Below, piece by piece: positions 1 through 64,000 of a stretch of DNA of 64,000 bases. The stretch's first letter is position 1. Each line of letters opens with the position of its first letter. The notes beneath the pieces were generated by a model. The model worked only from the letters and a program-made list of their open reading frames with translations, ran no database searches and was not told the DNA's origin. Location: positions 1 to 64,000 of the forward strand of contig ONBR01000009.1 of the NCBI GenBank assembly GCA_900316105.1, in the 5' to 3' direction. This DNA comes from an uncultured Olsenella sp. GTDB lineage: Bacteria; Actinomycetota; Coriobacteriia; Coriobacteriales; Atopobiaceae. Made by a program: the position numbers and the translations under genes.

Positions 1-474
1 GTCCAAAGCGACGTATCTCCCTTCTTCGTCTAAGACGACGTAATTCGTGAAGATGGAGTAATGGCTTCGTAGGTACCGACTGACGGTGGCGCCTTCCTCT
101 AAATCGATGTTGAGGCACGTCACGTTCGTCTGACGAATGCCGTAATCCTTAACCTTGCCCTCTAGGTAGCAGTCACCAGGATAGGTCAAATAGCATATGC
201 TTTCGGTTGGTTCGCCTTCGAAAGTGATCCAAAGCTGATCGCCGGCGACAGGTTTCTCCTCGATCTTGACGCCTTCCGGGAAGTGATAAGAGCTGGATCC
301 CCACATCACCCTCGCATAAGGCGTTGCGTTTTCGTCAATAACGGTATTGAAGACCAATTCGGCGTCAATGTTGACGGTGACGTCCTCGACGGCGGAAGAA
401 CCTTTGCGTGATTCGATATAGCACCCGGATAGAAGGAAAGGGAGCAGCCCTAATAAGAGTTTTCTGTTTTTCAT
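1..474 (-). CDS. Partial putative lipoprotein, C-terminus beyond window edge
   Basis: An open frame runs without a stop from an ATG at 474 (minus strand) off the left edge, giving 158 codons. The N-terminus reads MKNRKLLLGLLPFLLSGC, a classic type II signal peptide with lipobox LSGC, so the product is likely a membrane-anchored lipoprotein. The rest (for example VNIDAELVFNTVIDENATPY) looks like a beta-rich extracytoplasmic domain that I do not recognise. Codon use (TTA, ATA, AAA) and GC content are much lower than in the rest of the window, pointing to a different genome of origin, perhaps a low-GC Firmicutes-type bacterium. Function unknown. Confidence 0.6.
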   Translation of the reverse strand, partial: MKNRKLLLGLLPFLLSGCYIESRKGSSAVEDVTVNIDAELVFNTVIDENATPYARVMWGSSSYHFPEGVKIEEKPVAGDQLWITFEGEPTESICYLTYPGDCYLEGKVKDYGIRQTNVTCLNIDLEEGATVSRYLRSHYSIFTNYVVLDEEGRYVALD

Positions 475-490
475 GAAGCCAATATAACAA

Positions 491-518
491 AGCCCCTATT
501 TTTGTCTAGGGGCTTTTT
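491..518. terminator. Intrinsic terminator, possibly bidirectional
   Basis: An 8-bp stem (AGCCCCTA at 491-498, TAGGGGCT at 507-514) has a U-run on the + side and a weaker T-rich tail on the - side. It sits between the end of the truncated membrane gene and the start of the lipoprotein gene, so on the minus strand it probably ends the former. Confidence 0.65.
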
Positions 519-535
519 CAGTCTGATAAAGTTTT

Positions 536-724
536 TTATTTGATGTTCTTCGGTCTCTTGATTTGCTGAATCAAGGAGAAGATGCTCACGCCTGCGGCGA
601 TAACGGTGAAGAGGGCGGATAAGATGAGGTCAAGGGCGAAGCCACGGCCGAATCTTTCGTCGTTCTCAATGCAATATCCAAGGGCGTCGATTCCTTTCTT
701 CGCTATCTCGGCTTGGAGGAATTC
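536..724 (-). pseudogene. 3' end of a membrane protein gene, cut at the CRISPR array
   Basis: On the minus strand a frame of 62 codons ends at TAA (536-538). It encodes a soluble stretch (EIAKKGIDALGYCIENDERF), then one hydrophobic helix (about LDLILSALFTVIAAGVSIF) and a basic tail QQIKRPKNIK. The frame enters directly from the first CRISPR repeat at 725 and meets an in-frame TAA inside that repeat. No start codon with a ribosome binding site lies in between, so the 5' part of the gene is missing. Composition matches the foreign-looking 1-474 segment rather than the host. Either an assembly chimera or a real recombination boundary explains this. Confidence 0.6.
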
Positions 725-1617
725 GTGCCATTACCAGTCAAAACGACGCTGCGCCAAAACTTCCCCTTGGAATCCTTTGAATACGTCAAGGTGCCATTAC
801 CAGTCAAAACGACGCTGCGCCAAAACCGCATCTCGCTTGCACGTCTCTCTAGATCTGTGCCATTACCAGTCAAAACGACGCTGCGCCAAAACTGAAAAAT
901 GCCATCTTCTATGGCACGGGTTGTGCCATTACCAGTCAAAACGACGCTGCGCCAAAACTCAGTGGTGTCACGGGGCAAGGCGCTATTGTGCCATTACCAG
1001 TCAAAACGACGCTGCGCCAAAACTGATTATCAGACGCGAGAAGAACATAAAAAGTGCCATTACCAGTCAAAACGACGCTGCGCCAAAACTCTATCGCCCT
1101 GCGCCATGCCGCGTCGACGGTGCCATTACCAGTCAAAACGACGCTGCGCCAAAACCCACCTCGCGGCGATCGTCACTATTCGCTGGTGCCATTACCAGTC
1201 AAAACGACGCTGCGCCAAAACTTGAGCGTGTAGGTGCTCGCGACCTCGACCGTGCCATTACCAGTCAAAACGACGCTGCGCCAAAACGGGCTCAGCGCCC
1301 CTGGCCGCTGCTGTATAGTGCCATTACCAGTCAAAACGACGCTGCGCCAAAACTGCTCGAAGCGCTCAACGGTCATGCGGTGGGTGCCATTACCAGTCAA
1401 AACGACGCTGCGCCAAAACACACCGGCACGCCCTGGCACAAGGACGATGGTGCCATTACCAGTCAAAACGACGCTGCGCCAAAACAGTCATCCCAGTAGT
1501 TGTATGATTCACCATGTGCCATTACCAGTCAAAACGACGCTGCGCCAAAACGAGAAGATGCAGCATAATTCAGGATGCGGAGTGCCATTACCAGTCAAAA
1601 CGACGCTGCGCCAAAAC
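725..1617 (-). CRISPR. Type II-A CRISPR array, 14 repeats and 13 spacers
   Basis: Fourteen identical 36-nt repeats start at 725, 791, 857, 923, 988, 1054, 1120, 1186, 1252, 1318, 1384, 1450, 1516 and 1582. Spacers are 30 nt except one of 29 nt (959-987). In the transcribed minus orientation the repeat begins GTTTTGGCGCAG and ends TAATGGCAC, the usual GTTTT start of type II repeats, so transcription runs from the csn2 side (1617) towards 725. The leader-distal repeat (725-760) is perfect rather than degenerate, unlike most natural array ends, which suggests the array is cut short at this side. Long open frames through the array are an artefact of the 66-nt period. Confidence 0.98.
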
Positions 1618-1671
1618 CTTGGCACTTAATCCCGCTGCAGAGGACGGTCGAAATTGACTGGTCAAATTACG
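1618..1671 (-). promoter_or_regulatory. Short CRISPR leader
   Basis: Only 54 bp separate the csn2 stop from the first repeat. The segment holds the 12-bp palindrome TTGACTGGTCAA (1654-1665), which resembles the TTTTGACTGG part of the repeat. By position this is the leader used for spacer integration and possibly for transcription; no strong separate promoter is visible, so the array may be read through from the cas operon. Confidence 0.6.
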
Positions 1672-2352
1672 TCAGCTCACAAGAAGCTCCTGGTCAAGCA
1701 CTATTTTCTGCTCTCCCCTATGATTCGAGTCATCATGCCAGGATTCGAGCAAAAGGACTTCAACACCACAAAAAATTGCCTGCTCTATAAAGGCATCAAG
1801 CTCATTGTTGGTCAAAAAACTTTTTGCATTCACAAAGACTAAAGGCATCCCGAGCTGGATGTCAATGCAAAAACCAAAGAATGCACTGCAACTGTCAAGG
1901 AACGAGTCCGCCTCATTACAGGATGGCACAAAGGAGAAGGCCTTTAGCAAAGCCTCTGCGTTCCATTCTAGGTCAAACCCATAAGTTCCCCAAAGGTCTA
2001 TCGACTCCAGCGCCAGGGAATTTAGAAGCCGGCGTCCAGCCTCGTTGACATCCTCCACCCGCCCACTCAGTTCAAGCTGAGCGACCAGTCTTCCGTAAAG
2101 TTTGTTAAGCAAGGTCCTGTTGTTAAAGGGCATTCTGGGCAGCTCGTTTAGGACCAGCAGATGCTTCTTTGGGTTCAAACGCTTACCCTTGTCATCCCAA
2201 ATCGCATAGGGCTCAGGAGCATTCTCCCCTGCCTCGGACAGCAACGATGACACCACCCGCGAAAACACCGATCGGTCCAGAATCTCAAGCGTCTGGACCT
2301 TGTCAGGGCTCAGGTCTGCCTCCAGACCGAACCGCAACAGCTGCAGCCTCAT
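1672..2352 (-). CDS. csn2: Csn2, type II-A adaptation protein
   Basis: This 226-residue protein is the last gene of the cas operon and the subtype-defining member of type II-A systems. Csn2 forms a ring that slides on DNA ends and works with Cas1, Cas2 and Cas9 during spacer acquisition. The assignment rests on size, position directly after cas2 and before the array, and Csn2-like features: an N-terminal strand-rich segment, a middle region with FNNRTLLNKLYGRL, and a C-terminal part with a hydrophobic strand followed by an acidic tail. Its ATG overlaps the cas2 stop in an ATGA arrangement, so translation is coupled. Sequence divergence in this family is high, so the call leans partly on context. 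Confidence 0.85.
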   Translation of the reverse strand: MRLQLLRFGLEADLSPDKVQTLEILDRSVFSRVVSSLLSEAGENAPEPYAIWDDKGKRLNPKKHLLVLNELPRMPFNNRTLLNKLYGRLVAQLELSGRVEDVNEAGRRLLNSLALESIDLWGTYGFDLEWNAEALLKAFSFVPSCNEADSFLDSCSAFFGFCIDIQLGMPLVFVNAKSFLTNNELDAFIEQAIFCGVEVLLLESWHDDSNHRGEQKIVLDQELLVS

Positions 2353-2678
2353 AGCACCACCAGCGTATCGGTGCTTACGATTTCGCCCTTGTCCAAGGCA
2401 TCACCCACAATAGAGATCATCCCCGCATATTGCTTCTCAGTCACCTGCAGGACTTGAACCAGACCTTCGGGAGGACGGTTCTGTTTGAGCTTTGATATGA
2501 GCACGTCCACCGCCTTGCCGTCGATTGCCAGCTTCGAGTACACAGACTCCTGCACCATGATGTAGCCGCTCTTGAGGAGGAACTTCCGAAAGAGCCGATA
2601 TGACTTTCGTTGGGAGGCCGTTTCTATGGGAAGGTCAAAGAACACCAGCAGCCTCATGTACCTAATCCTTGCACTCAT
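2349..2678 (-). CDS. cas2: Cas2
   Basis: Cas2 (109 aa) is the small ferredoxin-fold subunit that bridges two Cas1 dimers in the integrase complex. The N-terminus MSARIRYMRLLVFFDLP matches the type II Cas2 form, in which a short extension precedes the first strand and the conserved Asp (D of FFDLP). Further typical elements are RKSYRLFRKFLLKSGY, VYSKL and a late LQVTEKQY. The start at 2678 overlaps the cas1 stop in an ATGA motif; an alternative ATG at 2657 also has a plausible Shine-Dalgarno sequence. It is translationally coupled to cas1 and csn2. Confidence 0.95.
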   Translation of the reverse strand: MSARIRYMRLLVFFDLPIETASQRKSYRLFRKFLLKSGYIMVQESVYSKLAIDGKAVDVLISKLKQNRPPEGLVQVLQVTEKQYAGMISIVGDALDKGEIVSTDTLVVL

Positions 2679-3553
2679 TCCAGCTCATAGCACCTCAAGT
2701 CAGCGACCTTCATCTTCTTGCTCATGACCGCCAGGCACCCCTCGACGTACTTGGACACCACGCTCCCCAGCTTGTAGTTGCCTTCCTGGAACCTCACGGT
2801 ATCGTTGGTGATGTCTATGAGGCCACGGCGCGTCTCGGCATCAAACTTGTTCATGTCTGTACGCAGGATCACGATGTCAATGTAGGGCCTGAAGGGTTCC
2901 ATCAGGTCGGAGGCAAGGTTCCAAGGGTTTAGAGAAGACCTGTGGTGGATGCCAATCTCGGTTATATAGCCACGAGCGGCGATCTCGCGCGCAACCTTAG
3001 AGAGCATGATGGTATAGCCGTAATCCAACGAGTAGTTGAGAGGGCAATCCAGGTCACGGTTGAAGGGAGTACCGAAAAGCGCCTGGAAGTACCTCGCAGC
3101 AGCAACCGCCTCTCTATTGTCTGGGTCGCCCGACCTTACCTCGTCGCAGTACCTGCGCAGGATAAGGGCATCATCCGTATGACCCTTGAGTTCCAGCACA
3201 CGCGCCTGGAGGCATATCTTGTCTTGTACGACCTTCTGCCAGAGCCGTTTCTTGGCAGGCTCCGTCCAAGCAATCTGGTCGGCCACATGACGCGAACTGT
3301 CGAAGGCCCCATGCATGGGCAGGCATTCAGACACGGGCAAATACTTCTCGTCGCTAAAGACAACGGGAATCTTTGCCTTGGCAAGCTCGGAGATGAGGTA
3401 GGCGCTCACATAGACCTGGGTCGTGCAGAAGGTGAGCGACGAGATCTCCGAGAGGTGTATCTTCGCCGTGGCATCGGGCTTTGTCACGACGAGATACCCT
3501 CCCGCATACGAGCAGCGGCACCTACTTTCTATGCAGACCGACCTAAAGCCCAC
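2675..3553 (-). CDS. cas1: Cas1 integrase
   Basis: Cas1 (292 aa) is the metal-dependent integrase that inserts new spacers at the leader end of the array. The predicted catalytic triad is visible: E148 in PDNREAVAAARYF, H204 in GIHHRSSLNPWNLASDL and E219 in LMEPFRPYID, with spacing equal to other type II Cas1 proteins. The start is GTG at 3553, preceded by GAGGAG, and lies inside the last codons of cas9 (11-bp overlap), so cas9 and cas1 are coupled. All metal ligands are intact, so adaptation should be functional. Confidence 0.97.
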   Translation of the reverse strand: MGFRSVCIESRCRCSYAGGYLVVTKPDATAKIHLSEISSLTFCTTQVYVSAYLISELAKAKIPVVFSDEKYLPVSECLPMHGAFDSSRHVADQIAWTEPAKKRLWQKVVQDKICLQARVLELKGHTDDALILRRYCDEVRSGDPDNREAVAAARYFQALFGTPFNRDLDCPLNYSLDYGYTIMLSKVAREIAARGYITEIGIHHRSSLNPWNLASDLMEPFRPYIDIVILRTDMNKFDAETRRGLIDITNDTVRFQEGNYKLGSVVSKYVEGCLAVMSKKMKVADLRCYELE

Positions 3554-6500
3554 GGGTCAACTCCTCGAAGGTCGTACGCCTCTCGTAGATGCCCGTCACC
3601 GACTGGTCAATCCATGTGATTGACTGAATAGCACTTGCAATCTTCTTAAACGTAAGTCCCGCATGAGCAGACCCCCCAAGATTGACGACATTAGCTGTAG
3701 GATTCGTTCCGTTAAGCTTCATCAATACGTCGCGTATCAGTTTCGCCTTGTCGGCAGTCGTCAATGCATCGAACCTCTGGACTTCTTCAAGCTTGAGGGT
3801 AGACACCACTTGAGGCCATACCCTTGCAGCCTCGCTCACCAGCCAACCCCAAACAGAATTCACGGTCGCATCATCAGTAGGCTTGCCACTCAGTACTGAG
3901 ACAAGCTGCGTGGTTACGCCCGCATCCGCCCACATCGCTTTAGCCGCTCGGAGTTCATTACTCCCATTAGAACTTCCATACAGGTAGTACTGAGTCCCCT
4001 CAAGTTCAAGCTTCTGGCGCAAGGGCACCGACTTGCGCAGGATGGTGGCTTTGCCGCACTTGTTGGCGGCAGCAATTTCGTCAGCATAGTCCTGCAGGTA
4101 TTGGTCTCCGTTATCACCTTGCAGCATGTGAGCAAGGTAAATGGGCACGCCCTCAAAGAAGTACTTGTACTGCCCCTTCCGATTCCTTGCGGCAAAGATG
4201 AACCAATGCGCTTGCCGTACGTTTGTCACCCCACCGTACCTCCTAGGATCAAGGGTGCCCTCAGGTCCCCGGGCAGAGCTCTTGAGCGGCGTCTTAAGCC
4301 CCTTACTGTTGCGCGTATCTCGCGGTGAGTAAACCGTCTCGTCCCAGAAAGCACCAGTCTGCTCGAGTACCATGCGAGAGATGTAGCAGTCCTTGTAGCC
4401 CAGGGATGCTCTAATCCAGGCATCGTGCTCCTTGTTATCCCAGATGACCTCGCCAGTCTCCTCGTCAAAATACATGCGACTTGTCAGCCCGTTGGCTATG
4501 AGGCCGGAATCGCCAGGCAAGCTCCTGCCTTGCCGGCTATCCACCAGATCCTTCACGTACTTGCGGATGCGTGTGAGCATCTGACCGTCTTGCCAGTTGG
4601 GATAGCAACGGGCAGTGAACTCGGCAACCTGGCAGGCCAGGAAGGCGTCGTGGGCATGATGGAAATCATTGAGCTCGCGGCACTTGACCAAGCCAAGGTT
4701 GTCGCGCACCCCATGCGACACCGATGCCCTTACCGATACCACCTCGGTGTTGGGATACTTCTTCTCGCAAATGAGACGCACGAACTTGACGATCTGGCTG
4801 GTCTCTACCAGCTGCCGCCTGATGAAGCCCTTCATCTCGCCATCCGTAAAGGCGCGACGGGTAAGGTTGCGGAGCTTCCTGTCGGAAATGAGACCGACCT
4901 TCTTTAGGTGAATCCACCAGGTCTTTCGGGCAGCCACCACCTCATCGGGGATGAGGCCGTCAAGCTTGCGCTCGTTGTAGGCAGACTTGACCAGCACCCG
5001 GTTGTCGATGCTGTCGTCCTTGATGTAGGACTGGGGCACGACGTGGTCGATGTGGTAGCTTTGGAGCTGGTTTATGTCCAGGCCCTCGCCCGAGTACATG
5101 CACTTGCCCTCCTGCTGGAAGTAGAGGAGGAGCCGGTCATTATCCAGGTCGTCCTTATGCTTGTCAAGCTCGCGGACCAAGGCGTTATCTGCCTTGAAGC
5201 TCCTCACGGCCTCCTTGAGCTGCTTGTACCTCGAGCTCGTGCGCTGGCCCCGCTTCTTCTTGTCATCGTCACGGGTAACCTCTATGCAGATGCGCTTGGG
5301 ATCATGGCCAACTATGTGGGTCAGCTCGTCCAGGATTCGCAAGGCCTGATTGACGGCTCGACGATTCTGGGGTGAACCGGGCATGTCGTCCAGGTTGAAG
5401 GCATCCGTTGCCTCGAGGTTCTCCTCGTTTATCTTGTCAACGGCCTTCTGGAAGCCCAGCTTGTCGTCACGCAGGGCCTCCATGAAGTTGGTCGTGCGGT
5501 AACCGTCGAAGGGGTTGCCACCCCGCAGGACGTCCATCATGGATACGTGCTTTGAAGGCACTGGTGCCTCGACCCGAACGCCCGTCAAGAGCTTCTGCGA
5601 GAGCCTGCCCCAACCCTCGTAGCGCTTGTTGGACATCGCCTTGACGACCTTCTTTGCCAAATCTTCAGCTTTGTCCTCGCTGTACTTATGCAAGTAGGCG
5701 GCCTTAAGGATGGGAAGGTACTTTTCCGTGAGTTTGCGCTTCAGGATGCCACGATCCTCAAAGACGGTGCTCCAGAGGATTATCTCCTCTATCTCGTCGA
5801 TGGTTAGGGGCGCATCATCCAAGTCCCGCACGTCAAAGAGCTTGCAGAAGTCGTGGTAAGACGTGAGCTTTGATTCAAAGCCACTCTCCGCTTGGGTGCC
5901 GGATACCTCTGCCTCGACGATACCGTGCTCGTGGCAAAGCCAATCCTGGACATCCTTATGGGAGACCGCCGCACGCTTGCGCCCCATAAAGAGTTCCTTC
6001 ATGATGCCCTGACAGTCCGCCTGCACAAACCGGTGAGGACTCTTGCCCTTCTCGGCCCAGCGAGCACCGTTGAGCTCGTTGAGGACGCAGAACTCTTCGT
6101 AGAGCAGGGAGTGTCGCGGAAGAACGGGCTCGCCATACACATAGGTGCAGGTACCGGTCATACGCCGAATGAAGCGCTCTGCCGTTTCGTCGGTGTCAAT
6201 GACCTCTTCCACGTTCCAGGGATGAGCTGCCACATGCTCCATGCCTGGCTTGCGCACGGACCAGCCAAACCGACGCGACTGGTCGATGGGGTTGCTTGGG
6301 TAGGCGCCAAGGGGGTCGCGATGACCAGCATTCAGGGGTCCCACATAGTAGGGAATCCGAGAGCTGACGATCTTCTCTAGTTCCTCCTTATATTCATGCA
6401 GGAAGGGGTAGAAGGCGCCTTGCCGCTGGATTATCGCGTCCATCTCTTCGAGGTGGAGCTGGTAGGGGATGGCGCCGTTGTCGCGGGTCTTCTGCTTCTT

Positions 6501-7808
6501 GAGGAAGGTGCTGTCCTCCGCATACAGGCGTGGCTTTATCTGGATGAACCTCTGATCCTCCTGGAGGGCGGCACTAGACTCGCAAAGCTTCTGGATATGC
6601 TTTATAAGGTCCTCGTGCGAGCAGCCCTTCTTGTTTGCCTTCTTCTCGCCCGCGATATAGGCGGTGTAGCTGCCAGCCGGCAGCTTGTTGATGTCGTACT
6701 CGCCACGTTCGTCCTTTGGCCCACGGAATAGCTCGTAATAAGCCTTCTTGCCAAGGTAGTCACGAACCAACCCCTTGAGCAACTCGAGGTCCCTTTTGTG
6801 TTGCTCGTAGGAATCAACCATAGCGGCAGAAATGCTACTATGCCCCTCCAGAATCTCGGCCAAGACATAGGAAGAGTAGCAGGCCAAGATTCCCTCTAGG
6901 AGCAGGAGACCTTCGTCTGGGCAGGCGGCCTGGAATTCGGCCAGCTTGTCCTCATTCGAGACTTGAAAGTTGAAGGTCCCCTTCTCCACTCCCACAAAGA
7001 CGTTGGAGAAATCGACCTTGTAGCCGACGCAGGCCTTTGCAATGGCCTTTGCCACCTTCTTTGCCTGCGAGCCATTGGCTCCCAGGGCATCCTGGATGGC
7101 CTGGGCGCGATCATCACGGCGGAGGCTCGCATTGTCGAGCGCCTCGGCCATGCCTCCTTCATCGATGGCGAAAGAGAGATCTATGTCATCGGCATCATTG
7201 GCGGTACGCAGGACATCAACATACTCCTCCAGGGCCAAAGAGAGCACGGACACCGCACCCTTGGAGTTCGCATTCGACGCTTTGAGCGAGGAACCCTCAT
7301 CCTCGTGAAGGAAGTTGCCACGGTACTTCACGATGTTGTGTAGCGCCAGATAGACGAGGCGGATGTCCTCCTTCTCGTCCGTCTCCGTGAGGTGTTTGCG
7401 CAGGTGGTAGATGGTGGGATATCGCTGGTAGTATTCTGCCTCCGTGAAGGGCGTGCCATTGAAGAGTGGCCAGCGATAGTCAGTCTGGTAGTTGGGATTG
7501 CGGTCTTCCTTCCACAGGCGGGACTGGCGCAGACGAATGAAGAACTCCGGATCCACCTTCTCCACCTCAGGCATGAAGAAGGTCTGCAAGTAGTCAATGC
7601 GCTGGCGGCGGCGGTCGTAACGACGACGTTGACCGCGGTGGACGCGGGTTGCCGCAGCGGTGTCGGCATCCGGGAAGAGCCTAGACCCCCAGGCGGGCTT
7701 GCCCTTGATGTGATAAAGCTTGCCATCTTCATCGACGACGGCCCAGCCCACGGAACCAGAGCCCAGGTCGAGTCCTATGCTGTAGTCCTTGGCCGTACGA
7801 AGATTCAT
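3543..7808 (-). CDS. cas9: Cas9, type II-A effector nuclease
   Basis: Cas9 (1421 aa) is the dual-RNA-guided DNA nuclease. Visible parts in order: RuvC-I with D14 in IGLDLGSGSVGW, arginine-rich bridge helix around residues 52-80 (RGQRRRYDRRRQR), a long REC lobe, RuvC-II with E843 in ICIEVTR, HNH with H922 in YHIDHVVPQ plus downstream Asn, RuvC-III with H1051 and D1054 in HHAHDAFLA, and a C-terminal PAM-interacting region ending SVTGIYERRTTFEEL. All catalytic residues are present. I chose ATG 7808 (AAGGA upstream); an in-frame ATG at 7880 lies inside the tracrRNA anti-repeat and is rejected. Size fits the II-A Cas9 class known from Olsenella-type bacteria. PAM cannot be read from the sequence. 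Confidence 0.98.
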   Translation of the reverse strand: MNLRTAKDYSIGLDLGSGSVGWAVVDEDGKLYHIKGKPAWGSRLFPDADTAAATRVHRGQRRRYDRRRQRIDYLQTFFMPEVEKVDPEFFIRLRQSRLWKEDRNPNYQTDYRWPLFNGTPFTEAEYYQRYPTIYHLRKHLTETDEKEDIRLVYLALHNIVKYRGNFLHEDEGSSLKASNANSKGAVSVLSLALEEYVDVLRTANDADDIDLSFAIDEGGMAEALDNASLRRDDRAQAIQDALGANGSQAKKVAKAIAKACVGYKVDFSNVFVGVEKGTFNFQVSNEDKLAEFQAACPDEGLLLLEGILACYSSYVLAEILEGHSSISAAMVDSYEQHKRDLELLKGLVRDYLGKKAYYELFRGPKDERGEYDINKLPAGSYTAYIAGEKKANKKGCSHEDLIKHIQKLCESSAALQEDQRFIQIKPRLYAEDSTFLKKQKTRDNGAIPYQLHLEEMDAIIQRQGAFYPFLHEYKEELEKIVSSRIPYYVGPLNAGHRDPLGAYPSNPIDQSRRFGWSVRKPGMEHVAAHPWNVEEVIDTDETAERFIRRMTGTCTYVYGEPVLPRHSLLYEEFCVLNELNGARWAEKGKSPHRFVQADCQGIMKELFMGRKRAAVSHKDVQDWLCHEHGIVEAEVSGTQAESGFESKLTSYHDFCKLFDVRDLDDAPLTIDEIEEIILWSTVFEDRGILKRKLTEKYLPILKAAYLHKYSEDKAEDLAKKVVKAMSNKRYEGWGRLSQKLLTGVRVEAPVPSKHVSMMDVLRGGNPFDGYRTTNFMEALRDDKLGFQKAVDKINEENLEATDAFNLDDMPGSPQNRRAVNQALRILDELTHIVGHDPKRICIEVTRDDDKKKRGQRTSSRYKQLKEAVRSFKADNALVRELDKHKDDLDNDRLLLYFQQEGKCMYSGEGLDINQLQSYHIDHVVPQSYIKDDSIDNRVLVKSAYNERKLDGLIPDEVVAARKTWWIHLKKVGLISDRKLRNLTRRAFTDGEMKGFIRRQLVETSQIVKFVRLICEKKYPNTEVVSVRASVSHGVRDNLGLVKCRELNDFHHAHDAFLACQVAEFTARCYPNWQDGQMLTRIRKYVKDLVDSRQGRSLPGDSGLIANGLTSRMYFDEETGEVIWDNKEHDAWIRASLGYKDCYISRMVLEQTGAFWDETVYSPRDTRNSKGLKTPLKSSARGPEGTLDPRRYGGVTNVRQAHWFIFAARNRKGQYKYFFEGVPIYLAHMLQGDNGDQYLQDYADEIAAANKCGKATILRKSVPLRQKLELEGTQYYLYGSSNGSNELRAAKAMWADAGVTTQLVSVLSGKPTDDATVNSVWGWLVSEAARVWPQVVSTLKLEEVQRFDALTTADKAKLIRDVLMKLNGTNPTANVVNLGGSAHAGLTFKKIASAIQSITWIDQSVTGIYERRTTFEELTRGL

Positions 7809-7809
7809 C

Positions 7810-7850
7810 TTGTTCCGTCCTTCCTGCAGCGTTATACTCTGGGTGTTTTG
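7810..7850. promoter_or_regulatory. Overlapping divergent promoters of cas9 and tracrRNA
   Basis: A TATACT -10 box at 7833-7838 on the + strand would start tracrRNA near 7845. Read on the minus strand, the same bases give TATAAC, a -10 for cas9, with TTGACT further upstream inside the anti-repeat (spacing about 20, slightly long). The two promoters would therefore occupy the same DNA and compete for polymerase. Inferred from motifs only. Confidence 0.4.
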
Positions 7851-7954
7851 ATTACCAGTCAAAACGATGCTGCGAGTCAAAATAAAGGCTCAGCCCTAAA
7901 TGCCTCGTTGAGGCGCCTCGTAGGAGGCTCTGACCCCGTCAGGGGTCTTTTTTT
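7845..7954 (+). ncRNA. tracrRNA
   Basis: The anti-repeat at 7851-7874 matches the array repeat at all but one position (7868, which still allows a G-U pair). It is followed by AGTCAAAATAAAGGCT. Pairing with the crRNA repeat gives a 6-bp lower stem (GUUUUG with CAAAAU), a bulge (G opposite AGU) and a long upper stem, the standard type II-A duplex. Downstream come a nexus-like segment (AAGGCTCAGCCC), a hairpin around GCCTCGTTGAGGC and a terminator GACCCC-GTCA-GGGGTC with a T-run ending at 7954. It is divergent from cas9. The 5' end is inferred from the -10 box. Confidence 0.93.
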
Positions 7955-8087
7955 ATCCTAAGCTTGTGTGGCATGACGCTCCTCCGAGTTTCGATGAGCG
8001 TTGTCTGACCCACTCGCCTGCCTCTTATAGCCCGGGGGCGGGGGCCTGTCCTTAGCTGTCAGCATAATCCCTAAGTGAGGTGCTGTT

Positions 8088-8414
8088 ATGGCCGAACAGC
8101 ATGGCAATGCCTCCGTTCTCATAGATGGTTGCAGGTCCGCTGCCTACCAAGGCGCCACGCAGCGGCTAGATTGCCGACTTGAGTGGCATCTAGCCAGGAA
8201 CACGCTTGCGTCTCTGACTGTCACAACCATACGCGAGGGGTGCGACAATAATTGCCCTATGCGGAGAGATGTATCAATGGCTGCTCCCGCGCGCGTCCTA
8301 TCTTCCAATTGCACCGGCATTTACCCAAATAGCAGGCCTTACGCCCTCGGACTCGTTCGTTCGCGGATGGTTTTCGTCAGCACCAGCCGGGCTCACAAGA
8401 GGCTTATAAAGTGA
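8088..8414 (+). CDS. Doubtful small ORF next to the CRISPR locus
   Basis: A 108-codon frame starts at an ATG preceded by GAGGTG and a CATAAT box. The first ~65 codons (MAEQHGNASVLIDGCRSAAY...) could be a real small protein, but the 3' third runs antisense to the better supported lipoprotein gene at 8298-9293, and I recognise no domain. It may be a decayed gene or chance. The stretch 7955-8297 otherwise shows nothing I can name. Confidence 0.2.
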   Translation: MAEQHGNASVLIDGCRSAAYQGATQRLDCRLEWHLARNTLASLTVTTIREGCDNNCPMRRDVSMAAPARVLSSNCTGIYPNSRPYALGLVRSRMVFVSTSRAHKRLIK

Positions 8415-9293
8415 GTCCTCGGTGTCAAGCAGCCACCAGCCGATATAGCCATCATCTGACACGTGGAACTGTTGGAGGCTTTCACAATATTGGGTGGGTC
8501 GTGCCCTTCTTGAGGCATCATCGGGAAACAGAGACCACGCCTGTTCGGGTGCGAGGATGATGACCTGGTCGCTTGAGGTTCCGTTTTCGCTGCTAATTGT
8601 TGTGGCGATTATTTGAGACTGCTCCTCCTGCGTGAAGGCTGAGTTGAGAAATGTTGAGTTCAGCCATGTCCTCAGCGTGGATAGATACCAATCAGACGAT
8701 TCTGCTTTTTCTAGCTCCCTATAATCTTGGAAGTCGAGAACATATCTGCTTACCAGCAGACACCTTCCATCCCCCTCAGCGAGCACTTTCCACTGGATGG
8801 GGTCATCGTTGGCAGTGGTATCGGTCTGAGCGTATTTGCCAAACGTAACGTATTTCGCTTCCTCGGCAAGCATCTCATCGTGGGCCGCTGCCCACATATC
8901 TAGGACATCGCCATTTAGATACTCAACGCTGGCATCCTCCGAGATTATCTCAAAAGAAGTTAGGTCGCCAGTTTCCGTTTTTAACACCCAGCTCTCCGTG
9001 CCGTCAGTATATAAGTCGATAGGCAAGGTGGCCTCGCGCTGCTCATCGCCGACCGTATATTTCACGACCACAACTTCGGTCCATCGGCTGTAATTCGTGT
9101 TCGTCGCCGTTATGATCGTCTCATAGCCTGAATAGTCATCATTAACAGACACGCCCTCCACGGTTATCTTGTGCCCAGAATCAGCCTCCGACCCATTGCT
9201 GTCTCCAGAAGAGCTGCACGATGAGAGAAGCATGGAAAAGAGAAGAATCGCCGATGATCCCAAGACCGTGCGTCTCGTTACCTGCATGCCCAT
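8298..9293 (-). CDS. Lipoprotein with DUF6273-like domain
   Basis: The 331-residue product starts MGMQVTRRTVLGSSAILLF and has lipobox LLSSC, so it is exported (a Tat-like RR is present) and lipid-anchored. After a low-complexity linker (SSSGDSNGSEADSG) comes a beta-sandwich-like region, then a C-terminal half with the DUF6273 signature: YVTFGKYAQ, PIQWKVLAEGDGRCLLVSRYVLD, STLRTWLNSTFLNSAFTQEEQ and a final SEGVRPAIWVN. This domain is common in gut Firmicutes and Actinobacteria surface proteins and resembles a C-type-lectin or formylglycine-like fold; its role is unknown. The ATG at 9293 is chosen because AGGAGG stands 5 nt upstream; the frame stays open further upstream. Confidence 0.85.
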   Translation of the reverse strand: MGMQVTRRTVLGSSAILLFSMLLSSCSSSGDSNGSEADSGHKITVEGVSVNDDYSGYETIITATNTNYSRWTEVVVVKYTVGDEQREATLPIDLYTDGTESWVLKTETGDLTSFEIISEDASVEYLNGDVLDMWAAAHDEMLAEEAKYVTFGKYAQTDTTANDDPIQWKVLAEGDGRCLLVSRYVLDFQDYRELEKAESSDWYLSTLRTWLNSTFLNSAFTQEEQSQIIATTISSENGTSSDQVIILAPEQAWSLFPDDASRRARPTQYCESLQQFHVSDDGYIGWWLLDTEDSLYKPLVSPAGADENHPRTNESEGVRPAIWVNAGAIGR

Positions 9294-9445
9294 GCCAGCC
9301 TCCTGACAGCGCAAGCCATCACATCCATGGAAAGTAGTGCTCACGCTAAACGACTACCTATGCGATTCGTACTTGTTGCCAACATACAGCAGCCGAAACG
9401 AGCCATAACGAGAGTTCGGCAACGGTGAGTGATTTTCCAGTTTGT

Positions 9446-9488
9446 GACGCCCGCTTAGCCTGCAGAACAGCAGGCTGAGGTGGGCGTC
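9446..9488 (+). terminator. Strong stem-loop, terminator-like
   Basis: Outer stem GACGCCC (9446-9452) with GGGCGTC (9482-9488) and inner stem AGCCTGC (9457-9463) with GCAGGCT (9470-9476), followed by TTCTTCTT. No clear + strand gene precedes it, so it may be left from a lost gene or be a repeat element. Confidence 0.5.
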
Positions 9489-9594
9489 TTCTTCTTGTCT
9501 CGCGACTCCTAATCCAAGGAGGATCTTGTGGACGGAGAGCGAATGGGGAAAGAGGCGCTACCTGGACGTATCCATGCCCAAAGAGGTGCCGGAG

Positions 9595-9888
9595 TCATAG
9601 GCCCGCGGGACGTGGGGCCGAAATGAAAGTGCGCATGAAGATTGACAGTACCGACCGACCGCCGACCTTGCCCCTGCCGAAAGCGACCTTCTTGCGCAGC
9701 CTCAAGTGGTTTGCCGCTACTTCGTCCACCTTTGCATCGCTGAGTTTTACCTCTAGTCCCGCCCATTGCCAGCCGCGCTCGACAATGAAGCCCACTTCCA
9801 GTCCTTTGTCATCTCGGTAGTAATACAGACCCTTGTCCAGCCCTGGATATGTGGAAAGGAAGACCGAAAGTTCACGCAGGACAAGGTT
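9595..9888 (-). pseudogene. Remnant of a DUF4143-type AAA ATPase gene
   Basis: The frame encodes NLVLRELSVFL, then LYYYRDDKGLEVGFIVERGW and AGLEVKLSDAKVDEVAANHLRLRKKV, which is the C-terminal nuclease-like DUF4143 part of the common 'ATP-binding protein' family (normally about 400 aa with an N-terminal P-loop). The N-terminal ATPase portion is absent, the expected EVDF is changed to EVGF, and the frame then degrades (SIFMRTFISAPRPAGL, stop). I read it as a dead fragment of an accessory gene, consistent with the repeat-rich surroundings. The reading frame stays open to 9972, but the homologous part starts near 9888. Confidence 0.65.
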
Positions 9889-10099
9889 ACACCCCGTTCG
9901 CTTCCGATTTTGCACCCTGGTCACGTCAAGCCCCCGTGCAAAACAAGGCTTTGGACGCACCACGCAAGCCATCGGGACGGCGGTCTATGCAGCCTCCGGG
10001 CAAGCGCCGAGAGCGAGCCCCTGAGAGGCCGAATAAGGCGTCGGAAATGGCGACCACGTGTTCGGGGAAGGGGTCCGTTATGCATTTCCCAGAACGGCT

Positions 10100-10219
10100 A
10101 CCCGAGGGGTGCCGAATCTAGTCCGCATTCGACTTTTTTCGGCCAGCCGCCAACTGGGCAAACGCCGGGAATTCCCGAAATTTCCCGTTTGAATGCGGAC
10201 TAGATTCGGCACACCCGAG
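10100..10219. repeat. MITE-like inverted repeat with flanking direct repeat
   Basis: Perfect 22-bp inverted repeats at 10109-10130 (starts GTGCCGAATCTAG) and 10191-10212 (ends CTAGATTCGGCAC) enclose 60 bp. The 7-bp direct repeat ACCCGAG occurs at 10100-10106 and 10213-10219, as expected for a target-site duplication, with two extra G on the left. The interior holds CGGGAATTCCCG, itself a palindrome. No transposase is encoded, so this would be a non-autonomous element. Confidence 0.55.
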
Positions 10220-10295
10220 TAACATGCATAGAATCGGTCTGCAAGTGCATAGAATTGGGGCTCATCGCGCCTACCGAGGCGGCTCGGCGGCACCG

Positions 10296-10365
10296 CGGAC
10301 GCCTTGTGCGGACGCAGTTCGCGCGCGGCGCGTTGTTTGAGCCTCGGGCAGGCCCGTCGCGGAGC
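10296..10365 (+). repeat. Degenerate member of a conserved-core hairpin repeat
   Basis: GCAGTTC (10314-10320), a GC-rich spacer and TTGTTTGAGC (10333-10342) match the core of the elements at 19204-19290 and 51577-51652. Outer complementarity here is only partial (GACG with CGTC, CCT with AGG), so this copy seems decayed. Confidence 0.4.
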
Positions 10366-10390
10366 CCGTCTATTGGCAGACCTCGCTCTG

Positions 10391-10440
10391 TAGCCATAGG
10401 GGGTACTCCCTTATCCATAAGGGAGTACCCCCTATGGCTA
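10391..10440. repeat. Perfect 50-nt palindrome
   Basis: A 24-bp arm (TAGCCATAGGGGGTACTCCC..., 10391-10414) and its exact reverse complement (10417-10440) are separated by only CC. The core AGGGGGTACTCCCTT also occurs in the palindrome at 49785-49853, so this is a dispersed family. It lies downstream of uvrB and may end its transcript, though no T-run follows. Confidence 0.8.
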
Positions 10441-10476
10441 TGAGCACTGGGCAAGGGGCCAGGCCGCTCCCCCAGC

Positions 10477-12825
10477 CTAGTGCTTGTGCTTCCGGTACTT
10501 GCGCCGGGTAGCGTGGGCCGACCCCTTCCGGTCCGTAGCTTTCAGGCGCGCTATCACGTCGTCTGCGGACTCACCCGAAAGACGGCTCCTCAGGGCCACG
10601 ATCTGGTCGCGCAGCTTTGCCGCCCTCTCGTAGTCCATGTCGGCCGAAGCCTGAATCATTTCGTCTTCCAGAGAACCCAGCACCTTTGACAATTCCTGCT
10701 TGGGCAGAGCCGAGAGCTCCTCCGCCACCGCGTCCGCGGCAGCCTCGCGCGCAGCAACCACATCCTCGGGCGACATGGCCTCGTCTCCCTTGCCCGTAAA
10801 GAACTCGCCGTCCACACGACTCTTGGTCGCCAGAGTGTCAGACGCCTCCTCGATGAAGCTCGCCACGTCGGTGATGGACTTCTTGATGGTCTGGGGCACG
10901 ATGCCGTGCTCCTCGTTGTACGCCTCCTGGATACGCCGGCGCCGAGCCGTCTCGTCGATGGCCTCTCGCATGGAGTCCGTGATGCTGTCCGCGTACATGA
11001 TGACCTGTCCATGGGCGTTACGCGCGGCGCGGCCCATGGTCTGTATGAGGCCACGACGGTTGCGCAAGAAGCCCTCCTTGTCGGCATCCAGGATGGCAAC
11101 GAGCGAGACCTCGGGAATGTCCAGGCCCTCACGCAGGAGGTTGATGCCCACCAGGACGTCAATCTTTCCCAGGCGCAGGTCGCGGATGATGTCCACGCGG
11201 TCCAGTGTCGCCGTGTCGGAGTGCATGTAGTTCACGCGGATGCCCTCGTCCAGGAGGTGGTCGGTCAGGTCCTCGGCCATGCGCTTGGTGAGCGTCGTCA
11301 CCAGGACGCGCTCCTTCTTTGCTATGCGGGCCTTGATCTCGTCCAAGAGGTCGTCGATCTGACCGCGCACGGGGCGGACCTCGACCTTCGGGTCCAAGAG
11401 GCCCGTGGGACGAATGACCTGCTCGACCTCCTGCTGGCTCACCCGCTCCTCGTAGTCGCCTGGCGTTGCCGAGACGTAGATGAACTGGGGGATGCGCTGC
11501 TCGAACTCGTCGTAGCGCAGGGGTCGGTTGTCCAGGGCCGATGGCAGGCGGAAGCCATGGTCCACCAGGGTCACCTTGCGGGATCGGTCGCCCTCGTACA
11601 TGCCGCGGATCTGCGGGACCGTGACGTGGGACTCGTCGATGATGCAGAGCATGTCCTTGGGGAAGTAGTCGATCAAGGTGTAGGGCGGCTCGCCGGGGCG
11701 ACGCCCGTCCATGTGGCGTGAGTAGTTCTCGATGCCGGAGCAGTAGCCCATGGTCTCAAGCATCTCGATGTCGTAGCCCGTACGCTGGGCCAGGCGCTGG
11801 GCCTCCAGGATCATGTCGTTGGCCTTGAGCTCGGCCACGCGGTCCTCCAGCTCCTTCTCGATCGTCTTGATGGCGTGGTTGATCTTTGGCCGCTCGGTCA
11901 CGTAGTGGGAGGCAGGCCAGATGGGGATGGCATCATACTCGCGGACGATCTCTCCCGAGACGTTGTCGATCTCGGCGATGAGCTCCACCTCGTCGCCAAA
12001 GAAGCTGACGCGCAGGGGGTTCTCCGCGTAGGGCGGAAAGACGTCCACGGTGTCCCCACGCACGCGGAAGGTCCCGCGCGAGAGGTCGTAGTCGTTGCGG
12101 TCGTACTGGATGTCTATGAGCTCGTGAATGAGGTCGTCACGCTCCAGGGGCACGGACTTGTCGACGTTGGGCGCCAGGCCAGCGTAGTCCTGGGGCGAGC
12201 CGATGCCGTAGATGCAGGAGACCGAGGCCACCACGATCACGTCGCGGCGGCTGAGCAGGCTCGAGGTGGCCTGGTGACGGAGCTTCTCGACCTCCTCGTT
12301 GATGGAGGCGTCCTTTTCGATGTAGGTGTCCGTCTGGGGCACGTAGGCCTCGGGCTGGTAGTAGTCATAGTAGGAGACGAAGTAGACCACCGCGTTGTTG
12401 GGAAAGAGCTCCTTCATCTCGGACGCCACCTGGGCGGCCAGGGTCTTGTTGGGCTCCATGATCAGGGTGGGGCGCTGGACGGACTCGATGACCTTTGCCA
12501 TCGAGAAGGTCTTGCCCGAACCAGTCACGCCCAGCAGGGTCTGATAGCGCAGACCATCCTCCACACCCTTCGAGAGCTTCTGGATGGCCTGGGGCTGGTC
12601 ACCCGCGGGCTCGAAGGGCGAGACGACCTCCAGGCGCTCGTCACCGTGCTCCAGTCCAAAGCGCTTGAGCTCTGCGCCAAAGCGCTCCTTTGCCTCGGGC
12701 GTGCCCGCCAGGGGCTCGTAGGTGATTGTCTTTCCGCGCTCATCCACAAAGGTGCGCGGAGCACCGTCGCTCGTGAGCGTCGATGGGTCCAACTGCATGT
12801 CATCCGTCTGCGTGGCCTTGGCCAT
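10477..12825 (-). CDS. uvrB: Excinuclease ABC subunit B
   Basis: UvrB (782 aa) is the damage-verifying helicase of nucleotide excision repair and works with UvrA and UvrC in the cytoplasm. Seen: Walker A GVTGSGKT, the beta-hairpin region [31 protein letters not shown]-type box CIIDESH, motif VSATPGDYE, motif [11 protein letters not shown], and a C-terminal UVR domain ([20 protein letters not shown]). It ends with a basic KYRKHKH tail. The ATG at 12825 follows GGAGG with 8 nt spacing; upstream in-frame TTG at 12840 is less likely. An N-terminal extension of about 50 residues precedes the usual start of homology. Confidence 0.98.
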
Positions 12826-12899
12826 GTCAGCAGCCTCCAAACGAACTAATGGAGAAACGAAGCAAAGAGAAGCGAACGGCCCCAGGCTCCCTTGCGAGC

Positions 12900-13517
12900 C
12901 TAGGACTTTGCGTTCGTGGTGATCCCCATGGGATAGAGGTCCTTGTAGTGACCGTAGGCCTCGTTGACTCGGACCAGGTAGTTGGCGGTCTCTGCATAGG
13001 TGATGTTAGACGATATGTCGCCACCCGAGCTCTGCCATCCGCTCACGCTGCCCAGGCCTGCGTTGTAGGCGGCAATGACCTCGTCGGTGGAACCGAGGTG
13101 CTGCTGGAGATATCCCAGGTAGGCTATGCCAAATTCCATGTTGGTCGTGGGATCCGTGAGCTTCTGGTAGTCGTACTGGTCAGCGTCCACCATGCCCTGG
13201 CGGACCATCTCCTGGGCGGTCGAGGGCATGAGCTGCATAAGGCCCACGGCACCTGCCGCGGAGTTCGCGTCAGCCTGCCAGTTGGACTCGCACTTGATGA
13301 CAGCACAGACCAGGTAGGGGTCCACCCCGTACTTCTGGGACTCGGACTGGATGAATGCGGAGTACTCCACGGGATAGAAGGTGGACCGGACCATGGGAGC
13401 AGGAGCGAGGGCGACAAAGCCATCGATGGCAAAGGTAAATATGCAAACGAGAATCATCGCCACGATGGGCAAGGTCCTATACCAGCGAAAGAAGCGCGGC
13501 CTCTCCTCTGCTCCCAA
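12900..13517 (-). CDS. Membrane-anchored lytic transglycosylase (SLT domain)
   Basis: This 205-residue protein has one N-terminal membrane helix ([22 protein letters not shown]) and an extracellular SLT/lysozyme-like domain. The catalytic Glu lies in [29 protein letters not shown], the typical ES...GLMQ signature, and [17 protein letters not shown] and [13 protein letters not shown] complete the fold. It cleaves peptidoglycan glycan strands with 1,6-anhydro product formation, probably for wall remodelling. The start is TTG at 13517 just after coaE, whose last codons carry its GAAGGTG ribosome binding site, so the two are co-translated. Confidence 0.93.
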
Positions 13518-13521
13518 ATGT

Positions 13522-14136
13522 CTACACCTTCTTCCAGTCTGCTTGCTCGCGGGCCTCCCACCACTGATGAACTTGGGAGAGAAGACCCTCGAGGTCAGAA
13601 TCGTTTTCGATCAGCGTGTCCGCGTGAGCCTTCAGGTACTCGTCCGAGGGCTGCTGGGCCAGTCGGCGCTCGAAGTCGCTCGCATCCATGCCGCGTCCCA
13701 CCGCCTGGCGAAGGCGCTGCCCATAGGGACAGATCACGCACACGATCTCGTCCGCAAGGTCAAAGAGGGACTCAGACCTGTCCAGGAGGGGAATCTCGAC
13801 GATGCAGCAGCTGACTCCCCCATCCGCTGCCTGGCTCACGCGCTGACGGAGCAGGTCGCGAATGTAAGGCAGCTCAAGCTCCTCGAGGCGCCTTGTCTCT
13901 CTTGCGCTGGCAAAGGCACGCTGGGCGAGCAGCCCACGGTCGAGCTCGCCCGTCCCTGCGTCCAGAAGGTCAGAGCCAAACTCCTGGGCTATGACCGAAA
14001 GGCAGGGACTCCCCGCCTCCAGGACGTCGCGCGAGAGCTGATCGGCATCGATGCGCAAGGCACCCAGGTGCTCCAACTCGTGGGCGACCGTGGACTTGCC
14101 CGACGCGATTCCCCCCGCAAGAAAGACCGTGTACAT
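13522..14136 (-). CDS. coaE: Dephospho-CoA kinase
   Basis: CoaE (204 aa) phosphorylates the 3'-OH of dephospho-CoA with ATP, the last step of coenzyme A synthesis. It shows the P-loop LAGGIASGKSTVA, the DADQLSRDV substrate-binding motif, VEIPLLDRSESLF and a C-terminal LIENDSDLEGL, all typical. The ATG at 14136 is preceded by AGGTGA; an in-frame GTG at 14145 touches the stop of the upstream zinc-ribbon gene. The coaE-uvrB neighbourhood is common in Actinobacteria. Confidence 0.95.
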   Translation of the reverse strand: MYTVFLAGGIASGKSTVAHELEHLGALRIDADQLSRDVLEAGSPCLSVIAQEFGSDLLDAGTGELDRGLLAQRAFASARETRRLEELELPYIRDLLRQRVSQAADGGVSCCIVEIPLLDRSESLFDLADEIVCVICPYGQRLRQAVGRGMDASDFERRLAQQPSDEYLKAHADTLIENDSDLEGLLSQVHQWWEAREQADWKKV

Positions 14137-14145
14137 GCCAGTCAC

Positions 14146-14541
14146 CTAGCTCTGGACGTCGAACTTCTGGTGGCACTGGGGGCAGGTCACGCGCAGGTGG
14201 CCCTTGCCGCGGGGCACGCGAACGTGCTGGTGGCAGTTGGGGCAGGTGGCGTGAACGTACTTGTCATGCTCCTCCTTGGCCGCTTTGGGGTTCTTGAGCC
14301 AGGGCAGGATGGGGGCAATGAGGTCCTTGAAGGCATCGTTCTCCTCCGCGCGGTCGTCCACCTTGGTCGAGACCATGCGGAAGGCCGCGTAGGCAATGAG
14401 GACCAGCACGATGACCGTCAGGGGCGTGACCTGGGCAAAGAGGTTGATCACAAAAAGGACCAGGGCAACGCCCACGATGGCCATGGCCAGCTCGTCGGCC
14501 CCGTTGCGTCCCGCCATGAAGTCCTTGTTCCTATCTGCCAT
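14146..14541 (-). CDS. Zinc-ribbon membrane protein of unknown function
   Basis: The 131-residue protein has two adjacent hydrophobic helices (ELAMAIVGVALVLFVINLFA and LTVIVLVLIAYAAFRMV), a charged linker and a C-terminal zinc ribbon with CPNCHQHVRVPRGKGHLRVTC followed by CPQCHQKF (two CxxC pairs). Such proteins are often annotated only as zinc-ribbon domain proteins; no activity can be assigned. It starts the coaE-slt-uvrB cluster, with GGGAGG upstream of the ATG at 14541 and coaE following directly. Confidence 0.85.
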   Translation of the reverse strand: MADRNKDFMAGRNGADELAMAIVGVALVLFVINLFAQVTPLTVIVLVLIAYAAFRMVSTKVDDRAEENDAFKDLIAPILPWLKNPKAAKEEHDKYVHATCPNCHQHVRVPRGKGHLRVTCPQCHQKFDVQS

Positions 14542-14633
14542 AAAAGACATCCTCCCGATTCCAAGGCCGTCCGACGAATGCGCCAGGCGGCCCCATTTCC
14601 TGCCTTCATTCTAGAGAAGGACCAGCCGCCCCG

Positions 14634-15701
14634 CTAGGCCGAGGCGACCTGGGCTCCCTTCCCCATCAAGTAGGCATAGGCCAGCTTCTGGGTCTGCACC
14701 AGTGCGTCCACATGGCAGCGCTCGCGGCCGTGGGTGTTCAGACACGCCATGCCAAAGGCGCCGCTGCGCAGGTTGTTGCCCAGGACGTAGGCAGCGTTGG
14801 CGTCCGTGGAGTAGTGGAAGCATACCTGGGTGTTCCACCGACCCTCGTCGCAGGCCTCCTGGGCGCACCGGATCAGCTGGTTGGAGAGGTCCCAGTCGTA
14901 GGGACCCTTGTGGTCGCTCACAATCACGCCCACGCTGTGCTCGTCGCCGTCGTAGTCGGGGCCCAGGAGGGTGATGTCAAGGGCCACGTACTCGTCCACC
15001 TCGTCGGGGACGTAGGCCCCGCCGTGGCCGATCTCCTCGTAGATGGGGAAGGCAAAGAGGGTGTCGTAGGCGGGCTTCTGGCCGACCTGGGCCAGCTGGT
15101 CCAGAAGGTCCAGGAGGACTGCCACGGCGCCCTTGTCGTCGATGTGGCGGCTCACGATGTAGCCGTTGTCGAAGGCCTGGAAGTGGGGGTCAATCGACAC
15201 GATGGCGCCCTGGGTCACGCCCAGGCCCCGGGCGTCCTCGGGATCCTTGACGTCGGCGATCAGCGAGACGGACATGTTGTCCTCGTCGCGCGGGGTGGTT
15301 CGGCATTCCTCGAAGACGTGGACCGAGTGCTTGTTGCAGATGACCTGCCCATCCAGGGTCCGGCCGTCGCGGCAGTGGACCCGGCAGGTCTCGCCCTCCA
15401 GGCTGTGGTAGTTGATGCCACCCAGCTGGCGGACGCGCAGGGTACCGTCCTCGTTGAAGCCGCGGACGATGAGGCCGATGGTGTCCAGGTGGGCGCCCAG
15501 GCAAACCGTCTTCTGGCTGGACTGGCCGGGCACCTTGACATAGGCCGTGGCCTTGTGGTCCACGGTCATCTGGTAGCCACGGGCCTCCAGCCAGTCGCGC
15601 AGCCAGGCATGGATCTGGGGATAGTAGCCCACGGTGGAGTCCAGCTCCACCAGGTCCTTAAGAAGGGCGGTCAGACGGTAGGGGTCATAGGTGATGGTCA
15701 T
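14634..15701 (-). CDS. M42 family glutamyl/deblocking aminopeptidase
   Basis: This 355-residue cytoplasmic metallopeptidase removes N-terminal residues from peptides using two metal ions and forms tetrahedral complexes in known relatives. The ligand motifs are in place: GAHLDTIG, RHIDDKGAVAVLLDLL, YEEIGHGGAYVP (catalytic Glu pair) and DITLLGP. ATG 15701 follows AAGGA by 6 nt; the frame stays open upstream but that part overlaps the pepT terminus out of register. It sits 58 bp after pepT and close to the oligopeptide importer, fitting peptide utilisation. Confidence 0.93.
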   Translation of the reverse strand: MTITYDPYRLTALLKDLVELDSTVGYYPQIHAWLRDWLEARGYQMTVDHKATAYVKVPGQSSQKTVCLGAHLDTIGLIVRGFNEDGTLRVRQLGGINYHSLEGETCRVHCRDGRTLDGQVICNKHSVHVFEECRTTPRDEDNMSVSLIADVKDPEDARGLGVTQGAIVSIDPHFQAFDNGYIVSRHIDDKGAVAVLLDLLDQLAQVGQKPAYDTLFAFPIYEEIGHGGAYVPDEVDEYVALDITLLGPDYDGDEHSVGVIVSDHKGPYDWDLSNQLIRCAQEACDEGRWNTQVCFHYSTDANAAYVLGNNLRSGAFGMACLNTHGRERCHVDALVQTQKLAYAYLMGKGAQVASA

Positions 15702-15759
15702 CTTGGTTCCTTGTCTTGGTAGGTCTGGGAAAGCGCGGGGCGTGACGCGGGACGGCGAT

Positions 15760-17028
15760 TTACTCTTCCTTCTGGGGTACGGCGTAGCGGGCCACCAGGT
15801 CCACCAGGACGTCCACCATGCCCTCAAGCTCGGGCACAGGCACGAACTCCATGACCCCGTGGGCGTTGTAGTAGCCGGCCGACAGGTTGGCGCAGGGGAA
15901 GCCCCGGAAGGAGAGCTGGGACCCGTCGGTGCCGCCCCGCATGGGAATGCAACGCATCTCGTGGCCCTGGGAGGCGTAGGCAAGGCGAGCGTTCTGGATC
16001 AGGTGCTTGTTCTCGGGGCGCAGGATCACGTCGGCCAGGTTGTAGTACTGGTCGCGGACCTCGATGGTCAGGACCTCCTTGCCCATCCGCTGGTTGAAGT
16101 AGGACACGGCGTCCACCATGAGCTGCTTGCGGGCCTCGAACTTCTGCTTGTCGTGGTCGCGGATGATGTAGCCGGCCTCGGCCTCCTCGCAGTTGCCCGA
16201 GACCCCCGTGAGGTAGTAGAAGCCCTCGTATTCCTGGGTGTACTCGGGGCGGTCCTGGGCGGGCAGGAGCTCGTTGTAGCGCATCAGACACTCGGCCGCG
16301 TTGATCATGAGGCCCTTGGCCGTGCCGGTGTGGACCGAGAGGCCCTTTGCCTTGACCTTGGCCTCGGCGGCGTTGAAGGTCTCGTAGCAGAACTCGCCGA
16401 TGGGGCCGCCGTCGATGGTGTAGCCGTACTGGGCGCCAAAGGCCTCGATGTCCAGGAGGGCAGCGCCGTGGCCAATCTCCTCGTCGGGAACGAAGGCCAT
16501 GGCCAGGCGGGGGTGGGGCAGGCTGGGGTCAGCCTTGAGCCTGGCCAGGAGGCTCACCATCTCGGCGTCACCGGCCTTGTCGTCGCCGCCCAGGAGGCTG
16601 GTGCCATCGGTGGTAATGATGTCCCAGCCCACCATGTGCTCCAGACCGGGGTTGGTCTGGGGGCTCACGGCCACCTCCTTGCCGTCACGGTCGGTGCCTA
16701 TGACCAGCTTGCCTCCCTCGTAGTGCTTGATCTGGGGACGGACGGGAGACCCGTAGCTCTGCCAGGCCGTGTCGATGTGGCAGCAGAAGCCCAGGGTGGG
16801 CAGGTCCTCGCAGCCCTCGGAGGCGGGCCAGTGGCAGAGGACGTAGGCGTGGTCATCCACGGTCACGTCCTGGGCACCCAGTTCCTTGAGGTCGTCGGCG
16901 ATGGCGCGGGCAATTTCGAACTGGGCGGGGGTGGTGGGAATGTTTTCGGGAACGGTGGGGTCTTTGGTCTCGTCGGACTGGGACGCAATCTTGCAGTAGC
17001 GGATGAAACGGTCGACTACGTCGCTCAA
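15760..17028 (-). CDS. pepT: Peptidase T (tripeptide aminopeptidase)
   Basis: PepT (422 aa, M20B family) hydrolyses the N-terminal residue of tripeptides in the cytoplasm. Metal-binding and catalytic motifs: GFCCHIDTAW (His, Asp), LLGGDDKAG (bridging Asp), FVPDEEIGHGA (Glu pair), TIDGGPIGE and, near the C-terminus, IPMRGGTDGSQLSFRG. The start is TTG at 17028 with AAGGAG seven bases upstream. Together with the M42 peptidase and the opp genes it makes a peptide-feeding block. It is divergent from the binding protein gene at 17296; the 267-bp gap holds GC-rich direct repeats but no gene. Confidence 0.96.
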   Translation of the reverse strand: MSDVVDRFIRYCKIASQSDETKDPTVPENIPTTPAQFEIARAIADDLKELGAQDVTVDDHAYVLCHWPASEGCEDLPTLGFCCHIDTAWQSYGSPVRPQIKHYEGGKLVIGTDRDGKEVAVSPQTNPGLEHMVGWDIITTDGTSLLGGDDKAGDAEMVSLLARLKADPSLPHPRLAMAFVPDEEIGHGAALLDIEAFGAQYGYTIDGGPIGEFCYETFNAAEAKVKAKGLSVHTGTAKGLMINAAECLMRYNELLPAQDRPEYTQEYEGFYYLTGVSGNCEEAEAGYIIRDHDKQKFEARKQLMVDAVSYFNQRMGKEVLTIEVRDQYYNLADVILRPENKHLIQNARLAYASQGHEMRCIPMRGGTDGSQLSFRGFPCANLSAGYYNAHGVMEFVPVPELEGMVDVLVDLVARYAVPQKEE

Positions 17029-17295
17029 GGTGATACTCCTTCGGTTGTGGTGGCGCCGGCGCGGGCGCAGGCTCGGGTACCGTGCCGGCGCGGGATTGAA
17101 CGGCTCCTATGCTAGCGTTTCGCGGACGCCGAACGCAAAAAAGCGATAGCCGGCTATGGACATTTCGAAGGTAAGGCCTGCGTTACGGAAGGGTAGGATG
17201 TAAGACAAGATTCTCTTAATTCTCGTAGAATTGCTATGAATTCGCAGCAAGACGGGCAATTCGCACCCCAGGCACTCGATCGAAAGGAAGCACAC

Positions 17296-18927
17296 ATGGC
17301 CAGTCAACAGAAGGTCGTACTTGCGCACGCACTGAACTCGAGCATCTCCCGCAGGTCCTTCCTAAGGGGCGCCCTGGGTGCAGCGGTAGCCGCAGCCAGT
17401 GCTGGAGCGCTCGCCGGATGCGGTGGCGCAGGCGATGAGGGCGGTGCCACCTCCGACCAGAACGTCATCCGCTTTGGCGTAGCCAACCCCAAGGCCTCCT
17501 TCGACACCCAGACGACCTCAAACTCCTGGGGCGCCTCCGAGAACATCTGCGACACCCTGGTGGAGCTGGACCCCGAGACCAAGGAGCTCAAGCCCCTCCT
17601 GCTCACCCAGCTGCCCACTGTCTCCCCCGACGGCCTCACCTATGACTTCGAGCTCAAGAGCGGCGTGAAGTTCCACGACGGTAGCGAGCTCACCGCCAAG
17701 GACGTCCAGTTCACCCTGACTCGCGTCCTGGCCAAGCAGGCCGAGGCCGATGGCTACGACAAGATCAAGGGTGGCAAGGCAGTCGTCGACGGCACCGCAA
17801 AGGAGCTTGAGGGCTTCGAGGTAAAGGACGACACCCACTTCACCGTCACCCTGGAGGAGCCCTTCTCGTCCTTCACCTACTACCTGGCCCAGTTCTACGC
17901 CTCCATTTACCCCCAGAAGGCATGCGAGGCGGCTGGCGACGACTGGGGCAACGGCACCAACTTCATCGGTTGCGGCCCCTACAAGCTGGAGTCCAACGAC
18001 GAGAACACCGAGGTCGTCCTCACTGCCTTCGAGGACTATCACAACGGCAAGCCCGCCATCGAGAAGGTGGAGGTCCACTACATCGACGACGGCAACACCC
18101 GCATGATGAACTACAAGAACGGCGACATCGACATCTGCTTCCTGGACACCTCCCTGCTCGACCAGTACAAGGCCGACGACGAGGTCAAGGACCGCATCGT
18201 CTACTACACCCCCGCCGCCACCCAGTTCCTCAACATCAACCTCAACGAGCCCACCTTCAAGGACCCCCGCGTCCGCGAGGCCCTCTCCCTGGCCATCAAC
18301 CGCAAGGAGCTCTGCGAGACGGTTCTCTCCGGCGCGGCAAAGCCCTGCTCCGGCTTCATCCCCGACTCCGAGACAGGCTTCGACGAGGCCAACAAGGACA
18401 AGGTCCTGGAGTATGACCCCGAGAAGGCAAAGAAACTCCTGGAGGAGGCCGGCGCCACCAACATCAATCTGACCGCCCAGGTCCGCGCCCAGGACCAGAA
18501 CGTGATGGTCGCCATCCAGCACTACTGGGAGCAGGTGGGCGTCCACATCAGCGTCGAGGTCATCGATGCCGGCCTCTGGCGCGAGTCCCGTGCCAACGGC
18601 TCCCTGGTCCTGTCCCTGGTCACCTGGTCCACCCTGTCCTTCGTGGGCATCGAGCACATGGGCTCCTACTTCCGCAGCGACAAGGCCTCCCAGAAGAGCT
18701 CCTTCTACAACAGCCCCGAGTTCGACGCCGCCATGGACGCAGCCCGTGCAGCCACCGACCCCGCCGAGCAGAAGGCCAACACGATCAAGGCCGACAACCA
18801 GCTGGTCCGCAAGGACTTCGGCACCATCCCCGTCGACTGGCCCCAGAACCCCTACGTCCTGCGCGAGGGCTTCGAGGGACTCCAGCTCCTGGTAGACCCC
18901 CACTTCAAGACCGCCAAGAAAGCCTAA
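17296..18927 (+). CDS. Oligopeptide ABC transporter substrate-binding lipoprotein
   Basis: A 543-residue SBP family 5 (OppA/DppA type) protein. The N-terminus carries a twin-arginine motif ISRRSFLRGALGAAV and lipobox ALAGC, so it should be Tat-exported and anchored outside the membrane. Family marks are LSGVKFHDGSELTAKDVQFTLTR-like wording (KSGVKFHDGSELTAKDV), GCGPYKLESND and PRVREALSLAINRKELC. ATG 17296 follows AAAGGA; an in-frame upstream ATG at 17236 lacks a ribosome binding site. It is transcribed alone, towards the opp operon, and ends in a strong terminator. It probably supplies peptides to the OppBCDF permease as an alternative receptor. Confidence 0.93.
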   Translation: MASQQKVVLAHALNSSISRRSFLRGALGAAVAAASAGALAGCGGAGDEGGATSDQNVIRFGVANPKASFDTQTTSNSWGASENICDTLVELDPETKELKPLLLTQLPTVSPDGLTYDFELKSGVKFHDGSELTAKDVQFTLTRVLAKQAEADGYDKIKGGKAVVDGTAKELEGFEVKDDTHFTVTLEEPFSSFTYYLAQFYASIYPQKACEAAGDDWGNGTNFIGCGPYKLESNDENTEVVLTAFEDYHNGKPAIEKVEVHYIDDGNTRMMNYKNGDIDICFLDTSLLDQYKADDEVKDRIVYYTPAATQFLNINLNEPTFKDPRVREALSLAINRKELCETVLSGAAKPCSGFIPDSETGFDEANKDKVLEYDPEKAKKLLEEAGATNINLTAQVRAQDQNVMVAIQHYWEQVGVHISVEVIDAGLWRESRANGSLVLSLVTWSTLSFVGIEHMGSYFRSDKASQKSSFYNSPEFDAAMDAARAATDPAEQKANTIKADNQLVRKDFGTIPVDWPQNPYVLREGFEGLQLLVDPHFKTAKKA

Positions 18928-19014
18928 TCTCTAGTACCAGGAACAAGGGAGGCCCTTCCACCCATATCCCCTTTTTCAGGTGGAAGCCCCCCAGCACGAC
19001 AAATGCCCCCAATC

Positions 19015-19053
19015 AGAACGGGGAGGCTCCCAACGAGCCTCCCCGTTCTTTTT
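19015..19053 (+). terminator. Intrinsic terminator after the binding-protein gene
   Basis: A 15-bp perfect stem (AGAACGGGGAGGCTC at 19015-19029 with its complement at 19035-19049) and loop CCAAC are followed by TTTTT. Confidence 0.9.
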
Positions 19054-19203
19054 GTATCCCCAGGGGATGCCCGGGCCCCATGAGCTGCCCCTGGCAAGTC
19101 CCACGCCCGCCAGCCCTCCGAGACGAAGCAGCAGGCGATGCCCAGATGGACATCACCTGCTGAAAATGAATCCATGACGTCAGTCTCCTCAACCGAAAGG
19201 AGA

Positions 19204-19290
19204 GCCCTCCCGACCTTTCGTCCAAGCACAGTTCCGCAGGGCGCCCTTAGCGCGAGGATGTTTGAGCATTGGATGAAAGGTCGGGAGGGC
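19204..19290. repeat. Conserved-core hairpin repeat, copy A
   Basis: A 22-bp inverted repeat with one mismatch (19204-19225 and 19269-19290) encloses a 43-nt loop holding GCACAGTTC and GTTTGAGCA. The same loop words occur at 51577-51652 in a hairpin whose outer stem has a different sequence. The 395-bp gap 18928-19322 contains no gene besides this and the terminator. Confidence 0.7.
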
Positions 19291-19322
19291 CCGTCCCTCA
19301 GGTCAGTAGTCTGCCGCCGAGC

Positions 19323-20351
19323 CTACAGTTTCAAAGGCACGAGCTTCTTTTCGGCGTCAGTCAATGCCTTGTCGAAGAGGTGGCAGGCGCACAGGTGTCC
19401 CGGCGTGATCTCGCGGAGCTCGGGGACCCGCTCCTTGCAGACCGCCATGGCCTTGGGGCACCGGGTATGGAAGCAGCAGCCCGTTGGCGGGTTGGTGGGA
19501 CTGGGAACGTCGCCCTCGAGGACCTTCTTGTCCTGGATGCGCTCGTGGCCGATCCGGGGAATCACGTTCAGGAGGGCCTGGGTGTAGGGATGGAGGGGGT
19601 GGTCGTAGAGGTCGTCGGTGGGGGCAACCTCCATCTCGTGACCCAGGTACATGACCATGACCCGGTCGGAGATGTGCTTGACCACCGAGAGGTCGTGGCT
19701 GATGAAGATGTAGGACAGGCCGAACTCCTTCTGGAGCTTCTCCAAAAGGTTGATGACCTTGGCCTGAACCGACACGTCCAGGGCCGAGACGGGCTCGTCG
19801 CAGACGACGATCTCGGGTTCCAGAACGATGGCCCGGGCAATGCCAATCCTCTGCCGCTGCCCGCCCGAGAACTCGTGGGGATAGCGGTACTTGAAGACAA
19901 GGTCCAGGCCCACGGCCTCCATGATTTTCTCGACCCGGGCATCGCGCTCCTCACGGGTCTTGTAGGTGTGGGCGATGTCGATGGGCTCGGCGATGATGTC
20001 GGCCACCGTCATACGGGGGTTGAGGGAGCTGTAGGGGTCCTGGAAGATGAGCTTCATCTTTTGGCGGGCACGGGTGAGCTCGGCTCCCTTGAGGGCCGTG
20101 AAGTCCTGTCCGTCCAGATAGACCTTGCCCTCGGTGGGCTCGGTCAGGCGCAGGATGCACTTGCCGGTCGTGGACTTGCCGCAGCCGGACTCGCCCACGA
20201 TCGCAAAGGTCTCGCCCCGGTGGAGCTCGAATGAGACGTCTTCCACGGCGTGGACGAAGTTCTTTGCGCGACCCATGATGCCGCTCTTGATGGGATAGTG
20301 CTTGGTCAGGTGGTCGACCTTGAGGACCACGTCGTTCTTCTGGTCTGCCAT
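19323..20351 (-). CDS. oppF: Oligopeptide ABC transporter ATPase OppF
   Basis: OppF (342 aa) is one of the two ATPases that power peptide import. It has Walker [10 protein letters not shown]-loop [11 protein letters not shown], signature [14 protein letters not shown], Walker [12 protein letters not shown] and H-loop FISHDL, followed by the C-terminal oligopeptide-ATPase extension with conserved cysteines ([16 protein letters not shown]) that bind an Fe-S cluster in some relatives. It is the last gene of the oppABCDF cluster, 3 bp after oppD. Confidence 0.95.
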
Positions 20352-20354
20352 GGG

Positions 20355-21419
20355 CTACTCACCCCATTCCTTGGTGTACTTCCAGCAGGCCGCCCTGTGG
20401 TTCTCGTTTCCGTCGATGGCAGCCAGGTCAGGCACCCGCTGACGACAGATCTCCTTGGCAAAGGGGCAACGCGGGTGGAAGGGGCAACCGCTGGGCATTT
20501 CCGACAGCATGGGAACATTGCCGGGAATGGCATAGAGGGTGTCCTTGGACCCGTCCAGACTGGGGATGGAGTCGATGAGGCCCCTTGTGTAGGGATGTTT
20601 GGGATTGGTGAAGAGTTCGGCCGAGACCGTGTACTCCACCTTGTGGCCGGCATACATGACCAGGACCCAATCGGCCATCTCGGACACGACGCCCATGTCG
20701 TGGGTGATCAGCATGACCGCCGTGCCCAGCTCCTGCTTCATCTTGTCGATGAGCTGGAGAATCTGGGCCTGGATAGTCACGTCCAGGGCGGTGGTGGGCT
20801 CGTCGCAGATCAGAAGGCCGGGCTGGCAGGCCAGTGCCATGGCGATCATGACACGCTGACGCATGCCGCCGGAAAGCTCGTGGGGATAGGACTTGAAGAC
20901 CTTCTCGGGGGCGGGGATGCCCACCAGCTTGATCATGTCCAGGGCCCGCTTGCTGGCCTCGTCCTTGGGCATGTCCGGATTGTGGACCAGGATGCCCTCA
21001 CGGATCTGCTTGCCCGCGGTCATAACCGGGTTCAGGGAGGTCATGGGCTCCTGGAAGATCATGCCCATCTTGGACCCACGGTACCCCCTCATTTCGTCGC
21101 GAGAGAGCTGGGCCAGATCAGTACCATCGAAGTAGATGTGGCCACCGGTGATTTTTGCGGGGGGCTGGGGCAAAAGGCCCATGATGGACAGGGCCGTCAT
21201 GGACTTGCCGCAGCCAGACTCCCCCACCACGGCAAGGGTTTCACCCTTGCGCATCACGAAGGAGAGGTCCGTGATGGCCGGCAGGTCGCCGTCCTCGGTG
21301 AAGAGTGTCACGTCCAGGTTCTGGACGTCCAGGAGGACCTCCTTCTGTGCCTCCTCCGCCAGTGCCTCGGCGGCAAGTCTCTTGCCCTCCTCGCGGCTGA
21401 CGCTGATGTTCTTTACCAC
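20355..21419 (-). CDS. oppD: Oligopeptide ABC transporter ATPase OppD
   Basis: OppD (354 aa) pairs with OppF. Motifs: Walker [20 protein letters not shown], signature [16 protein letters not shown], Walker [13 protein letters not shown]-loop LITHDMG and the C-terminal cysteine motif [16 protein letters not shown]. An N-terminal extension of about 25 charged residues ([18 protein letters not shown]) is unusual and may be dispensable. It lies between oppC and oppF with short gaps, so one transcript is likely. Confidence 0.95.
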
Positions 21420-21434
21420 GTTACTCTCGCCTCC

Positions 21435-22391
21435 TTAGGAGCGCATCTTCGGGTCGAGTGCGTCGCGCAGCGAGTCACCCAGCATGTTGAAGGCCATGAC
21501 GGTGATGATGATGGCGATGCCGGGGATTACGCTGTAGTAGGTGTTGGACTGGATGTAGGGCTGGGAGGCCGAAATCATCTGGCCCCAGGAGGCCATGGGG
21601 GGCTGGACTCCCAGACCCAGGAAGGACAGGGAGGCCTCGGACAGGATGGCGTTGGGGATGCCCAGGGTGGAGACCACGATCAGGGTGGAGATCGTGTTGG
21701 GCAGGAGGTGCTTCATGATAATCCGCCAGGTGGAGCCGCCCGAGAGGATGCAGGACTGGATGTACTCCGACCCCTTGAGCCTCATGACGTCGCCGCGAAT
21801 CAGGCGGGCGGTGGAGGTCCACATTAGGAGGCCCAGGGCGACGTAGAGGTTGATCAGGCCCGGTCCTAGAACGAACATGACCACGATAGCAAAGAGGAGG
21901 AATGGGAAGCTGGAGAAGACCTGGATGACGAAGGAGATGACCGCGTCTACCTTGCCACCGAAGTAGCCAGCCAGGACTCCCATTAGGAAGCCGAAGACCA
22001 GGGCGATGATCTGGGAGACGACGCCCACCGAGAGGGAGATCCGACACCCGAAGATGACCCGGGAGAGAATGTCGCGGCCAAACTCGTCGGTGCCAAAGAG
22101 GTGCTCGGAGCTTGGCGCCTTGAGCATGTCGCCCAGGGACTGAGCATCGGGGTCATAGGGGGCAAGGACCGGGGCCAGCAAGGCGATCAGTACCAGGACG
22201 CCCACGATGACCAGGCAGGTCACGCCCACCTTGTCCTTCTTGAAGATGTTCCAGGAGACGGCCCAGTAGCTGGAGGCCCGCTTCTTGCCGGTGCTGGCCT
22301 GCTCGGCCTCCTGGGCCTTGGCGGCCTCGGTGGCCACCCGCTCGGTGTCCTTGACCTTCTGAGAGTTCTTGTCGCTCGAGAGCAGTGCCAT
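21435..22391 (-). CDS. oppC: Oligopeptide ABC transporter permease OppC
   Basis: OppC (318 aa) is an integral membrane permease with about six helices: one near residues 50-75 (VGVTCLVIVGVLVLIALLAPVL) and five in the BPD_transp_1 domain. The EAA loop is seen as EYIQSCILSGGSTWRIIMKHLLPN, which contacts the ATPases, and the tail MLGDSLRDALDPKMRS is typical of DppC/OppC. A charged 40-residue cytoplasmic N-terminus precedes the first helix. The start overlaps the oppB stop by one base. Confidence 0.95.
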   Translation of the reverse strand: MALLSSDKNSQKVKDTERVATEAAKAQEAEQASTGKKRASSYWAVSWNIFKKDKVGVTCLVIVGVLVLIALLAPVLAPYDPDAQSLGDMLKAPSSEHLFGTDEFGRDILSRVIFGCRISLSVGVVSQIIALVFGFLMGVLAGYFGGKVDAVISFVIQVFSSFPFLLFAIVVMFVLGPGLINLYVALGLLMWTSTARLIRGDVMRLKGSEYIQSCILSGGSTWRIIMKHLLPNTISTLIVVSTLGIPNAILSEASLSFLGLGVQPPMASWGQMISASQPYIQSNTYYSVIPGIAIIITVMAFNMLGDSLRDALDPKMRS

Positions 22392-23326
22392 TATTCCTCA
22401 GACCCCCCTCCGAGTCGGATGCGCGGATCGACGACGGCGTAGAGGATGTCCACGACCAGGTAGACCACGACGCAGATGAGTGCGATGTACATGACCCCGC
22501 CCTCGATGAGGGGAAGGTCGCGCGCGTTGATGGCGTCCAGGAGGAGCTTGCCCATGCCCGGCAGGGCGAAGACGGACTCGATCAGGATGGAGCCCGTGAA
22601 GATGTCGCCCAGCTGGGTGCCCGCGATGGTGATGATGGGAATCAGGGCGTTCCGGAGTCCATGGACCATGACGATGGGCCAGCGCTTGAGGCCCTTTGCC
22701 TCGGCCGTCCGCATATAGTCCTGGTTGAGGACGTCCAGCATGGAGGTACGGGTCACGCGGGCGATGGAGGCGGCGTAGCGGGTGCCCAGGGCTATGGTGG
22801 GCAGGACGAAGGCCGCGGCCGTCTTTATGCCCGAGAGCGGGAACCACTTGAGCTTGAGGGCAAAGATGATCTGGATGATGATGGCCACCCAGAAGGCAGG
22901 TGCCGATATGCCAAAGATGGAGAGTGCCATGAGGAACCGGTCCACCCACTTGCCGTGGTAGACGGCCGAGATTATGCCCACCACCAGGCCGATGGCCAAG
23001 GCAAAGAGGTAGGCGAAGCCTGCCAGCCGGGCCGTGACGGCAAAGGCCTTGCCCATGAGCATGGTGACGCTCTTGTTCTGGGTATAGGAGGTGCCAAAGT
23101 CACCGTGGATCATGTTGCCAAACCAAGTGGCATACTGCTCGGGCACCGGCCTATCCAGGCCCATGGTGTGGCGGACCTGCTGGACGGTGCTTTCGTCGGC
23201 CATGTCGCCCATCATGACGCGGACGGGGTCGCCCGGCACGATGTTGAGGACGAAGAAGGTGATGGCGGAGATACACACAATGACACCAATCGCCTGCAGG
23301 ATCCTCTTGATAAGGAAATCCCTCAT
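22391..23326 (-). CDS. oppB: Oligopeptide ABC transporter permease OppB
   Basis: OppB (311 aa) begins MRDFLIKRILQAIGVIVCISAITFFVLNIVPGDPVRVMMG, shown here as known family layout: first helix, then the PGDP motif. The EAA loop reads DYMRTAEAKGLKRWPIVMVHGL and the C-terminus YAVVDPRIRLGGG is characteristic. I set the start at ATG 23326, which has AGGAG seven bases upstream; the open frame continues further up without a ribosome binding site. It is the first permease gene after oppA, with a gap of 160 bp. Confidence 0.95.
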   Translation of the reverse strand: MRDFLIKRILQAIGVIVCISAITFFVLNIVPGDPVRVMMGDMADESTVQQVRHTMGLDRPVPEQYATWFGNMIHGDFGTSYTQNKSVTMLMGKAFAVTARLAGFAYLFALAIGLVVGIISAVYHGKWVDRFLMALSIFGISAPAFWVAIIIQIIFALKLKWFPLSGIKTAAAFVLPTIALGTRYAASIARVTRTSMLDVLNQDYMRTAEAKGLKRWPIVMVHGLRNALIPIITIAGTQLGDIFTGSILIESVFALPGMGKLLLDAINARDLPLIEGGVMYIALICVVVYLVVDILYAVVDPRIRLGGGSEE

Positions 23327-23486
23327 GCAGCCACTCCTCTCTCGACATTCAGTGGTAGTGAAGGAGAAACGCCTGTATCCAATGCAAAGGATAGGGGCAC
23401 CGCCACTAGGACAGTGCCCCAAGTCTTAGGTTCTTCTGAAATCGTAACATCGCTTTCGAGGAACGCAGACTACGTACGGACTGACC

Positions 23487-25118
23487 CTACTCCTCGGGCT
23501 TGTAGTCCTCCTTGGAGGGGTCGATGTCGACGTCGATCATGTGGTAGATCAGGTTGCCCACCTTGGCGTTGAGGACGTAGTCCTTGGCAAGCAGGACGTT
23601 CTTGGGCCAATACAGCGGCAGGGTGGCGTAGTCGGTGCGGGTCAGGATGTTGTCGGCCTGCTTGTAGAGGTCGGCACGCTTGGAGGAATCCTGCTCGATG
23701 CGGGCCTCGGAGACCAGCTTGTCGAACTCCGGGTTGTTGTAGAAGGACGATTTCTTAGCCGCGTTCTCGCTGTAGAAGTAGGTGTACATGTGGTTGTCGG
23801 CATCGGCGTAGAGGGGGAACCAGCCAAGGGCAGTGATCTCAAGGTTGCCCGCTGCCCAGTCACTCTGCCAGACACCGTTGTCCTCCGTCGTGAGCTCCAG
23901 CTTGACACCGATGGCGTCCCAGTAGCTCTGGACGGCGGTCAGCTGCTTCTCGTTGATGCCGCTGCGGACCTTGGCCGAGAGGGTCAGGTTGGAGACGCCG
24001 GCCTCGGACAGGAGCTGCTTGGCCTTGTCGGGGTTGTACTCGAAGGCAGGGGCATCCTTGTCGTAGCCCGGAGTCGCAGGAGCAAGCCAACCAGAGGGGA
24101 CCTCGCCCAGGCCGCCGGCGATGGAGTCGATGAGCTCCTGGCGGTTGATGGCGAGCGACAGGGCCTGGCGGACGCGGACGTCCTTGAGCTTCTCGGAGTT
24201 GAGGTTGAGGTTGACGAACTGAACGCCCAGGGTCTGGTAGGGCTTCAGGAGGTCCTTGACGTCAGGATCGTCCTTGTACTGGTTGTAGAGGGAGGCGTCC
24301 AGGTCGCAGTAGTCGATGTCACCGTTCTTGAAGTTCATGATCTTGGTGTTGTTGTCATCGATGAACTTGTAGACCAGCTTGTCCAGGGCAGGCTCGCCGT
24401 CGTGGTAGTCGGCGAACTTCTCCAGCACGACCTCGGTGGTGTCGTCGTTGGAGACGACCTTGTACTTGCCGGTGCCGATGCAGTCGGTGCCGGTGCCCCA
24501 CTTGTCGCCAGCCTTCTCGCAGGCATCCTTGGGGAAGATCTGGGCATAGGAGATGCCCAGATTGTTGACGAAGACGGCCATGGGGTCGGTCAGGGTGAAG
24601 GTGAAGTGGGTGTCGTCCTCGACGGTCAGGCCCTCAAGCTCCGTAGCGGTGCCGGCCAGCATCTCCTTGGCGCCCTTGATCTTGTCGTACATGTAGGTGG
24701 ACTTGGCGCCAGTCGCGGGTGTGAACATGCGCTCGAAGGTGAACTTGACGTCCTTGGCCGTCAGGGTGCTACCGTCGTGGAACTTGATGCCGTCCTTGAG
24801 GGTGCAGTGGAGGGTCACGCCATCAGACTCGAAGTGGGGAATCTCGGTCAGGAGGACGGGCACGAGCTCGTTGTCCTCGGTCCAGCGCAGGGGCGCCTCA
24901 AAGATGGACTCGGAGACGGAGGAAGCCTTGGAGTCCGTGGACTTCTGCATGTCCAGGCCCGTCTTCGAGTTGGCCTGACCAAAGCGGAGAATCTTCTTGG
25001 AGCTGGTGCCAGAGGAAGCGGCGTCGGAACCACCGCAGGCGGTGAGGGCGCTAGCGGCCACACCAGAGCCGGCCAGGGCCATACCCTTGAGGAAACTACG
25101 ACGGGAAAGCGTGCTCAT
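23487..25118 (-). CDS. oppA: Oligopeptide-binding lipoprotein OppA
   Basis: A 543-residue SBP family 5 protein with a Tat-type signal (LSRRSFLKGMALAGSG) and lipobox ALTAC. Family marks: KDGIKFHDGSTLTAKDVKFTFER-type segment (FHDGSTLTAKDV), IGTGKYKVVSND, DVRVRQALSLAINRQELID. It resembles the binding protein at 17296 in length and layout (both 543 aa) but is clearly diverged, so the two are likely ancient paralogues with different peptide ranges. AAAGGA lies 7 nt before the ATG. It heads the oppABCDF operon. Confidence 0.95.
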   Translation of the reverse strand: MSTLSRRSFLKGMALAGSGVAASALTACGGSDAASSGTSSKKILRFGQANSKTGLDMQKSTDSKASSVSESIFEAPLRWTEDNELVPVLLTEIPHFESDGVTLHCTLKDGIKFHDGSTLTAKDVKFTFERMFTPATGAKSTYMYDKIKGAKEMLAGTATELEGLTVEDDTHFTFTLTDPMAVFVNNLGISYAQIFPKDACEKAGDKWGTGTDCIGTGKYKVVSNDDTTEVVLEKFADYHDGEPALDKLVYKFIDDNNTKIMNFKNGDIDYCDLDASLYNQYKDDPDVKDLLKPYQTLGVQFVNLNLNSEKLKDVRVRQALSLAINRQELIDSIAGGLGEVPSGWLAPATPGYDKDAPAFEYNPDKAKQLLSEAGVSNLTLSAKVRSGINEKQLTAVQSYWDAIGVKLELTTEDNGVWQSDWAAGNLEITALGWFPLYADADNHMYTYFYSENAAKKSSFYNNPEFDKLVSEARIEQDSSKRADLYKQADNILTRTDYATLPLYWPKNVLLAKDYVLNAKVGNLIYHMIDVDIDPSKEDYKPEE

Positions 25119-25200
25119 GTAGAAGTCCTTTCGATTGGAGGAACAAAGACGGTGTGTCTAGCCAAGCGCGCACAACAAATAAGGAACGGGAAATACTATT

Positions 25201-25255
25201 GTCTTAAGACGGCGTTCAGTAAACTCACGAGGGTCATGCGTTACACAGTAGTAAC
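25201..25255. promoter_or_regulatory. Two palindromic sites upstream of oppA
   Basis: GTCTTAAGAC (25201-25210) is a perfect 10-bp palindrome, and GTTAC-N6-GTAAC (25240-25255) is an inverted repeat. Both lie 83-137 bp upstream of the oppA start, a plausible operator region. No regulator is identified. Confidence 0.3.
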
Positions 25256-25324
25256 CTAGGGAGTGGATGCGGCGGGTCTGTCGACCTCGGCAGACGCCCT
25301 AGCCGAGTCCCGCCAAGAAGAAGG

Positions 25325-25344
25325 GAGCCGCCCGAAGGCGGCTC
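25325..25344 (-). terminator. Terminator of rpsA
   Basis: GAGCCGCC and GGCGGCTC form an 8-bp stem around a 4-nt loop; on the minus strand CCTTCTTCTT follows. It begins 27 bp after the rpsA stop. Confidence 0.8.
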
Positions 25345-25370
25345 TCGTCAGTGCGATGAAGGGGAATCGG

Positions 25371-26537
25371 CTACTCTGCAGCCTCGTCCTTCTTTTCCTC
25401 CTCGCCCTCCAGGGGCTTGACCTCGACCTCGTAACCGAGGGTCTCGGCGGCAGACTTCATGGACAGGGAGATACGACGACGGTCGAGGTCGACCTCCATG
25501 ACCTTGACCTGCACCTTGTCGCCCACCTGGCAGACCTGAGCAGGCTGGTCGACGTGCTTGTTGGCCATCTCGGAGATGTGGACCAGGCCCTCGACGCCCT
25601 CGCCCAGGTCGACGAAAGCACCAAAGGTGACGAGCTTGGTGACGGTGCCCTCGACGATAGCGCCGGTGGGGTACTTCTTGACCAGGGTCTTCCAGGGATC
25701 CTCGGTGGTCTGCTTGAGGCCCAGGGAGATACGCTCGCGGTTGAGGTCGACATCCAGGACCTGCACCTCGACCTCCTGGCCGACCTTGACGACCTCGGAG
25801 GGGTGGTTGACGTGGTTCCAGGAGAGCTCGGAGATGTGGATCAGGCCGTCGATGCCACCGAGGTCGACGAAGGCGCCGAAGTCAACGATGGAGGAGACGG
25901 TGCCCTTGAGGCGCATGCCAGCCTTGAGCTTGGAGAGGATCTCCTGGCGCTCGGCCTTGCGTGCCTCCTCGAGGACGGCGCGACGGGACAGAACGACGTT
26001 GTTGCGGTTGCGATCCATCTCGATGACGCGAGCCTCGACACGGGTGCCCAGGTAGGCGTTGAGGTCCTTGACGCGACGAAGGTCGACGAGGGATGCGGGC
26101 AGGAAGCCGCGCAGGCCGATGTCGAGAATAAGGCCGCCCTTGACGACCTCGATGACCTCGCCCTCGACGGTCTCGCCGGACTGGTACTTCTCCTCGACAC
26201 GCTTCCAGGCACGCTCGTACTCGGCGCGACGCTTGGAGAGGATCAGGCGACCCTCCTTGTCCTCCTTGGTAATGACCTGAGCCTCGATCTGATCGCCCTT
26301 CTTGACGATGTCTTCGGGGTTGACGTCCTTGCGGATGGACAGCTCGTGCTGGGGAATGACGCCCTCAGACTTGTAGCCAATGTCAAGCAGAACCTCATCG
26401 TGCTCGATCTTGACGACAGTGCCGGTCACAAGATCGCCCTCATCGAAGTTGGTGATAGTACCATCGATGAGATTGTTCATCTCCTCTTCTGAAATGTCAT
26501 CCAGAGAAAAGATGGACGAGTTTTGAATCTCACTCAA
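25371..26537 (-). CDS. rpsA: 30S ribosomal protein S1
   Basis: S1 (388 aa) helps mRNA binding by the small ribosomal subunit. Four S1 RNA-binding repeats are visible: about residues 35-105 (GDLVTGTVVKIEHDEVLLDIGYKSEGVIP), 122-190 (GETVEGEVIEVVKGGLILDIGLRGFLPASLV), 208-275 (GTVSSIVDFGAFVDLGGIDGLIHISELSW) and 295-362 (GTVTKLVTFGAFVDLGEGVEGLVHISEM), as short excerpts of each. The tail is acidic (EGEEEKKDEAAE). The start appears to be TTG at 26537 with AAAGGGG upstream. Four repeats, not six, is usual in Actinobacteria. Confidence 0.96.
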   Translation of the reverse strand: MSEIQNSSIFSLDDISEEEMNNLIDGTITNFDEGDLVTGTVVKIEHDEVLLDIGYKSEGVIPQHELSIRKDVNPEDIVKKGDQIEAQVITKEDKEGRLILSKRRAEYERAWKRVEEKYQSGETVEGEVIEVVKGGLILDIGLRGFLPASLVDLRRVKDLNAYLGTRVEARVIEMDRNRNNVVLSRRAVLEEARKAERQEILSKLKAGMRLKGTVSSIVDFGAFVDLGGIDGLIHISELSWNHVNHPSEVVKVGQEVEVQVLDVDLNRERISLGLKQTTEDPWKTLVKKYPTGAIVEGTVTKLVTFGAFVDLGEGVEGLVHISEMANKHVDQPAQVCQVGDKVQVKVMEVDLDRRRISLSMKSAAETLGYEVEVKPLEGEEEKKDEAAE

Positions 26538-26902
26538 AGGTGGACCCCTTTCGGAAACGGGGCCCCGATCTACATGATCGCTGCCTAGGGCGCTCGGCTA
26601 CTGCGTTGCGCAATTGGAAACTTACATGCTCTCGGGGGCCAACAGATACAGTTGCATGGCATTTGCACATGCATTGAACAGAATACCTTTTGACTACTGT
26701 GCTTTTCAAGACTTTCACACAAGATTTCTATGGGCGGCTTGCCTGTCCACGACTTGGAAAACGTAATATTTACCTGCATGATAGAACAGTTGTTTGTTAT
26801 CATGTTCTGTAAGGAAAATCTGTGGGGTAGACCACAGAATCACAACACTACAATCGACAGTGTTCCGCGCTTCCGCTGCCACGATGTCCGAGGGGAGGTC
26901 CA
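26538..26902. other. Divergent intergenic region rpsA / HAD gene
   Basis: This 365-bp gap is AT-richer than its surroundings and must hold the rpsA promoter (minus) and that of the gene at 26903 (plus). Visible inverted repeats are TCTGTGG...CCACAGA (26819-26838) and AGAACA...TGTTCT (26783-26808). No RNA gene or ORF is supported. Confidence 0.5.
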
Positions 26903-27649
26903 TTGATTAAAGCCATACTCTTTGACCTTGACGACACGCTTCTGGACCTCAACCTCACGGCCTTCATGGGCCGCTACACCCTGGAGCAGTCCAGGGTCCT
27001 CTCGCGCGTGCTGGCCAGGCCCCTCCCCTCCTGCTCCATCGCGCTGGCAAAGGCATACCTGGCCATTGACGCCCAGGACCGAATGGACGGCATGACCAAC
27101 GAGCGACTCCTCTGGAAGGTCCTGGACGAGGATCTGGGCAGCGTCAGCCAGAACGCCAGCCTGCGCAGCGCCCTGGACTACCTGGACCAGGAGGGTGCCA
27201 GGAACTTCAGGGGCGGCCTCGTCCAGGCACGCCCTCGCGAGGGCAACCACGAGGTCATACAGACGGCCAAGGACATGGGCCTCATGGTGGGGCTGGCCAC
27301 CAACCCCTGCTTCAGCCTGGCCGTTGATGATGTCCGGCTTTCGTGGGCCGAGCTCAGCCGCGACCTTTTCGTGGACGTCACCCACATAGGCAACTCCACG
27401 CGCAACAAGCCCAGTGCCCGCTACTATCTGGAGTTCATCTCCCGCCTTGGCCTGACGCCAGAGGAATGCATCATGGTGGGCAACGACGCCCGTAGGGACT
27501 TCTGCAAGCCAGACATCGGGCTCCTCACCGCCTACGTGGGTCATGGCCGTCCCAGACGCAGCATCTTTGAGGGAAACCTCAGCAGCCTGGCACGTCACCT
27601 GCCCGAGCTCGTCGCCACCCTGGACGCCAGGGAAGCCCACCTGCACTGA
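26903..27649 (+). CDS. HAD-family hydrolase
   Basis: A 248-residue haloacid-dehalogenase phosphatase. Motif I is ILFDLDDTLLDL (nucleophile D and acid D), the Thr/Ser motif is within VGLATNP, the Lys lies in TRNKPSARYYLEF and the acidic motif IV is IMVGNDARRDFCKPDIGL. A four-helix cap follows motif I. Substrate unknown; related proteins act on small phosphorylated metabolites. The start is TTG at 26903 with GGGGAGG directly upstream. The following cysteine-degrading gene starts 60 bp later, so they may share a transcript. Confidence 0.85.
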   Translation: MIKAILFDLDDTLLDLNLTAFMGRYTLEQSRVLSRVLARPLPSCSIALAKAYLAIDAQDRMDGMTNERLLWKVLDEDLGSVSQNASLRSALDYLDQEGARNFRGGLVQARPREGNHEVIQTAKDMGLMVGLATNPCFSLAVDDVRLSWAELSRDLFVDVTHIGNSTRNKPSARYYLEFISRLGLTPEECIMVGNDARRDFCKPDIGLLTAYVGHGRPRRSIFEGNLSSLARHLPELVATLDAREAHLH

Positions 27650-27709
27650 TAGCCCACCTTGCCAGCCAGTCCACCTCACCTGCCTACCCTCACCCAAAGG
27701 AGCACTACC

Positions 27710-29029
27710 ATGGATGCCGCCAGCTACCAGAACCACCTGCAGATCCTTCGCGAGGAGCTCGTCTGCGCCCTGGGCTGCACCGAGCCCATAGCCGTGGCCC
27801 TGGCAGCCGCCCTGGCCACGAGGGTACTGGGCTGCGAGCCCGAGCGCCTGGAGGTCTCCTGCTCCGGCAACATCATCAAGAACGTAAAGAGCGTCACGGT
27901 GCCCAACTCCGATGGCATGCGCGGCATTCGTGCAGCCACGGTCCTGGGAGCCATCGGTGGCGATGCCTCGGCTGCATTGGAGGTATTTGAGGGCGTGGGC
28001 CCGCAGGACATCGCCCGCACCAGGGAGCTCCTGGCAGATTCCAGCTATTGCCTGGTCTCACTGGCCCAGGACGTGCCCAACCTCTACGTCCGTGTCATGG
28101 CCCAGGGTCAGGGGCACACGGCGGTTTCCTGCATCCGCGACCGCCACACCAACGTCAGCGAGCTCACCCTGGACGGCAAGGACGCGCGCAGCAGCGTGGC
28201 AGGCAACTCCAGGCAGGAGGAGGCGGACGGGAGCCAGGACAGCACGGCCGACCGCTCGGCCATTACCCTCTCCTCCATCTGGGAGTTTGCCCACACGGCA
28301 AGGCTCGAGGACATCGACGAGCTCATCAGCCAGCAGGTCACACTCAACAAGGCCATATCGGACGAGGGACTCAAGGGCAGCTGGGGCTCCAGCATCGGCG
28401 CCACCCTCCTGCGCAGCAGACCCGAGGACGTCACCTGCAAGGCCCGCGCCGCGGCAGCCGCAGGCTCAGATGCACGAATGAGCGGCTGCCCCCTGCCGGT
28501 CATGATCGTCTGTGGCAGCGGCAACCAGGGCATCACCTGTTCCCTGCCCGTACTGGAGTACGCCCACGACCTCTGGGCGGACCACCAGACTCTGGTGCGT
28601 GCCGTAGCCCTCTCGGACCTGACGGCTGTCCACGTCAAGTACTACATTGGCGAGCTCTCGGCATTCTGCGGGGCGGTCTCCGCGGCATGCGGCGCCGGCG
28701 CCGGCATCTGCTACCTGCGTGGAGGGGACTTCGACGACTACGGGGATACCGTGGTCAACACCCTGGCCAATGTGGGCGGCATCGTCTGCGACGGAGCAAA
28801 GCCCTCCTGCGCGGCAAAGGTCTCCGCGTCGGTGGACGCTGCCATCCTGGCCTGCGACCAGGCCTTTGCAAAGAAGACCTTCCGTGCCGGCGACGGACTG
28901 GTGGGACAGGACCCCGAGGAGACCATCAGGTCCATGGGCTACGTGGGCCGTGTGGGCATGCAGCCCACCGACGTGGAGATTCTCAACATCATGATCGGAA
29001 AGACCGACCTCTCCAATGAGTGCTACTAA
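27710..29029 (+). CDS. CyuA/UPF0597 family L-cysteine desulfidase-like enzyme
   Basis: This 439-residue protein has the hallmark ALGCTEPIAVALAAALA near the N-terminus and SGNIIKNVKSVTVPN, shared by CyuA (YhaM) L-cysteine desulfidases and the alpha chain of iron-sulfur L-serine dehydratases. Later cysteines (CGSGNQGITCSLPV, CGAGAGICYLRGG, GGIVCDGAKPSCAAKV) could ligate an Fe-S cluster. It probably splits L-cysteine to pyruvate, ammonia and sulfide, or an analogous amino acid. A low-complexity insert (NSRQEEADGSQDSTADRS) is unusual. ATG 27710 is preceded by AAAGGAG. Confidence 0.85.
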   Translation: MDAASYQNHLQILREELVCALGCTEPIAVALAAALATRVLGCEPERLEVSCSGNIIKNVKSVTVPNSDGMRGIRAATVLGAIGGDASAALEVFEGVGPQDIARTRELLADSSYCLVSLAQDVPNLYVRVMAQGQGHTAVSCIRDRHTNVSELTLDGKDARSSVAGNSRQEEADGSQDSTADRSAITLSSIWEFAHTARLEDIDELISQQVTLNKAISDEGLKGSWGSSIGATLLRSRPEDVTCKARAAAAAGSDARMSGCPLPVMIVCGSGNQGITCSLPVLEYAHDLWADHQTLVRAVALSDLTAVHVKYYIGELSAFCGAVSAACGAGAGICYLRGGDFDDYGDTVVNTLANVGGIVCDGAKPSCAAKVSASVDAAILACDQAFAKKTFRAGDGLVGQDPEETIRSMGYVGRVGMQPTDVEILNIMIGKTDLSNECY

Positions 29030-29069
29030 GGCACTGCCAGGGTGGCGGAGCTCAGTGCAGCATACAAGA

Positions 29070-29108
29070 AGGGACCCACTTCATGTCTTGAAGTGGGTCC
29101 CTCCTTTT
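29070..29108 (+). terminator. Terminator after the CyuA-like gene
   Basis: A 14-bp stem AGGGACCCACTTCA (29070-29083) pairs with 29089-29102 and is followed by CCTTTT. It lies between convergent genes and can serve both strands. Confidence 0.85.
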
Positions 29109-29141
29109 GAGCTGAGCGAATGCCGCCGCGAGCGGCCAGCC

Positions 29142-29513
29142 TTAGGCAATCACGCGGTAGCCTGCCTCGCTCACCACGTTGCGATAGGCCGCCTCGTCGA
29201 TGGGCTTCTTGGAGCGGACATGGGCCTTGCGGGAGTCCAGGTCCACCGTAGCCCAGGTGCCGTCGATGGAGTCCAGGGCGTTGGTGACGTTCCTCACGCA
29301 GTTGTTGCAGGTCATGCCCGAGATGGTCAGGTCTGCCTGATAGGGATAGTGGCTCTCGTCCGTGTCGCTGATGGTAACGGACTTGAACTTCCTTGCCGCG
29401 GACTTTGCATCGCCCGAGCAGCAGTCCCTCTTGCCCGTGGCAGTACCCAGGGCACGACGAGCGCCCAGGGCGACTCCCACGACGACCAGTGCGATGATGA
29501 TGACGTTGACCAT
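29142..29513 (-). CDS. Membrane-anchored heavy-metal-associated domain protein
   Basis: A 123-residue protein with one N-terminal membrane helix (VNVIIIALVVVGVALGA), a basic linker with a CC pair (RDCCSGDAKSAARKFK) and a C-terminal HMA domain with the metal motif GMTCNNC, ending EAGYRVIA. It would hold copper(I) at the membrane and hand it to, or take it from, a P-type ATPase such as CopA. ATG 29513 has GGGAGG upstream. The promoter carries a CsoR-like operator (29584-29600), so it is probably copper-induced with the distant csoR-copA operon. Confidence 0.85.
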   Translation of the reverse strand: MVNVIIIALVVVGVALGARRALGTATGKRDCCSGDAKSAARKFKSVTISDTDESHYPYQADLTISGMTCNNCVRNVTNALDSIDGTWATVDLDSRKAHVRSKKPIDEAAYRNVVSEAGYRVIA

Positions 29514-29580
29514 GCGAAATGACCTCCCAGTTCTGGGCCAGGCGACGGACGACACCGCACCCGGCAAGTTTTCCAAGGAA

Positions 29581-29600
29581 AGTATACCCCAATGAGGTAT
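29581..29600 (-). promoter_or_regulatory. CsoR-type operator overlapping a -10 box
   Basis: On the minus strand ATACCTCATTGGGGTATA matches the csoR promoter motif (TACCnnnnnGGGGTATA). The inverted arms ATACC and GGTAT span 29584-29600, and TATACT (29586-29581) is a good -10 for the HMA gene. Confidence 0.6.
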
Positions 29601-29676
29601 CTGAGAGGCCATATTCGTTAGATAAGGGCAACTTTTTTCACAACGCAGGCACAGACGGCACCGAGGAAGTCCGACC

Positions 29677-30228
29677 CTAGTCCTCGCGGAAGAAGCCCCG
29701 GTCCTCCTTGAGGGGACCCAGCTCCCCGTCGGCCGACTGGGTGGCCAGCTGGTCACAGCGCTCGTTGAGCTCCGTGCCGGCATGGCCCTTGACCCAGACC
29801 CAGTCGATGTCGTGTTTCTTGCTCAGGCCCAGGAGGCGCTTCCACAGGTCGGGGTTCTTCACAGGCTGCTTTGACGCCGTCTTCCAGCCGCGCTTGACCC
29901 AGCCCCAGACCCAGCCTTTCTTGAAGGCGTTGATCACGTACTGGGAGTCGGAGTGAAGCTCCACCTTGCAGGGGCGCTTGAGCGACTCCAGGGCCGTGAT
30001 GACCGCCAAGAGTTCCATGCGGTTGTTGGTCGTACAGCGGTAGCCCTGGCTGAGCTCCCGCCTGTGCTCCTTGCCCGCTGGGTCGGTGTACAAAAGGACC
30101 GCCCCGTAGCCGCCAGGACCGGGGTTGCCCCTGGATGACCCATCCGTCCAGATGACCACGACAGGCTTGCCAGGCTCGCTGACCACGGCTGCGGGATGCT
30201 CCGCCGAAAACTCCTCGAAGCTCGCCAT
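29677..30228 (-). CDS. rnhA: Ribonuclease HI
   Basis: RNase HI (183 aa) degrades RNA in RNA:DNA hybrids. Catalytic carboxylates: D in [19 protein letters not shown] in [16 protein letters not shown] in [12 protein letters not shown] and D in NERCDQLA; the handle region [25 protein letters not shown] is present, as is VWVKGHAG. About 20 extra N-terminal residues precede the core. Its ATG overlaps the polA TAA by one base (TAATG), so translation is coupled, which fits a shared role in primer removal. Confidence 0.97.
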
Positions 30229-32933
30229 TACTTGGCCTCCGCCCAGTTGGTCCCATAGCTGACCTCGGCAATCAGGGGCACGCGAAGCTGGACGACCCCC
30301 TCCATGGTCTCCTTGACCAGGGTGGACAGGGCCTCCACCTCGTCCTCGGGCACCTCGAAGTCCAGTTCGTCGTGAATCTGCAGAACGAGCTTGGACCTGA
30401 GTCCCTCGTCCCGCATACGCTCGGCCACCTGAATCATGGCGATTTTGATGATGTCGGCGGCGCTGCCCTGCATGGGGTGGTTCATGGCCGTGCGCTCGGC
30501 GAAGCTGCGAAGCTGGAAGTTCTTGCTGTGGATGTCCTTGGTGTAGCGGCGACGGCCGTACATGGTCTGGGCATAGCCCAGCTTGCGGGCGGACTCGATA
30601 CTCCCATCCAGATAGGCGCGGACGCCTGGATAGGCATCGAAGTAGCGGTCAATCATCTCCTGTGCCTCTGCGCGGGGGATCTTGAGCGAGGTCGCCAGGC
30701 CATAGGCCTGCTGGCCGTAGACGATGCCAAAGTTGACGGCCTTGGCACGGCTCCTCAGCTGGGGCGTGACCTCCTCCACGGGCACACCAAAGACACGGGC
30801 GGCCGTGGCGCGGTGGAAGTCGGCACCAGAGTTGAAGGCAGCCACCAGGTGCTCGTCGGCAGACAGGTGGGCCAGAAGGCGGAGCTCGATCTGGGAGTAG
30901 TCACATGCCAGAAAGACCGAGCCCTCGGGCACGGTGAAGGCAGTGCGCACGCGATGACCCAGCTCGGAACGGGTGGGGATGTTCTGAAGGTTGGGGTCGG
31001 AGCTGGACAGACGACCCGTCGCGGCAACGGTCTGGTTGAGGGTCGTGTGGATCCTACCGTCACCGCGAATATCCGCAGGCAGGGCATCCAGATAGGTGCT
31101 CTTTATCTTTGCGCGCTCGCGGTAGTCCAGGACCTCCTGGACGCGCTCGTCCCTTGCGGCTAGGTCGCCCAGGGTCTTTGCGTTGGTGGAATAGAAGCCC
31201 TTCTTGGTCTTCTTGAGCCCGACGGTGGGAAGCTCCCACACGTCAAAGAGGATGTGGGAGAGCTGCTGGGGCGAATCCAGATTGAAGTCCTCCCCCGCCT
31301 TCTCCTTTATGTCCGAGACCATGGCGTCGACCTCGGCACCCAGGTCCAGGGACTGCTTCTCCAGAATCGATGGGTCCACGGAGAGACCCGTGCGCTCCAT
31401 CTTGAGCAGGACGGGCAAAAGTGGCATCTCCAGGTGCTGGAAGAGCTCCTGGCAGCCCTCCTCTGCCAGCCGCTTCTGCTGGGCAGGCATGAGTTCGCGG
31501 ACGACCCAGGCATCGATGGCCTCCTGGGGAAGCTCGTTGGTGGGCTCGGGAAGGGCGCTGCCCAGGAGATCGGGCGCCAGGTCCTTGGGGGCAAAGGAGC
31601 TCCGCTCGCTCTGGAGCAGGTACTCCGCCACCGAAGTGTCAAAGATCCTCTCGTAGTCAACATCCTCGGGCTCGAAGGACGCCTCCACCGAAGAGTCCAG
31701 GGGGCAGGCCAGGTGAAGGACGTCCTTCACGTCTGCAGAGACGATCCGCCCCTGGGCAACTAGCTGGGCCAGAGCGGCCTGGGCCATGGGTCCCTCCAGC
31801 TTCACCAGGTCCTGACCAGCAGCCAGCCAGAGGGCAGGCTGGGGCTCCGCGTCAAAGAGCGACGTCTGCCCCTTCTTTGCCTTCGGCTGCTCCACAGCGG
31901 CGCCGATCCATTGGTCCTTGCCAAGCTCGGCGGCCAGGGTCGCCAGGGCATCGTCGCCCACCTTGGGCGCGGGAAGCTCGATGGCCGAGGTCTCTGGCGC
32001 CGCCTCATCTGCGGCGGCAATGGCATCGGAGCCCTCCAGTCGGACCAGGCGCCTGGTCATCCCCGTAAAGCCCAGCTCCGAGAAGGCCTTGGTGACCTCC
32101 ACCGGATCGAAGGTCGGGAACTTGGCATCCTCCAGCTTCACGTCGATGGGGGCATCCTTGCGGATGGTAGCGATCTTGCGACTCAGGAGGGCATCGTCGA
32201 CATGGGCGCGCAGGTTCTCGCCCATCTTGCCCTTGACCTCGTCGGCATGGGCGATGACCTCGTCCAGGTTGCCGTACTTGACGATCAGGGCCGAGGCCTT
32301 CTTTGGGCCGATGCCGGGAACGCCGGGGATGTTGTCAGAGGAGTCGCCCTTCAGGCCGTAGAAGTCCGGAACGAGCTCGGGGGTGATGCCGTGATAGAGG
32401 TCGTCCACGGACTCGGGAGTCATGATCTGGACCTCACTGACGCCCTTCTTTGTGGAGACGATCCTCACATGGTCGGTGGCCAGCTGGTACATGTCACGGT
32501 CACCCGTGAAGAGGTACATGTCATAGCCTGCCTCTTCGCCCTGACGGGCCAGGGTACCCAGGATGTCGTCGCCCTCCCAGCCCGGGCACTCCACGACGGG
32601 AACGTCCAGGGAGCGAAGGAGGTCCTTGACCATGGGGAACTGCTCGTGCAGGGCGGGATCCATGGGTGGGCGCTGGGCCTTGTACTGGGGCAGCATGTCG
32701 ATGCGGACCTGGGGCTTGCCCTTGTCGAAGGCGCAGATGACGCCGTCCGGCTTGAAGGACTCCACGAGCTTGATGAACATGTTGAAGAAGCCAAAGAGGG
32801 CATTGGTCGCCCTGCCGTCCGGAGCACTCATGGGCTGGCGGATGGCATGGAAGGCGCGATGCATGAGCGAGTTGCCGTCGATGACCGCGATGACGCGATG
32901 CTTGGGCTCGGTGGCGTTTGAAGTGTCTGACAC
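30228..32933 (-). CDS. polA: DNA polymerase I
   Basis: Pol I (901 aa) fills gaps and removes RNA primers. N-terminal 5'-3' exonuclease: [51 protein letters not shown] and [11 protein letters not shown]. The middle 3'-5' exonuclease-like domain is degenerate (no clear DxE), so proofreading is likely absent. The polymerase has motif [18 protein letters not shown], motif [19 protein letters not shown] and motif [18 protein letters not shown]. The start is probably GTG at 32933 ([13 protein letters not shown]) after GGGGGT; the upstream open frame has no ribosome binding site. Confidence 0.97.
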
Positions 32934-33149
32934 GGTGCTACCCCCGTCTGTCGTATGTGAACGGCTCCTATTGTAACCGCCAGGGCAGACATGCACGGGA
33001 ACAGCTACCGGGCCCTGACCCTCGGGACGGCCCACACTCCCCCCACGCCCTGGTCAGCATCTGTATCCAGGTCGTAACCCAAGCCTTACCGTCCCCTGAT
33101 ATTGCCAGGGTAGATTTGAACAAAGAAGAGCAGGATTAGGGAGGTCGCC

Positions 33150-33332
33150 ATGTCAGAGATTACACAGGTATTACTGGAGCTGGCGATTTACTTTGCCATC
33201 GTCGGCGTCGTTGGCGTCTGCACCTGGGTCGAGCTCAAGCATGAGCATGCCAAGCGGCATCAGCGGGAAAAGCACCAGCGGAAAAAGCACCAGGCGGGCC
33301 AGGCGGGCCACCACTTCCTCGCCGCACAGTAA
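33150..33332 (+). CDS. Small His/Lys-rich membrane peptide
   Basis: A 60-residue protein with a single helix (VLLELAIYFAIVGVVGVCTWVEL) and a C-terminal tail made almost wholly of His, Lys, Arg and Gln (KHEHAKRHQREKHQRKKH). GGGAGG stands 6 nt before the ATG, and a strong terminator-like hairpin follows, so it looks like a genuine monocistronic gene. The tail could bind metal, nucleic acid or acidic lipids; no family recognised. Upstream gap 32934-33149 carries a small CCCTG...CAGGG hairpin and the promoter. Confidence 0.65.
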   Translation: MSEITQVLLELAIYFAIVGVVGVCTWVELKHEHAKRHQREKHQRKKHQAGQAGHHFLAAQ

Positions 33333-33357
33333 TCTGGCATGTCGAAAGGGCTTGTCG

Positions 33358-33421
33358 TGTGCCGAAAGGGGTAGCCCCTTTCGGCACATTTTGTGTCGCA
33401 GGAGGCTACCCCCCTGCGACA
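33358..33421. repeat. Two stacked hairpins, terminator/REP-like
   Basis: TGTGCCGAAAGGGG (33358-33371) pairs perfectly with 33375-33388 around TAG and is followed by TTTTGTG. A second hairpin TGTCGCAGG (33394-33402) with CCTGCGACA (33413-33421) follows, and a third half-copy (CCCCCTGCGACA) comes next. They separate the small gene (+) from the end of phoR (-) and probably terminate both. Confidence 0.75.
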
Positions 33422-33443
33422 ACCCCCTGCGACACACCTTTCG

Positions 33444-34928
33444 TCACGCCATTCGACTGGAGGGGAAGGTCACCTGGATGGTCGTTCCCTTGCCCAGCTC
33501 GCTGGAGAGGTTGACCGTGGCGTCATGGGCCGTGGCGGAATGCTTCACAATGGCCAGCCCCAGACCCGTACCACCACTCGCGCGAGAACGGCTCTTGTGT
33601 ACGCGGTAGAAGCGCTCGAAAACCTTGTCCTGGGAGTCGGCCGGGATGCCCACGCCCGTATCGCTCACGCGCACGAATGGCGATCCCAAGGGCCACTGTT
33701 CGCTGGCCTCATCGGCCGCGGCCTTGTTGGGCGCCCCCTCGACGTAGTTCCCGTTCACATCCATGCCGATCCTTCCGCAGCTTATGCGGACCAAGCCACC
33801 CTTCTTGTTGTAGCGGATGGCGTTGCTCACCAGGTTTCCCACCAGCTCGTCCAGGAGGCGCGGATAACCATCGATCATCACGGAATAACCCTCCAACACC
33901 ACATGGACATCCATCTGCCTGGCCTTGTGCTGGTACCTCTCCATCACATCTCGGCAAATCACGCGCAGGTCGCAGGGCTGCGAGGAGCCCAGGAGCACCA
34001 TGTCCTTGGACCTCTCCGACTCGTCCAGCTTCGAGAGTGTCAGGATGTCCGAGACCAGATTGGACAGGTGCTGGGACTCCTTGTAGATGCGGTTGGCAAA
34101 GTCGCCCACGTCCTCGGGTCGCACGAGACCTTCGCGGATGAGCTCCGAGGCGCCGGAAATGGAGGCGATGGGCGTCTTTAGCTCGTGGGTGACGTTTGCC
34201 GTGAACTCCTGGCGCATCATGTCCGCATCGCGGAGCATATCCATCTGGCGCTCCAGCTGGGTCTGCTGTTCGCGCAGGTGGTCCACCAGGGGTTCCAGCT
34301 CCTTGTAGGGCGAGACCCTGTCTGGTTTGGAGGGATCGATGTCCAGAATCGGCTGTACCAGCTTGCGTGACACGAACAGCGACACAAGCCAGCTCAGGGC
34401 AGCCAAGAGGACAATCAGAAGGGCAACCCAACCCGCATATGACCCCAGCTGGGCCAGGACGCCAGCCCGGTCCTCAGACAGGCGTAGGACCGATCCATCA
34501 TCCAGGCTAATCGACTCATAGATGGACACGTAGCCCACCGTGGGGCTTTGTCTCTCTGCCGAGCCGCGGCCCGTGGCCATGGCGCTGGCAATCTCCGGCC
34601 TGTCCTTGTGATTAGGCATCTCGGCGGGATTGGCCTCATTGTCAAAGAGAACGGTGCCATCGGGGGCAACCAGTGTCGCTCGCTCCTCGTCAAAGTCGAG
34701 CATCTTGAGGCTCTGGACATCATCGCTAGATTCATTGAGGTACGAAGAGAGTACCCAACACTCACGCCCCAACTGCGAGTGCGCGTCCGAAATCAGGGAC
34801 CTCTGCATAATCAAAGTCACCACCGCCGTGACAACCAGTGTGGCTACCACGGCGACGGTGACAAACCCAAGAAAGACACGCCGCTGAAGCGACCTTTCCG
34901 ATTTCTCCTCTAGGCGAAGCTGGTTCAC
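33444..34928 (-). CDS. phoR: PhoR-type sensor histidine kinase
   Basis: A 494-residue membrane kinase: TM1 about residues 20-42 (FVTVAVVATLVVTAVVTLI), an extracytoplasmic sensor of about 120 residues, TM2 (WVALLIVLLAALSWLVSLFV), a linker, the HisKA dimerisation domain with H in FTANVTHELKTPIASISGASE, and the ATPase with N box LLDELVGNLVSNAIRYNKKG, G1 VSDTGVGIP, F box VFERFYRV and G2 GGTGLGLAIVK. With PhoB it senses phosphate shortage through the Pst transporter and PhoU. It is the last gene of the pst-pho operon, 4 bp after phoB. Confidence 0.93.
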   Translation of the reverse strand: MNQLRLEEKSERSLQRRVFLGFVTVAVVATLVVTAVVTLIMQRSLISDAHSQLGRECWVLSSYLNESSDDVQSLKMLDFDEERATLVAPDGTVLFDNEANPAEMPNHKDRPEIASAMATGRGSAERQSPTVGYVSIYESISLDDGSVLRLSEDRAGVLAQLGSYAGWVALLIVLLAALSWLVSLFVSRKLVQPILDIDPSKPDRVSPYKELEPLVDHLREQQTQLERQMDMLRDADMMRQEFTANVTHELKTPIASISGASELIREGLVRPEDVGDFANRIYKESQHLSNLVSDILTLSKLDESERSKDMVLLGSSQPCDLRVICRDVMERYQHKARQMDVHVVLEGYSVMIDGYPRLLDELVGNLVSNAIRYNKKGGLVRISCGRIGMDVNGNYVEGAPNKAAADEASEQWPLGSPFVRVSDTGVGIPADSQDKVFERFYRVHKSRSRASGGTGLGLAIVKHSATAHDATVNLSSELGKGTTIQVTFPSSRMA

Positions 34929-34932
34929 GAAG

Positions 34933-35634
34933 CTAACCCTTCATGCGATAGCCGACACCACGAACCGTCTCGATCAGGTCCGCATGGTCGCCGAGCTTTG
35001 CACGCAGCTGCTGGACGTGAACGTCCACGGTACGGGAGCCACCGTCGAACTCCCAGCCCCAAACGCGCTGGAGCAGGACCTCACGGCTAAAGACCTCACC
35101 CGGGGAGCGCATCAGGAACTCCAGGAGGTCGAACTCTCGCATGGTCAGCGAGAGCTCCTTCCCGTCCAGGGTGACTTCTCGCTTGCTGGGCCAGAGCATC
35201 AGGGGTCCCACGGTCAGGCACTGGGGCTCGTGGTCCTCCTTGCTCATGCCGGCACGACGGAGGAGGGCACGGACGCGCGAGACCATCTCCATCATGCCGA
35301 AGGGCTTTGCCAAATAGTCGTCGGCACCCTCGTCCAGGGCACGCACGGTATCAAGCTCAGTGTCCTTTGCCGTCAGCATCATGATGGGCACGTGCGAAAG
35401 ACCTGGGGTCTTGCGCAGACGCTTCAGGATGGTCAAGCCATCGGTACCAGGGAGCATGATATCGAGAAGGACCGCATCAGGGATGCGGTCCTCGCATGCT
35501 ACGCTGAACTCGGCATCATCACGGAAACCAACTGCCTCGATGCCTGCCTGGTGCAGGGCATAGACGGTAAGCTCCCGGATGTTGTCATCATCCTCTACGT
35601 AGTAAACCACGCTTGTATCACTCTGCCTTATCAT
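34933..35634 (-). CDS. phoB: PhoB-type response regulator
   Basis: PhoB-like regulator (233 aa). The receiver has acidic pocket YYVEDDDN, phospho-acceptor D in VLLDIMLPGTDGL, T in MMLTAKD and K in YLAKPFG. The C-terminal OmpR-type winged helix reads LTMREFDLLEFLMRSPGEVFSREVL and GSRTVDVHVQQLRAKLGD, ending VRGVGYRMKG. It should activate phosphate-starvation genes, including this operon. The start overlaps the end of phoU by 17 bp. Confidence 0.95.
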   Translation of the reverse strand: MIRQSDTSVVYYVEDDDNIRELTVYALHQAGIEAVGFRDDAEFSVACEDRIPDAVLLDIMLPGTDGLTILKRLRKTPGLSHVPIMMLTAKDTELDTVRALDEGADDYLAKPFGMMEMVSRVRALLRRAGMSKEDHEPQCLTVGPLMLWPSKREVTLDGKELSLTMREFDLLEFLMRSPGEVFSREVLLQRVWGWEFDGGSRTVDVHVQQLRAKLGDHADLIETVRGVGYRMKG

Positions 35635-36289
35635 CGCCAGTGTGCTCGCCCGTCACGCGGAAGACGGCCCAGTAGGCAATGGCCTTCGAGCAATCGCCGA
35701 TGCGCTCGAAGTACTTGGCAACCATCAGAAGCTCAGGAAGGTACTTGGGCTTGACGGTGGCATCGCGAATCAGCTGGACGAGCTTTTCCTCACTTGTAGT
35801 ATAGAGCTCGTTGACGCGTTCGTCCCTCTTGATGACGTCAGTTGCAAGGTCGAGGTCCTTTTCCAGGAAGGCCTTGACGGAGTCGGACAGCATCTGGGCA
35901 GTGACATTGGAGAGTTCAGTGAACTCGGCAGAGAGGTGCTCGGTCTTCTCCGTGGGGACGCCCTCCAGGAGGTACATGGCATCGCGAGTCATGCCGTCCA
36001 CATGGGAGAGGTCGCTGACAACGCGGAAGGAGCTGGTGATGAAGCGGAAGTCGTCGCCAACGAGGGGCTGTTGGAGGAGCATGACGTCAAAGCAGGTCTG
36101 CTCGATGGAGTAGCTCAGGCGCCTCTCCTCCTTGCGACCACCGATGACGCCCTTGGCAACGCCCATGTCGCCCTTGGCGCCCAGGTCGATGGCGCGGATG
36201 TCCGAGGTGGTCTTGTCGGCCAGGCGAATCAGAAGGTCCCTGACCTCGTTGAGCTGCTCAGTGAACTTGGTGCGCGTTGTGTAAGTCAT
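35618..36289 (-). CDS. phoU: Phosphate signalling regulator PhoU
   Basis: PhoU (223 aa) is an all-helical protein with two three-helix bundles that couples the PstSCAB transporter to PhoR and silences signalling when phosphate is plentiful. Typical acidic metal-binding positions appear in RDERVNELYTTSEE and in the first bundle (RAIDLGAKGDMGVAKGV). DLSHVDGMTRDAMYLLEG and LLMVAKYFERIGDCSKAIAYW are family-like. The start overlaps the last base of the upstream pstB. Confidence 0.92.
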   Translation of the reverse strand: MTYTTRTKFTEQLNEVRDLLIRLADKTTSDIRAIDLGAKGDMGVAKGVIGGRKEERRLSYSIEQTCFDVMLLQQPLVGDDFRFITSSFRVVSDLSHVDGMTRDAMYLLEGVPTEKTEHLSAEFTELSNVTAQMLSDSVKAFLEKDLDLATDVIKRDERVNELYTTSEEKLVQLIRDATVKPKYLPELLMVAKYFERIGDCSKAIAYWAVFRVTGEHTGDDKAE

Positions 36290-37095
36290 TAGCTGAACCT
36301 TCCGGATAGGTATTCCTGTGTACGCTGTTCCTTGGGGTTGCCAAAGAGCTCCTTGGTGGGACCGGTCTCGATGAGGTCACCGCGGTAGAAGAAGGCCGTC
36401 TTGTCTGCCACGCGAGTGGCCTGCTGCATGTTGTGGGTGACCACTACCACGGTGTGCTCCTGAGCAAGATTAACCATCAGCTCCTCGACGATGGAGGTGG
36501 AGATGGGGTCCAGGGCGGAGGTGGGCTCGTCCATCAGAAGGACCTCGGGGTCAGTGGCCAAGGCGCGAGCGATGCAGAGGCGCTGGGCCTGACCACCGGA
36601 AAGGGCGAGGCCGCTCTTTCCAAGGGTATCCTTGACCTCATCCCAGAGGGCCGCCTCGGTGAGGGTGCGCTCGCAGATCTCGTCTCCCTCCTCCTTGGTC
36701 AGCTTGCCCATGCGAGCGGGACCATAGAGGATGTTATCACGAATGCTCATGGGGAAGGGATTGGGATGCTGGAAGACCATGCCCACGCGGACGCGCAGGG
36801 CATCGGCGTCCATCTCAAAGATCTCCTGATCCTCGAGCTTCAGCGAGCCCTCCTTCTTCACGCCAATGGTGAAGTCGGACATGCGGTTGAAGGTGCGAAG
36901 TAGGGTCGTCTTGCCGCAACCAGACGGGCCGATGAAGGCCGTCGCGCGGTGCTTGGGGATGTCCAGGTTGATGTTCTTGAGAGCCTGGAAGGCACCGTCG
37001 TCGTACCAGAGGTTGAAGTCGTGGACGGCAATCTCGGTGGGTGCGTTCTCGATCCCTCGGTGTGTCTGCTGTTCGAAAGTGCGCTCGGTACTCAT
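36289..37095 (-). CDS. pstB: Phosphate ABC transporter ATPase, second copy
   Basis: The 268-residue ATPase has Walker A GPSGCGKT, Q-loop VFQHPNPFPMS, signature LSGGQAQRLCIARALA, Walker B LLMDEPTSALD and H-loop VVVTHNMQQATRVAD, ending QEYLSGRFS. It energises phosphate import by PstCA. It is the downstream member of a tandem pair; its ATG overlaps the stop of the first copy (ATGA), so both are made. The N-terminal 20 residues (STERTFEQQTHRGIENAPTE) differ from the first copy. Confidence 0.95.
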   Translation of the reverse strand: MSTERTFEQQTHRGIENAPTEIAVHDFNLWYDDGAFQALKNINLDIPKHRATAFIGPSGCGKTTLLRTFNRMSDFTIGVKKEGSLKLEDQEIFEMDADALRVRVGMVFQHPNPFPMSIRDNILYGPARMGKLTKEEGDEICERTLTEAALWDEVKDTLGKSGLALSGGQAQRLCIARALATDPEVLLMDEPTSALDPISTSIVEELMVNLAQEHTVVVVTHNMQQATRVADKTAFFYRGDLIETGPTKELFGNPKEQRTQEYLSGRFS

Positions 37096-37877
37096 CCGAA
37101 CCTCCCCGTCAGATAGTCCTGAAGCTTGCTGTCCTTGGGGGCGCTGAAGATCTGGCTCGTCGTGCCGGTCTCGATCATGTCGCCCACATAGAAGAAGGCG
37201 GTGCGGTCGGAGACACGGGTAGCTTGCTCCATGTTGTGGGTAACGATGGTCTCGCAAATGCCAGTGGATGCAATCTGGCGGATGGTGTCCTCCACCGCCA
37301 TGGTGGACAGGGGGTCCAGTGCGGAACAGGGCTCGTCGTACAGGATCACGTCAGGCTTCATGGCCAGGGTACGTGCTATGCACAGGCGCTGCTGCTGTCC
37401 GCCGGAAAGGGCGTAGGCGGAGTGATCCAGCTTGTCCTTGACCTCGTCCCAGAGGGCCGCCTGCCTCAGAGAAGTCTCCACCAACTCGTCGGCCTGCTCC
37501 TTGGACTTGATGCGACCGTGGCGCTTGGGAGCAAAGAGGATGTTCTCTCGAATGGACTTGCTGAAGGGGGTCGGCTGCTGGAAGACCATGCCGATGGACT
37601 TTCGAAGCTCATAGAGGTTCTCGTCCGGGGTGTTGATGTCGTGGTCGTGATAGATGATCTGGCCACCGATCTTGCAGTGGGGAATCTCACGGTTCATGAG
37701 GTTCAGGCAACGCAGGAAGGTGGACTTGCCGCAGCCGGACGGACCGATCAGGGCCGTCACCTCTCCAGCTGCAAAGTTGAGGTTGGTGGGGTGCAGGGCC
37801 TCGTGAGTACCGTAGGTGACCGTCACGTCCTTGGTGGTAAGGATGATGTCCCTGCTCTTCTGAGCTTCATTCATCAT
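37092..37877 (-). CDS. pstB: Phosphate ABC transporter ATPase, first copy
   Basis: The 261-residue ATPase has Walker A GPSGCGKS, Q-loop VFQQPTPFSKS, signature LSGGQQQRLCIARTLA, Walker B ILYDEPCSALD (note C instead of T) and H-loop IVTHNMEQATRVSD, ending QDYLTGRFG. It is coupled by ATGA overlaps to pstA before and to the second pstB after it. Tandem pstB genes occur in some Gram-positive bacteria; the two products may form a heterodimer or serve different conditions. Confidence 0.95.
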   Translation of the reverse strand: MMNEAQKSRDIILTTKDVTVTYGTHEALHPTNLNFAAGEVTALIGPSGCGKSTFLRCLNLMNREIPHCKIGGQIIYHDHDINTPDENLYELRKSIGMVFQQPTPFSKSIRENILFAPKRHGRIKSKEQADELVETSLRQAALWDEVKDKLDHSAYALSGGQQQRLCIARTLAMKPDVILYDEPCSALDPLSTMAVEDTIRQIASTGICETIVTHNMEQATRVSDRTAFFYVGDMIETGTTSQIFSAPKDSKLQDYLTGRFG

Positions 37878-38800
37878 TCTGCCGTCATCTTCTTCGCAAG
37901 GGCCTTGCCCAGGAAGCGGGCCAGGAGGTTGAACAGGAGCACGCACAGGACCAGCATGGCCGCGGTACCCCATGCGATTGCATCGGAGCTGTTGAAGGCC
38001 GTGGTACCGGCGAAGGGGTCGGTGTGGAGCTTCCAGATGTGCACTGCCATGGTCTCAGCGGGCCTAAAGATGTTCCAGGGGTTCGTGGGCGAGGCAAAAT
38101 TCATGGAAGCGAAGTTCAGTCGCGCGGGGGCGGAACCCGAGGTAAAGATCAGGGCTGCTGCCTCGCCAAAGACGCGGCCGGCGGAGATGACGATGCCGGT
38201 GACGATGGCGGGCATGGCTGCGGGCATCAGGATCTTGGTCGTGGTCTCCCAGCGGGTCAGGCCCATGGCCAGGGAAGCGTCACGCTGGCTGCGGGGGACG
38301 TCCTCCAGGGCCTGCTGGATGGTGCGGACCAGGATGGGGATGTTGAACATCGTCAGGGCCAGGGCACCCGAGAGAATCGACACGTGGAAGTTGAGCACGA
38401 TGACGAAGAAGAGGGAGCCGAACATGCCGACGACGATGGAGGGCAGGGAGCTCAGGGTCTCGATGGCCGTCTTCGCCACGGAGGTCACCCAATTGTCGGG
38501 AGCGTACTCCACCAGGAAGATGGCCGCACCCAGGGAGATGGGCACCGAGAAGAGCAGGGTCCAAAAGAGCATGTAGAAGGAGTCAAAGATCTCGAAGCTG
38601 ACGCCGGGGTTCTCACTGTCCAGAGGGGAATTGGAGAGGAAGCCCGGGGAGGTCATGACACCGATGCCCTTGGCCATGATGAAGACGATGATGGCCGCAA
38701 GCAGGCACAGGACCAGGCCGACGATGATGGTGAGGATGACGGTAGCGATATTGTTCTGCTTGCCGATCTTTGCGGCATGCGCATTCAGGTCTCTAGTCAT
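37874..38800 (-). CDS. pstA: Phosphate ABC transporter permease PstA
   Basis: PstA (308 aa) is a six-helix permease. The first helix is ATVILTIIVGLVLCLLAAIIVF, and the transport domain holds AIFLVEYAPDNWVTSVAKTAIETLSSLPSIV-like text (excerpt LSSLPSIVVGMFG) and the EAA-type loop DASLAMGLTRWETTTKILMP, plus FGEAAALIFTSG. It pairs with PstC. The start overlaps the pstC stop by 8 bp. Confidence 0.95.
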   Translation of the reverse strand: MTRDLNAHAAKIGKQNNIATVILTIIVGLVLCLLAAIIVFIMAKGIGVMTSPGFLSNSPLDSENPGVSFEIFDSFYMLFWTLLFSVPISLGAAIFLVEYAPDNWVTSVAKTAIETLSSLPSIVVGMFGSLFFVIVLNFHVSILSGALALTMFNIPILVRTIQQALEDVPRSQRDASLAMGLTRWETTTKILMPAAMPAIVTGIVISAGRVFGEAAALIFTSGSAPARLNFASMNFASPTNPWNIFRPAETMAVHIWKLHTDPFAGTTAFNSSDAIAWGTAAMLVLCVLLFNLLARFLGKALAKKMTAE

Positions 38801-39716
38801 TCTTCGTCGCCCCCTTCTTGCCGATGAGGTGGATGATGAGGATGAAGAGCAGGGACATGGCCATCAGGATCAGGCCGAGGGACCACAGGGCGTGGTACTC
38901 GACGGAGCCGGAGGTGGCGTTGGCCAGGCCGGAGGTCAGTGCCGTAGTAAGCGTGGCTGCGGGGTCCAGGAGGCCATTGGGCATGGACTTCTCGACGCCA
39001 CCGATGACCATCTGGACTGCCAGGGTCTCGCCGAAGGCGCGGGTCATGCCCATGATGACGGCGGTCATCAGGGAGGGCAGGGCGCTCTTGAGGACGACGT
39101 GCCAGACCGTCTGCCAGCGGGTGCAGCCCAGGGCGTAGGAGCCCTCGCGGTAGGCATTGGGGACAGCTGCCAGGGCGTCGATGGAAAGCGTGGTGACGGT
39201 AGGCAGAATCATGATGGCCAGAACGATGGCGCCACTGAGGATGCCAGCGCCGGTTCCGGCCGAGGCGCCAAAGATGCTACGCATTGCCGCGTTAATGACG
39301 GTCAGGCCAATCAGGCCGTAGACGACCGAGGGGATGCCCACCAGGAGCTCGACCAGGGGTTGGAAGACGCGGCGACCAAAGACCGGCTGGATCTCGACGA
39401 CGAAGATGGCCGATCCCAGGGCGATGGGCAACGCAAACAGGGTGGACAGGAGAGTGACTGAGAAGGATCCCACAATCAGGGGCAGAGCACCGAAGCGACT
39501 GTCCGAGGGAATCCAGTTCTGACCGGAGAGGAAAGATCCGAAGTTGATGCCGTCAGTGGCGAAGGTCAGGATGCCCTGCTGGGCAACCATGAAGATCAGG
39601 GCCGCTACGACGAGGGCCACGAAGGCGACGCAGGCACCGGTAATGCCAAGGCCGACTTTCTCCAACTGACCCTTTGGCATCATCTTCTTCTCTTTGATCT
39701 CATCTGATTTTGCCAT
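38793..39716 (-). CDS. pstC: Phosphate ABC transporter permease PstC
   Basis: PstC (307 aa) has a first helix GITGACVAFVALVVAALIFMV and a BPD_transp_1 domain with LLVGIPSVVYGLIGL, the loop REGSYALGCTRWQTVWHVVL and TRAFGETLAVQMVIG. The start ATG 39716 is chosen for its AAAGG ribosome binding site; 14 more codons upstream are open but unlikely. It follows pstS after 78 bp. Confidence 0.95.
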   Translation of the reverse strand: MAKSDEIKEKKMMPKGQLEKVGLGITGACVAFVALVVAALIFMVAQQGILTFATDGINFGSFLSGQNWIPSDSRFGALPLIVGSFSVTLLSTLFALPIALGSAIFVVEIQPVFGRRVFQPLVELLVGIPSVVYGLIGLTVINAAMRSIFGASAGTGAGILSGAIVLAIMILPTVTTLSIDALAAVPNAYREGSYALGCTRWQTVWHVVLKSALPSLMTAVIMGMTRAFGETLAVQMVIGGVEKSMPNGLLDPAATLTTALTSGLANATSGSVEYHALWSLGLILMAMSLLFILIIHLIGKKGATKND

Positions 39717-39794
39717 TGCAAGCCTTTCGTATGAGAAACATGAGAAAGGGGGCGCCACACCCGTGTGACACCCCGTAGACGGTGAGGTTCAGGA

Positions 39795-40721
39795 CTACTT
39801 GTTGCTGATGGTGCCCTTGGCGTCCTTCTGAACCTTCATGCCAGAGACGGGGATGAAGCCCTCGTCCTTGACGAGCTTGCCCTGGACATCATCGGACAGC
39901 ATGTAGTCGATGAATGCCTTGGTTGCGGCGTCGGCATCCTTGGAGATGTACATGTGCTCGTAAGCCCAGATCTTGAAGTCGCCCTTCTCGACGTTCTCCT
40001 GGGTAGGCTTGACGTCATCGACGGACAGGGCCTTGAACTTGGAGTCGTCGTAGTAGGAGAAGGCCAGGTAGGAGATGGCGCCATCGGTCTGCTGGATCTT
40101 CTCGACGACGGTACCCGAGGAGTCCTCCTCGGCGACGCCCTTGAAGTCGTCGGGAGCCTTTTCGCCGCCCAGGACGGCAGACTCGAAGGTCGCGCGGGTA
40201 CCAGAGCCAGCCTTGCGGTTGATCACCTGGATGGGGCCAGCGGTGCCACCGACCTCGGACCAATCCTTGATCTTTCCGGTAAAGATGCCCTTGAGCTGCT
40301 CGGTGGTCAGGTTGTCGACGTCGACCTTGGAGTTGACGACGGGGCCCATGCCCACGACGGCGACCTGGTTGTCAACGAGCTTCTCGACGTCAGCGGCGTC
40401 AAGCTTCTCCTCGGCAAAGACGTCGGAGCGGCCAATCTGAGCCTTGCCGTCCTTGATGTCAGACAGACCCTGGCCGGAGCCACCACCAGAGATGGTGATG
40501 GTCACGTCGCCGTTCTTGTCCATGAACTGATTGGCTGCAGCCTCGACCAGCTTCTGGAAGGAGGTAGCACCAGAGCAGACGATCTGGCCGGAAAGAGCCT
40601 CGCCGCCCTCGCTGCTGGCAGCAGAGCCGCCACCGCAGCCCACGAGTCCGAGGCCGGCGATGGAGGCGAGGGAGACACCCGCGATCTTCAAGAACGAACG
40701 ACGATCCATAGAGGCGCGCAT
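39795..40721 (-). CDS. pstS: Phosphate-binding lipoprotein PstS
   Basis: PstS (308 aa) is the extracellular phosphate receptor. It has a Tat-like signal MDRRSFLKIAGVSLA with lipobox LVGC, and the phosphate-binding loops CSGATSF, SGGGSGQG, IGRSD and NRKAGSGTR. The C-terminal FIDYMLSDDVQGKLVKDEGF is family-typical. It heads a single operon pstS-C-A-B-B-phoU-phoB-phoR; expression is expected to rise under phosphate limitation through PhoB, though I could not identify a clear Pho box upstream. Confidence 0.96.
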   Translation of the reverse strand: MRASMDRRSFLKIAGVSLASIAGLGLVGCGGGSAASSEGGEALSGQIVCSGATSFQKLVEAAANQFMDKNGDVTITISGGGSGQGLSDIKDGKAQIGRSDVFAEEKLDAADVEKLVDNQVAVVGMGPVVNSKVDVDNLTTEQLKGIFTGKIKDWSEVGGTAGPIQVINRKAGSGTRATFESAVLGGEKAPDDFKGVAEEDSSGTVVEKIQQTDGAISYLAFSYYDDSKFKALSVDDVKPTQENVEKGDFKIWAYEHMYISKDADAATKAFIDYMLSDDVQGKLVKDEGFIPVSGMKVQKDAKGTISNK

Positions 40722-40900
40722 TTAGTTTCCTTTCCACATGCGTATTGGTTCAAGAGCTCCTGTGCTCTCAAGGCCATTTTATGGAGCGGAAACTGTCGAA
40801 CTTTGCCTCAGCGGATATGCCTTACTGATGGATGAAGCTCCATTACATTTTCCCCAGGAAGCAGCTTACAAAGAGATGATAGTGCCGAAACAGGAAGCGA

Positions 40901-40936
40901 AAACGGGACGGAATCGACAAAGATTCCGTCCCGTTT
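40901..40936 (-). terminator. Terminator of gltBD
   Basis: AAACGGGACGGAATC (40901-40915) pairs with 40922-40936, loop GACAAA, and on the minus strand a TTTTCG tail follows. It lies 41 bp past the gltD stop and before the pstS promoter. Confidence 0.85.
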
Positions 40937-40976
40937 CCAAGCGTTCGATTCCTGTAGGTAGAGGGGCTCTGCCTAC

Positions 40977-42464
40977 CTAGAGTCCCAGGCTCTCGGCCAG
41001 CTCGTCCGCGCAGGACATGCCATCGGCGATGGCGTTCACCACCAGGGAGGAGCCACTTCTGGCATCGCCCGCAGCGTAGACGGGCGTAGACGCCATGGCC
41101 TCCTCGGCCACAGCCACCCGATGCGAGCCCTCGGCGCACACGGGTCTCACTCCCCCGCGGAAGCCCACCGTCTGGCAGTCAAGTGCCTCATATACGTTTG
41201 CCTCGGGACCGCTGAATCCCATGGCAATGAGCACCAGCTGGGCGGGCAGGTCGCGCTCGGTTCCCTCGATGGGGTCGGGCTTTCCCGCCGACCAGTCCAG
41301 GGAGACCACATGCAGGCCGCTCACGTGCCCGCCCTCGGTCAGGACCTCCAGGGTGTTGGTCGCCCAGAGTCTGGGGTCGCTCCCCTGCTTGGCTATGGCC
41401 TCCAGCTGTCCGTAGTCGGTCTTCTTTACCATGGGCCACTCGGGCCAGACGTTGCCAGGAGCACGCTTCTCGGGAGGGGCGCCGAGGAACTCCAGCTGGG
41501 TCACGCTCCTTGCCCCCTGACGCAGGGCCGTCGCCACGCAGTCCGTGCCCGTGTCGCCACCGCCGACCACGACGACGTCCAGGCCCTCAGCGTTGATGGC
41601 GGGCACTCCCCCACCCAGGACGGACTTGGTCGAGGAGGTCAGGTAGTCCACGGCCAGGACGACTCCGTCGGCATCGGCGCCGGGACAGGTCAGGGTGCGG
41701 GCCGCGCGGGCACCGGCCGCCACGACCACGGCTGCGAACTCGCCCGACTTGGTCAGACGGTCGGCCACCTCCCCATCGGAAGCGTCTACGCCCAGCTCGA
41801 ACTCGATGCCGCTCTTTCGCATGAGCTCGATGCGGCGGGACACGACTTCCTTGGGCAGCTTCATGTTGGGGATGCCATACATGAGCAGGCCTCCCGCGCG
41901 GTCATCACGGTCAAAGACCGTCACACGGGCACCGCGACGAGCCAGCTCCCAGGCGGTTGCCAGGCCAGACGGTCCGCCTCCGACCACAGCCACCTTGGAC
42001 GCCCCATCGGCCGCAGGTGCGAGCGCCTGCACGCTGGCGCCCTCAACGCGCCAGGCGTGGTCGCTGATGGCACGCTCGTTGTCCTTGATCGTGGTCGCCT
42101 CCTCGTGCAGGCCCAGGTTGCAGGCGGCCTCGCAGAGGGCCGGGCAGACGCGGCCCGTGAACTCCGGAAAGGGGTTGGTCAGGGAAAGTCGTCCTGCTGC
42201 CTCGTCCCAGAGCCCCTTGTAGAGGAGGTCGTTCCACTCGGGAATGAGGTTGTGCAGGGGGCAGCCAGACGTACGGGCGTGGCCGAAGCCGATGCCCGCC
42301 TGGCAGTAGGCAACGCCGCAGTACATGCAGCGCGATGCCTGGGCCTGCTGAAGCTCCTCGCTCAGGGGTTGGGCGAACTCCTTGAAGTCACCAATCGTCT
42401 CCTTGAAGGACCTCTCGCCGTGAGCCTGGCGGTCTATGTCCAGGTATGCTCCGGGCTTGCCCAT
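40977..42464 (-). CDS. gltD: Glutamate synthase small subunit
   Basis: GltD (495 aa) carries FAD, binds NADPH and passes electrons through Fe-S clusters to GltB. N-terminal cysteine clusters: CMYCGVAYCQAG, SGCPLHNLIPEWND and CPALCEAACN. FAD-binding motif VVGGGPSGLATAWELARRG with ...FDRDDRAGGLLMYGIPNMKLPK-type context (excerpt GGLLMYGIPNMKLPK), NADPH-binding VVVGGGDTGTDC and the C-terminal VYAAGDARSGSSLVVNAI. The gene follows gltB by one base, so both are co-translated. Confidence 0.96.
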   Translation of the reverse strand: MGKPGAYLDIDRQAHGERSFKETIGDFKEFAQPLSEELQQAQASRCMYCGVAYCQAGIGFGHARTSGCPLHNLIPEWNDLLYKGLWDEAAGRLSLTNPFPEFTGRVCPALCEAACNLGLHEEATTIKDNERAISDHAWRVEGASVQALAPAADGASKVAVVGGGPSGLATAWELARRGARVTVFDRDDRAGGLLMYGIPNMKLPKEVVSRRIELMRKSGIEFELGVDASDGEVADRLTKSGEFAAVVVAAGARAARTLTCPGADADGVVLAVDYLTSSTKSVLGGGVPAINAEGLDVVVVGGGDTGTDCVATALRQGARSVTQLEFLGAPPEKRAPGNVWPEWPMVKKTDYGQLEAIAKQGSDPRLWATNTLEVLTEGGHVSGLHVVSLDWSAGKPDPIEGTERDLPAQLVLIAMGFSGPEANVYEALDCQTVGFRGGVRPVCAEGSHRVAVAEEAMASTPVYAAGDARSGSSLVVNAIADGMSCADELAESLGL

Positions 42465-42465
42465 C

Positions 42466-45400
42466 CTACATCTCCTCCCTCATGGCCTCGAAGGCCTTCT
42501 CGACGGCGTCCTCCTGGGAGAGACCCTTGGCCTTCTCCACTTTGACGCGCTCCATGATCTTGTGGTACTCGGTCGGGATGACCTTCACGAACTTGTCCTT
42601 GATGGATTCAAAGAGGAAGAGCATCTTTATGCCGCGCGGGCTCTGCGTGCGCTGGACGTGTTCCTCGATGAGGGAGCGAATCTGGGTGAGCTCCTCCTCG
42701 GTGGGACTCATGAGCTCCACCATGTCGTGGTTGCAGCGGGCATCCAGGGTTCCCAGCTCATCGAAGACGTAGGCAACGCCGCCAGACATGCCAGCCGCGA
42801 AGTTCTGTCCCACCTCGCCCAGGATCAGGGCCACGCCTCCGGTCATGTACTCGCAGCCGTGGTTGCCCACGCCCTCGCAGACGATGGTGGCGCCGGAGTT
42901 GCGCACGCCAAAGCGCTGACCGGCCAGGCCGTTGATGAAGCCCTTGCCGCCCGTCGCACCATAGAAGGCCACGTTGCCCACGCTGACGTTCTGGTCGAAC
43001 TTGTAGGTGGCCTCGCGGTTGGGCGCCACCGTGAGGATGCCACCCGAGAGGCCCTTGCCAAAGTAGTCGTTTGCGTCGCCAGAGATGTTGATCGTCACGC
43101 CCGCGGGAAGCCAGGCGCCGAAGGACTGACCACCGGAGCCCTCGCAGTCGATGGTCACCGAGCCCTCGGGCAGGCCCTCGGGATGCTCCTTGGTGATGAT
43201 GGAGCCCAGCATGGTGCCCACGCATCGGTTGACGTTGGCGATGTCCGCATGGAAGCGGATAGGTTCCAGGTGCTTGCGGGCACTGGCCGTGTAGGGAACG
43301 AAGAGGGTCGCGTCCAGGGTGCGATCCAGCTGGGCGTCAAAGGCCATCTGGGGCAGGAAGTGGGGCTCGCGGGCGCCCTCGATGTCCAGGCCAAAGACGG
43401 TCTGGGGCTTCTGGAGCAGGGGCGATAGGTCCAGGGTGTTGGCCTTGGCGTTGCCGGGGAGCTCCACCTGGCGCAGGCACTCCACGTGGCCCACCATCTG
43501 GTCAACGGTGCGGAAGCCCAGCTGGGCCATGACCTCGCGGAGCTCCTGGGCCACGAACTTCATGAAGTTCTCCACGTGCTCGGGCTTGCCCTGGAAATGG
43601 CCGCGCAGGTGCTCGTTCTGGGTGCAGATGCCCACGGGACAGGTGTCCTGCTGGCAGTCGCGCTGCATGAGGCAGCCCATGGCAATGAGGGGCATGGTGG
43701 CAAAGCCGAACTCCTCGGCGCCCAGAAGGGCGGCAACCGCAACGTCGCGGCCGTCCATGAGCTTGCCATCGGCCTCCACGACCACACGGGACCTGAGTCC
43801 GTTCATGACCAGGGTCTGCTGGGTCTCGGCCAGGCCCATCTCCAGGGGCATGCCCGCATGGTAGACCGAGTCGCGGGGAGCCGCGCCGGTGCCGCCGTTC
43901 GCACCCGAGATCGAGATCTTGTCGGCCCCGCCCTTTGCCACGCCGGTGGCGACGGTACCCACGCCGGCCTCGCTCACGAGCTTGACGGACACGCGGGCGT
44001 CGGGGTTAGCGTTCTTTAGGTCAAAGATCAGCTCGGCCAGGTCCTCGATGGAGTAGATGTCGTGGTGGGGCGGAGGACTGATCAGGCCGACGCCGGGCGT
44101 GGACCTGCGAACGCTGGCGACCCAGGGCCAGACCTTCTTGCCGGGTAGGTGACCGCCCTCGCCGGGCTTTGCGCCCTGGGCCATCTTTATCTGGATCTCG
44201 ATGGCACTACGCAGGTAGCGGCTGGTCACGCCGAAGCGACCTGAAGCCACCTGCTTGATGGCGGAGTTCTTTGAGTCGCCGTTGGGCAGGGTAACCTCGC
44301 GGGCAGGGTCCTCGCCGCCCTCGCCCGTGTTGGACCTGCCTCCCAGACGATTCATGGCAATGGCCAGGCACTCGTGCGCTTCCTTGGAGATGGCGCCAAA
44401 GCTCATGGCACCGGTGTTGAAGCGCTTGACGATGGACTCGACGGGCTCGACCTCCTCCAGGGGGACGGGGCCGGACTCCAGGGGCACCAGCTCCAGGAGG
44501 TCGCGCAAGACGATGGCACGACCGGGAGCGTGAACCTTCTGGCTGTAGGTCTTGAAGGCCTCGTAGTCATCTTCGCGGCAGGCCCGCTGCAGATAGTAGA
44601 TGGTCTCGGGGTTGATGGTATGGACCTCGCCACCCAGGGGGCGCCACTTGGTCAGGCCGGAGCTCGTCAACTGGTCGGGAGCCGGGGACTTGGACAGGGC
44701 CAGGGCCTCGTCGAAGCGTTGGTCGGCCTCGCGCTCGATGTCCCTCACGCCCAGGCCGCCAACGCGGCTGGTGGTGCCGGCGAAGTTCTTGTCCACGAAG
44801 TCACTGGCAAAGCCCACGACCTCAAAGATCTGGGCCGAGTGGTAGCCCTGGGCCGTAGAGATGCCCATCTTTGACATGATGGCCACGATGCCAGCAGTCA
44901 CGGCCTTGCGGTAGTTGAGGCGGGCCTCCCTGGCATCCAGCTTGAGGGCGCCCTCCTCCACCAGGTGGTTGATGCACTCGTAGGCCATGTAGGGGTAGGT
45001 GCCCGAGGCAGAGTAGCCCACCAGGCAGGCAAAGTCATGCGGCGTGATGGCGTCGCCGCACTCCAGGACTATGTCTGCGTTGGTCCTGAGCCCCTTGCGG
45101 TTCATGTGGTTGTGGACGCTGCCCAGGGCCAGCAGGGAGGGAATGGGCACCTCTCCCTTGGCGGCTCGGTTAGAGATCACGACGATGTTGACACCAGAGC
45201 GAACGGCCGCCTCGACGTCGGCGTCCAGCTGGTCCAGGGCGCGCTCCAGGGCGCCCGCCCCCTCGGCACGGTCGTAGACGGCGCTGAAGGTCTGGGCCTT
45301 GAAGCCCACGCGGTCGGTGGAGGCGATGCGGAGGAACTGGTCGCGGGTCAGGATGGGCCCCTCCAGGCGAATCAGGCGGCAGGAGTCGCGGGTGTCCTCC

Positions 45401-47097
45401 AGCATGTTGCCGTGGTTGCCCAGGTAGAGGACGTTGGAGGTGACGATCTTCTCGCGCAGGGCGTCGATGGGCGGGTTGGTCACCTGGGCAAAGAGCTGAT
45501 TGAAGTAGTCATAGAGGCGGCGGGGCTGCTTGGATAGGACGGCCAGAGGGACGTCGGCGCCCATGGAGGTCAAAGGTGCCGTGCCCTTCTGGGCCATGGG
45601 GGCGATCGCCTCGTCCACGTCATCGAAGTGGTAGCCCAGCTTTGCCATGCGACGGGTCAGGGACAGGCCGGCGTCACGGGCGACGGGCAGGGAGTCCTCG
45701 GCGGGCCTCTCCAGGTCGTCCACCGTCAGGGTCTCCTCGGCCACCCAGTCGTGGTAGGGCTTCTCGGCGGCAAAGGCGTCGCGGATCTCGTCGTTGAATA
45801 TCACACGGTCTTGGGCGGGGTCTACGAGCAGCATCTCGCCGGGACCCAGGCAGCCCGTCTGCAGGATGTTGGAGGCGTCGATGTCCAGGGGCCCCACCTC
45901 TGAGGCCAGAATCATGCGGTCGTCGCGGGTCACGTAGTAGCGGACGGGACGCAGGCCGTTGCGGTCCAGGGCGGCGCCCAGGCGGGTGCCGTCGGTAAAG
46001 GCGATGGCGGCGGGTCCGTCCCAGGGCTCGGTCAGCATGGACTGGTAGGCGTCGAAGAAGCGACGCTTGTCCGAGAGCCTGGGGTTCTTGTCCCAGGGCT
46101 CGGGCAGGACCATGGTGACGGCGCGTACCAGGTCACGGCCATTCATGTAGAGGAACTCCAGGACGTTGTCCAGAATGGCGGAGTCGGAGCCCTCGCGGTT
46201 GATGATGGGCATAACCTTCTGCAGGTCCTGGCCCAGGACCGGCGAGTACATCCTGGGCTCGCGGGCACGAATCCAGTTGACGTTGCCACGCAGGGTGTTG
46301 ATCTCGCCGTTGTGGATGATCAGACGGTTGGGGTGGGCGCGTTCCCAGGAGGGCGTCGTGTTGGTGGAGTAGCGCGAGTGGACCAGGGCCAGCGAGCTCT
46401 CCACAGCCGCATCATTGAGGTCGACGAAGAAGCCTCTCATCTGGGTGGCCACCAGCATGCCCTTGTAGACGATGGTCCGGGAGCTCATGGAGCAGACGTA
46501 GAAGATCTTTCCCGCGAGGGCCGGGCTCTGGTCAGCCCTCTTCTCTATGGTGCGACGGCAGACGTAGAGCTTGCGCTCGAAGTCGCGGCCCCGCTCCACG
46601 CCCTCGGGACGGCCGATGAAGGCCTGGACGATCGTGGGCATGCAGTCGCGGGCAGTGGTGCCCAGGTCGTGGGGATCCACGGGCACGTCACGCCAAAAGA
46701 GCAGGGGCAGGCCCTCCTCCGCGCAGCCGTCCTCAAAGATCCTCTTTGCGTCGCGAACCCCCTCGTCGTCACGTGGGAGAAAGAGCATGGCTACGGCATA
46801 GTCACCCTCGTCGGGCAGGATCTGCCCATAGCGCTGGGCCACCTTGCGAAAGAAGCGGTGGGGCACCTGAAAGAGGATGCCTGCTCCGTCGCCGGTGTTC
46901 TTCTCCAGGCCCTTGCCGCCACGATGTTCCAGGTTCACCAGGATGGAGAGGGCGTCGTCCACCGTCTGATGGGACCGATTCCCCTTGAGGTTCGCTATCG
47001 CACCGATGCCGCATGCGTCATGGTCGAAGGCAGGGTCATAGAGTCCCTGCGGCTCCAGTGCCTGGCGCAGCCTGGTATAGTTCTGGTCATCGCTCAT
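42466..47097 (-). CDS. gltB: Glutamate synthase large subunit
   Basis: GltB (1543 aa) makes two glutamates from glutamine and 2-oxoglutarate. The class II amidotransferase nucleophile is the Cys in DHDACGIGAIANLKG, after a short propeptide of about 25 residues. The FMN domain contains GEGGEDP, KPGEGGHLPGKKV, PPPHHDIYSIEDLAELI, and the 3Fe-4S cysteines lie in GCLMQRDCQQDTCPVGIC. The C-terminal GXGXG beta-helix domain ends near the C-terminus. ATG 47097 follows CGGAG; longer frames upstream lack support. It is divergent from glnN, giving a GS-GOGAT ammonium assimilation locus. Confidence 0.97.
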   Translation of the reverse strand: MSDDQNYTRLRQALEPQGLYDPAFDHDACGIGAIANLKGNRSHQTVDDALSILVNLEHRGGKGLEKNTGDGAGILFQVPHRFFRKVAQRYGQILPDEGDYAVAMLFLPRDDEGVRDAKRIFEDGCAEEGLPLLFWRDVPVDPHDLGTTARDCMPTIVQAFIGRPEGVERGRDFERKLYVCRRTIEKRADQSPALAGKIFYVCSMSSRTIVYKGMLVATQMRGFFVDLNDAAVESSLALVHSRYSTNTTPSWERAHPNRLIIHNGEINTLRGNVNWIRAREPRMYSPVLGQDLQKVMPIINREGSDSAILDNVLEFLYMNGRDLVRAVTMVLPEPWDKNPRLSDKRRFFDAYQSMLTEPWDGPAAIAFTDGTRLGAALDRNGLRPVRYYVTRDDRMILASEVGPLDIDASNILQTGCLGPGEMLLVDPAQDRVIFNDEIRDAFAAEKPYHDWVAEETLTVDDLERPAEDSLPVARDAGLSLTRRMAKLGYHFDDVDEAIAPMAQKGTAPLTSMGADVPLAVLSKQPRRLYDYFNQLFAQVTNPPIDALREKIVTSNVLYLGNHGNMLEDTRDSCRLIRLEGPILTRDQFLRIASTDRVGFKAQTFSAVYDRAEGAGALERALDQLDADVEAAVRSGVNIVVISNRAAKGEVPIPSLLALGSVHNHMNRKGLRTNADIVLECGDAITPHDFACLVGYSASGTYPYMAYECINHLVEEGALKLDAREARLNYRKAVTAGIVAIMSKMGISTAQGYHSAQIFEVVGFASDFVDKNFAGTTSRVGGLGVRDIEREADQRFDEALALSKSPAPDQLTSSGLTKWRPLGGEVHTINPETIYYLQRACREDDYEAFKTYSQKVHAPGRAIVLRDLLELVPLESGPVPLEEVEPVESIVKRFNTGAMSFGAISKEAHECLAIAMNRLGGRSNTGEGGEDPAREVTLPNGDSKNSAIKQVASGRFGVTSRYLRSAIEIQIKMAQGAKPGEGGHLPGKKVWPWVASVRRSTPGVGLISPPPHHDIYSIEDLAELIFDLKNANPDARVSVKLVSEAGVGTVATGVAKGGADKISISGANGGTGAAPRDSVYHAGMPLEMGLAETQQTLVMNGLRSRVVVEADGKLMDGRDVAVAALLGAEEFGFATMPLIAMGCLMQRDCQQDTCPVGICTQNEHLRGHFQGKPEHVENFMKFVAQELREVMAQLGFRTVDQMVGHVECLRQVELPGNAKANTLDLSPLLQKPQTVFGLDIEGAREPHFLPQMAFDAQLDRTLDATLFVPYTASARKHLEPIRFHADIANVNRCVGTMLGSIITKEHPEGLPEGSVTIDCEGSGGQSFGAWLPAGVTINISGDANDYFGKGLSGGILTVAPNREATYKFDQNVSVGNVAFYGATGGKGFINGLAGQRFGVRNSGATIVCEGVGNHGCEYMTGGVALILGEVGQNFAAGMSGGVAYVFDELGTLDARCNHDMVELMSPTEEELTQIRSLIEEHVQRTQSPRGIKMLFLFESIKDKFVKVIPTEYHKIMERVKVEKAKGLSQEDAVEKAFEAMREEM

Positions 47098-47596
47098 CTG
47101 ATGCTCCGCTCTACTATCTAATGTTCGTGTGCGGTTCCTCTTATGGGGCCAGTCCGGTCCCACCGCCTGCCCTGGGCACACGTATGCAAGGCGATTATCT
47201 AGCGGAACTCGAGTGTACAAACTTGGACACACGCACAACAAGACATGAAAACGGACCGAAATTCACAGGTCGCTCGCTTCTTACACGCCCGAAATGTTGC
47301 TTTGGTGTCGAGTCGGTAAATTCCCAGTTCAAAGGCCCAAGCAAAGAATTTCGCCACACACGGCCGTGGATTTTCAAGTACCATAAAAAACTGATTGGAC
47401 GTCACGTGCATTCAACCAGATTGAACCAAGGCCGATACAAGCCCGAAACTTGCATTGCCTATGCTTTCCAATGTGGTTTTGCAGGCCCGACACCCTAGTC
47501 GGACCCCCATGCACGGCAGTCGCCAAACGTGCGCAGAGGACCTTGCGCGCGTCCAGCGAACGCATGTTGAGCAGCATACACAGAAAGGAAGCTCGC
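47098..47596. other. Divergent gltB / glnN control region
   Basis: This 499-bp gap is distinctly AT-richer than the flanking genes and must hold both promoters. I see scattered TTGAAC and TATAAA-like words but no convincing riboswitch, operator or small gene; several short open frames lack ribosome binding sites. Confidence 0.5.
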
Positions 47597-49687
47597 ATGG
47601 CAACAGACAAGGTCAGCACCGAGTACGGGAGCCTGGTCTTCACCGACGCAGACATGCAGGAACGCCTGCCCAAGCCCGTATACAAGGAGCTGCGTCAGAC
47701 CATCGACGACGGCAAGCCCATAGACCTGGGCATCGCCAACGCCGTGGCTCACGCGATGAAGGAGTGGGCCCTGGAGCACGGCGCCACCCACTTCACCCAC
47801 TGGTTCCAGCCCCTCACCGGCATCACCTCCGAGAAGCATGACGCCTTCATCAACCCCAAGGACGACGGCACCGTGCTGATGGCCTTCTCGGGCAAGGAGC
47901 TCGTCCAGGGCGAGCCCGACGCCTCCTCCTTCCCCTCCGGCGGCCTGCGCGCCACCTTCGAGGCACGCGGCTACACCGTCTGGGACCCCATGAGCCCCGC
48001 CTTCATCAAGGACGAGGTCCTCTGCATCCCCACGGCATTCATCTCCTACACCGGCGAGGCCCTGGACAAGAAGACCCCGCTCCTGCGCTCCGAGGTCGCC
48101 CTTGAGGAGCAGGCAAAGCGCATGCTCAAGCTCTTTGGCAAGGAGCCCAGGCGCGTCGTCACCACGTGTGGCCCCGAGCAGGAGTACTTCCTGATCAAGG
48201 AGGAGGACTACGAGGCACGTCCCGACCTCATCCTCACCGGCCGCACCCTCTTTGGCTGCCCGCCCGCAAAGGGCCAGGAGCTCGAGGAGCACTACTTCGG
48301 CGCCATCCGTCCCACCGTCAACGCCTTCATGAAGGAGGTCGACGACGAGCTGTGGAAGCTGGGCATCCCCGCAAAGACCAAGCACAACGAGGTCGCCCCC
48401 TCCCAGCACGAGCTTGCCCCCATCTTTGAGCAGGGCTCCCTGGCCGTCGATGACAACCTCCTGACCATGGAGAAGCTCAAGCTCCTGGCCACCCACCACG
48501 GTCTTGCCTGCCTGGAGCACGAGAAGCCCTTTGACTACGTCAATGGCTCCGGCAAGCACGACAACTGGTCCCTGTCCGCTGACGGCGAGAACCTCCTGGA
48601 GCCCGGTGCCAATCCCGAGGACAACCTCCAGTTCCTGGTCGTCCTGGCCTGCCTGGTCGCAGCGGTCGACGAGCACGCCGACCTCATGCGTGCCAGCGTC
48701 GCCTCTGCCGGCAACGACCACCGTCTGGGCGCAAACGAGGCGCCTCCCGCGATCATCTCCATCTTCCTGGGTGACGCGTTGAGCCCCGTGGTCGACGCCC
48801 TGATCAAGAAGGAGCGTGCCGAGAGCCAGAGCCGCGAGGAGATCGACCTGGGCGTTCCCGCCATCCCCAACGTCCTGCGCGACAACACCGACCGCAACCG
48901 CACCTCTCCCTTTGCCTTCACCGGCAACAAGTTCGAGTTCCGCATGTGCGGCAGCCAGCAGAACCTCTCGGACCCCAACGTCGTCCTCAACACCGCCGTG
49001 GCCGAGCAGTTCGACCGCTTCGTCCAGTATGTTGCCGACCGCTCCGACGAGGACTTCACCAAGGTTGCCGTCCGCTTCGTGCGTCACACCTTCCGTGACC
49101 ACCAGCGTGTCCTCTTTGACGGCAACGGCTACTCCGAGGACTGGGAGAAGGAGGCCGAGAAGCGCGGCCTGCCCAACCTCAAGAGCACGGCAGACGCCCT
49201 CCCCTGCCTGGTCAAGCCCGAGAACATCGCCCTCTTCGAGAAGTACGGCGTCCTCACCGAGTCCGAGTCCCGCGCCCGCTACATCTCTGCGGCCGAGCAA
49301 TACGCCAAGCTCCTCAACATCGAGGCCAACACCATGTCCTACATGGTCCGCCACATGTACCTGCCTGCCCTGATTGACTACTCCGGCGACCTGGCCACCG
49401 CCATCGCCACAAAGAAGGAGATCGGCATCACCGGCAAGGCCGAGCAGGACCTGACGCAACAGATCACCGATGGCATCGACAAGATCTACGAGACCGTCGA
49501 CCTCCTGGAAAAGAAGAACGCCGAGGCCCAGGCCGTCGAGGACTGCGGCGAGCAGGACACCTTCTATCACGAGGAGGTCATCCCCGTGATGGACGACCTG
49601 CGTGCCGTCGTCGACGCCATGGAGAGGCTCTGCGGTCACGACTGGTGGCCCGTCCCCAGCTACAACAGGATGCTCTTCTGGGTGTAA
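47597..49687 (+). CDS. glnN: Type III glutamine synthetase
   Basis: A 696-residue GSIII, the long dodecameric form that joins ammonia to glutamate with ATP. Signature stretches: [40 protein letters not shown]/metal site [35 protein letters not shown]-like [21 protein letters not shown] and [22 protein letters not shown] 47597 follows AAAGGA; upstream open frame to 47450 is non-coding. A strong terminator follows. Together with gltBD it completes GS-GOGAT. Confidence 0.97.
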
Positions 49688-49710
49688 CGCCTGTTTACAG
49701 CCCGAAACGA

Positions 49711-49746
49711 AAGGCGCCCCGCACTCGCATGTGGGGCGCCTTCTTA
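49711..49746 (+). terminator. Terminator of glnN
   Basis: AAGGCGCCCC (49711-49720) pairs with GGGGCGCCTT (49733-49742) followed by CTTATT, 23 bp after the stop. Confidence 0.9.
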
Positions 49747-49759
49747 TTCCGCAGGACGG

Positions 49760-49865
49760 TTATCCACAGGGGGTACTCCCTTTTGGCATTATCCACAGGG
49801 GGTACTCCCTTTTGGCTTTAAGCCAAAAGGGAGTACCCCCTGTGGATAATGCCCCCTGTGGATAA
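49760..49865. repeat. Long palindrome with four perfect DnaA boxes
   Basis: Two direct copies of a 28-nt unit (49760-49787, 49789-49816), each starting TTATCCACAGGGGG, are followed by an inverted copy. The central part 49785-49853 is a perfect palindrome with 34-nt arms and one central T. TTATCCACA, the DnaA-box consensus, occurs at 49760-49768 and 49789-49797, and its complement TGTGGATAA at 49841-49849 and 49857-49865. It lies between the convergent glnN and mntP genes. The GGGGGTACTCCCTT core is shared with 10391-10440. Confidence 0.9.
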
Positions 49866-49868
49866 TGC

Positions 49869-50450
49869 CTACAGCCCCAGAAAGGCCTTGAGTCCGATGA
49901 TCACCAGCACGATGCCGCCCACGACCTCGGCGCGGTCCCCCAGGAGCCTGCCCAGCTTGCGTCCCAGAAAGAGGGCGACGATACAGCAGGCGAAGGTGGT
50001 GAGGCCGATGACCGTCACGGCAAAGGCCAGGTCCACGTCCTGGGCTCGCAGGGAGAAGCCAACGGCAAAGGCATCGATGGCGGTCGCAACGGCCTGCACC
50101 AGAAGCTGGGAAATCCTGAGCTTCTTTACGCTGCCGTCATCCTCAAAGCCCATCTGGCCCTCCTCGTCGGAGCGTAGGGCCTCAAGGCCCTCCTTGATCA
50201 TGTTTCCGCCGATGAAGCCCAGGATGATCAAGGTGACGATGCCCGAGTAGGCCTCTATGATCTGGGCGGCGAGGTTGCCCAGGAAGTAACCCAGGACAGG
50301 CATCATGGCCTGAAAGAGACCAAAGAAGACGGGCATCAGGATGAGCTTGCGCTTGCGTTCCCTGGCGTAGACGAAGGTGTTGGACACCGTCACGGCAAAG
50401 GCGTCCGCAGAGAGGGCAATGCCCAAAAGCAGTATCTCGAAGGCGCTCAA
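49869..50450 (-). CDS. mntP: Manganese efflux pump MntP
   Basis: MntP (193 aa) exports Mn(II). Six helices are visible, and the duplicated acidic motifs typical of the family are LLLGIALSADAFAVTVSNT near the start and LVQAVATAIDAFAVGFSL in the second half. The start is TTG at 50450, which has AAAGGAG 6 nt upstream; the open frame continues for about 29 codons upstream without signals. I looked for a yybP-ykoY manganese riboswitch in 50451-50620 and did not see one. Confidence 0.92.
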   Translation of the reverse strand: MSAFEILLLGIALSADAFAVTVSNTFVYARERKRKLILMPVFFGLFQAMMPVLGYFLGNLAAQIIEAYSGIVTLIILGFIGGNMIKEGLEALRSDEEGQMGFEDDGSVKKLRISQLLVQAVATAIDAFAVGFSLRAQDVDLAFAVTVIGLTTFACCIVALFLGRKLGRLLGDRAEVVGGIVLVIIGLKAFLGL

Positions 50451-50628
50451 GTTCTTCTCCTTTGGCTCGCCCTGACAACGGGAGAAAAGGGCAGGAAGGG
50501 ACCGTTGAGACAGCCTGCCGAATCCTTCAGCCTTCATTCGGTCTTGGCCCCTTGCAACAAGCGTTTAATCGTATACTCTTGTTTCAGGAAAAGCCAGACT
50601 CAGCATCAGCGACAGAACGAGGTTCACG

Positions 50629-51555
50629 ATGCCTGCACTTATCACACACCATCTCTTTGGCGAGGAGGCAGCCAGGCTCCTTCCCGAGGACATCCTGAGC
50701 AACGAGGAAGAGGTGCTTGCCTTCCTCCTGGGCAACTCCGGTCCCGACCCCCTCTTTTTCCGCTTTAGGACCCTGCCCGAGGTAGGCGCCGCCTGCCACC
50801 GTCTGGGTTCCCGCATGCATAGCGAGAAGGTCTCCCAGACCATGGAGTGCCTGCACGATGCGGTCGCCCACCTGCGTGAGTCCGACAAGAACATCGGTCG
50901 CGCCTTCGTCCTGGGCTTCCTGGGCCACTATCTCCTGGACAGCACCGCCCATCCCTTCATCTACGCCCAGGAGGACGAGATCTGCGGATCGGGCGTGGGC
51001 CTGGAGAACCACCACGAGGAGGTTCACGCCCTCATTGAGAGCGACCTGGATTCCTGGATGCTCTGGTCCATGCGCGAGCGCACGACCGAGGAGTGCAAGC
51101 CCCAGTCCATGCTCACCCGCACCAGGCGCGTCAGTCTGGTCTCGGGGGCCCTCATGTCCCAGGTTGCCCTTCAGGTCTTCCTGATCAAGCTGAGCCCCAG
51201 CGAGTTTGTCAGCTGCGTGGATGACTACGAGTTTGCCTATCGCGTCATCGAGCCCGCCGGTTCGAGGAAGGGCCAGACCCTGGCTAAGGTCGAGGGTCTC
51301 TTCAAGAGCTACTCCATGCTGGACGCCCTGGCCCACATCCCCGGCAGGAGTGACGAGTGCGCGGCGGCAAATCTGGAGCACTACCCCTGGGCAGACCCCG
51401 CCACAGGCCAGATTTCGCGCGACAGCTTTGCAGACCTCTTCCAGGAGGCCTTGGACCGCTGGCCCGACATCGCCGAGGCCTACACGCGCGGCCACTACGT
51501 GAAGCTCCAGCGTCTCCTGGGCGATAGGGACTTCAACGGGATACCGCTGGAGTAA
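50629..51555 (+). CDS. Zinc-dependent phospholipase C-like protein
   Basis: A 308-residue protein of the zinc-dependent phospholipase C fold (PF00882 type). Metal-ligand motifs are ITHHLFGEEAA at the N-terminus, GNSGPDPLFF, RMHSEK, the signature FVLGFLGHYLLDSTAHPFIY and NHHEEVHALIESDLD. No signal peptide is apparent, so it may be cytoplasmic; such proteins are common but uncharacterised in gut Firmicutes and Coriobacteria. Substrate is unproven. GAACGAGGTTC precedes the ATG. Confidence 0.85.
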   Translation: MPALITHHLFGEEAARLLPEDILSNEEEVLAFLLGNSGPDPLFFRFRTLPEVGAACHRLGSRMHSEKVSQTMECLHDAVAHLRESDKNIGRAFVLGFLGHYLLDSTAHPFIYAQEDEICGSGVGLENHHEEVHALIESDLDSWMLWSMRERTTEECKPQSMLTRTRRVSLVSGALMSQVALQVFLIKLSPSEFVSCVDDYEFAYRVIEPAGSRKGQTLAKVEGLFKSYSMLDALAHIPGRSDECAAANLEHYPWADPATGQISRDSFADLFQEALDRWPDIAEAYTRGHYVKLQRLLGDRDFNGIPLE

Positions 51556-51576
51556 GGACAACAAACCAGCACGTAC

Positions 51577-51652
51577 GGTCCCCGGACGCTTTCCTCAGTG
51601 CTCAAACAGCTCGCTTTGCGAGAACTGCGCCTGAGAAAAGCGTCCGGGGACC
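51577..51652. repeat. Conserved-core hairpin repeat, copy B
   Basis: A perfect 16-bp outer stem (GGTCCCCGGACGCTTT at 51577-51592 with 51637-51652) extends through CTCAG/CTGAG and encloses, on the minus strand, GCGCAGTTC ... GCGAG ... TGTTTGAGCA. Core words match copy A at 19204-19290 while the stem is different. It follows the phospholipase gene and could terminate it. Confidence 0.75.
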
Positions 51653-51778
51653 TTTCGATGTGGAATGTTGCGAGCCCTTATCTTTGGGGCTCGAAGTTTG
51701 TGCGCTGCAAGTCGTTGCCTTGCTTGTGCCCCTGCCGCTTGTTGCGACGGGGACCTTCTTGCACGCTTGTATCTGGTT

Positions 51779-53296
51779 TTATTTGTTGCGGGTACCGCGA
51801 GAGTGGTAGGTCGGGACGTCTGCCCTGCGGGACAGGCGGTCTTGCCAGAGCCTTTTGGCCTCGGCTATAGCCCACTCCCTTCTGGCTTCGGGGCTCAAGC
51901 CTGCCTGGCGGGCTTTTTCCAGCAGGTGCTGGTGGCCACCCAAGGCCAGGAAGTCTGCGGCCGAGAGGTACTCTCCCCTCTCGTGGGCCTGGATGATCTC
52001 GCGGCGGAACTGCTCCTGGTGCTCGTTGAAGGTCAGATGATGGGCATGCAGGATGTCGTGAATCGTCGCATCCGACGAGAGGTCGGCCAGCTCGTGGACC
52101 GCCACTGCGGCATCCGCTGCCTCAGCCACACGGACCAGGGAGGTAACCACGGGAATCAGCAGGACTGTCAGGGCCGCTGAGGTCACCAGCACCGAAGCAG
52201 CCGAGGACTCCAGGACGCCCTGGCTCACCGCCACGGAGGTGATGGCCACCACCAGGGGCAGGGCCATCGTGCAGTAGGCTGAGGCCGAGAATTTTTCCTG
52301 CCAGGAGAGGCCACGGGTCTCCTTGTCCAGGTTGAGCGTGGCTGCGACCACGAAGCCACGAACTACCACCAGCGCCAGGATGAAGCCTATCAGCAGAGGC
52401 AGGTTTGCCGTGGCGGCAGCCAGGTCGATGCCCGCTCCAGACACCACAAAGAAGAGGGGCTGGAAGAATCCGCCGCTCAGGACCCGGAGGTTGCGTTCCA
52501 GCTTCTCGTTGCCCTGGGGAAAGAGAGCCCTCAGGATGAAGCCCGCGGCAAAGGCTCCCAGGACTCCATCGAAGCCAAAGAGCTCCGAGGCCAAAAGGAG
52601 GAGGACCAGAATCGCAACGACCATGCGTACCTGGGGAAATGATGCCGTCTCGCTCTTCTCCTCCAGGAAGCGCCAGAAGCTGTTACCTGCCTGCTGGAAG
52701 CGTTTGGAGAAGGCCAGGACCAGAAGGACCACGGCCACGAAGAAAATGATGCTGGACACGGTGCCGCGGATGGTCCTCGTGGACATGAGGACCGACATGG
52801 CAAAGATGGGCAGGAGCTCTCCCAGGGAGCCGTAGATTGTGACGATGCGGCCCACCGGGGTCCCGTCCAGATCGCGGTCGTGCATGATGGGGGCCAGGGT
52901 GCCGTAGGCGGTCGTGGTCATCAGAATGGCCAGGGCTATCCAAGACGTCTGCCCAAAGCCCAGACGCGAGAAGAAGAGACCCACCACGGCATAGCCCAGG
53001 GCAAAGGAGACGAGCCAGGACGCTGTGGCCCAACGGCCCGTCTTTCCCATGAGGTCCTTGAGGTTGATCTCGTAGCCGGCCATCAGAAAGACGAAGCCCA
53101 TGCCCAGGTCGGAGACCAGCTTGATGGCCGGGGAATCGGTGCTGATGAGACCCAGCATGTGCGGTCCCAGCACCGCTCCGGCAAAGACCAGAAAAACGAC
53201 CTCGGGCACGGCGCGACCCGGCACCAGGCTGGCCAGGAAGGGCGCCACCGTGGCAACGAGCAGCATGATCACAAGTGACAGCAGTATCGTTTCCAT
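51779..53296 (-). CDS. Monovalent cation:proton antiporter (CPA2 type)
   Basis: A 505-residue membrane protein with about twelve helices in the Na+/H+ exchanger domain. Family marks: GRAVPEVVFLVFAGAVLGPHMLG, ISTDSPAIKLVSDLGMGFVFLMAGYEI, TTTAYGTLAPIMHDRDLDGT and GFDGVLGAFAAGFILRALFP. The cytoplasmic C-terminus (about 100 residues) is His-rich and lacks a TrkA-N NAD domain, so it is not a full KefB/C. It probably exchanges Na+ or K+ for H+ in pH or salt homeostasis. ATG 53296 was chosen where homology begins. Confidence 0.9.
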   Translation of the reverse strand: METILLSLVIMLLVATVAPFLASLVPGRAVPEVVFLVFAGAVLGPHMLGLISTDSPAIKLVSDLGMGFVFLMAGYEINLKDLMGKTGRWATASWLVSFALGYAVVGLFFSRLGFGQTSWIALAILMTTTAYGTLAPIMHDRDLDGTPVGRIVTIYGSLGELLPIFAMSVLMSTRTIRGTVSSIIFFVAVVLLVLAFSKRFQQAGNSFWRFLEEKSETASFPQVRMVVAILVLLLLASELFGFDGVLGAFAAGFILRALFPQGNEKLERNLRVLSGGFFQPLFFVVSGAGIDLAAATANLPLLIGFILALVVVRGFVVAATLNLDKETRGLSWQEKFSASAYCTMALPLVVAITSVAVSQGVLESSAASVLVTSAALTVLLIPVVTSLVRVAEAADAAVAVHELADLSSDATIHDILHAHHLTFNEHQEQFRREIIQAHERGEYLSAADFLALGGHQHLLEKARQAGLSPEARREWAIAEAKRLWQDRLSRRADVPTYHSRGTRNK

Positions 53297-53330
53297 CTTT
53301 CTCGCTTTCCTGATGTGGCAGACGGCCATC

Positions 53331-53382
53331 GGGTGTGACTGTGACAGATACCCCAGGGGTAGGTGCCACACATGTCACACCC
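53331..53382. repeat. Inverted repeat between antiporter and ligA
   Basis: GGGTGTGAC (53331-53339) is the complement of GTCACACCC (53374-53382), enclosing a CCCCAGGGG centre. It lies just downstream of the ligA stop and may terminate ligA. Confidence 0.55.
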
Positions 53383-53389
53383 CCGCCTC

Positions 53390-55615
<2,226 letters not shown>

Positions 55616-55661
55616 TTACCTCGGTATTCTTGCTGTGTGAAGGGCAGAGTGGCGGCTGCGG

Positions 55662-56252
55662 TTAGACCTCAGTGTCCGGCGCGACGGGAACCTTCTCTAT
55701 ATAGGCGCGAACGAAGTCCTGGGCCAGGGAGCCCGGCTTCATGGCGTCGACGATCTGGTCGCGCGGCACCCAGTGCCAGGCATCCACCTCGTGGTCGGAA
55801 TGGACCTCGGAGCTGGTGGCTCGGCAGGCAAAGTTGACCATGAGGGTGTTGGAGCGGGCGTAGAAGCTGCTGGTGTTGTAGGCGATGTCCGAAAGCTCCA
55901 GGCCAACCTCCTCCTGGACCTCGCGGCGGATGGTCTCCTGGAGGTTCTGGCCCTTCAGGACGTAGCCCGCGACCAGGATTCCCTCCTTGTGGTACTGGTC
56001 GATGTTGAGGACGTACTTGCCGGTGGGGTCAATGACGATCATCGAGCAGGCCACCGAGAAGCTGGGATAGCGCCAGGTCTTGCAGGTCGGGCACCAGGGT
56101 GCCGGACCGTCCTCCGGCTGCTCGCGCAGGACCAGACGAGCTCCGCAGTGAGGGCAGAAGGGCTGCGACCAGGGGGCTTCGGGGCCCAGGGGGACCAGGG
56201 GAAGCTCCGAGCTGGCGTCCGTGGCGGCGGGGTTCTCTTTCTGTGTGGTCAT
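55662..56252 (-). CDS. Nudix hydrolase with zinc ribbon (NudC-like)
   Basis: A 196-residue protein with an N-terminal zinc ribbon (CPHCGARL ... WCPTCKTWRYP) and a Nudix domain, like NADH pyrophosphatase. The Nudix box is GYVLKGQNLQETIRREVQEE: the REVQEE metal-binding core is intact, but the first conserved Glu (G-x5-E) is replaced by Gln, and SQPWPFPxS of NudC is not seen. It may hydrolyse NAD(H) or other nucleoside diphosphates. ATG 56252 has AAGGAG upstream. Confidence 0.85.
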   Translation of the reverse strand: MTTQKENPAATDASSELPLVPLGPEAPWSQPFCPHCGARLVLREQPEDGPAPWCPTCKTWRYPSFSVACSMIVIDPTGKYVLNIDQYHKEGILVAGYVLKGQNLQETIRREVQEEVGLELSDIAYNTSSFYARSNTLMVNFACRATSSEVHSDHEVDAWHWVPRDQIVDAMKPGSLAQDFVRAYIEKVPVAPDTEV

Positions 56253-56384
56253 GGGGTCTCCTTGCAAAGGGATTCAACGTGAATAGGTTAGCGCAAGCAT
56301 GCGACGCTGGGGGCTGGGAGGCGGGGCAAGAAGGGACAGAGCTGACGGGCTGACCCCCACCTCCACAATCCCGACCATTCTTGT

Positions 56385-56441
56385 TTGACAGGTACCCTTG
56401 TGGGGTATAAGATGCCAGATGAAAAGAAACCCCACAGGGGT
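56385..56441 (+). promoter_or_regulatory. csoR-copA promoter with two CsoR operators
   Basis: A consensus -35 TTGACA (56385-56390) and -10 TATAAG (56406-56411) flank the inverted repeat TACCC-TTGTG-GGGTA (56393-56407). A second ACCCC-ACA-GGGGT lies at 56429-56441, just before the ribosome binding site. CsoR binding would block polymerase; copper should release it. Confidence 0.7.
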
Positions 56442-56459
56442 ATCAAGGGAGGAAACACC

Positions 56460-56837
56460 ATGGAACAGAAGACCACCGCGGCCCCGTCGCCCGCAAGCGC
56501 AGGCGCACCCGCCAGCACCGCTCAGGCCGAGCCCTGCCCCGAGTGCGGCGGCTGCCGCATGAAGCACACCCCACGTTCCGACCAGCTCAAGGCAAACGTC
56601 ACTCGCCGTCTGAACCGCGCGATTGGCCAGCTCAATGGCGTAAAGAGCATGGTTGACACCGACCGTTACTGCGGTGACGTCCTCACCCAGCTTGCCGCAG
56701 CCGAGTCCGCGATCAAGGCCGTCTCACGCATACTCCTCCAAGACCACCTGGAGACCTGCGTGGTCGAGCAGGTCCAGGCCGGAAACACCGACGTCGTCGA
56801 CGAGGTCATGGACCTCTTCAAGAAGTTCGCCAACTAG
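56460..56837 (+). CDS. csoR: Copper-sensing repressor CsoR
   Basis: CsoR (125 aa) is an all-helical repressor that releases DNA when it binds Cu(I). The ligand set C71, H96 and C100 ([15 protein letters not shown]) has the same 25 and 4 spacing as known copper-type CsoR proteins, which argues against formaldehyde or sulfur sensors of the family. DNA-binding helix residues include [20 protein letters not shown]. An unusual N-terminal extension holds [12 protein letters not shown], a second potential metal site. ATG 56460 has AGGGAGG upstream. It is followed by copA. Confidence 0.93.
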
Positions 56838-57000
56838 CCGCGACCTGGTCTGGCTCGGTCACACCGCGCCGCGCGTCCCGACCGCGCCGCGCGCCCAGTC
56901 CGCGCCTCGCGTCCAGTCCGCGTCCCGCGTCCCGACCGCGCCTCGCGCCCAGTCCGCCCGCCTTCTCGCACCTCCAGATACCCCCACCCCCTATTCAGGA
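56838..57000. repeat. GC-rich degenerate tandem repeat between csoR and copA
   Basis: Words such as CGCGTCCCGACCGCGCC and CGCGCCCAGTCCGC recur several times in about 100 bp (56868-56960). The stretch is open in the copA frame but repetitive ([13 protein letters not shown]) and lies before the copA ribosome binding site, so I treat it as non-coding. It could affect transcript structure between the two genes. Confidence 0.6.
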
Positions 57001-57012
57001 AAGGAGCGCCCC

Positions 57013-59646
57013 ATGTCCCAGGCCTCCGTCAAGGAAACCTTTGACATCACCGGCATGACCTGCGCCGCCTGCCAGGCCCACGTCCAAAAGGCCGCGTCCG
57101 AGACCAAGGGCGTCATCGACGCCAACGTCAACCTCCTCAAGAACTCGATGGAGCTCACGTACGACGGAAAGCCCCAGACCGTCACCGCCGTGATCAAGGC
57201 CATCGACAAGGCCGGCTACGGCGCCGAACCCCGCAGCTCCGCCCCCGACGCCGCAGGCGCAAAGGCGGCCCCGACCTTCGTCGACCCCCAAATCAACGCC
57301 CGGAAGGCCATCGACGCAAAGCGCCACCAGCTCATTGGCTCCCTGATCTTTGGCGTGCCCCTCTTTTACCTGGCCATGGGCCCCATGCTGGGTTGGCCCG
57401 AGGTCCCTTGCCTGGACGGCATGCAGGGCATGATGGCCTCCGCCGTCACCCAGCTCATGCTGGCCACCTGCGTCCTCTTCGTGAACCGCGAGTACTTCAT
57501 CATGGGCTTCAAGTCCCTCTTCCACCTGGCGCCCAACATGGACTCCCTGATCGCCATCGGCTCGGCCGCCTCCTTCGCCTACTCCATCGTGGGCGTCTAC
57601 CAGATGGCCTGGGCCCTGGGCGCCATGGACATGGCCGCCGCCCACCACGCCATGATGCACAGCCTCTACTTTGACTCCGCAGGCACCATCCTGGTCCTGA
57701 TCACCCTGGGCAAGTTCTTCGAGGCCCGCGCAAAGGGAAAGACCACCTCCGCCATCTCGGCCCTGATGGACCTGGCACCAAAGACCGCCACGATCGTCCG
57801 TGACGGCCAGGAAGTCCAGGTGCCCACCGAGGAGGTCCAGGTGGGAGACCGTGTGATCGTCCGCGCCGGCGAGTCCGTGCCCGTCGACGGCGTCGTGGTG
57901 GAGGGCTCCGCCTCCATCGACGAGTCCGCAATCACCGGCGAGCCCCTTCCCGCCGAGAAGACCGTCGGCGACAGGGTCACCGGCGCCACCGTAAGCCAGC
58001 GTGGCTGGTTTGCCATGGAGGCCTCCGCGGTCGGCGACGACACCACCCTGGCCAACATCATCCACCTGGTCGACGAGGCCACCAGCTCAAAGGCCCCGAT
58101 CGAGCGCAAGGCCGACACCATCGCCGGAGTCTTCGTCCCCATCGTTATCGGCATCGCGGCCGTCACCCTCCTGGCCTGGCTCCTCTTCCTGGCCCCCGGC
58201 GACTTTGCCGTCGCCTTCAACCACGCCGTGTCCGTCCTGGTCATCTCCTGCCCCTGCGCCCTGGGCCTGGCCACCCCCACCGCCATCATGGTGGGCACCG
58301 AGCGCGGCGCGAAGTTCGGCATCCTGATCAAGTCCGCCGAGGCCCTGGAGTCCGCCTGTGACCTGGACACCGTCGTCCTGGACAAGACCGGCACCATTAC
58401 CGAGGGCCATCCCCGCGTGACCGGCGTCCAGCTTGCCTCAGCCAGCACGAGCGAACGCGAGCTCATGGAGGTCGCCGCGGCCCTGGAGCAGAAGTCCGAG
58501 CATCCCCTGGCCGAGGCCATCTGCAACTACGCGGACCAGAAGTTTGCCGGCGCAGGCTCAAGCTCCCAGGTCAGCAGCTTCTCGCAGGTTGCCGGCGGCG
58601 GACTCAAGGCCCAGCTGGACGGCCATCCCGTGGTCGCCGGCAATGCTCGCCTGATGGCCAGCGAGGGCATCTCCCTAGACGAGCTGTCCACGGCCGCCGA
58701 CCAGGCTGCCTCACGGGCCCAGACTCCCCTCTTCTTTGCCCGTGACGGCGAGCTCCTGGGCATGGTCAGCGTGGCCGACGTGGTCAAGACCACCTCCGCC
58801 GAGGCTATCGCCCGACTGCGCCAGATGGGCATCAACACGGTCATGCTCACCGGTGATCAGGAGAAGACCGCCCAGGTCATCGCCAACCAGGTCGGTGTCG
58901 ACCAGGTCATTGCCGGCGTCCTCCCCGACCAGAAGGAGCAGCACGTCCACGACCTCCAGCGCAAGGGACACAAGGTCGCCATGGTCGGCGACGGCATCAA
59001 CGACGCCCCCGCCCTGGCCCGCGCCGACATCGGCATCGCCATTGGTGCCGGTACCGACGTGGCCATCAGCTCGGCCGACATCGTGCTCATGCACTCCGAC
59101 CCTGCCGACGTGGCAACCTCCATCGAGCTCTCCCACGCCACCATGCGCGACATCAAGCAGAACCTCTTTTGGGCGCTCTTCTACAACGCCATCTGCATTC
59201 CCGTTGCCATGGGCGTCCTGACCCCCTGGGGCATCACCCTCAATCCCATGATCGGCGCCGCGGCGATGGGCTTCTCGTCCGTCTTCGTCGTGTCCAACGC
59301 ACTCAGGCTCTTTGGCTGGAAGCCTGGCAAGGTTCGGGCAAAGGCCACAAAGAACGGCACTACTACGGGCGTGCACAAGGCCGCGCTCGTTGAGAACGCT
59401 TCCGCCGACGCGGAACAAGGAAAGGAAGAGGAAATGGCAAGCAAGACCCTGCAGATCGATGGCATGATGTGCGAGATGTGCGTCAAGCACGTGACCGAGG
59501 CCCTGGAGGGAGTCAAGGGCGTCAAGAACGTCCACGTCTCCCTGGAGGACAAGAACGCCACCCTGGACGCCGGCCTTCTGGTCTCGGACAAGAAGCTGGA
59601 GAAGGCCGTGGAGGACGCCGGCTACAAGGTCACCTCCATCGCCTAG
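57013..59646 (+). CDS. copA: Copper-exporting P1B-type ATPase with C-terminal CopZ-like domain
   Basis: CopA (877 aa) pumps Cu(I) out of the cell. Order: N-terminal HMA with C17 and C20 (GMTCAAC), membrane helices, actuator TGEP ([10 protein letters not shown]), transport motif C413-P-C415 ([11 protein letters not shown]), phosphorylated D457 (DKTGTIT), HP motif [20 protein letters not shown], final helices with NA and GMGFSSV-like [14 protein letters not shown], then a linker and a second HMA (GMMCEMC, C820/C823) at the extreme C-terminus. A C-terminal HMA is uncommon. ATG 57013 follows AAAGGAG. Regulated with csoR. Confidence 0.96.
59434..59646 (+). CDS. Possible independently started CopZ copper chaperone within copA
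   Basis: The last 70 codons of copA form a complete HMA domain beginning with an in-frame ATG at 59434 ([16 protein letters not shown]). Directly upstream is AAGGAAAGGAAGAGGAA, a Shine-Dalgarno-like purine run inside the linker. A free CopZ chaperone could therefore be produced in addition to the fusion. Start use is inferred from the sequence only. Confidence 0.45.
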
Positions 59647-59647
59647 G

Positions 59648-59734
59648 AGACAATGGGGACGGAGCATTCTGTCTCAGAGACAATGGGGACAGAGGCCTGT
59701 TACCAGCTCGGGGACAGAGGCCTGTTACCAGCTC
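59648..59734. repeat. Tandem and inverted repeats after copA
   Basis: A 25-bp unit (begins GGGGACAGAGGCCTG) is repeated perfectly at 59685-59709 and 59710-59734. Before it GAGACAATGGGGAC occurs twice (59647-59660, 59677-59690). The rest of the 329-bp gap to bioY has no gene; direct TGGTATC repeats 18 bp apart (59907, 59925) lie in the bioY promoter area. Confidence 0.75.
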
Positions 59735-59975
59735 GCAATGGCGGCTCGTCGCGTGCGCGGCGGGTCGCGATTCTTTTTTAGCAAAGAGAGGCTTGGACGA
59801 AGAGAGCGGCGGGGTCTTTCCAGACAGACCGACCCCCACCGCCCGCCGCCCCGCTCCCCCAAACATGATGTTTTATCAACATTTTGCGACGTTCGCTGGA
59901 CCACTCTGGTATCAATCCATATCGTGGTATCTTTAGTGCGCACAAAAACGGGAACGCCCAAACAAAGGAAGTATC

Positions 59976-60557
59976 ATGGCCAGCACCAGCACCGAGTTCG
60001 CCACCTCCGAGCAGGTCCGTACCCTCTCCCCCGCTCGCATCGCCGCCATCGTCGCAGCAACCGTCGCCCTCTGCATCTCGGCAAACCTGCAGATTCCCAT
60101 CCAGCCCGTGCCCATCACCATGCAGGTCCTGGCCCTGGATATCATTGCCCTGACCCTCTCGCCGCGTGACACCGCCGCCGCTGTGACCTCCTACCTGATC
60201 ATCGGCGCTCTGGGCGCCCCTGTCTTCTCCGACGCCATGGGCGGCGTGGCGAAGCTCCTTGGCCCCACCGGTGGCTTCATCATCGGCTTCGTTCCCAGTG
60301 CCACCCTGGCCTCCTGGCTCTACCGCAAGCTCGACGCCACGAAGCTTCCCAGCGTCTACGCCATGACCATCGCGCTCCTGGCCTCCACAACAACCCTGTA
60401 CGTCTTTGGTTGGGCCTGGCTCATGGTCGGCGCCCGCCTCACGCCCCAGGCAGCTTTCGCCGCAGGCGTCACCCCCTTCGTCGTGGTCGACACGCTAAAG
60501 GCCATCATCGCCGCCTGCGCCGTCAGCTTCTGCCAGCTGGCTCGTTCCGCCCGCTAG
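59976..60557 (+). CDS. bioY: Biotin transporter BioY
   Basis: BioY (193 aa) is the substrate-binding S component of a biotin ECF transporter, with six helices. Family motifs: ISANLQIPIQPVPITMQVLA, SYLIIGALGAPVFSDAMGG, LLGPTGGFIIGFVPSA and VTPFVVVDTLKAIIAA. No biotin synthesis genes are nearby, so the cell probably scavenges biotin. AAAGGA precedes the ATG at 59976. The ECF ATPases and EcfT must be encoded elsewhere, as usual for this family. Confidence 0.95.
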   Translation: MASTSTEFATSEQVRTLSPARIAAIVAATVALCISANLQIPIQPVPITMQVLALDIIALTLSPRDTAAAVTSYLIIGALGAPVFSDAMGGVAKLLGPTGGFIIGFVPSATLASWLYRKLDATKLPSVYAMTIALLASTTTLYVFGWAWLMVGARLTPQAAFAAGVTPFVVVDTLKAIIAACAVSFCQLARSAR

Positions 60558-61141
60558 CGCGCGTCGGCGTGTCAGGACGACCGTGTCAGGGGGACGCTTC
60601 TCTGGCGTCAGGGGGACGTTTCTCTTGACACGGTGGCGTCATCGTTTGCGCTCGATTTGCCCGGTGAGCACTGGCAGCAAATCACGATGACGGTTTAACG
60701 CCCCAGACCGTCATCATGTTTGATCGGACCCCGACCATAGCGGCTAACGATGAAGACGATGACGACGTGAGGGCGAACTGGCAGCAAGCCCCTAGGTACT
60801 CGCTGAACGATTCCAGCAGCATGAGCGATGCGATGAGCTGGACGGCTTGCACCATGCGCACTCCCACTTGCCCTGTGAGCTGGACGGCTTACCCCATGCT
60901 CATGTCAGTCTGCCCGACGCACCGCGCGATAGCTGCCGAACGAGACGAGATGCCGGGCGGTCACCAGGCGCGTCATGCGCGGGCGGTCGCTGCACGTCTT
61001 ACACATAGGCAGCTATGGCATCTACCTGGGGAATGAGACAAAAATGGCCTGTCCCATTTGCCTCATTCGCGTGTCGAGAGAGCCGTCCCCCTGACATCCC
61101 CCTGACACGGATGCGGCCCCTGATGCGGCCCCCTGTCACGT
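60558..61141. other. Gene-free, repeat-bearing intergenic region
   Basis: This 584-bp stretch contains GTCAGGGGGACG repeated near 60590 and 60607, CCCCCTGACA words near 61089-61105 (inverted orientation), and CGTCATCG...CGATGACG inverted repeats (about 60633-60693). GGCGAACTGGCAGC and GAGCACTGGCAGC are similar words repeated. A 106-codon + frame at 60716 lacks a ribosome binding site and looks like chance. It resembles a graveyard of REP-like elements. Confidence 0.5.
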
Positions 61142-62889
61142 CTAGGCGCCAAGCCCCTCCCCCACGAACGCGGGATCAAACAGGAAGGCGTGGAAGATGT
61201 AGCCAAAGTGCTCGTTCAAGGACATGCGCTCCACGGCCAGGACAGTACGGGTCCTGCCGTCGCCGCACTGAACCCGGTAGCTGACGCAGGTCTGTCCATG
61301 GAGGTCGGGCTGGGCCACCTGGTCGGCGATGTGCCGGTCGACCTGGTCCACATCATCCTGGCTCACCAGATGCGAGAGGCTCCGTTCTGCGTTCATGAAG
61401 TCGGACACCGAGGGATACCCAAAGAACTCGGCACAAAGGGTATTGGCAAAGAGGAGCTCATGCGAGCCTGCGGCCTTGAAGATGAGCATGGCACCAGGTG
61501 CCGTCGAGGCAAGGCCACGCGCGTTGAAGCCCAACGACATACGGAGGTCGTTATCCATTTCGGGCGCGTACTTGAAGAACTTGTCCTTGGCCAGCATCTT
61601 GGCGTGGTAGAGGGCCGAGTCTGCCATGCGGAAGAGGGTCTCCAGGGAGTCCGTCTGCTCGGGATAGGCGGCAAAGCCCGCAGACAGGGAATAGGTGTAG
61701 CGCACACCCTCGAACTCAAAGGAATGGACGCGGTTGAAGAAGTCCGAGGCCTTGTGCATCCAGGCCTCCGTAGGATTGGCGATGACCAAGGCGAACTCGT
61801 CGCCACCGCTTCGCGCCAGAATGTCATCCTCGGGCACCAGGGCACGAAACTCTTCCGCCAAGGCCTTGAGCAGCTGGTCGCCGATGTGGTGGCCGAAAAT
61901 GTCATTGAAGAGCTTGAAGTCGTTGATGTCCACCGAGATCAAGATGAGGTTCGCATGGGTTCTCACGAAGGCGGGACAATCCTGGTCGAGCCCGCGACGG
62001 TTCATGACACGAGTCAGGGCGTCCTCGCGCGAGTCATGGCGCAGAGATACGTTGCTGGCGCGCAGGTCGTCGGTATCGCGGGTGAGGCCCTCGTTGGACT
62101 CGCGCAGGCCGGCGTTGTCGCGGGTCAGAGAGTCGTTGTGGGCCTGAAGCCCGTCGTTGGACTCTCTGAGCGAGGCGTTGTCCCTGGTAAGGGAGTCGTT
62201 GGTAGCCCGCAGGCCAACGTTGTCCCGCGTGAGAGAGTCGTTGGACTCCTGGAGGGAGGAGTTGATCCGCATGTAGGTGTCGTTGCTGGCACGAAGCGAG
62301 TCGTTGTCGCGGGTCAGCTCGTCGTTGGACTCCCGCAGCCCGGCGTTGTCGCGGGTCAGCTCGTCGTTGGACTCCTGGAGCGAGGAGTTGATCCTTGCGT
62401 AGGTGTCGTTGCTGGCCTGCAGGGAGTCGTTGTGCCGCCGCAGGTCGTCGTTGTCCTGGGTCAGCCCCGCGTTGCTGGCGCGCAGGTCGTCGTTGTCCCG
62501 CTCCAGCCCGGCATTGCTCTCCCGCAGCCCGGCGTTGTCGCGGGTGAGCCTCGCGTTTGACTCGCGCAGGTCGTCGTTGTCGCGGGTCAGCTCGTCGTTA
62601 GAGGCTTGAAGGGCATCGCGCTCGGCGTGGAGGCCGTCCGAAAGCAGGAGAAGCTTCTCGACGAAGCCCTTGCTTGCCTGGTCCCCTGGTCCCCGTTGCC
62701 AAAGACGACCACGTCCGCATTGCCCAGGAGAGCGAGCGCCTTTGCAGCCAAGTCATCGGAAAGACCAGGGTTCACGCGAACGATATCGACGTCGTGGGCT
62801 TCGGTCTCGAGCGCACGACGGACCTCGCCCAGGACGGCAGCATCCGCTGCCTCGACGTTCGAGGCGTCACTGATCATCAGGACCTTCAT
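61142..62889 (-). pseudogene. Coiled-coil GGDEF diguanylate cyclase, frameshifted by an 8-bp duplication
   Basis: An ATG at 62889 (GGAG upstream) opens MKVLMISDASNVEAADAAVL, an alpha/beta N-terminal domain of about 70 residues. The frame breaks at 62679-62694, where an 8-bp unit (TGGTCCCC on +) is duplicated. Removing one copy restores one 579-residue reading frame: N-terminal domain, about 200 residues of heptads (LxxxNxx), a GGDEF domain with intact SGGDEFALV and DINDFKLFNDIFGH, and a C-terminal PAS-like domain (ELLFANTLCAEFFGY). No RxxD inhibitory site is seen. It would make cyclic di-GMP. As given, it is off; phase variation or a sequencing error are both possible. Confidence 0.85.
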
Positions 62890-63322
62890 CGAAACTCCGC
62901 CCTCCCGAGCACGAGGCCATCCGAGTGACCGCGCACCATGCGTTCAAAGGTAGCTGAACGCCTACTCTACGCGCACGTCCAAACTAGCATACCACTGAGG
63001 GGGGGATGGCTGAAAATCTTCCGCGGTGATGTGGACCCCGTCTAGCTATGGCCGACGGGTAGGGCAACGGCGCATCGCTACCCGGACCTGTGGCGCGCCG
63101 GCACCCCTACCTTGGGCCCGCCGGAGTACCGGACGCCCCCTCCCGACACGCCGGCGACGGCGTCCAGCGAGAGCGGGTGCTCGAGCCCGGCGCCCGTGAG
63201 CCTACCACCCCTCAAGGCCTCCCCCTTCCCTCGGGAGAGGCCGGCCGCCGTCGCGCGGGGGTCGATTGCCTACTTCCTGGGGTCCACATCGATTGTCTGC
63301 TTCCTGGGGTCCGCATCACACA
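62890..63322. other. GC-rich intergenic region with a 27-bp tandem repeat
   Basis: No supported gene. Two 27-bp copies with 3 mismatches (63264-63290 and 63291-63317, core CTTCCTGGGGTCC) stand directly beside the truncated membrane gene. The rest is very GC-rich and looks like decayed coding DNA. Confidence 0.5.
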
Positions 63323-63469
63323 TCAGAAGAGGCCGACTCCGAGTGCGACAGAGGCCCCGATGTAGGTGTAGTTGAAGAGGAAGAAGAGATTGTCCTTCGC
63401 GAGCCAGAGGGCGATAGCGACCGCCTCGAAGGCAGCGAGTAGGGCTATCGACATCGCGTATTTCTTCAT
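63323..63469 (-). pseudogene. Truncated N-terminus of a membrane-bound 4Fe-4S protein
   Basis: A 48-residue product MKKYAMSIALLAAFEAVAIALWLAKDNLFFLFNYTYIGASV then stops after VGLF. It resembles the first two helices of NapH-like membrane ferredoxin-type proteins found in Coriobacteria and Clostridia, whose cysteine clusters lie further on; those are missing here. GAGG precedes the ATG at 63469. The stop is next to a tandem repeat, so a recombination or insertion event may have cut the gene. It could still be expressed as a small membrane protein. Confidence 0.5.
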
Positions 63470-63606
63470 GGCAAACCTCATTTCAGGAAACCTAAACCCA
63501 TGTGGCAAGCTGTCGCAAGTTCACGAAGGCAAGGGTTTCGCAAGGCCGCGGCGGGTAGACTACGGCCATCCGCAGGTAATCCCACAGGAGAACGTGCCCA
63601 CACCGG

Positions 63607-63644
63607 CCTTTGGCTTGGCGCGACGCCTTTGGCTTGGCGCGACG
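63607..63644. repeat. Perfect 19-bp tandem duplication in a 5' region
   Basis: CCTTTGGCTTGGCGCGACG occurs twice back to back (63607-63625, 63626-63644), 25-62 bp upstream of the start at 63669. It would change promoter or leader spacing of the following gene. Confidence 0.9.
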
Positions 63645-63668
63645 CGGACGAGGAGAAGGGGGCCCGCC

Positions 63669-64000
63669 ATGACCCGCCGCAATCTGCACAGCACCAATGA
63701 CGCCATTGCTACCCTTACCCGCCGCGGTTTCCTTGCCAGCTTGACCGGCGCGGCCGGCCTGACCTTGGCCGCCTGCTCGAGCACCACCGCATCGAGTGAA
63801 TCTGACGAGGGCTCCAAGGACGCGACGACGACTGGTGCCAATCCCGATGACCTCTCGGCCGTGACGCTCGATGAGGCGGCTTGGTCCTACGACGCCGACA
63901 ACGACATCTATTACCAGATCGGTGTGCAGTACTGCGCCTCGCCCGCGGCCACGGCCTACGAGTCCCTGGGCATCTACGTGCCTGGTGGCTACTTCGATGC
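63669..64000 (+). CDS. Partial Tat lipoprotein, tannase/esterase-like
   Basis: The frame runs off the right edge after 110 codons. It starts MTRRNLHSTNDAIATLTRRG, has a twin-arginine signal (TLTRRGFLASLTGAAG) with lipobox LAAC, a Ser/Thr/Asp-rich linker, then LDEAAWSYDADNDIYYQIG and YCASPAATAYESLGIYVPGG. This last part resembles the N-terminal beta-strands of subtype B tannase-like or related alpha/beta hydrolases of gut Actinobacteria. The catalytic Ser is beyond the window, so activity is not shown. GAGAAGGGGG precedes the ATG at 63669. Confidence 0.6.
   Translation, partial: MTRRNLHSTNDAIATLTRRGFLASLTGAAGLTLAACSSTTASSESDEGSKDATTTGANPDDLSAVTLDEAAWSYDADNDIYYQIGVQYCASPAATAYESLGIYVPGGYFD

Follow-up and report, generated by a model that had tools for sequence, protein, structure and literature searches.

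The intergenic stretch between a glutamine synthetase gene and mntP on contig ONBR01000009.1 of an uncultured Olsenella sp. raises the question of whether a tight group of perfect DnaA boxes marks a site at which DnaA acts or belongs to something else. The first-pass annotation had reported four exact copies of TTATCCACA in 106 bp, two per strand, and all four are in place, at 49760-49768 (+), 49789-49797 (+), 49841-49849 (-) and 49857-49865 (-). They account for every copy in the window, that is, the whole 64,000-nucleotide stretch of DNA analysed, and all fall within 49760-49865, compared to a mean of 0.11 and a maximum of 1 in shuffled sequence. Treating the boxes as four separate ones, this comparison makes the finding look more surprising than it is, since the boxes are not independent: each is the arm of a copy of one repeated unit, TTATCCACA-GGGGGTACTCCC-TTTTGGC.

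Anatomy of the palindrome

The left neighbour of the site is a gene for glutamine synthetase type III (47600-49687, +; start unsettled; PF12437, PF18318, PF00120) and the right neighbour is mntP, encoding a manganese efflux pump (50537 to 49869, -; PF02659). This convergent pair encloses a perfect palindrome of 69 nt (49785-49853, no strand) consisting of 34-nt arms and a 1-nt centre (34+1+34). Two direct REP-like units of 29 nt, TTATCCACA-GGGGGTACTCCC-TTTTGGCA at 49760-49788 (+; unit 1, direct repeat D1, also in the family listing) and TTATCCACA-GGGGGTACTCCC-TTTTGGCT at 49789-49817 (+; unit 2, D1), are 97% alike. They are followed by an inverted 28-nt unit at 49822-49849 (-; unit 3, inverted repeat I2, 100%) and a 16-nt partial unit, CCCCCTGTGGATAATG, at 49852-49867 (-; direct repeat D2) that carries the fourth DnaA-box match. 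The palindrome corresponds to units 2 and 3 standing face to face. Thus, the palindrome between convergent genes and the repeated 28-nt unit containing the boxes, both described in the first-pass annotation, were recovered, the latter as one inverted 28-nt copy and two direct 29-nt copies. Folded as single-stranded DNA, 49750-49875 gives -54 kcal/mol (z -14). A search of Rfam at a loose threshold matched mostly microRNA models of plants and animals, with scores short of the gathering cut-offs, which we put down to an artefact of the perfect hairpin.

A dispersed repeat family with variable arms

Searching the assembly (2,136,165 bases in 42 contigs, 91.6% complete) for the core of the unit, GGGGTACTCCC, produced 116 copies, compared to 0 for the reversed control. 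In an analysis of the stretches fetched around core copies only, the 116 cores group into 57 clusters, of which 55 are extragenic, the other two being located one within an ORF and one at the edge of a contig, as judged by a simple codon-usage ORF caller written for the present analysis. The extragenic clusters are found between tandem (30), convergent (17) and divergent (8) genes. A cluster may consist of a solitary unit or of several, which stand in either orientation, some of them as direct neighbours; where cores face each other, the spacing is 21 or about 30 nt. The consensus single unit folds into an imperfect hairpin. The family therefore shows the hallmarks of REP sequences in BIMEs, namely a short imperfect palindrome at high copy number (116 cores), extragenic placement (55 of 57 clusters, by the simple ORF caller) and clustered units in alternating orientation. 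The constant GTAG at the stem foot was not seen in the family units, which have TATCC or GCC arms. The family has a second cluster within the window (10391-10440, no strand), with TAGCCATA arms and without an exact DnaA box. Besides this family, the genome contains a second palindromic family with the core GGGGTAGCCCC or a near form of it (L021:196-292, L016:723, L022:1091, L027:690 and window position 33368).

The arms are looser than the core. TATCC occurs beside the core in 73 of 116 units, TATCCACA in 15 and TTATCCACA in 5; the commonest arms are TATCCATA forms, others being TATCCGTA, TATCCGCA and GCCAAAA forms. The outer 9-nt arms are nevertheless identical in 20 of 27 facing pairs (shuffled mean 4.4, maximum 10). 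Since facing arms match each other, what is kept is the palindrome, not the box: self-complementarity is maintained while the arm letters vary between clusters. Compensatory change would explain the arm matching, but so would inverted duplication or gene conversion. The whole genome has 9 copies of TTATCCACA (reversed control 5), 8 of which sit in three clusters of the family. The ninth, at C37:902 (L054:902-910, G000:C37), is the only one in the genome outside the repeat family. The box is thus an arm variant that coincides with a DnaA box and is incidental to the core-GGGGTACTCCC repeat. The first-pass annotation had named scattered copies with an unconserved box as the outcome that would speak against a DnaA site, and this is the pattern seen, with 5 of the 116 cores having an adjacent TTATCCACA; its own alternative, a repeat family carrying the boxes, proves right in substance, with 116 cores in 57 clusters. 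A search of the genome collection for box plus core gave a single match, in Actinopolyspora, which we set aside as within chance (about 3 expected, estimated from 20 fixed bases, 7 spacings and 257 Gb on both strands).

We compared the locus in four congeners. In G001, glutamine synthetase III faces mntP without repeat or box; in G003, similar sequence lies downstream of glutamine synthetase III, again without the repeat; and neither core nor box was found at the glutamine synthetase III locus in any of the four. The core in the form GGGRTACTCCC is present 120 times in the present genome versus 1-6 times in the congeners. The repeat-free congener loci and the low congener counts indicate that the copies arose recently compared with the genus, or else that they disappeared elsewhere. 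Separately, L020:2298-2781 (the end of G000:C18, in the present genome) and L080:266-750 (the start of G049:C54, from an organism of a different genus) share a stretch of about 480 bases without a difference, one repeat cluster included. Each lies close to the end of its contig, and the identity reflects either recent transfer or a binning error.

The very stable hairpin, the convergence of the flanking genes and the terminator-like calls within the repeat would suit a bidirectional terminator or mRNA-stabilising hairpin selected at this locus for the convergent pair. However, a separate GC-rich terminator-like inverted repeat (49711-49742, +; I5) already lies directly 3' of the glutamine synthetase gene, G001 has the gene pair without the repeat, and the greater part of the family is located between genes that are tandem or divergent. 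We therefore regard selection for such a role as unlikely, a secondary effect of the palindrome on transcripts being possible.

DnaA boxes in the dnaA region

Contig C11 carries dnaA, followed downstream by dnaN and recF. TTATCCACA is absent from the 9-kb dnaA stretch of the present genome as well as from the dnaA stretches (5.5-5.8 kb each) of the four congeners. NTTTC[AG]ACA words occur in the five dnaA regions 2, 4, 4, 2 and 1 times, with 0.02-0.05 expected from resampled sequence, and may represent the DnaA box of the lineage, as suggested by a few sites picked after they had been seen. Their recurrence in the dnaA regions of the genus is found at L070:1545-5687 and in L125-L128. The DnaA recognition helix reads GGRSHATVKHS across the five genomes, except for GGRTHATVKHS in G004; that of E. 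coli DnaA is GGRDHTTVLHA.

In E. coli, the regulatory loci datA, DARS1 and DARS2 each exist in a single copy, with their boxes in a conserved arrangement and with sites for IHF/Fis, and the present site resembles them in having DnaA boxes clustered in intergenic DNA. A titration or reactivation locus of this kind, at which DnaA would bind the four boxes and the locus would tune initiation, had been the other option of the first-pass annotation, and it would account for four exact E. coli-type boxes within 106 bp and for the concentration of the genome's TTATCCACA copies in three clusters. Yet the boxes of the present site form the arms of a dispersed repeat and are not conserved as a functional part, being present in only 5 of 116 units and missing, together with the repeat, from the congener loci. 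Furthermore, the dnaA-dnaN regions of the five genomes lack TTATCCACA and contain NTTTC[AG]ACA words instead, and the recognition helices read GGRSHATVKHS or GGRTHATVKHS. Taken together, these observations make a datA/DARS-like function most improbable.

Y1 transposases and related repeat systems

A PF01797 profile search of the present genome identified two Y1 transposases, on C28 and C24, and the core is absent from the fetched flanks of both genes. On the flanks of the C28 gene stand repeats of the GTCCC...GTCTC type, and GTGCCTGGCAC-type palindromes lie at the upstream end of the C24 gene. In L057:2440-3760 and L058:240-3760, the two Y1 genes are seen beside these palindrome families of their own, with further copies elsewhere. 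Either enzyme as the driver of the family would be a less simple solution, each adjoining a different palindrome family, with action in trans possible. A Y1 gene between two inverted copies of the repeat, as expected of RAYT-associated REPs, was not found in this genome; the assembly being 91.6% complete, the absence of the cognate transposase is not final.

The relatives provide the missing association. Using the Y1 protein of G074, whose gene has core-bearing inverted repeats on either side, we searched 140 genomes of the family and inspected the sequence around the top-ranking loci. A core identical or close to the present one (GGGGTACTCCC, GGGATACTCCC, GGGGGTACCCCC) stands on both sides of a Y1 gene in seven genomes (G074, G076, G128, G124, G081, G010 and G079), with arms that vary from genome to genome. 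In the tree, five of the core-flanked Y1 proteins fall into a nine-row clade (support 100/98); the clade statement rests on these five because the core-flanked genes L088 and L094 were missed by a motif filter and left out. The other four members, L089, L092, L093 and L096, have flanks with other cores or none found. The C24 and C28 proteins lie outside the clade, and no Y1 transposase of the clade was found in the present genome. As the two genes also adjoin other repeats, the cognate enzyme has been lost, is unassembled or has been replaced.

Core number follows the flanked transposase: the seven genomes contain 676 (G074), 84 (G076), 29 (G128), 48 (G124), 38 (G081), 189 (G010) and 43 (G079) copies. 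Counts are intermediate in G136 (26), G066 (22), G068 (18) and G069 (18), and low in the congeners G001 (2), G002 (1), G003 (1) and G004 (6) and in G062 (4), G071 (7), G111 (2), G104 (2), G123 (5) and G129 (2). This is an association and not an unbiased test, since the genomes were chosen with their flanks known, and the present genome departs from the trend, having 120 cores while no transposase of the clade was found in it. In G068 (L078:1143) and G069 (L079:1812), the core-bearing repeats form a pair with different arms, and the closest Y1 genes of these two genomes are flanked by another palindrome family.

Instead of a mobile repeat, an operator for a dispersed protein that binds double-stranded DNA, such as a nucleoid protein or global regulator, could also present a fixed 11-nt core, looser arms and many copies, and would be compatible with the failure to find a cognate transposase in the genome. 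However, multi-unit arrays of mixed orientation with matching arms fit a transposase-linked repeat, and the core is nearly absent from four congeners while flanking Y1 genes in seven relatives, leaving the operator distinctly unlikely.

We therefore consider it very probable that the site is one cluster of a dispersed REP family arranged in BIME-like groups, presumably spread by a Y1 transposase, and that the box is incidental. Observation provides the family, its dispersal and extragenic placement, the repeat-free congener locus, arms that match each other and, in relatives, the association of core and transposase. At the molecular level, the unit is a short imperfect palindrome, arm-GGGGTACTCCC-arm, able to fold on single-stranded DNA, and two units face to face give a larger hairpin, perfect at 49785-49853. 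A Y1 (HUH) transposase of the RAYT/TIRYT kind, its own gene flanked by the same repeat, most likely copies units into intergenic DNA. We infer that such an enzyme made the copies in the present genome, presumably recognising the folded core, and that its gene was lost or is missing from the assembly. Spread by a Y1 enzyme has to be weighed against the failure to find a clade member in this genome, whose C24 and C28 genes adjoin other palindrome families, the four clade members with other cores or none found, the scores of the Y1 proteins against the NCBIfam REP transposase model (51-55 bits, C24 and C28 included, under the cut-off of 80) and the unseen GTAG tag of classical REPs.

Among known systems, RAYT genes (TnpA-REP; E. 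coli, Pseudomonas, Stenotrophomonas) are flanked by inverted REPs, with extragenic copies dispersed in BIMEs and palindromy kept through changes (PMC2817692). The present family shares the high-copy, short imperfect palindromes, the extragenic clusters of mixed orientation, the Y1/HUH gene between inverted copies (in relatives) and arm changes that preserve palindromy, but differs in that the central GGGGTACTCCC is the conserved part, no GTAG tag was seen and the cognate transposase was not found in the same genome (PMC2817692). In REPINs of Pseudomonas fluorescens, the repeated unit is likewise a hairpin of two inverted REPs, whereas the present facing units are separated by only a few bases and can also be strung into longer arrays (PMC3116915, PMC8049555).

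The inverted repeats of TIR-associated Y1 transposases are partly self-complementary, some occurring as dimers or clusters (PMC3733652), and most of these enzymes are placed in TnpAY1 subclass 2.1 (PMC6006769). The tail at the C-terminus of subclass 2.1 proteins is similar to HTH domains or to the C-terminal domain of DnaA, and part of the class has a domain like the one with which DnaA binds its box (PMC6006769). The Y1 genes described here, whose proteins may have an HTH-like C-terminal tail and whose flanking repeats are inverted and partly self-complementary, resemble TIRYTs/TIRtrons (PMC3733652) and subclass 2.1 (PMC6006769), and the repeats similarly form dimers and clusters. In contrast, the core is GGGGTACT rather than the reported GGGGWSAS, which is shared by only some TIRs and so is not strictly defining, and the repeat number is high compared to families called moderately abundant (PMC3733652). 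No REP-like neighbours were found beside subclass 2.1 genes (PMC6006769), whereas here core repeats flank Y1 genes. The family can thus be placed among known systems, nearest to TIRYT repeats, from whose reported motif its core departs.

Such a tail invites the idea that the cognate enzyme reads the outer arm through its helix-turn-helix, in which case the likeness to a DnaA box would be shared recognition, not coincidence, tying repeat spread to replication initiation or DnaA supply. We consider this very unlikely. TIRYT transposases are expected to carry a Bac_DnaA_C, HTH_23 or HTH_28 domain at the C-terminus; in the G074 protein, HTH_23 gives a weak match below the cut-off at 220-246 (E 0.023, 15 bits).

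The incidental nature of the boxes removes a tempting lead towards a DnaA titration locus, and cautions that exact DnaA boxes called by consensus may not be the host organism's own. The analysis also adds a REP/BIME-like family of high abundance from a lineage in which the literature searched, with partial coverage, held no published account of such repeats. The present genome appears to harbour an orphan repeat population, and the transposase clade, whose repeats keep the core while the arms change between genomes, opens to experiment the question of whether its enzymes recognise the core and need the arms merely to pair.
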